From IMG/VR virus record IMGVR_UViG_3300009428_002990, positions 1 through 22,251 of that record: a DNA stretch of 22,251 nucleotides. One strand, written 5' to 3'. Below the pieces are notes generated by a model. The model made no database searches. It saw only the letters and a program-made list of their open reading frames with translations, and had not been told where the DNA came from. This document shows, piece after piece, positions 1-22,251 of the stretch. This DNA comes from a virus. The translations under genes and the position numbers were made by a program. Numbering within the stretch: the stretch's first letter is position 1; each line of letters starts with the position of its first letter.

Positions 1-22
1 GGTGCCACTAATAATACTTTTT

Positions 23-1291
23 TCACGCTACCTCCAGTAGTCTATAGTTGTTATGTTTTCTGGTATCCCAAGATCCTTCTTCCTCATGGATTCGAAGCAT
101 GAGATTAACCCATGACTCAGAAAAAGTTTTAAAGTTGTAGTTTTTTACAACATGCTCACGTCCTGCTTTACCCATCTGTTCTCTGACTTCTGCAGAGTAG
201 ACGTACATCATATTTCGAAATGCTGATTTAACTTTTGCTCCATTAAGACGATCTTCATATATAAAGGGTACTTGTTGAGAACCGATGATTGATTTAGAAT
301 CTGGTTCTAAACCAATGCCAAACCATGACTTTCCGTCTGTTACTTGTTCCTGTAAGCCACCTGTCATATTAACTATGATAGGAGTTCCACATGAAAGAGA
401 TTCTAGAGTCGCAAGTCCGAAGCCTTCGGCATCTGAAATGTTAACTGTACAGTCTGCCATATTATAGAACATAGCAAGTTGATCCATGTCAACTTTCTGA
501 GTTGAAAACAAGACTTGTCCTCTATCCATTCCCAGATTATTCACAATCGCATTTAAATCTTGCCCATAACCATCATTTGGATCCGTGTGCATTATAAGAG
601 TCGCTTTATCATCTCCTACCTCATCCAGAAAGTCTTTAAACCAATGTAGCAAAGATCCGCTCTGCTTACGACGAGCATTTCTATTATTCCAGAAAAAGAT
701 AAACTTTCCCTCTGTATTATGATCTTTGTCGAAGGATTCTCTAAACTCTGCAATCTGTCCCTTTGGTAAAGGCTTAAAAAAGTTTGAATCTACTGCGTGA
801 GGAACATATAACGATTTGACATCTGGTGCCACCGTTTCAACGATATCCTGAGTAACTTTAGAGATTGATGCGATGAAATCATTTGATTCATAGAATGATT
901 TATTGTAAGTTGGGTAAGGATAATTATCCCATACATGATAGTAAACCATCGGAATGAGAGAACGAATCTCAGATTCAATTTCCCAAAGGAAGCCGTAGAA
1001 TCGAGGATCCGTCATAAAATACAAAATATCAGGACGTTCATTCCTGATAATTGATCTTATAATATCTTGTGTTCCGTAGCCATCTACAGGGAAGATCTTC
1101 CATCTTTCTCCCCATTTTTCTGTGATTTGTGGTTTATGTTCTGGGTGCTTGATTGCACCGCCTAAACTCACAACATCAAATTTATCAGACTCCAATAGAG
1201 CCTCGATAATATATTTTGTTTGTGTTCCCACGCCCGATGGGGATAGTGGGTGATCTGAGATCGTTAATATTTTAATTCTTTTTTCCGACAT
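23..1291 (-). CDS. GT4-family glycosyltransferase (GT-B fold)
   Basis: A 422-residue protein that probably transfers a sugar from a nucleotide-sugar donor. The N-terminal Rossmann half opens with a beta strand and SDHPLSPSGVGTQT (12-25), the usual acceptor-side glycine loop of GT4 enzymes. The donor-side half carries the EX7E signature as EGFGLATLE (E289, E297), followed by the CGTPI turn (301-305). Length and motif order fit a complete GT4 enzyme. ATG at 1291 follows AAAAGGAG at good spacing. It is the last gene of the visible run and ends in TGA. A phosphomannomutase-like enzyme (8164-8964) and a sugar-type nucleotidyltransferase (7039-7524) in the same window suggest a shared glycosylation route, either of virion protein, DNA or the host surface; the acceptor cannot be told from sequence. 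No signal peptide or membrane span is seen, so it is probably cytoplasmic. Fold is confident, substrate unknown. Confidence 0.88.
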   Translation of the reverse strand: MSEKRIKILTISDHPLSPSGVGTQTKYIIEALLESDKFDVVSLGGAIKHPEHKPQITEKWGERWKIFPVDGYGTQDIIRSIIRNERPDILYFMTDPRFYGFLWEIESEIRSLIPMVYYHVWDNYPYPTYNKSFYESNDFIASISKVTQDIVETVAPDVKSLYVPHAVDSNFFKPLPKGQIAEFRESFDKDHNTEGKFIFFWNNRNARRKQSGSLLHWFKDFLDEVGDDKATLIMHTDPNDGYGQDLNAIVNNLGMDRGQVLFSTQKVDMDQLAMFYNMADCTVNISDAEGFGLATLESLSCGTPIIVNMTGGLQEQVTDGKSWFGIGLEPDSKSIIGSQQVPFIYEDRLNGAKVKSAFRNMMYVYSAEVREQMGKAGREHVVKNYNFKTFSESWVNLMLRIHEEEGSWDTRKHNNYRLLEVA

Positions 1292-1308
1292 TTAAAACTC
1301 CTTTTTTT

Positions 1309-2085
1309 TTACGGACAGTGGTTTGTACCCTTGAATTCACAATATCTACAAGAGGTTCTATTCTTAATATAAACACCATTATCAATGTTGTGAAGTGCTT
1401 GGGATAATAATTTCATAGCATTTTCAGTTCTACGCTTTCCAGAGGTTACTTTGAAGATTTCTACTTCTTTCGACTTAGCAGTCCTTTTCAATAAACCAAA
1501 ATGACATTCAATGTTATTTGGATCTATTCCATGTTTTAGTGCATAATAGTGTTTATAATAAATTAATTGATACACAATCATCTTATCGGACTTCTTTTTA
1601 GCGTCCCATCCCCAAGTGCAGGACTTCCAATCCAGTATGTGATATGTATCTCCCTGTTTGACAACCAAATCAATATAGCCTTTGAACTTGAACGGATTGC
1701 CTTTATATTCAGTTACATCTTCATATATTTCTTCTTCACATTTTACTATTTCATAGTTACCATTAAAATAGGAATCTAGGTTGGTTTTGTATTTTTTGAC
1801 TAGATTTTCCCCTTGTAATAGGAATTGATCGTAATGTGAATCTTCTATCTCTTCTTTTAGGCTACTTCTCTCTTTTTTAAAAGACTTTCCAAAGAAACTC
1901 TTCAAATCATCTTCTGAGATGTTGTCTTCCAGATGGTTTTCGATTGTCTCATGCGATGCAGAGCCAAACGCAGTATAAATGTTACCAGAAAAGGCTCCAT
2001 CCACTTTATCAATATTTGATAGTTTGTGATAAAATGGGCATTTCGCCCAGTTTTTAAGTTGTGAAAAAGAAATATGTTTTGACAT
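1309..2085 (-). CDS. PD-(D/E)XK nuclease, RecB/Cas4-like with four-cysteine Fe-S site
   Basis: A 258-residue nuclease of the RecB/Cas4/PDDEXK_1 kind. The motifs appear in order: GSASH with H45, GYIDL with D139, LDWKS with D152 and K154, and QLIYY with Q173 and Y177. One cysteine near the N terminus (C16) and three at the C terminus (C246, C249, C257) match the split four-cysteine 4Fe-4S cluster of AddB and Cas4 nucleases. It would cut or resect DNA, as in recombination-dependent phage replication. ATG at 2085 overlaps the stop of the upstream gene (TAATG) and follows GGGGG. A promoter-like motif lies just upstream inside the preceding gene (2114-2143). No CRISPR array or other cas gene is present, so a Cas4 role is not supported. 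Family confident, precise role inferred. Confidence 0.87.
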   Translation of the reverse strand: MSKHISFSQLKNWAKCPFYHKLSNIDKVDGAFSGNIYTAFGSASHETIENHLEDNISEDDLKSFFGKSFKKERSSLKEEIEDSHYDQFLLQGENLVKKYKTNLDSYFNGNYEIVKCEEEIYEDVTEYKGNPFKFKGYIDLVVKQGDTYHILDWKSCTWGWDAKKKSDKMIVYQLIYYKHYYALKHGIDPNNIECHFGLLKRTAKSKEVEIFKVTSGKRRTENAMKLLSQALHNIDNGVYIKNRTSCRYCEFKGTNHCP

Positions 2086-2408
2086 TAGTCCCCCGTATTG
2101 TTATCTCGTTTCTTTTTATACGTCTTAGGAATCTTTTTATTCACTTTTTCTTTCTTTTTTTTGTTAAAAGTCCAAGTTCCTTCCAAGATTGGAGGATTTG
2201 CTTTATTTGTATAAGAAGTTAAACGATAATTTGTTTGCGATTCTAATTCATAGTCTCCTAGGATATAGCCCTCTTTCTTTAGATAATCCTGGAGTTCCGA
2301 ATTAGAAAACTCATATATTGGATCGTTAACGTATCTTCTAGCAGGTAGTTTCACATCAACAATAAGTTTGTCATTGTCGTGCTTTTTATTAATAATAATA
2401 TCTTTCAT
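2085..2408 (-). CDS. Conserved-looking small phage protein, function unknown
   Basis: A 107-residue protein I cannot assign. The first 80 residues look folded, with beta-rich stretches such as KLIVDVKLPARRY and a middle NPPILEGTWTF. The last 25 residues are lysine-rich (KKKKEKVNKK and so on) and probably disordered or nucleic-acid binding. It sits in a coupled run: its ATG overlaps the stop of the metallopeptidase gene upstream (ATGA), with AAGGGA as ribosome site, and its own stop overlaps the start of the nuclease gene (TAATG). Tight coupling to the nuclease hints at joint expression, nothing more. The lysine-rich tail encodes a copy of the phage promoter motif on the same strand (2114-2143), so the tail codons may serve both purposes. 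Confidence 0.7.
   Translation of the reverse strand: MKDIIINKKHDNDKLIVDVKLPARRYVNDPIYEFSNSELQDYLKKEGYILGDYELESQTNYRLTSYTNKANPPILEGTWTFNKKKKEKVNKKIPKTYKKKRDNNTGD
2114..2143 (-). promoter_or_regulatory. Variant of the phage promoter motif inside a coding region
   Basis: Reading the minus strand: TGAATAAA, 10 nt, AGACGTATAAAA. This matches the promoter motif repeated elsewhere in the window, but with a 10-nt instead of 11-nt spacer and TATAAA instead of TATAAT. It lies inside the 107-aa gene, about 30 bp ahead of the Fe-S nuclease start, and would transcribe that gene and the glycosyltransferase. Lower confidence than the other copies because of the spacer and because lysine codons favour such a string. 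Confidence 0.45.
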
Positions 2409-3145
2409 GTTCTATCCCTTAAATTAAAATTTGTGTTTCTGTCTAATGCATCTATTCTATCATACAATATAGGCGAGATGCTTTTAAGTCCTCTTCCGCC
2501 TTTAAGATAATATTCTTCAAAACCTGTTGCAAAATATTCCCTGACTGATGTTGCTGCGTATGGGCGGATGAATAAAGTTGGAGCAATATTTCTGATCAAG
2601 TCGTAGCCGACGTCATTTAATAAAAATTTATCAAAATCTGCATCAAACTCTGTGTTGATAAAATCAAAGTAATTGATCTCTGGAGAAGTAGAAGTAAGAT
2701 CTATTTCTTGAGTCAGAAGATCATGCAAGCGATTCATTTTTCCTAAATATTCTTGTATGATTCTTCCATCTTCGTATATCTCTTGAGTATTGTTCTCTTC
2801 GAACCTATGTGCAAACTCATGAATCAGATCGTCGAGAACATCTCTCTCTCCGCTTACCTTTGCACTATCAATATAAATGTTATCATTGTGATGTAAGGCA
2901 GTCAATTTTCTTTTTGTTAAGATGTCAAACGTTCCAAAATATATGTTGTTCAGCCCTTCATATGAAGACACCGGTAAATTAGAACGTAAAAGTGCCATCA
3001 CCTTTTCGATATCGATATCTTTAGGTAACGGCTCTTTTATTACAAATTCAATTCCACGATTAAAATAAAATCTTTTCTTTTCAGATAGCATCTTATTGTG
3101 TGATCGTTGCATCGACTTTATTAAGTTCTGTCTGTTCTTTGACAA
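2405..3145 (-). CDS. Zinc metallopeptidase-like protein (HExxH, lethal-factor-like fold)
   Basis: A 246-residue protein with HEFAH (H109, E110, H113) and a downstream VREYFATGFEEYYL segment (about 201-214) whose glutamates are good candidates for the third zinc ligand. The order, HExxH, then a helical stretch, then REYFATGFE and a SPxLYxxI tail, resembles the catalytic domain of anthrax lethal factor-type peptidases as I recall it in marine phages. I recognise the architecture but not a specific target. The start is unusual: TTG at 3145 has a strong AAGGAG six bases upstream, while the next ATG (3112) has none, so I chose TTG. The gene overlaps the upstream 84-aa gene by 53 bp. No signal peptide is seen, so it would act in the cytoplasm or from the virion. 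Confidence 0.8.
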   Translation of the reverse strand: MSKNRQNLIKSMQRSHNKMLSEKKRFYFNRGIEFVIKEPLPKDIDIEKVMALLRSNLPVSSYEGLNNIYFGTFDILTKRKLTALHHNDNIYIDSAKVSGERDVLDDLIHEFAHRFEENNTQEIYEDGRIIQEYLGKMNRLHDLLTQEIDLTSTSPEINYFDFINTEFDADFDKFLLNDVGYDLIRNIAPTLFIRPYAATSVREYFATGFEEYYLKGGRGLKSISPILYDRIDALDRNTNFNLRDRT

Positions 3146-3347
3146 GTCTCTCTCCTTCTTCTACATCGTTCAATGCTTGTTCATACCCTCTAACCCAATT
3201 TTCTTCCGCTACTAGTAACAGAAATTCAGGAAATTCGTCGGACATGACTTCAACAATGTGTTCGGCAGTCACATCTCCATTTTCAGGATTTGCTTTATTG
3301 CCTACATATGTAACTAAAACTTCTTTTAGTGTTTGAATATTTTCCAT
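3093..3347 (-). CDS. Small acidic protein, function unknown
   Basis: An 84-residue, acidic, mostly helical protein. The central part (TAEHIVEVMSDEFPEF, then VAEENWVRGYEQALNDVEEG) is the kind of compact helical sequence I recall from marine phage genomes without a known function. It is the first gene after a well-matched promoter (3368-3398). ATG at 3347 follows GGAGG with four bases between, giving a very short leader of roughly 13 nt. It overlaps the metallopeptidase start by 53 bp, so the two are co-transcribed. No catalytic motif or membrane segment is visible. Confidence 0.78.
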   Translation of the reverse strand: MENIQTLKEVLVTYVGNKANPENGDVTAEHIVEVMSDEFPEFLLLVAEENWVRGYEQALNDVEEGERLVKEQTELNKVDATITQ

Positions 3348-3367
3348 TGTACCTCCAGTTGTATATC

Positions 3368-3398
3368 TATTATACGTTTGAAGGACAATGTTTATTCA
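3368..3398 (-). promoter_or_regulatory. Phage promoter, copy 1
   Basis: Minus strand: TGAATAAA, 11 nt, AAACGTATAATA. The TATAAT is a perfect sigma-70 minus 10 box, and GAATAA sits 17 bp upstream in the minus 35 place. It occupies the gap between the PhoH stop (3421) and the 84-aa gene (start 3347). It would start a transcript near 3361 covering the metallopeptidase and perhaps everything to the left edge. One of six copies of the same motif in the window. Confidence 0.82.
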
Positions 3399-3420
3399 AT
3401 CTTTTATATGTTTTTTTATA

Positions 3421-4836
3421 TTAAAGAATTTTAGCAGCCTCTGTTGCCAATCGAGATCTCTCACCCTTCTTGAATGAGACGTGTCCTGCAATGACTGAGT
3501 TCTTGAACTTCTCAATAACGTATGTAAGTCCATTAGACGTCTCGTTGGTGTATACATTGTCAATCTGCTCAATGTCACCTGTAAGGACAACTTTAGTACC
3601 TTCTCCGGCTCTTGTGATGATAGTCTTGACTTCGTGTGCAGTAAGATTTTGGGCTTCGTCAATAATGATGTACGAGTTAGATATGGATCTACCTCTAATA
3701 TATGTCAGTGCTTCTAATTCAATCGCTCCAGACTCCATCAACTGCTCAATCATCATCTTGTCGTTTCCAACAATGAATTGTATATTGTCTTGAATGGGTT
3801 TAAGCCATGGTAACATCTTCTCTTCCATTGTGCCCGGAAGGAATCCAATATCTTTACCCATGGGCTGGACAGGACGAGAAACAACCATCTTACGATATGC
3901 TAAGCCTTCTTCTGAATCTTCTTCGAATGATCCGTATTTTGAGTTTGAGTATTTTGGATCTTTTTCTCCAAACATCTTTCCAAATGTCAAAGATTGCTCC
4001 ATACCTGCGGCGATTGCACACAAAGTCTTACCTGAGCCTGCTTGTCCAGTTAATGTAACCAAGTGTATATTTGGATCCATAAGCAGATCAAAGGCAAAGG
4101 TTTGCTCTTTGTTTTTAGGTTGAATTTTCCAATGAAGCATGTTCTTGCAATCTAATAGTTTGTCTACAGGATCATTGTGAGAATAGAATCTGCATAATGC
4201 AGTTTTCTTTTCATTATAAGAGGAAACCAACATTAAGAACATATTTGGATATAAAGCAATCTTCATCTCTCTTGCCATCTCTTTGGTGATGAATATCTGC
4301 TCTCCAGAGTAAAACTGATCTACCATCTCATCGTCAACCAATACGCTTCCCATTCCAGAATATAATTTATCTGTATCTGTCAAAACTTGAGAGACAAGGT
4401 AATCTTGTGATAGCATTCCTACAGAATCAGCAATAACCCGAAGATTGATGTCTCTAGACACTAAGATCACTTTTCTAGACTTAGAGGATTCTGACTTTAC
4501 TTGCATTGCTGTTTCTAAGATCATGTGATCTGCGATACCAGAAGTTAAGTCTTTCGGTAATTTGTCTTCTACTTTGTCATAAGTAACTACAGATACCACT
4601 CCTTTTCCTTTACCCAACCTGACTCCTTTCTGCAGAGAGCCTTTTTCTCTGAGACTATCAAGTAAGCGAATAAAAGATCTAGCGTTTGATCCAACAGAGT
4701 CTTGTCTTTTTTTGAATCTGTCTACTTCCTCTAGAACCTTTAGTGGGATAACAATATCATTGTTACCAAACTTATTTATGCAGTCGTGATCACTCAGAAA
4801 TACGCTTGTGTCAATCACATATGTTTTTTTAGCCAT
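3421..4836 (-). CDS. phoH: PIN-PhoH fusion: RNase domain plus PhoH ATPase
   Basis: A 471-residue two-domain protein. Residues 1-150 form a PIN ribonuclease domain with the expected acidic residues: D9 (VIDTSVFL), E36/E37, D103 (DHMIL) and D129 (SRDINLR). Residues 240-471 form the PhoH ATPase with Walker A GQAGSGKT (264-271), Walker B IIIDEAQN (390-397) and the LTGDIEQID sensor (418-426). This arrangement is that of bacterial PhoH2, an RNA helicase/RNase; most phage PhoH proteins I know have only the ATPase half. All key residues are present, so both activities are plausible. ATG at 4836 follows AAGGGAG. It lies 11 bp after the cupin gene and is followed by promoter copy 1, so it probably ends the upstream unit, though no terminator hairpin is seen. 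Domain calls are confident; its role in infection is not established. Confidence 0.95.
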   Translation of the reverse strand: MAKKTYVIDTSVFLSDHDCINKFGNNDIVIPLKVLEEVDRFKKRQDSVGSNARSFIRLLDSLREKGSLQKGVRLGKGKGVVSVVTYDKVEDKLPKDLTSGIADHMILETAMQVKSESSKSRKVILVSRDINLRVIADSVGMLSQDYLVSQVLTDTDKLYSGMGSVLVDDEMVDQFYSGEQIFITKEMAREMKIALYPNMFLMLVSSYNEKKTALCRFYSHNDPVDKLLDCKNMLHWKIQPKNKEQTFAFDLLMDPNIHLVTLTGQAGSGKTLCAIAAGMEQSLTFGKMFGEKDPKYSNSKYGSFEEDSEEGLAYRKMVVSRPVQPMGKDIGFLPGTMEEKMLPWLKPIQDNIQFIVGNDKMMIEQLMESGAIELEALTYIRGRSISNSYIIIDEAQNLTAHEVKTIITRAGEGTKVVLTGDIEQIDNVYTNETSNGLTYVIEKFKNSVIAGHVSFKKGERSRLATEAAKIL

Positions 4837-4847
4837 TTAGGACTCCC

Positions 4848-5123
4848 TTATTTTAGCATTTTGATTTCTAGTATGAGATTACTAGTACCTTTAATTATCC
4901 TATGAAAAGACATTTTGGATATAAAATATTCTTTTCCTTCAATTAATTTTCTTGGAAGTTCGTTATCAAGTTGAAGGTACCACGAAGAGCCCTCAACAAC
5001 TTTTACAATACGATCCTCTCTGTCCATATGCCAAACCAATTCAGACGTGTCTACGTCCATCGTGAACGTCCTACGAACTATATTTTCTTCTATTTTGACT
5101 TGTTTGAAAGGAAAATCGCCCAT
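4848..5123 (-). CDS. Small cupin-like phage protein
   Basis: A 91-residue single-domain protein with the strand pattern of a small cupin: VRRTFTMDVDTSELVWH (17-33), DREDRIVKVVEGSSWYLQLD (34-53) and KEYFISKMSFHRIIKG (63-78). Histidines H32 and H74 and nearby acidic residues could bind metal, but a full two-histidine cupin motif is not clear. I recall very similar proteins in marine T4-like phages, without a function. ATG overlaps the stop of the tagged virion-like gene upstream (TAATG), so translation is coupled to it. Possibly a small structural or sugar-binding protein; that is a guess. Confidence 0.72.
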   Translation of the reverse strand: MGDFPFKQVKIEENIVRRTFTMDVDTSELVWHMDREDRIVKVVEGSSWYLQLDNELPRKLIEGKEYFISKMSFHRIIKGTSNLILEIKMLK

Positions 5124-5719
5124 TACCAGAATCTTCCGGGAACATTTGTCCCGAAATCTTTATGTGCTCTGCAAGCCCAGTATCCGGCTTTCGTACGATC
5201 CTTCTTCTCTTTACAGTTATGACGTGCCGCAAATGAATTGCGAGCCTCAGTGTTGTTCCAGTTACCTTTAAGTCCGCCTTTGGAGTCACCGTAGGAAATC
5301 TTCTTCACCCTTCCAGTCTTTTTGTTGCGAACATAAACTTGATACTTCTTTCCACCAGAGCCCTTCATCGGCTTTCCGATTGGGGGATCCTTTTTCTTTT
5401 TCTTCTTTTTCTTTTCTTCTAGGGTTTTCTCATACATTGGGAAATCTAATGGAACTTCTTCCCCTCTGAATGTTCCAGTTTCGCCAAGTTCAGACTCAAG
5501 CAGTTCTTTCTCTTCCTCGTTAAGAGGAATGTATATGCCTCTCTTGAACGCTGCTCGGGCTTCTTTAATTACCTTGAAGTATGAATCAGAGCCGATACGA
5601 TAGACGTTTTCTGTGAGAGGTGTTGCCGTGTCAATATGATGACGTAAGCCTTCTGAGAGGAGTGCGATTTGTGTTTCCTCTTTTACAACTCTCATCAGTT
5701 CTTGTTTGCTAATCTTCAT
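5123..5719 (-). CDS. Tagged lysine-rich probable virion protein with C-terminal His/Cys domain
   Basis: A 198-residue protein in three parts. Residues 1-20 carry the tag MKISKQELMRVVKEE shared with the next two genes upstream. Residues 21-100 are a moderately acidic region. After a run of eight lysines (103-110) comes a basic domain of about 80 residues (KKYQVYVRNKKTGRVKK, then ARNSFAARHNC, then AGYWACRAHKDFG). H167, C169, C183 and H186 could form a zinc site. I recall this C-terminal domain as common in marine phages, probably in virions, but have no named family. The start is ATG at 5719 because it forms an ATGA overlap with the upstream stop and has GGAG eight bases ahead; the longer reading starting at 5752 lacks such support. 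Function unknown; DNA or virion binding is inferred from charge. Confidence 0.8.
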   Translation of the reverse strand: MKISKQELMRVVKEETQIALLSEGLRHHIDTATPLTENVYRIGSDSYFKVIKEARAAFKRGIYIPLNEEEKELLESELGETGTFRGEEVPLDFPMYEKTLEEKKKKKKKKDPPIGKPMKGSGGKKYQVYVRNKKTGRVKKISYGDSKGGLKGNWNNTEARNSFAARHNCKEKKDRTKAGYWACRAHKDFGTNVPGRFW

Positions 5720-5952
5720 ACTGGTGGCTCCTCTTGTATTTTTTGGATGCAATTTTGAATGGCGCCAATTATATCCTTTGCGTTGACTCCCATTACATCA
5801 GATTGCTCTTTCAGTTGTTCCATGACTTGGACTAGATCTGAAATTGCTGCGCTGCGCAAGTTATCATGCAGATTGCTATCTACAAGATTAGAGTTTAAGT
5901 CATTTATCTCTTCTTTAACAATTTTTCTTAGGGCTTCTTTTGTGAGTTTCAT
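5716..5952 (-). CDS. Tagged small helical protein
   Basis: A 78-residue protein starting with MKLTKEALRKIVKEEI, nearly the same tag as its two neighbours. The rest is acidic and helical (LRSAAISDLVQVMEQLKEQ, then AKDIIGAIQNCIQKIQEE). No catalytic motif is seen. ATG at 5952 follows GGAAG and overlaps the upstream stop; its own TGA overlaps the next ATG. Three consecutive coupled genes beginning with the same 15-residue pattern point to one localisation or assembly signal rather than three enzymes. A head-internal or scaffold-associated protein is my inference. Confidence 0.74.
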   Translation of the reverse strand: MKLTKEALRKIVKEEINDLNSNLVDSNLHDNLRSAAISDLVQVMEQLKEQSDVMGVNAKDIIGAIQNCIQKIQEEPPV

Positions 5953-6275
5953 TTTTCTAACTTCCGTTGGAGTGCTTGTCGTATCTTGTCATCCTTACTT
6001 AGTTCTTCTTCGTCATTAAGTCCCGATGTCATCCAAGGATTAGGTTTGGCATCTTGAGATGCCTTCTTTGCCTGAATCTCGGCTGATGCGATAGGATCCT
6101 CATCGATCAACCTCGCTAGTTCCTTCATTTTGTCATCAATACTCAAATCAGCACGTTTCATAACTGCTGACATCTTGTCTTTAAGGCTTTCTTCAGATGG
6201 AACTGGTGATTCTGAAATCACGTTGTCTAATTCTTCTTTGACGAGCCGTCTTAATGTTTCTTTAGTGATTTTCAT
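5949..6275 (-). CDS. Tagged small acidic protein
   Basis: A 108-residue protein with N-terminal tag MKITKETLRRLVKEEL, then a low-complexity acidic and helical body (KDKMSAVMKRADLSIDDKM, later NDEEELSKDDKIRQALQRK). No known domain is recognised. ATG at 6275 forms an ATGA overlap with the lysine-rich gene upstream, with AAAGGA ahead of it. It belongs to the same coupled set as the two genes that follow and shares their tag, so it is probably part of the same assembly. Sequence shows a tag plus a variable body; the role is inferred. Confidence 0.74.
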   Translation of the reverse strand: MKITKETLRRLVKEELDNVISESPVPSEESLKDKMSAVMKRADLSIDDKMKELARLIDEDPIASAEIQAKKASQDAKPNPWMTSGLNDEEELSKDDKIRQALQRKLEK

Positions 6276-6916
6276 TTCTTTTTTCCTTTGCGTTTAGCAT
6301 CTTTTTTGCCCCAAGACTTACCCTTGGAACCTTTCATTTTCTTGCAAGCACCGGGAGTTGGACGACATGCAGGATATCGTTTACGCTTCTCTCCAGAACT
6401 TTTCCCACAGGACTTGTAGCCGCCATCACCATCAGGTGCATTACAATCTACCCATCCTTTCTTTTTTCCTTTAGCACCCTTTCTTCCAAACCAATCATGT
6501 AGAGATTTCTCTGATGCAGGCTTGGCTGTTAGTTTACTTTTCTTTTCGTCTAGCATATCTTCAATTTCTTTCAAAAATTCAGTATCTAGTTCCAATTCTT
6601 GTTCAATCTCTTCGTTTGTTTTTGAATTGCCCCAGTTGGCAGCGCCAACCTTACGACATTTAACTAACGCTCCAGAAGCATATGCGCTCGGCCATACTTT
6701 GTATCTAGATTTCACTTTACGATAACAAGCATCCTTCTTCTTCTTCTTTTTCTTTTTTTTCTTTTCAATCAAAGAATCTTCTGCTTCTGATAGAACATTC
6801 GAATAGTTCGGCAAATCTTGAAATTCTGATTCTGTCAATAAAGATAAGTTTGGGTTATATTCAACATCTTCAGAACCATCGTCATTTATAAAGTTTAGCC
6901 ATTTTCTAGAGTTCAT
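6272..6916 (-). CDS. Lysine-rich protein with two cysteine-containing marine-phage domains
   Basis: A 214-residue, very basic protein. It opens with MNSRKWLNFINDD and an acidic region ending in a run of ten lysines (52-61). Domain one (DACYRKVKSRYKVWPSAYA, then GALVKCRKVGAANWG, about 62-96) and domain two (SLHDWFGRKGAKGKKKGWVDC, then CGKSSGEKRKRYPACRPTPGAC, about 138-191) are recurring modules I recall from marine phages and some large eukaryotic viruses. The second has four cysteines (158, 170, 184, 191) that could bind zinc. The C-terminal tail is almost all lysine and glycine. The charge suggests packaging with DNA in the virion. I chose ATG at 6916, which follows GAAGG; the longer frame from 6961 would begin with TTG inside the T-run of a terminator. 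Domain recognition is from memory. Confidence 0.78.
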   Translation of the reverse strand: MNSRKWLNFINDDGSEDVEYNPNLSLLTESEFQDLPNYSNVLSEAEDSLIEKKKKKKKKKKDACYRKVKSRYKVWPSAYASGALVKCRKVGAANWGNSKTNEEIEQELELDTEFLKEIEDMLDEKKSKLTAKPASEKSLHDWFGRKGAKGKKKGWVDCNAPDGDGGYKSCGKSSGEKRKRYPACRPTPGACKKMKGSKGKSWGKKDAKRKGKKK

Positions 6917-6958
6917 AACACAGGTACCTTCTTGTATTTGTAAATAGTACTCATCAAA

Positions 6959-6992
6959 CAAAAAAAAAGAAGATCCGAAGATCTTCTTTTAG
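6959..6992 (-). terminator. Intrinsic terminator with TTCG tetraloop
   Basis: On the minus strand an 11-bp perfect stem (6980-6990 with 6965-6975) closes a TTCG tetraloop (6976-6979), followed by a T-run read from 6968 to 6961. It ends the unit of the nucleotidyltransferase gene (stop at 7039). The T/A symmetry means it could also stop plus-strand transcription. The next gene starts only about 43 bp further on with no clear promoter between, so some read-through is likely. Confidence 0.93.
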
Positions 6993-7038
6993 TATATTTA
7001 AATAGGAGAGTTTGTAAAAATGACGTTTACTATAGTAA

Positions 7039-7524
7039 CTATGGTATTCGATCCCAAAAAGCCCTACTTCTTGGATAATTATCAACTAAATTCTTTGCCA
7101 AGTCAGAAGAAGAGTTTCGCTTGTAATCTCCTCCGATGCCCCAAAGCATTCGAATCTCAAGTTCTTCGCATACATCTTGTTCAGGTGTATTCTCTTTTCC
7201 CCTGTCTCCGCCATTAGCAAAGTAGTCTGGGCGTATCTTTCGGAGAGCATCACAGACTGTTCCGTCTGTATCATCGACTGCGGCAACAATGATGACACCT
7301 TTGATCTCTTTAAGAATATCTCGTCTTTCTTCAAATGGCATGAACACAAAGCCTTTCTTTCGCATAAGCCATTCATCACTATTTGCAACAACAATTACAT
7401 CTCCGTGGTTGGCTGCATCTCTTATCATGGCAACATGTCCTGCATGGATAGGATCAAACCCTCCAGACACCATTACCGTTTGATTGCTCCACATAGATGG
7501 AGGCACTATTCTGCTTGCTTTCAT
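7039..7524 (-). CDS. Cytidylyltransferase-like nucleotidyltransferase (RfaE-C/TagD type)
   Basis: A 161-residue enzyme of the HxGH nucleotidyltransferase superfamily. It shows GGFDPIHAGH (21-30, with H27 and H30), the central NGGDRG loop (104-109), and RNSSSDL (136-142) in place of the usual ISSTxL signature. The overall pattern resembles the adenylyltransferase half of RfaE/HldE or glycerol-3-phosphate cytidylyltransferase, which load a phosphosugar or phosphoalcohol onto a nucleotide. ATG at 7524 follows AGGAG and overlaps the upstream stop (ATGA). It ends its unit at a strong terminator. With the phosphomannomutase-like gene and the GT4 gene it could supply an activated sugar. Substrate cannot be determined from sequence. 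Confidence 0.88.
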   Translation of the reverse strand: MKASRIVPPSMWSNQTVMVSGGFDPIHAGHVAMIRDAANHGDVIVVANSDEWLMRKKGFVFMPFEERRDILKEIKGVIIVAAVDDTDGTVCDALRKIRPDYFANGGDRGKENTPEQDVCEELEIRMLWGIGGDYKRNSSSDLAKNLVDNYPRSRAFWDRIP

Positions 7525-8060
7525 TTTATCTCCTGTATGATGAGTAATTTCTTGGCATGATTTATTTTTTTAGAAATTGAAGTCTGCATCTTTCTAATCT
7601 TTTTTGCACTATCATTGTGCTCTTCTCCTAAAGACTTAAACTTCCCTCCTTTATTAATTTGATCTTTAGCATCAGGATATTTACCTGAAATCATTCTGCT
7701 AAATTCCTCAATCATCAATTTTAATTCTTTGACTGTTAGAAACAATATAGTAAGAACCAATGTATACCCTTCGTTTTCAGAAAAGTAGATATCATCTGAG
7801 TTACAAGCAAGGGTTTCGAAATCATCCGATATATACAAATAATACTCTTCGCCTTCGTACGTCACATGTAAATTCTTGTCCTCATCAAAGTGATGGTAAA
7901 ATTCATTTTCTGGTTTTAATACGGCATTAAAGTATTCTATATACATAGAAAAGAATTGTTCTCTATCGTCTTCACATTGGAATTTAAAGTATGACAGATC
8001 CATGCCATGTTCGATAAAATTACTTATCATTTTTTCGATCTTTTCATTATCTTTTTTCAT
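7521..8060 (-). CDS. Unrecognised helical protein after the tRNA
   Basis: A 179-residue protein I do not recognise. Residues 1-80 contain acidic and aromatic stretches (HGMDLSYFKFQCEDDREQF, YIEYFNAVLK, YEGEEYYLYISDDFE). A hydrophobic helix follows (YTLVLTILFLTVKELKLMI, about 99-117) that could be buried or a single membrane span. The C-terminal third is basic and probably coiled (KKIRKMQTSISKKINHAKK). I chose ATG at 8060, with AAAGG six bases ahead; the longer frame would begin at a GTG inside the tRNA 3' end. It shares its transcript with the tRNA and the following nucleotidyltransferase. Confidence 0.7.
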   Translation of the reverse strand: MKKDNEKIEKMISNFIEHGMDLSYFKFQCEDDREQFFSMYIEYFNAVLKPENEFYHHFDEDKNLHVTYEGEEYYLYISDDFETLACNSDDIYFSENEGYTLVLTILFLTVKELKLMIEEFSRMISGKYPDAKDQINKGGKFKSLGEEHNDSAKKIRKMQTSISKKINHAKKLLIIQEIK

Positions 8061-8076
8061 TCTATTCCTTTTTATA

Positions 8077-8152
8077 TGGTACACTCGATTGGACTCGAAC
8101 CAATAATCGATTGCTTAGAAGGCAATTGCATTATCCATTATGCTACGAGTGC
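8077..8152 (-). tRNA. tRNA-Arg(UCU), CCA encoded
   Basis: A complete 76-nt cloverleaf. The acceptor stem GCACTCG pairs with CGAGTGT (G-U at the first pair). The D stem is GCAT/ATGC. The anticodon stem ATTGC/GCAAT closes the loop CTTCTAA, with anticodon TCT. The T stem is ATTGG/CCAAT with loop TTCGAGT, then discriminator A and encoded CCA. It decodes AGA, a codon favoured in low-GC phages. It starts a few bases after promoter copy 2 and is followed by a 179-aa gene, so it is probably processed from a longer transcript. Confidence 0.96.
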
Positions 8153-8161
8153 CTATGTGAT

Positions 8162-8192
8162 TATTATACGTCTGAGGATAAAATTTTATTCA
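8162..8192 (-). promoter_or_regulatory. Phage promoter, copy 2 (ahead of tRNA-Arg)
   Basis: Minus strand: TGAATAAA, 11 nt, AGACGTATAATA. Same layout as the other copies, with a perfect TATAAT. It is embedded in the last codons of the HAD gene (reading VNKILSSDV and the stop), so those codons do double duty. Transcription would start near 8155, right at the 5' end of the tRNA. Confidence 0.84.
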
Positions 8193-8964
8193 CTATTTCT
8201 ATTGTATTGGCTGGTGAAGTGGTTTCAAAACTAATTGTTCTTGGGTGGTTAAATATCTCATAATCGTTTCCACTAGGCTTACATCTATCTCCGATGAAAT
8301 ATACTTGTTCAAAGTCTTCAAAGTTCTTAAGACAAAATGTTTTATCCCACCCTTTAGGGAATATATCAAAAGAAGTATCGCCTCCTAATTTGGCTTCTAT
8401 TTGTATGTCTGATGTTGATAGATCTCCAATGAAATTAACACAATCAGATATAAAATCTCGTAATTCTTGCAAGGCTGGATGTCTTACTTTGTCTTTTGCA
8501 TCCAATTCTTTCCATTCTTTTCTCTGGAGTTGATTTGCTTCTCTTCCTATTGGGCACCAATTTATCATGCTACCCCTGTAATCTATGAAGTGTCCAGATA
8601 ACGGTAATGCTGTTCCATAATTCATAGACATATTATTTTGATATGAAATGAGCCTAGATACCAAGCGATGCCATAACACACTACCCATATAATCCTTCAT
8701 ATTCATCTCATAGATGGTTTTATCGTCTAAGATGTACTTTGTGCCATTACAGGGTAGAAAATGGATTCTAGAGGCATCTGCTAGGCTCAGATCAAACATT
8801 GGAGAAAGTTGTTGTCTCACATAATTCATTCCCGAGCCTGTAACGATTCCAATGTCAAATCCTTGCCTTTGAAGTTCTCTTAAGCATTGTTCGACATTAA
8901 TATCAATCTTCTCTCTAGGAGGAGTTAAGGTACCATCCATATCAAATAAAACAATCTTCTTCAT
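8164..8964 (-). CDS. Phosphomannomutase-like HAD-superfamily enzyme
   Basis: A 266-residue HAD phosphatase/mutase resembling eukaryotic-type phosphomannomutase. It has the nucleophile motif FDMDGTLT (D8, D10), IVTGSG as motif II (40-45), YRGSMINWCPIGR (129-141), GGDTSFDIFPKGWDKTF (194-210) and GDRCKPSGNDYEIF (225-238), all in family order and at family length. Phosphomannomutase turns mannose-6-phosphate into mannose-1-phosphate, the precursor of GDP-mannose. ATG at 8964 overlaps the upstream stop (ATGA) and follows AAGGAAGGA. The 3' end contains promoter copy 2. It probably works with the nucleotidyltransferase at 7039 and the GT4 enzyme at 23. A sugar-phosphate phosphatase with another substrate is the main alternative. 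Confidence 0.9.
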   Translation of the reverse strand: MKKIVLFDMDGTLTPPREKIDINVEQCLRELQRQGFDIGIVTGSGMNYVRQQLSPMFDLSLADASRIHFLPCNGTKYILDDKTIYEMNMKDYMGSVLWHRLVSRLISYQNNMSMNYGTALPLSGHFIDYRGSMINWCPIGREANQLQRKEWKELDAKDKVRHPALQELRDFISDCVNFIGDLSTSDIQIEAKLGGDTSFDIFPKGWDKTFCLKNFEDFEQVYFIGDRCKPSGNDYEIFNHPRTISFETTSPANTIEIVNKILSSDV

Positions 8965-9296
8965 TGCTGTCCTTCCTTGTGCCAGTCGTTATCGATGAAT
9001 TTATAGTCATCACTAAAACAGGCTATTGAATCATCTTCTGAATCTAAGAATATTGGATAATTAGAAACATATGTTCCCAGTGTGTTGAAACTGAACCACT
9101 CATATGCCTCTTCGCTTGACATTCCCTGATCTGATAACTGTTCGATGAATTGGTACATATCGTACATAAACCTATCTTCTTTCTTATTGTAGCCGATTAT
9201 AGAAGAGTCATGGTACTTTCTAGGTTCTAGTAATATGGCACATGAATTATCATTTAATTTAAATTCTTTTTCATTTGCGCCGATTACGGTTATCAT
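8961..9296 (-). CDS. Small conserved-looking phage protein, function unknown
   Basis: A 111-residue acidic protein. Its core (IIGYNKKEDRFMYDMYQFIE, then GMSSEEAYEWFSFNTLG, then SNYPIFLDSED) has a layout I recall from short proteins of marine phages and some giant viruses, with no function known. There is no signal peptide or catalytic motif. ATG at 9296 follows GGAG. It begins only 16 bp after the T-run of a strong terminator, and no promoter motif lies between, so expression probably depends on read-through. Its TGA overlaps the start of the phosphomannomutase-like gene. Confidence 0.75.
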   Translation of the reverse strand: MITVIGANEKEFKLNDNSCAILLEPRKYHDSSIIGYNKKEDRFMYDMYQFIEQLSDQGMSSEEAYEWFSFNTLGTYVSNYPIFLDSEDDSIACFSDDYKFIDNDWHKEGQQ

Positions 9297-9311
9297 ATTT
9301 TCTCCATGTAT

Positions 9312-9343
9312 AAAAAAAAAGGCAGTTTTTTAGAGAAACTGCC
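9312..9343 (-). terminator. Intrinsic terminator after the lipoprotein genes
   Basis: On the minus strand GGCAGTTT (9336-9343) pairs with AAACTGCC (9321-9328) around a 7-nt loop, followed by nine T residues (9320-9312). This is a textbook intrinsic terminator, placed 15 bp after the second lipoprotein gene. It should strongly limit transcription into the genes to its left. Confidence 0.93.
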
Positions 9344-9357
9344 AAAACTCCGGGGGT

Positions 9358-9540
9358 TTATTCTTCTGTTGAAGTTTCTTCGGGATCTTCCACCTGTTCT
9401 TCCGTTTCCTCGGAAGCGGTATCCTCATTTTCTACTTCTTCTTCTTCGGCAGTCTCTTCGACTACTTCGTCTTGATCTACGCTTGTATCGTCATCTTTGT
9501 CTCCACAAGCGAAGAACATAAACATTAAACTACTAATCAT
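9358..9540 (-). CDS. Tiny acidic lipoprotein
   Basis: A 60-residue probable lipoprotein. It starts MISSLMFMFFACGDKDDD: a short hydrophobic signal ending in FFAC, with cysteine 12 as the lipidated residue. The rest is almost entirely Glu, Asp, Thr and Ser, so it is a disordered acidic tail outside the inner membrane. I chose ATG at 9540 with AAGGAG nine bases ahead; the longer frame from 9579 would lack a proper lipobox position. It overlaps the preceding lipoprotein gene by 8 bp and is followed by a terminator. Phage lipoproteins of this size often block superinfection, but nothing here proves that role. Confidence 0.78.
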   Translation of the reverse strand: MISSLMFMFFACGDKDDDTSVDQDEVVEETAEEEEVENEDTASEETEEQVEDPEETSTEE

Positions 9541-9778
9541 TATTGTTTTCTCCTTCAACATTAGTTGTATTATCATCATTAGTTGTAACAGTTTCAGTTT
9601 TGTTTTCCGTTACATTGTTTTTAACTTCTACCACAGTTGTTTCGGTATTAGTATTATCTTTAACTTCTACAGTTTTAACTTCCTTGGCGGTTGTGGGAGT
9701 AGGATTAGCAGTTGTAGTTGCTTGTTCCTTTTCTCCACACCCAATCAAGAATGCCATTATTAATAATTTAGTTTTCAT
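9533..9778 (-). CDS. Tiny Thr/Asn-rich lipoprotein
   Basis: An 81-residue probable lipoprotein beginning MKTKLLIMAFLIGCGEKEQ, with lipobox LIGC and cysteine 14 as the lipidation site. The mature part is a low-complexity string of Thr, Asn, Val, Lys and Glu with loose repeats of the type E-V-K-x-N. It is the first gene after promoter copy 3, with AAAGGAG five bases before ATG. It is coupled by overlap to a second lipoprotein gene. The pair resembles phage superinfection-exclusion or cell-surface proteins in size and type only. Rz1 outer spanins are also small lipoproteins, but no inner spanin partner is present. Confidence 0.8.
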   Translation of the reverse strand: MKTKLLIMAFLIGCGEKEQATTTANPTPTTAKEVKTVEVKDNTNTETTVVEVKNNVTENKTETVTTNDDNTTNVEGENNND

Positions 9779-9796
9779 AGTTTCTCCTTTCTATAG

Positions 9797-9827
9797 TATT
9801 ATACGTTTGGGGTGATAGTTTTATTCA
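9797..9827 (-). promoter_or_regulatory. Phage promoter, copy 3 (lipoprotein unit)
   Basis: Minus strand: TGAATAAA, 11 nt, AAACGTATAATA. The TGA of the upstream element is also the stop codon of the small overlapping gene ending at 9825. The leader to the lipoprotein ATG (9778) is about 13 nt. The unit is closed by the terminator at 9312-9343, making a compact two-gene transcript. Confidence 0.86.
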
Positions 9828-9983
9828 TTCTTTCTCTAAGTTTTCTAATAAAGTTTTGATGTATGATATCATATCCTCTATAATCTCCTTGTCTTCGGTT
9901 CCCACATAACTGAACTTTATATGTTGGATTTGTTTTACGACTGTGTTCCATTTAAGCCACAATCTTTCGTTCTGCTTCTTCAC
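9825..9983 (-). CDS. Hidden 52-aa gene overlapping uvsE, GTG start
   Basis: A 52-residue reading frame that starts inside the 3' end of uvsE. GTG at 9983 is preceded by GGAG seven bases upstream. The product begins MKKQNERLWLKWNTVVKQIQ and ends with an acidic helix (EDKEIIEDMISYIKTLLENL, allowing for small gaps), a composition typical of real protein. A competing frame of 50 codons (ATG at 9951) covers the same DNA but has no ribosome site and an implausible composition. The overlap with uvsE is 32 bp. The TGA stop falls in the first triplet of promoter copy 3. Function unknown; perhaps a small helical binding protein. Confidence 0.6.
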   Translation of the reverse strand: MKKQNERLWLKWNTVVKQIQHIKFSYVGTEDKEIIEDMISYIKTLLENLEKE

Positions 9984-10917
9984 TGTGTAACTCCATATAT
10001 TTTAGTACTGTGAGTTCTTTCATTTTAGCCTCAACCATTACATCCAGATCCAATCCATAAGTATCTATCTTGTTATAAATAAAGTCAGAATGTGCTTGAG
10101 GTTTTATAGAATTGTCACATTGCTCGTCACGTCTAGATTCAGAATAATGAACTACAGGAACTATGTCACCCCATGTAGATGCTGCTAATTTAACTGCTTC
10201 TTCTTGAGATAAATCTCCAGTACAAAATCCATGGTGATGATAGTCGTGAACAATGGGAATGCCAATTCGTGAGAAGACTTCATCATGTAGTTCTTTTGTA
10301 GAATAAAGACTGGCTCTGTCGTCATTCTCTACAGTAAGTCTAGATTGGACACTCTCGGATAACCGTTCAAAATTTTTACAGAAATTATCCAAAGCCATGC
10401 GGCGATCATTATAGTGTGCCCCAACATGAATGTTTAATTTCGCAAATGGAGATCTTTCAAGGCAAAGTAAATCAAAAACCTTACCATGGTTTTCCAAATC
10501 TTTTATTGTATTGGCAACTACGTGTTCTTTAGGAGAAGTCAATTTGTTAAATGGACCGGGATGTGAAGTAACTCGCATTCCATTTTCTTCAACAAAGAGT
10601 CCGCAATTAAACAGAACCTGCTCAATGATATTAAATTGAGGAAGATCTTCTATATTATATTCCGAAGCCCACGGTATAAGATCAGATGATAGTCTAAAAA
10701 AGTCAAAGCCATTTGCTTTATTCCATTTTAAAATAGTCAAAAGATCTCGACAATTTTGAAGTGCTAGAGCACCGGCATAATCCATTCCTTTAGCCTTAAA
10801 TGTCCTTTTGATCATTGAGCGGTTAGTAGTTACTCGTTCTGCTTTTTTATTTGATCCGTAGTTTTTCGGATCGTTGAGTTGCATATTGATACATGCATAT
10901 CCCATATTGTTAATCAT
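9952..10917 (-). CDS. uvsE: UV damage endonuclease (UvsE/UVDE family)
   Basis: A 321-residue TIM-barrel endonuclease that nicks DNA next to UV photoproducts and some other lesions, starting an alternative excision repair. It has the family opening MGYACINMQL (5-14), the FFRLSSDLIPW segment (73-83) and metal ligands in family order: H119 (SHPGPF), H164 (IHVGAH), E198 (TVENDD), D225 and the following histidines (VHDYHHHG), H257 (VVHYSES), H276 (AHSDFI) and E297 (VEAKMKE). It is complete. ATG at 10917 follows GGGGG. It is the first gene after promoter copy 4. Phages that meet sunlight in surface water would gain from their own repair enzyme, consistent with a marine phage. Confidence 0.96.
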   Translation of the reverse strand: MINNMGYACINMQLNDPKNYGSNKKAERVTTNRSMIKRTFKAKGMDYAGALALQNCRDLLTILKWNKANGFDFFRLSSDLIPWASEYNIEDLPQFNIIEQVLFNCGLFVEENGMRVTSHPGPFNKLTSPKEHVVANTIKDLENHGKVFDLLCLERSPFAKLNIHVGAHYNDRRMALDNFCKNFERLSESVQSRLTVENDDRASLYSTKELHDEVFSRIGIPIVHDYHHHGFCTGDLSQEEAVKLAASTWGDIVPVVHYSESRRDEQCDNSIKPQAHSDFIYNKIDTYGLDLDVMVEAKMKELTVLKYMELHSEEAERKIVA

Positions 10918-10943
10918 TTGAACCCCCGTTGCTTGATTACTAT

Positions 10944-10974
10944 TCTTATACGTTTATCAATGCAAAGATATTCA
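10944..10974 (-). promoter_or_regulatory. Phage promoter, copy 4 (uvsE)
   Basis: Minus strand: TGAATATC, 11 nt, AAACGTATAAGA. The spacer matches the other copies exactly; the minus 10 box reads TATAAG, the same variant as the plus-strand copy at 12534. It sits in the 65-bp gap before uvsE, giving a leader of about 20 nt. Confidence 0.8.
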
Positions 10975-10982
10975 CTTTTATT

Positions 10983-11258
10983 TTAAGATTCGTCGTCCAT
11001 GTCTTCTGTGGCTCCATCGCAATCACATGGATCGCACTCACAACATTCACAAAAGCAAGAAGACGAAACATATGCTGTATTAGTATTGGGTGTCTCTGTG
11101 GTTAGGTTTTTATCTATCGAAGTATTTTTTGCTGTGGCATAGTTATGACAAGGGATCTCATCGCCAGTAATCATATCATATACACTGAATTTGCCTATAA
11201 ATTTTGTTGATTTTATCACAATATACCTTTGTTCATCCTGCCCAAACTGACTAATCAT
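10983..11258 (-). CDS. Small protein with dense cysteine/acid cluster at the C terminus
   Basis: A 91-residue protein. The first half (DEQRYIVIKSTKFIGKFSVY, then MITGDEIPCHNY) looks like a small beta fold. The second half has a Thr/Asn-rich linker and then CFCECCECDPCDCDG (about 68-82), seven cysteines in thirteen residues alternating with acidic residues, followed by an acidic end. Such spacing fits a metal-thiolate cluster like that of metallothioneins, though it is too short to assign. I chose ATG at 11258, which overlaps the upstream stop (ATGA) and has GGGAG five bases ahead; the longer frame from 11303 would overlap the preceding gene by 49 bp. Function unknown. Confidence 0.72.
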   Translation of the reverse strand: MISQFGQDEQRYIVIKSTKFIGKFSVYDMITGDEIPCHNYATAKNTSIDKNLTTETPNTNTAYVSSSCFCECCECDPCDCDGATEDMDDES

Positions 11259-11602
11259 TCCCTCTCCCATGTTTTGATTTCGTAACCGAATTGTTTGAGA
11301 CACCTCTTATACTGATTCATATCTATACCCAATAATCTAGATGCTTCAGCATTACTGGAAGCAATATTGATAATAGAGTTTACTAAAGCCTCTGAAACTA
11401 TCTTATGGGTGTTCTTCCATAAAGGAAAGTTAAAGAATTTAAAGTTTAGACTTTTCAAAGTTGTTTCCAACTTAATAGAAATTAAATCTTCTAAAGATAA
11501 TGTCTCAACATATAATACGAATTGATCATCTATTTTATTCAAACTTTTTAGTTCTGATATCTTAGAGTAGTTTTTATAGTATAGTATTTTCTTTTCTTTC
11601 AT
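11255..11602 (-). CDS. Putative DNA-binding protein with C-terminal Fis-like helix-turn-helix
   Basis: A 115-residue basic protein. The N-terminal two thirds are lysine- and leucine-rich without a known domain. The last 45 residues (KIVSEALVNSIINIA, then SSNAEASRLLGIDMNQYKRCLKQFGYE) have the pattern of a Fis/NtrC-type helix-turn-helix: a long helix, then EASRLLGI as the turn and a basic recognition helix. It could regulate phage transcription, and is the only regulator-like gene in the window. The start ATG at 11602 has no ribosome site; it directly follows TATTTATACT after an extremely AT-rich block, so translation may be leaderless or inefficient. HTH call is moderate, role inferred. Confidence 0.68.
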   Translation of the reverse strand: MKEKKILYYKNYSKISELKSLNKIDDQFVLYVETLSLEDLISIKLETTLKSLNFKFFNFPLWKNTHKIVSEALVNSIINIASSNAEASRLLGIDMNQYKRCLKQFGYEIKTWERE

Positions 11603-11659
11603 AGTATAAATATATAAGTTATATATAATAATATATAATAATACATAATATAATATAAA
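11603..11659 (-). other. Extremely AT-rich intergenic block
   Basis: This gap is almost all A and T, with overlapping TATATA/TAATAATATA repeats. It separates the 284-aa virion-like gene from the HTH gene and marks the boundary between the right-hand block and the accessory block. It contains several TATA-like strings but no clear minus 35 partner. A promoter, an easily melted region or a binding site for the adjacent HTH protein are all possible; the sequence does not decide. Confidence 0.5.
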
Positions 11660-12514
11660 TTATAAATCTAATCCTAACCCTAAACTATCTTCAGCACCTG
11701 TAGTATCATCTTCACCTTGATCTAGTTTCGCTTCAGCGTCATCAATAGCATCTAGTGAGTCTTGTGGAATCTCAGGTTGAGGATCATTTGACAATGATTT
11801 TTCAAATCTATCAAAATACATATTCAGGTTTGCAATTAAGAATTTCTTAAATTCATATTTATCAGCAGGATTGCCTAAAGTGTTGTATATATTTGATATA
11901 TTATTCTCAATCTTAGAAAAAGAAGTTCCAGCCTTATTTCTACCAGTAGCATCGATATCAGGATCAATAGATTCAGCATTTTCATCGTCTTCTTTACCTT
12001 GCTCTTCTTCTTTTTCATCTCTTGCCGGGCCAACCATTTTATCTTCAGGTAATTCATCATCATCTACTGTTATTTGAATATCAGCCTCTTGTTCGAAAAT
12101 GTAATGTAGAGATTCGTTTAGACTCTCATCTTTTTCGCTTCCTATATCTTCAATTTTAAACATGTCCAGAACCTTACTCATGATATGTCCACGATAGTCT
12201 GTTCTTTGTTCAAACGAGGTTGTAAGCATCTTATAATCAGATTCCAAAACAGATAATATGTTTGAGTTAGAAAACAAATCCTCCAATGCGTTCATTCCGG
12301 TTGAGGAGTGAACCATATTAACTTTCTTTTCAAAAAGGTTTTGTATTTCTTTTCTAGTTTTTAATCTATAAATCTTTTCTATAATTATTTCTTTTTTTTT
12401 CTTTTCTTCTAATAGTATATTATAACTATTAATAGTATTACGGATTCTGGAACGATAAACTCTTTCAGAAAGAATCTGTTTATCTATGCTCTCAAATAAG
12501 TCTTCTCTTTTCAT
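11660..12514 (-). CDS. Acidic probable virion-associated protein
   Basis: A 284-residue acidic protein of unknown function. It has a basic helical N-terminal tag (MKREDLFESIDKQILSER, then LLEEKKKK), a helical region to about 125, a strongly acidic disordered stretch (151-190), and a conserved-looking domain ATGRNKAGTSFSKIENNI to MYFDRFEKSL (189-241). I recall the last domain from T4-like marine phages, near structural genes, without a function. I chose ATG at 12514, with GGAG nine bases ahead; the longer frame from 12529 would start with TTG on the ribosome site itself. The gap upstream contains the plus-strand promoter copy. Structural role is inferred. Confidence 0.74.
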   Translation of the reverse strand: MKREDLFESIDKQILSERVYRSRIRNTINSYNILLEEKKKKEIIIEKIYRLKTRKEIQNLFEKKVNMVHSSTGMNALEDLFSNSNILSVLESDYKMLTTSFEQRTDYRGHIMSKVLDMFKIEDIGSEKDESLNESLHYIFEQEADIQITVDDDELPEDKMVGPARDEKEEEQGKEDDENAESIDPDIDATGRNKAGTSFSKIENNISNIYNTLGNPADKYEFKKFLIANLNMYFDRFEKSLSNDPQPEIPQDSLDAIDDAEAKLDQGEDDTTGAEDSLGLGLDL

Positions 12515-12533
12515 TTTTATATTCTCCAAATGA

Positions 12534-12564
12534 TGAATAAAGTAATTAGTTCAAACGTATAAGA
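12534..12564 (+). promoter_or_regulatory. Phage promoter, copy 5, opposite strand (antisense)
   Basis: Plus strand: TGAATAAA, 11 nt, AAACGTATAAGA. This is as good a match as the minus-strand copies, with the exact spacer, but points the other way. It overlaps the stop codon of the 902-aa gene (12546-12548) and would start RNA near 12571, antisense to that gene's 3' end. No convincing plus-strand gene follows. It could make a regulatory antisense RNA. Confidence 0.72.
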
Positions 12565-15254
12565 TTATGAAGGATTTTTTCAACTAAACTGTTGACGATA
12601 CTATCTTCATTATAATAGGGGGCTCTCTTGTCGGTATATGCACTATCAATCTTAAATCTATTTCTATTCCATTTTTTATATGAGTATGCGGAATCCTCAC
12701 TAACATTAGCACCATTGGTTTGGTGTCTGTTGGTGGGATTGATTCGTACTGTCATCATCGACAAGCCTTCTTGGTGTGGAGCCGTTGGACTATTGACAGT
12801 CTCTTTGACTGCGTCCTCATCCTCATCCTCACGCCTTCTTTGTACTGGCTTAGATCCTCCTAGAGCCACGTTGCCTTGAGCCATAGATGATATTTCATCT
12901 AACTCAACTTGCTCTGCTAGAATCGACTTAATCATCTCTTGGATGATATTAACAGATTCATTCACTTCTCCAGAGCCAAAAATAGCACGAAGATATTGTT
13001 CGACATTTGAAGCGCCAACAAAATCTTTTAGAAGTGAGTCAACAGGAAGATTATATACTTTCTTCAAATCTAATAAGAGTCGAAGATCAGTAGCACTATA
13101 ATTTTCTTTATCAAGATTAATCGGGGTAGATTTCATGAACTTGGCAATTTTTGTTTTATTTACTTTAGATAAAGAATTAATTAAATCACTTTTTGATGGA
13201 TTTGCAGGAAGTTTCTTTCTTGCTCTTGACGATACAAGTCCTTTTGCTAGTTCAAGTGCTTTGTATTCAACATCCGCTTGTATAGATTTGATGATCATTT
13301 CAGAACCCTTGATCAACTCTGCCAAACTTTCAGAATATTCCGGAGAATGTTTAAATGCAGGAGAAAACAGTACTTGTACATTTGGTTCTTCCTCATACAT
13401 ACTAAATCTAGCCATCGAGCCAGAATCACCTTTCTCTTTCTCTGACATCCCAAGGTATAACTTGTCATAGTCTTCTTCAAAGAAATCAAAATCAGAATAA
13501 TATGTTCTCTCGCTAGCAGGTTTCATTATCTCAGACAAAGCCATTATAGGAGAAGGACTAGGGCTGGAACTTTCAACTAGTCTAATATTTCCAGATTTCC
13601 CACCTAACAAGGTTCTCCAAAGTTCAATTGACTTTTCATATGATATTTCAGTTCTTGAGAATGGCAAGAATCTCTTCGAGCCTTTAGGGGAAGATACAAA
13701 AATTAAAACTTCATCAGCAATTCCTGCAAAATGTTCCGCCATCTGTAAGTGCCCATTATGTGGGGGTTTGAACGAGCCGGGCATAATAGCAACTGTCTTT
13801 GTTCCTCGGGACTGTACGGTGGTTTGTTCTGCATCTTCATCACCAATTTCTTTCGGAGCCAAGTCTTGCATTTCAGAAGACTCATTAACAGCACCGGGCT
13901 TCTTTGCCATTGCCTGTGCCAAGTTACTTCCCATACCATCACGAATAAAATCTCCTGTAATCTTAATTGGCTTATCTACGCCAAAGATTTTTGAAGATCT
14001 CATCACGATTCCTTCATGACTAGTTAGTGCTTCATTACCGACTTTAGACTTGTTGACTAAAGTTACCAACACTGCTCTGCCTAAAAGTCTTGTAGCGTGA
14101 TAAAATATTGCTCCTGAACAGAATTTATAATAGTCGTCTTCTGTCAATTCAGGGTGAACAGTTTCATCTAACAGTTGTCTAACTGAATACTGCTCTTCTC
14201 CGGAGTCTGGAATGAGAGCGACATAATTTGCTTTACTAAAATAGGATCTCTTTTTCCCATCAGCAAAAGTATACTTTTCTACATACGATGGCTTTACAAT
14301 CTTAGAATCCTTTAACCAACTCTCTAGAGATTTTGCAACAGCGTTTTGATCGTCCAATTTTACCTCTATAACCTCTCCTAGGACACTAGTATAGTCAATG
14401 GGCACCTCTCCTTTTAAAGCGACAGTATCAAAGGGTGAGAGCGCTCTAAATGCTGCATTGGGGTTAGTTTCATTTAATATCTTAACCAATTCCACTAACG
14501 CTTGTTTTTGAGCACTAGACAAAACAACCTCTCTAGTTTTTCTAGTCTTCTTTCCTTCGGGAGAGAAGATTTCATTAACTCCGTGAAATGCAATGAAATT
14601 TTCGTCATACTTCACAGCATTGACTTGTCCGTTTGCCTTGCCCTCTTCGTGAACAATATCGTTGTTTAGGCATATGTTGGGGTTATCCCACATATTCAGT
14701 TCTCTTAAAACTTGCTCCATTCCAGAAGTATTTGATTTTAAAGCATTATTTAACATCGTCAAAGCAACTCCGCCATCACTAACAAAACCATGTCCGCTAG
14801 TAATGCTCTTGATGATTACTTCTTTCTTCTTTTTACTATGCGTAATGTTAAGTTTCTTCCCAACAACAATTTTATTTAAACTAATTCCCATTGCAACTAA
14901 CTTGTGCAAAGGAATGGTTATCTCTTCGTCTGTGTCAAGTGATTGGAGTATAGCCTTTTCAAATCTTTCTTTGAGACGATTAATGGTGATGCCTTCTCTA
15001 TCAATTGGGGCTCTAGACATTCTGTCGATTGCGAACTCTTTCTCTCCCAAAGGATTTTGAACAAGCCGAATCGGTCCATTAATCCCATCAATTTTAATTG
15101 ACGGGGTGAACTGTTCAATATATTGCTGCGGTTTCCCTTCTTCTCCGCCTCTTCCGGTAAAAAACTCTAATAAGTCTTTTCCATTTCTGACGTAGTCTAA
15201 GTCAAAAGGATGCCACATGTGCCCAACCGGTCCTTCAGTAAGTAATTTCTTCAT
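12546..15254 (-). CDS. Two-domain enzyme: ligase-like domain fused to HxGH nucleotidyltransferase
   Basis: A 902-residue protein. It starts MKKLLTEGPVGHMWHPFDLD, an opening I recall from a marine phage family. KIDGING (54-60) resembles the nucleotidylated-lysine motif I of DNA/RNA ligases, EGIVMRS (414-420) resembles motif IV and KITGDF (431-436) motif V, so the first 450 residues look like a covalent nucleotidyltransferase. Residues 486-760 form a second domain with GSFKPPHNGH (493-502) and YSATDLR (719-725), the HxGH and ISSTxxR signatures of adenylyl/cytidylyltransferases. A C-terminal tail (770-902) holds a tag (NIIQEMIKSILAEQ), an acidic-arginine string and ELDEISSMAQGN. Two nucleotide-transfer domains in one chain suggest RNA/DNA end or sugar-nucleotide chemistry; the substrate is unknown. 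The ligase distance K54-E414 is long, so that domain is less certain. Confidence 0.82.
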   Translation of the reverse strand: MKKLLTEGPVGHMWHPFDLDYVRNGKDLLEFFTGRGGEEGKPQQYIEQFTPSIKIDGINGPIRLVQNPLGEKEFAIDRMSRAPIDREGITINRLKERFEKAILQSLDTDEEITIPLHKLVAMGISLNKIVVGKKLNITHSKKKKEVIIKSITSGHGFVSDGGVALTMLNNALKSNTSGMEQVLRELNMWDNPNICLNNDIVHEEGKANGQVNAVKYDENFIAFHGVNEIFSPEGKKTRKTREVVLSSAQKQALVELVKILNETNPNAAFRALSPFDTVALKGEVPIDYTSVLGEVIEVKLDDQNAVAKSLESWLKDSKIVKPSYVEKYTFADGKKRSYFSKANYVALIPDSGEEQYSVRQLLDETVHPELTEDDYYKFCSGAIFYHATRLLGRAVLVTLVNKSKVGNEALTSHEGIVMRSSKIFGVDKPIKITGDFIRDGMGSNLAQAMAKKPGAVNESSEMQDLAPKEIGDEDAEQTTVQSRGTKTVAIMPGSFKPPHNGHLQMAEHFAGIADEVLIFVSSPKGSKRFLPFSRTEISYEKSIELWRTLLGGKSGNIRLVESSSPSPSPIMALSEIMKPASERTYYSDFDFFEEDYDKLYLGMSEKEKGDSGSMARFSMYEEEPNVQVLFSPAFKHSPEYSESLAELIKGSEMIIKSIQADVEYKALELAKGLVSSRARKKLPANPSKSDLINSLSKVNKTKIAKFMKSTPINLDKENYSATDLRLLLDLKKVYNLPVDSLLKDFVGASNVEQYLRAIFGSGEVNESVNIIQEMIKSILAEQVELDEISSMAQGNVALGGSKPVQRRREDEDEDAVKETVNSPTAPHQEGLSMMTVRINPTNRHQTNGANVSEDSAYSYKKWNRNRFKIDSAYTDKRAPYYNEDSIVNSLVEKILHNLIRLN

Positions 15255-15265
15255 ACTATATTTCC

Positions 15266-16099
15266 TTATTTTAACTTTAATACTTCTTCCATCAAATTAC
15301 GGACTGCTCTTCTAAAAGATTCGTTCTTAGAATTTTTCTTCTTATCATCTTTTGCAGCGGCTTTCATAGATTCGTCTGTGTTACCATCACCATCTATATC
15401 GAGAAAGTCTGGCTTCTCCTCCTTCTTTTCTTCATGCATATGAGTCCCATGCTTCTTGCCACACTCTGGACATTCTTCATCTTCTTTGCCGTCACGATTG
15501 GCAGAACAAGATGACTCTTCTAAAGTCTCTTCTTCTTCTTCTTCTTCGCTTCGGTTATACTCTCCCTCTCCAAGGTTGAATCTTTCCATCAACAAACGAT
15601 TAAGTTCGTTATTTTTCCATTTATGAATTTTCATTGTAGTATTTCTCCTTTTAAATGAATTTCGACGATGAATTGACTCCATCATTTGTTTTTTATATCC
15701 GTCTTCCCAATCTCGGAAACACATATTACCTTGTAAATAGGCTTCTTTCTCCATATTTCGTAAATGCTCATCATTCTGTGCATATCCTTCTCCGACATTA
15801 CCCATCTCGTCAAATTCACCTCTGAGGTTCTGCCCATGGTGAATGAACTCATGAGCAATAGAACGGAGTATATCTTTAGGGTGCCTATTCGTCACGTAGA
15901 CAGTGATTACTTTATTTTGGGGATCGTAGTAGGCAGTCTTTCCTAGAGTGCTCTGAGCGTTATCCTGATCATCCTGAAGGGTGATTGCAGGCATAGATTG
16001 GAACCCTACCTTTTCTTGAATGGCAGAAGCCAAGTCATCTACTAGAAGACTTAATTCGCCAATCTCCATATCAGAGTTGTTACTAACTTCGCAGTTCAT
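15266..16099 (-). CDS. Metallopeptidase fused to a tagged zinc/DxDxDG virion-type module
   Basis: A 277-residue protein with two unlike halves. Residues 1-140 are a zinc peptidase-like domain with HEFIHHGQ (H83, E84, H87) and a downstream NMEKEAY (115-121) whose glutamates can give the third ligand. Residues 156-277 begin MKIHKWKNNELNRLLMERF, a typical stand-alone N-terminal tag, then an acidic run, a CPECGKKHGTHMH zinc-finger-like site, KPDFLDIDGDGNTDESMK (a DxDxDG calcium-loop pattern I recall from marine phages) and a C-terminal helix. ATG at 16099 has GAGGG eight bases ahead inside the end of the upstream gene; the longer frame from 16114 begins with TTG. A strong internal ribosome site at 15634 may release the second half alone. 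Confidence 0.82.
   Translation of the reverse strand: MNCEVSNNSDMEIGELSLLVDDLASAIQEKVGFQSMPAITLQDDQDNAQSTLGKTAYYDPQNKVITVYVTNRHPKDILRSIAHEFIHHGQNLRGEFDEMGNVGEGYAQNDEHLRNMEKEAYLQGNMCFRDWEDGYKKQMMESIHRRNSFKRRNTTMKIHKWKNNELNRLLMERFNLGEGEYNRSEEEEEEETLEESSCSANRDGKEDEECPECGKKHGTHMHEEKKEEKPDFLDIDGDGNTDESMKAAAKDDKKKNSKNESFRRAVRNLMEEVLKLK
15632..15652 (-). promoter_or_regulatory. Internal ribosome-binding site and in-frame ATG
   Basis: Minus strand AAAAGGAGA about nine bases before an in-frame ATG (15634). The ATG starts the tag MKIHKWKNNELNRLLMERF. Translation from here would give a 122-residue protein (15266-15634) without the peptidase half. The same DNA codes KRRNTT in the long frame. Confidence 0.6.
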
Positions 16100-17936
16100 A
16101 CATAATTCCCTCAAGCATAACCACAGAGTAATGATTGATATAACTAGTTTCCATAGATTCTATAGACTCATTAACAGATTTATCTTTTTTAGGATTTGAT
16201 TTACTAAACTTAGCCAATAATTTAACTTTTTGTGTCATTCCGATTCTTTCCAACTCTTTTGTAAGATATCTTCGAAGTACTTTTAGTAATCTTTGTTGAA
16301 CCTTTGCTCCTTCTGGAGACTTCAGATCATATCCAGCAGCCTTTAACTTTGGTCCAATGATTTGAGAGATATTTACAATCCCAGATCTAATTTTTGGAAC
16401 CATCTTGATCATTTGCTCTTTTGACTTTGATGGAGCGTCTTTTTTGGCATCATCCAGAGTGGAGGATTTAAATCTTCCTTCTCCCGAGCCAGTAAATTGT
16501 TTTTTAGAATATGCGAGCGCATACTCTTTTGACTTTTCTTTTTCTTCGTCATCTAGCCCAGCATATAAACGTTCCATTGTTTTGACAGCCGTAATATCAT
16601 CATACCTAGAAGCGAGTGTTGCAAAATCGCCCTTTTCAGCATAATTTTTGAGTCTAAATAGGAATTTTTGTATTGCTTTTTTCTTTTTCTTCGGATCATC
16701 ATCATACTTTTTATTTTTAGCAACTTTTTGAAGAGCAACCTGAAGATTTGTTTTAAATCTCTTTAAGTCAGTTTGTGACTCCAATAGCATCCCATTAGAA
16801 TTAGATAGAAGCATAGTTCCAACAGTTTCTATCAGTTGTCTTCTTAAAGACTCACTGATGTCGATACCAGATCCTTTCAACTGAGCCTCGATGTCTCCAA
16901 GAATGGCAGCAAGCGCACTGGTATTTTTAGATATGATTCTACCTTGATCGCCCTCTTTGTCTGTCTGTCTATAATAGTAGGTACCTTTCTTTTTTGCAAG
17001 ATCGGGAAATAACTTTGAAATTCTAGATTGTAAACTTCCTTTCCCCTTTCTAATAGAGATGGTGCCTCCGCCCTCTTCTTCTCCTGCCTCTTCTTCTGCT
17101 TCTTCTGCAGACTCTGGTGGATCTGGCATAGCAGCCTCCAATTCATCTTCAACTGCTCCAGCAGCCGTCTCTTGCTCCGCTGGGGACTTATCTCCAACAC
17201 CGTTGATGAAGTCATAAACTTTTTCCCACATTTTTGCATTAGAAGCAAACGCAAACTTATAAGAATCAAAGATTGAACCAAGAATTCCTTTCGCTTTTGG
17301 GCTTTCTAATTCTTTACCTAGGCTTTCAGTGTCCTTTTTAACATTACCGGAAGGCTTTGCAGGAGCACTTCCACCGCCACCGCCTTTTTTGTTCCCTTCC
17401 TCGTCATATACCTTAGAATAATCATTCCCAAGTGCAAATCTTAAATAACCTACTGCTTCGACTTCATCTCTGTCATCGAAAACTTGCTTATTTGATAAAA
17501 CAAAATCAGCAACCTCACGAGGGTTGGATATCCCCTTCTTCTTTACAATAGCCACCGCTTCGTCAGATAAAGTCTTGGGAAACTGTTTGGGATCATTAGA
17601 ATTTTGCTTTTTATTGTTCTTTTTTGGGTTACCACCGCCATCATCTGGCTCTTGTTCCAACTCAGCAGTCACATTTCCTGTACCAGTGCCCTGTGTATTA
17701 GCAATTCTGGTTCTTGGGGGCTGAACAGTAGCAGTTTGTTCCATTAGTTGCCCAAGGAAGTTGTTGTACTTGTCTTGAGGCTCGATACCCTCTGTTAACA
17801 TGTCATCATTCTCGTATGAGAGCATCTCAGTCACAAATCCACGAAAAGCAGACTCTCCTAGTGATTCTTTAGCCGTTTTTATCATTGCCGCTCTAGCAAA
17901 CTCTTCTTTTACAATTTGTTTTTGAAATTTATTCAT
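16083..17936 (-). CDS. Large low-complexity tagged protein, probable virion or scaffold component
   Basis: A 617-residue protein without a recognised domain. It begins MNKFQKQIVKEEFARAA, a tag like those at 5719-6275, with LTEG at 47-50. Disordered linkers (82-118 and 180-205, Gly/Lys/Pro-rich; 262-291, Glu-rich) separate helical modules at 119-178, 206-250 and 292-575. The C-terminal helical region (507-575) ends with basic helices (LLKVLRRYLTKELERIGM). The last 30 residues contain a second tag-like string (VNESIESMETSYINHYSVVM). ATG at 17936 follows GAGGGT. It overlaps the next gene by 17 bp, carrying its ribosome site. Bead-on-string layout and the tag suggest an internal head or scaffold protein. 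No enzyme motif is seen. Confidence 0.76.
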   Translation of the reverse strand: MNKFQKQIVKEEFARAAMIKTAKESLGESAFRGFVTEMLSYENDDMLTEGIEPQDKYNNFLGQLMEQTATVQPPRTRIANTQGTGTGNVTAELEQEPDDGGGNPKKNNKKQNSNDPKQFPKTLSDEAVAIVKKKGISNPREVADFVLSNKQVFDDRDEVEAVGYLRFALGNDYSKVYDEEGNKKGGGGGSAPAKPSGNVKKDTESLGKELESPKAKGILGSIFDSYKFAFASNAKMWEKVYDFINGVGDKSPAEQETAAGAVEDELEAAMPDPPESAEEAEEEAGEEEGGGTISIRKGKGSLQSRISKLFPDLAKKKGTYYYRQTDKEGDQGRIISKNTSALAAILGDIEAQLKGSGIDISESLRRQLIETVGTMLLSNSNGMLLESQTDLKRFKTNLQVALQKVAKNKKYDDDPKKKKKAIQKFLFRLKNYAEKGDFATLASRYDDITAVKTMERLYAGLDDEEKEKSKEYALAYSKKQFTGSGEGRFKSSTLDDAKKDAPSKSKEQMIKMVPKIRSGIVNISQIIGPKLKAAGYDLKSPEGAKVQQRLLKVLRRYLTKELERIGMTQKVKLLAKFSKSNPKKDKSVNESIESMETSYINHYSVVMLEGIMYELRS

Positions 17937-17945
17937 TTTTTACCC

Positions 17946-18281
17946 TCAGTTTATGAATTTGTTGCAATTATTGCCGTAGTGTATGAACTCTACTATGTTA
18001 CCATCCGGATCTGAGAGGTATACACCAGTAGTTCCGTCTCTATGGTTTACTTCTAAGTCTGATTTTGGTAAATCAGTAACCTCATCACACAATATAGCGA
18101 TATGAGGCTTGGAAGAAGAGAACTTCTTATCAAGCAACGCAATATTAGTGTTTTGAACTTTAATCCGAACATAATTTTCTTGTTTATGCGTAACTAATCC
18201 TCCAAGTGTCTTTACATACCACTCTTCAGAAGAACTTAAGTCTTCAACTAATATAGCAATGTGATCGATAATAGAACTCAC
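17946..18281 (-). CDS. VOC-superfamily (glyoxalase-like) protein
   Basis: A 111-residue single-chain VOC protein made of two beta-alpha-beta-beta-beta modules. H7 (DHIAI), H60 (KPHIAI) and E98 (GNIVEFIHY) stand where the metal ligands of glyoxalase I and fosfomycin/bleomycin resistance proteins lie, and DPDGNIVEF is the family signature. Such dimeric proteins isomerise or detoxify small molecules. The start is GTG at 18281 with AAGGAG nine bases ahead; no better start exists. It lies 9 bp before the 617-aa gene, in the same unit. Substrate and use to the phage unknown. Confidence 0.87.
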   Translation of the reverse strand: MSSIIDHIAILVEDLSSSEEWYVKTLGGLVTHKQENYVRIKVQNTNIALLDKKFSSSKPHIAILCDEVTDLPKSDLEVNHRDGTTGVYLSDPDGNIVEFIHYGNNCNKFIN

Positions 18282-18305
18282 TTACCACAACTCCTTGTTT
18301 CTTTA

Positions 18306-18542
18306 TTAAGTAGTATTTTGGCTTTCTATTTTGACATTTAATGCTAAAATATTCAATATTTCGTTTGTTCCTGCCTCGGTTACCCTTAGCATGGCAACTT
18401 TTCTAGAACTTTTGTAATAATTATCTTGATATATCCACTTTTCTAGAATCAATCCTATCCTTTTATGTCTATCTTTTGAAATATCAGCCCAAGATATCAA
18501 ATCACCTACTTTTAATCTAGAATAGTTGTTTTCCCCAAGCAT
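18306..18542 (-). CDS. Small SH3-like/KOW-type protein
   Basis: A 78-residue beta-rich protein. KVGDLISWADIS (11-22), RIGLILEKWIY (28-38) and RKVAMLRV (47-54) follow the pattern of small phage proteins with an SH3-like barrel (G-D-L-V-x-W, then G-I-V/L). The second such protein is at 20613. ATG at 18542 lies six bases after the stop of the upstream gene and has no good ribosome site, so it may depend on coupling. It probably binds protein or nucleic acid; this is inferred from fold pattern only. Confidence 0.62.
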   Translation of the reverse strand: MLGENNYSRLKVGDLISWADISKDRHKRIGLILEKWIYQDNYYKSSRKVAMLRVTEAGTNEILNILALNVKIESQNTT

Positions 18543-18548
18543 ATTTTA

Positions 18549-19382
18549 TCAAAGATCTGTCTGAGTTGCTTGTTGTTTGCTATTTTTGAGGGCTTTGTCT
18601 TGTTCTACATCTTTCTCTTCTTGCTCTGCAGCAGTTTCTTCTTGACTAGACTTGAACTCATCAAACTCATCCCTAAGTGCTTGAATCTGATTAAGTTTTT
18701 CTTGTATTTCTTCAGGAGTCAAGTCCATATCTTGTAATCCTTTTACAAACTCAGCAGTCCCTTCTGGATCATCAATACTATCAATCAACTTATCAATGTC
18801 TGGTATCTTTTTTAAAAAATCTTCTAGTCCAGCCTTTTCAAAATTGTCTGCCAGTTCTTTAAATTTTTCCAACTGCTCTTCATTCTCTACAGTCTTCTTT
18901 GCATCATCAGACATAGACTGTGATATCGCACCAAAAGCCGATGCTAGTTTGTTAAGATTTTGTGAAGTTACTTCACTTGTAGTTTCGTTAACAAATTTTC
19001 TCCAATTTTCCATTAGTAGCCCTTCTCCTAGACTAAGATATGGATTATTTTCCATGAAAAAATCTCTGATTATTATTAATGAATCATTTTCTAGTTTAGG
19101 ATCTTCGATTCCCGGAATATTCAAGTTTTCTAAGTCTTCAATTACTTTTTTGACTTGTTTCGCTGGGCTTAATCCGTCGTATCTTGGATTAGAAAGCCAA
19201 AGATGCCCATCAATCATAAGCCCAGAAGCCTTATGGGTTATTGTGTATCCTTTTCCAGTCTTATGAGCAAAGAAATGTTCAGTATTAGTCCCTCTGGACG
19301 GCTTCACGTCTTTGTCTCCGGTTTGTGTCGAGATTCTCGCCTCGTTGGAAAACTTTCTCCAATTTTCAAATAATATTTTCAT
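18549..19382 (-). CDS. Double-tag protein: two ENWRKFxNE modules in one frame
   Basis: A 277-residue protein with the motif ENWRKF-x-NE twice: at 6-14 after MKILF, and at 125-133 after LLM. The first half (residues 15-110) is a small domain with HFFAHKTGKGYTITHKAS and HLWLSNPRYDGLSPAK. The second half is acidic, helical and probably coiled (GLEDFLKKIPDIDKLIDSID, then LTPEEIQEKLNQIQAL) with a Gln/Glu-rich tail. The layout looks like two tagged genes joined in frame, and a strong ribosome site precedes the second tag (19013). ATG at 19382 lies 3 bp after the interrupted gene upstream, whose end carries the AGAGGG. I recall the tag from marine phages as an N-terminal sequence. Virion role inferred. 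Confidence 0.74.
   Translation of the reverse strand: MKILFENWRKFSNEARISTQTGDKDVKPSRGTNTEHFFAHKTGKGYTITHKASGLMIDGHLWLSNPRYDGLSPAKQVKKVIEDLENLNIPGIEDPKLENDSLIIIRDFFMENNPYLSLGEGLLMENWRKFVNETTSEVTSQNLNKLASAFGAISQSMSDDAKKTVENEEQLEKFKELADNFEKAGLEDFLKKIPDIDKLIDSIDDPEGTAEFVKGLQDMDLTPEEIQEKLNQIQALRDEFDEFKSSQEETAAEQEEKDVEQDKALKNSKQQATQTDL
18997..19010 (-). repeat. 14-bp direct repeat coding the ENWRK tag
   Basis: GAAAATTGGAGAAA occurs identically on the minus strand here and at 19354-19367, both coding ENWRK. Beyond it the two copies differ at silent and replacement sites, so the tag is old or under selection rather than freshly copied. Confidence 0.8.
19011..19029 (-). promoter_or_regulatory. Internal ribosome-binding site ahead of the second tag
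   Basis: Minus strand AGGAGAAGGG, six bases, then in-frame ATG at 19013, which starts MENWRKFVNE. Translation from here would yield a 154-residue tagged protein (18549-19013). Confidence 0.6.
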
Positions 19383-19385
19383 GAT

Positions 19386-19559
19386 TTATAACCCTCTGTA
19401 TATTTTATAGACTGCTTCTTGGAAATCCATCCCATCTTCGTACAACTTAACAACCCTCCGGGCTGCATTGTACGCTCAGTTACCACGAATTCCTGCTTCA
19501 TTAAACTTTTTTTCAAGTTTCTTAGTCATCTCTTCTTTTAAAATTTTATAATCTTTCAT
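19386..19559 (-). pseudogene. 57-codon gene interrupted by one in-frame TGA
   Basis: ATG at 19559 opens MKDYKILKEEMTKKLEKKF and runs to GIRGN, where TGA (19476-19478) interrupts. The same frame then continues AYNAARRVVKLYEDGMDF to a TAA at 19386, just 3 bp before the next gene. Without the TGA it would be a complete 57-residue gene in exactly the available gap. TGG (Trp) to TGA is the simplest change, and RGN-W-AYNAARR is a plausible sequence. TGA is used as a normal stop elsewhere (genes ending at 23, 7521, 8961), so the code is standard. It may be a nonsense mutation, a sequencing error or a read-through site. The upstream ribosome site (GAGAAG) is modest. Confidence 0.68.
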
Positions 19560-19624
19560 AATTGCTTCTCACTGTACAACATGGTGCATATTTCGGACAT
19601 TTTTAGTCTCTAAGTTTTGCTATT

Positions 19625-20110
19625 TTATCCTTTAAGATTGACAGTAAAAGAATTTTTACCATTTATATCTTTAAGAACGAGAGTTTCTCCATCATGAAGT
19701 TTCTTCATGTCTGATTTATTGATTACAATATCAATTTCGATGTCATGACTTGCCGTGTCAACCTTTCCATCTATAGATTCTTCCATTGTTTCATCATCAC
19801 CACCGATATAACCGTCTAGGTAATCATAAACTTTGGAAATATAATCTGATGCTTTCGTTATTTTAGCCTGAACCCAAGCAGGAAGGTTTTCTTCTCCCAT
19901 GTTAGACATTCTGTCGGATAGCGATTGCGAGTATCTAGCAGTCTTCTCTAGTTGTTGCGAAGCCATAGATACCTCATGATCCACCTCACCTGTTATAGTG
20001 ACGTTAGATGCTTCTGGTGCCTTTGTAATAGCATCTGTCATATCATTGCTTCCGCAATTATTTTCCATAAGCCATATAACTTCTTGCTTTGTTAATGTGT
20101 AGTTACTCAT
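19625..20110 (-). CDS. Protein with a helical module common in marine phages
   Basis: A 161-residue acidic protein. After an N-terminal tag-like part (YTLTKQEVIWLMENN, 4-18) comes a helical module, residues 45-102, with HEVSMASQQLEKTARYS, then ENLPAWVQAKITKASDYISK. I recall this pattern (a helix, then P-x-W-V-Q-x-K-I-T-x-A-x-D-Y) in several virion-associated proteins of marine T4-like phages. Residues 120-161 form a small beta region (ASHDIEIDIVINKSDMKKL). ATG at 20110 follows GGAG nine bases ahead. No enzyme motif. The module probably serves in virion assembly; function not established. Confidence 0.75.
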   Translation of the reverse strand: MSNYTLTKQEVIWLMENNCGSNDMTDAITKAPEASNVTITGEVDHEVSMASQQLEKTARYSQSLSDRMSNMGEENLPAWVQAKITKASDYISKVYDYLDGYIGGDDETMEESIDGKVDTASHDIEIDIVINKSDMKKLHDGETLVLKDINGKNSFTVNLKG

Positions 20111-20163
20111 TTCTATCTTCTCCTTTGGTAGATCGAGTCTTCATGTTCTTGCAGAACTGTATC

Positions 20164-20188
20164 ATTATAACCCCTTTAGGATTATAAC
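20164..20188 (-). promoter_or_regulatory. Two TATAAT boxes before the 161-aa gene
   Basis: The 106-bp gap 20111-20216 holds GTTATAAT twice on the minus strand (20181-20188 and 20164-20171), 17 bp apart. Neither has a good minus 35 partner and neither matches the repeated phage motif. A promoter for the 161-aa gene and the right-hand block is likely because this is the largest gap there. A late-promoter class is possible. Confidence 0.4.
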
Positions 20189-20216
20189 ACTCTTTAAATA
20201 GTAAAAATGAAGCAGA

Positions 20217-20609
20217 TTACATAATTTTTTTTAAAAATAAGCCAAGTCCTACATGCGCTGTCTTAGTAAGATAGTATTCATGAAGTTTGTCAACCTCTAC
20301 CCACCTATATTTTTCTATTTCTTCTTCCTGCAATACAATATCGCCAGTCCAGTCTGTAATGATGAAATAGACTTTGTCTCTAACGTTGTCCTCGCCCAAT
20401 AGTTTTGCTTTCTTAACCTTTAGCCCAACTTCTTCCAGACACTCTCTATAAAGCCCCTGCTCCTTTGATTCACTAAACTTTATCTTTCCTCCGGGAATAT
20501 CATATCTATCTTTACTCCCTGTGGGTTTAACTAACAATATTCTACCATCTTTATAGAAAAAACCTTTTGCTGACGTGGTGGTGTCACCTGGTTTCATTTT
20601 ATAAGCCAT
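20217..20609 (-). CDS. Nudix hydrolase
   Basis: A 130-residue Nudix enzyme with a full signature: G41, E47, R55-E56, E59-E60, G62 in GKIKFSESKEQGLYRECLEE. It splits a nucleoside diphosphate linked to another group, such as oxidised dNTPs, NADH, nucleotide sugars or capped RNA; the substrate cannot be read from sequence. YRWVEVDKLHEY (105-116) is the usual C-terminal helix region. ATG at 20609 follows GAGGAG, which lies in the last codons of the upstream gene. It may serve nucleotide clean-up or nucleotide-sugar turnover. Confidence 0.94.
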   Translation of the reverse strand: MAYKMKPGDTTTSAKGFFYKDGRILLVKPTGSKDRYDIPGGKIKFSESKEQGLYRECLEEVGLKVKKAKLLGEDNVRDKVYFIITDWTGDIVLQEEEIEKYRWVEVDKLHEYYLTKTAHVGLGLFLKKIM

Positions 20610-20612
20610 TCT

Positions 20613-20969
20613 TCACTCCTCTTTATTGTAATTAGACTTTGAAATAACGAAAAAACTTTTATTGTAAAACCATTCTTCATGAATTAGTCGATAAGACTCT
20701 CTGAAATCGGAGTTGTCTGTAGCCCATTGTACTATGTATATCTTTGACACCAACCCATCCTCGCCATAAAACGAAAGAGGAAATGCCAAGGTACCAATAA
20801 AATTATCATTTTTTTCTATTTCTTCTGACTTGATCTCTAAAATGCTGGTTACTATGCCGAATGGATAGTCTTTTTTCTCATCTTTCTCGCTTATAATATA
20901 CCCTTTCCAGTCGTTAGAAAACGATACTAGATCTCCTATCATAGGCATTTCAAAAAGTTTTTTAATCAT
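20613..20969 (-). CDS. Small SH3-like protein, relative of the 18306 gene
   Basis: About 118 residues. It contains IGDLVSFSNDWKGYIIS and YPFGIVTSILEI, the G-D-L-V and G-I-V pattern of small SH3-like phage proteins, then SKIYIVQWATDN and a C-terminal helix. The start is uncertain. A GTG at 20993 and ATG at 20969 both lack a clear ribosome site; I chose ATG, which follows TATTTATAGT, nearly the same string as before the HTH gene start at 11602. It overlaps nothing and ends with the Nudix ribosome site. Function unknown. Confidence 0.6.
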   Translation of the reverse strand: MIKKLFEMPMIGDLVSFSNDWKGYIISEKDEKKDYPFGIVTSILEIKSEEIEKNDNFIGTLAFPLSFYGEDGLVSKIYIVQWATDNSDFRESYRLIHEEWFYNKSFFVISKSNYNKEE

Positions 20970-21005
20970 ACTATAAATAGGACGTCTAGACACTTAAAGT
21001 TACGT

Positions 21006-21674
21006 TTATTTCCTAAGAAAAGATATTTTAGAACTGTCTATAGTCTCGACATTGACAACGTCTGACACAGTCTCAAAAGCCCCAAAAGACTTGTGCAACA
21101 ATATAGAAACAACTACTCCTACTATATATCCTTCTTTGTCAAACACTACTGCACCAGATGTGCCCGGTAAGGAAAATGAGTTGATAATATAAGTTTCTTT
21201 TGATATAGAAGTGACTATACCATTAGATACATTGAAGAAAACACCTACCGGATGCCCACAATGATATACAGAAGCACCTATTAAATAGTTATCTCTTTGC
21301 TTGAACTTGGCTGGAACAGTACCAGTCAACTTTCCTAAAGGTTTCAGAAGCGCAATGTCTTTCTCGGTGTCTGTATAAACCACAACTAGTGGCAGTATAT
21401 TGCCATTTTTTTCCACACCCTGTAAAAACAGAGTTCCATCTATTACATGTTTTGCTGTTATAATATATATTTCTCCCTTATGAGAGACAAGGTTCCCACT
21501 TCCAAGCCCAACTCCCTCTGCATTAATCGTGTTAATCTTTATAGAAGATTCGAAAGATATTTTTAATCCTTCAGCGGCATCTCCATGCACTAATTCCCTA
21601 CTGTCAAATTCCTTTGGCTCAGCATCTGAAGCGTTGTTGACAAATAGGGACATAAATAATAATATATTTTTCAT
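21006..21674 (-). CDS. Secreted trypsin-like serine protease
   Basis: A 222-residue protein with a short signal peptide (MKNILLFMSLFVNNASDA) likely cut near residue 18. The trypsin-fold triad is present: H76 in ITAKHVI, D106 in EKDIALLK and S173 in PGTSGAVVF, so it should be active outside the inner membrane. LGSGNLVSHKGEIYIITAKH is the usual lead-in. No PDZ domain is present, so it is not a full DegP/HtrA. I chose ATG at 21674, eight bases after GGGGGG; GTG at 21680 is too close. The ribosome site is partly held in a hairpin (21685-21704). Possible targets are host envelope proteins or virion proteins exposed at adsorption; unproven. Confidence 0.88.
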   Translation of the reverse strand: MKNILLFMSLFVNNASDAEPKEFDSRELVHGDAAEGLKISFESSIKINTINAEGVGLGSGNLVSHKGEIYIITAKHVIDGTLFLQGVEKNGNILPLVVVYTDTEKDIALLKPLGKLTGTVPAKFKQRDNYLIGASVYHCGHPVGVFFNVSNGIVTSISKETYIINSFSLPGTSGAVVFDKEGYIVGVVVSILLHKSFGAFETVSDVVNVETIDSSKISFLRK

Positions 21675-21684
21675 TTTCACTACC

Positions 21685-21704
21685 CCCCTATTAGTATATA
21701 GGGG
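21685..21704 (-). promoter_or_regulatory. Hairpin holding the protease ribosome site
   Basis: On the minus strand CCCCTAT (21698-21704) pairs with ATAGGGG (21685-21691) around a 6-nt loop. Four of the six G residues of the protease ribosome site (21683-21688) are in the stem. No T-run follows, so it is not a standard terminator. It could lower translation of the protease on read-through transcripts. Confidence 0.65.
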
Positions 21705-22251
21705 CTAGCGACTTCGAAGAAGAAGTCGTATTTCCTTTTCAATGAATTCCTTGACGTCTTCCTTTCCTTTAGGCTGGGACAATCTGGCAAGATCTGAACC
21801 AATCATAGCCTCTAGAACTTCATCAGCATCAATATGCCATCCATTATTATCGTTAAAGTCCCCTGCCATCATTTTTCCAATAACTTCTGAATCAACATGT
21901 GTCCAATCACTTTGAGAAATTGATATATGGATTTCTAGGTTCAGATCATCATCCTCGGCAATCCCTTTATATATTCTTTCAGGGGATATCTCATCAGAGC
22001 CAGCACCCCACCCAATTGATGCAACAACTTTCATATCCAAATTTTCGAAAGATGTTACCGCAGACAATGAATCATATTTATCAGGATTAGCAATGAAAGC
22101 ATCATCAAGCAATGAAGCCTTTAAGGCACTCATTCCTTCTGATTGCAATACTGATATGATAGTCGCAAGTGCTCCGGACATTTTCTTTGCCCTTTCAACT
22201 TGATCTGGTTCATCCTCATCATAATCACCTCCTGAGAGGTTTGCAAATGCA
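21705..22251 (-). CDS. Acidic protein, C-terminal part; may extend past the window
   Basis: The frame is open from the right edge to TAG at 21705. Residues before the ATG at 22181 (LSGGDYDEDEPDQVERAKK) look coding, so the gene probably begins outside the window. A start at 22181 with AAAGGG eight bases ahead is the alternative and would give 158 residues. The visible part has MKVVASIGWGAGSDEISPER, an acidic patch (GIAEDDDLNLEI, then ISQSDWTHVD) and a basic C-terminal helix (FIEKEIRLLLRSR). No known domain is recognised. A hairpin (21709-21728) is formed by its last codons. Confidence 0.65.
   Translation of the reverse strand, partial: AFANLSGGDYDEDEPDQVERAKKMSGALATIISVLQSEGMSALKASLLDDAFIANPDKYDSLSAVTSFENLDMKVVASIGWGAGSDEISPERIYKGIAEDDDLNLEIHISISQSDWTHVDSEVIGKMMAGDFNDNNGWHIDADEVLEAMIGSDLARLSQPKGKEDVKEFIEKEIRLLLRSR
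21709..21728 (-). other. Hairpin in the last codons of the preceding gene
   Basis: CGACTTC pairs with GAAGTCG around TTCTTC (7 bp stem, 6-nt loop on the minus strand). It directly precedes the ribosome-site hairpin, so the junction between the two genes carries two stem-loops in a row. No T-run follows. Confidence 0.6.

Follow-up and report, generated by a model that had tools for sequence, protein, structure and literature searches.

We identified, on the plus strand at positions 12534-12564 of a 22-kb uncultured-virus record (22,251 nucleotides, analyzed whole and hereafter called the window), a sequence that is very probably a promoter under selection, belonging to an early-type motif class and facing against the genes. 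This reading is based on three lines of evidence: the site is the sole opposite-strand position of its class, it is conserved across relatives, and it stands out in a synonymous recoding test. The names early-type and late-type, applied here to two motifs, follow an analogy with T4-type phages, and the timing that they suggest is a predicted one.

Results

A promoter motif opposing the genes of the window

The plus-strand sequence at 12534-12564 is TGAATAAAGTAATTAGTTCAAACGTATAAGA, composed of TGAATAAA at 12534-12541, a 14-base spacer, and CGTATAAG at 12556-12563; its assignment as a predicted promoter comes from the sequence, the motif profile, and the shared position in relatives. Its core, GAATAAA-N14-CGTATAA, has zero mismatches, as do three minus-strand copies (3370-3397, 8164-8191, and 9799-9826). 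The earlier note on this DNA had described the site as a perfect copy; the core and spacer are indeed intact, but a G follows CGTATAA where the three best gene-strand copies have a T, and the A-rich upstream tract typical of the motif is missing. No other copy in the window opposes the genes, the runner-up opposite-strand site scoring below 0. The TGAATAAA, 14-base spacer, and CGTATA of the class are all present, but the site departs from the habit of the class, whose members are typically found on the gene strand, a short way ahead of a start codon: its nearest candidate start is an antisense TTG about 58 bases on.

The site overlaps the 3' end of a 902-aa gene (12546-15254, minus strand; CTP_transf_like domain at residues 489-535), covering its final codons (IRLN) and stop, as had been claimed, together with most of the 16-base gap downstream, in which its -35 part sits. 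This gap separates the 902-aa stop from the start of a 289-aa gene (11660-12529, minus strand). The N-terminal part of the 902-aa protein contains KIDGING, which we take to resemble the nucleotidyltransferase motif of ligases. The claim that all genes are on the minus strand, judged from open reading frames (ORFs), agrees with about 21.4 kb of minus-strand ORF versus 0.3 kb of plus-strand ORF in the window. The predicted RNA would start near 12570 (plus strand), and because the ORF list shows no apparent plus-strand gene downstream of 12570 within the window, the transcript would run antisense; entry into the 902-aa gene, which the earlier note had also proposed, is expected from the orientation of the predicted promoter.

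The early-type motif class

Relatives were obtained from IMG/VR by protein and by motif, and ten contigs were examined in full. The motif profile was built from 116 distinct copies and used with a threshold of 14 to scan 628 kb in 11 related contigs; its training set includes the opposite-strand copies, a minor circularity as they make up a small share. In the consensus of the 116 copies, an A-rich upstream tract and TGAATAAA are followed by a 14-base spacer whose last bases are YTCAAa, by CGTATA, and then mostly by A or G. With the thresholds tried, the profile scan found about 206 copies in the 628 kb versus 0-2 in shuffled sequence, which, together with the shared position in relatives that hold the gene pair, excludes chance for the site at 12534-12564. 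For 204 gene-strand copies, the predicted RNA start lies a median of 26 bases ahead of the next start codon.

The motif shares with the sigma-70 family the -10 hexamer TATAAT and the usual geometry, with 17 bases between the hexamers (16-18 in the sigma-70 consensus), and differs from it in having an unusual -35, GAATAA instead of TTGACA, CG before the -10, and a TCAA element ahead. A general sigma-70 scan gave 85 matches against 65 expected and was uninformative, and a text search for the motif showed no relevant phage promoter among the titles and abstracts listed. In G010, a related contig of 185 kb, gene-strand copies crowd the interval 122-145 kb, a region of small genes, and the motif is absent from the head, sheath, and baseplate regions; this distribution, concentrated among small genes and lacking in structural blocks, suggests that the class is active early in infection.

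Gene-strand copies of the window, all on the minus strand, are found at 3368-3398 (upstream of the ORF 3093-3347), 8162-8192 (upstream of the tRNA-Arg at 8077-8152), 9797-9827 (upstream of the ORF 9533-9778), and, as weaker copies, at 10944-10974 (just upstream of a UvdE-like gene) and 11511-11541. This last copy, the nearest to the opposing site, lies inside a 115-aa ORF and keeps its position in relatives, where its -10 reads, for instance, CGTATTATA or CGTATATTA; there may thus be an internal promoter or a shorter product.

A late-type motif and its gene blocks

Another motif consists of ACTATTTA with A or T after it; it has 17 gene-strand and 0 opposite-strand copies in G010 (L064-L073), many of them shortly preceding structural genes (head, sheath, and others). 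We regard it as a candidate late promoter, unlike the TATAAATA of T4. In the window, it occurs with a following A at 20195-20202 (minus strand), upstream of the ORF 19625-20110 and in a block without early-type copies. Late-type motifs and zero early-type copies characterize a block of 14-17 kb, and the predicted promoter at 12534-12564 lies at its downstream end. By orientation, the predicted RNA would be complementary to the 902-aa gene, whose putative late timing is read from the motif distribution only. The other late-type blocks of G010, including those with head, sheath, and baseplate genes, have no opposite-strand promoter.

The same position in relatives

Homologues of the 902-aa protein, 57-69% identical, are present in six contigs. 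The 289-aa protein evolves fast, and a search based on it yielded no relatives; nor is the 902-aa protein encoded by any record of the phage collection. Above threshold, five of the approximately 206 motif copies are on the opposite strand, and all five occupy one place, the 3' terminus of the 902-aa homologue; they come from the window, G001, G002, G003, and G004, of which G003 and G004 are near-identical there. At a lower threshold, the top opposite-strand site of G010, whose homologue is 57% identical, falls at the same place and reads TGAATAAA-N14-CGTATTATA, with the -10 that sense promoters of that contig also use. G019 has a damaged copy there, TGAATATT-N14-CGTATAAG. In L011, which encodes a 32%-identical homologue, there is no site at this place, and the motif was not found on that contig.

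Apart from the window, four IMG/VR contigs contain an exact match to the site, spacer included. The 31 bases of the site are nearly invariant across relatives while the flanking codons vary, and the gap sequence TTACTTTATTCA, which includes the first three bases past the stop, is invariant in five lineages, being noncoding and not the ribosome site of the 289-aa gene. A weaker opposite-strand motif, TGAATATC-N14-CGTATAATC, was also observed in two relatives inside the 289-aa homologue, about 475 bases from the main site (G001:13481-13509, minus strand; G019:27027-27055, plus strand).

Constraint beyond the protein code

A lack of conservation in relatives was part of what the earlier note had named as refuting its proposal. 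The proposal withstood this check: five lineages retain the motif here and a sixth has a degraded copy, and the motif is maintained beyond the needs of the protein code. In our recoding test, the amino acids, the codon usage, and the real gap sequence were fixed and synonymous codons were drawn at random. The observed profile score was matched in 0.0004-0.005 of the trials in five genomes; the value for G010 was 0.18, since the profile penalises CGTATT, and the fraction keeping CGTAT[AT] at all was 0.067.

Synonymous conservation over the last 40 codons of the 902-aa gene is 1.26-1.31 times the expectation and about 1.0 beyond them. With the promoter columns excluded, the 30 columns beside the promoter still give 1.27 times (column-permutation P 0.0004), a level attained by only 17 of 537 other windows, with the highest near codon 279. 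The rise is confined to roughly the first 100 bases of the predicted RNA, where GCC CCC, both minority codons with usages of 16% and 12%, are invariant in six genomes. Synonymous conservation of the gene has its other peak at codons ~279-305 (window ~14340-14420, minus strand; P ~0.003), which may contain an overlapping element of its own.

A candidate ORF in the antisense frame

The reverse complement of these invariant GCC CCC codons is AGGGGG (12617-12622, plus strand), which is similar to a ribosome-binding site, and a TTG lies 5 bases past it, at a fixed spacing in 6/6 genomes. From this TTG, a candidate overprinted ORF of 83 aa runs along 12628-12879 (plus strand). TTG is a weak start, and AGGGGG differs from the usual AGGAG. 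The frame is open for 83, 98, 101, 96, 82, and 159 codons in the six genomes, with differing endpoints, and it is retained in G019, where the -35 is damaged. The probability of its staying open this long under synonymous recoding is 0.005-0.1 per genome, and random starts reach values of 0.02 or less only 0.4% of the time, so the open frame is retained in relatives beyond chance. Stop avoidance was tested at 11,085 positions of 27 genes that have homologues in several contigs, and it is strongest here. Over ten genes, five antisense starts are conserved in all six genomes, and only this one opens a long ORF; open runs of 100-170 codons also occur elsewhere in the 902-aa gene in the same frame.

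It is important to note that this frame is the one in which the two strands share their wobble positions. Part of the antisense similarity therefore comes at no cost, protein similarity is little informative, and the power of the coding tests is low. A matched test counted 6 wobble substitutions changing the antisense protein, against an expectation of 11.9; this ratio is the lowest of the gene (P 0.008, from a test of low power, and optimistic, as P values are here, because the genomes are related). A raw contrast of wobble changes, 6/111 against 536/2372 in the rest of the gene, was set aside because it mostly reflects two-fold codons; the matched test reduces it to the figures above. Antisense identity at the ORF slightly exceeds sense identity, the reverse of the rest of the gene (rank 16 of 853 windows). 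As the tests are correlated and the genomes related, they are only suggestive. The product is of low complexity and matches no Pfam family. It may be, and we put this forward tentatively, that this T4-type lineage holds a small early gene wholly antisense inside the 902-aa gene, with its own promoter over the stop of that gene and a ribosome-binding site made from its minority invariant codons.

Discussion

The explanation that we favor, while giving it a little less than an even chance, is that the site drives an early transcript acting as mRNA for a small overprinted protein. RNA polymerase would start near 12570 at the early-type promoter, and it would probably be that of the host, in view of the -10 TATAAT placed 17 bases past GAATAA. 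Transcribing the plus strand, it would enter the 902-aa gene at its 3' end and produce a leader some 58 bases long with AGGGGG as its last element; the TTG start lies 5 bases further, and from there an ORF of at least 82 codons hidden in the antisense frame would be translated; additional antisense effects on the 902-aa mRNA may follow. Promoter activity, early timing, and translation are all three predicted from the comparison of sequences.

A purely regulatory antisense RNA is a serious candidate that we consider somewhat doubtful. Early transcription would then lower or delay 902-aa expression and limit read-through across the late block, by polymerase collision, RNA duplex formation, or altered mRNA stability. 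Its orientation and its site at the downstream end of the 14-17 kb late-type block agree with such a role, and raised synonymous conservation over only some 100 bases at the start of the RNA would be consistent with a short one. There is also a precedent in the Pseudomonas phage PAK_P3, where RNA sequencing revealed 20 antisense RNAs, the early ones mostly over structural genes (PMC4933390). Our case resembles it in that an RNA, probably made early, is expected against genes of a late-type region; it differs in that the PAK_P3 RNAs were sequenced, whereas here one position is predicted from a promoter conserved in distant relatives and is accompanied by a candidate ORF. General silencing of late genes is weakened by the fact that G010 has a single such promoter in 185 kb and none at its other late-type blocks. 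Folding also failed to supply the features of a structured RNA: the stability of the antisense leader was not above that of shuffles, no shared terminator or conserved structure that could back a read-through block was found, the consensus fold was weak and partly within the promoter, and an Rfam search returned tRNA only. A silencing or read-through purpose, as suggested in the earlier note, would, moreover, leave the AGGGGG-TTG context and the stop avoidance unpredicted, and it loses weight because a start site and an ORF, both conserved, seem to be present on the RNA. One promoter at one place, with the other late-type blocks lacking it, leads us to favor a specific product, the overprinted protein, over general late-gene silencing.

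We consider it improbable that the site is a regulatory relic or a protein-binding site with no present role in transcription, kept by slow divergence: the degraded copy in G019 would suit a relic, but the near-invariance of the 31 bases against differing flanking codons and the outcome of the recoding test would not. A replication primer, in which the transcript would form an R-loop and so initiate replication in the manner of T4 origins, is slightly less probable still. An early-mode promoter is believed to be needed for T4 oriE (PMC3016281), and the likeness extends to the early class of the promoter, a possible non-messenger role, and a T4-type phage, given the T4-type head, tail, and helicase genes of the relatives. 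In six genomes, the A+T content is 70-78% at 65-115 bases past the predicted start, with a G-rich stretch before it. Against a primer, we found none of the evenly spaced 12-base direct repeats (iterons) of oriE and no composition sign of a replication start, the GC skew of G010 showing no clear shift at the site, and the coding strand does not switch there. A coincidence of codons and gap sequence is scarcely credible, since the overlap with conserved codons that might produce one is outweighed by the single opposite-strand position across all contigs, the recoding test, and the noncoding TTACTTTATTCA kept in five lineages.

It is mostly through RNA sequencing that phage antisense RNAs come to light, and separating them from noise is difficult. 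Here, comparative sequence alone singles out one opposing promoter that appears to be selected, so its function becomes testable at a named base. Antisense RNAs are known in the phages AR9 and phiR1-37; according to the accessible parts of the two reports, the AR9 transcripts are mostly late and one of phiR1-37 lies at the 3' end of a gene, and these parts describe neither a motif holding its position across relatives nor a candidate ORF (PMC5312081, PMC4848604). What our case appears to add is a single antisense promoter that is predicted from sequence, conserved in distant relatives, and accompanied by a candidate overprinted ORF. Should this ORF prove real, antisense genes with ordinary promoters are being overlooked in the gene catalogues of large phages. 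In addition, two readable promoter classes would allow the genes of this lineage to be sorted into early and late without culture.

Other features of the window and its relatives

G010 contains a tmRNA gene (L070:1573-1912, plus strand; RF00023, 115 bits) with the predicted tag ANNNNHFDSVRLAA, adjoining four tRNAs. In the window, three adjacent genes at 5123-6275 (minus strand) share a common N-terminus like MKITKETLRRLVKEE, which presumably recalls the capsid-targeting leaders of T4 internal proteins.
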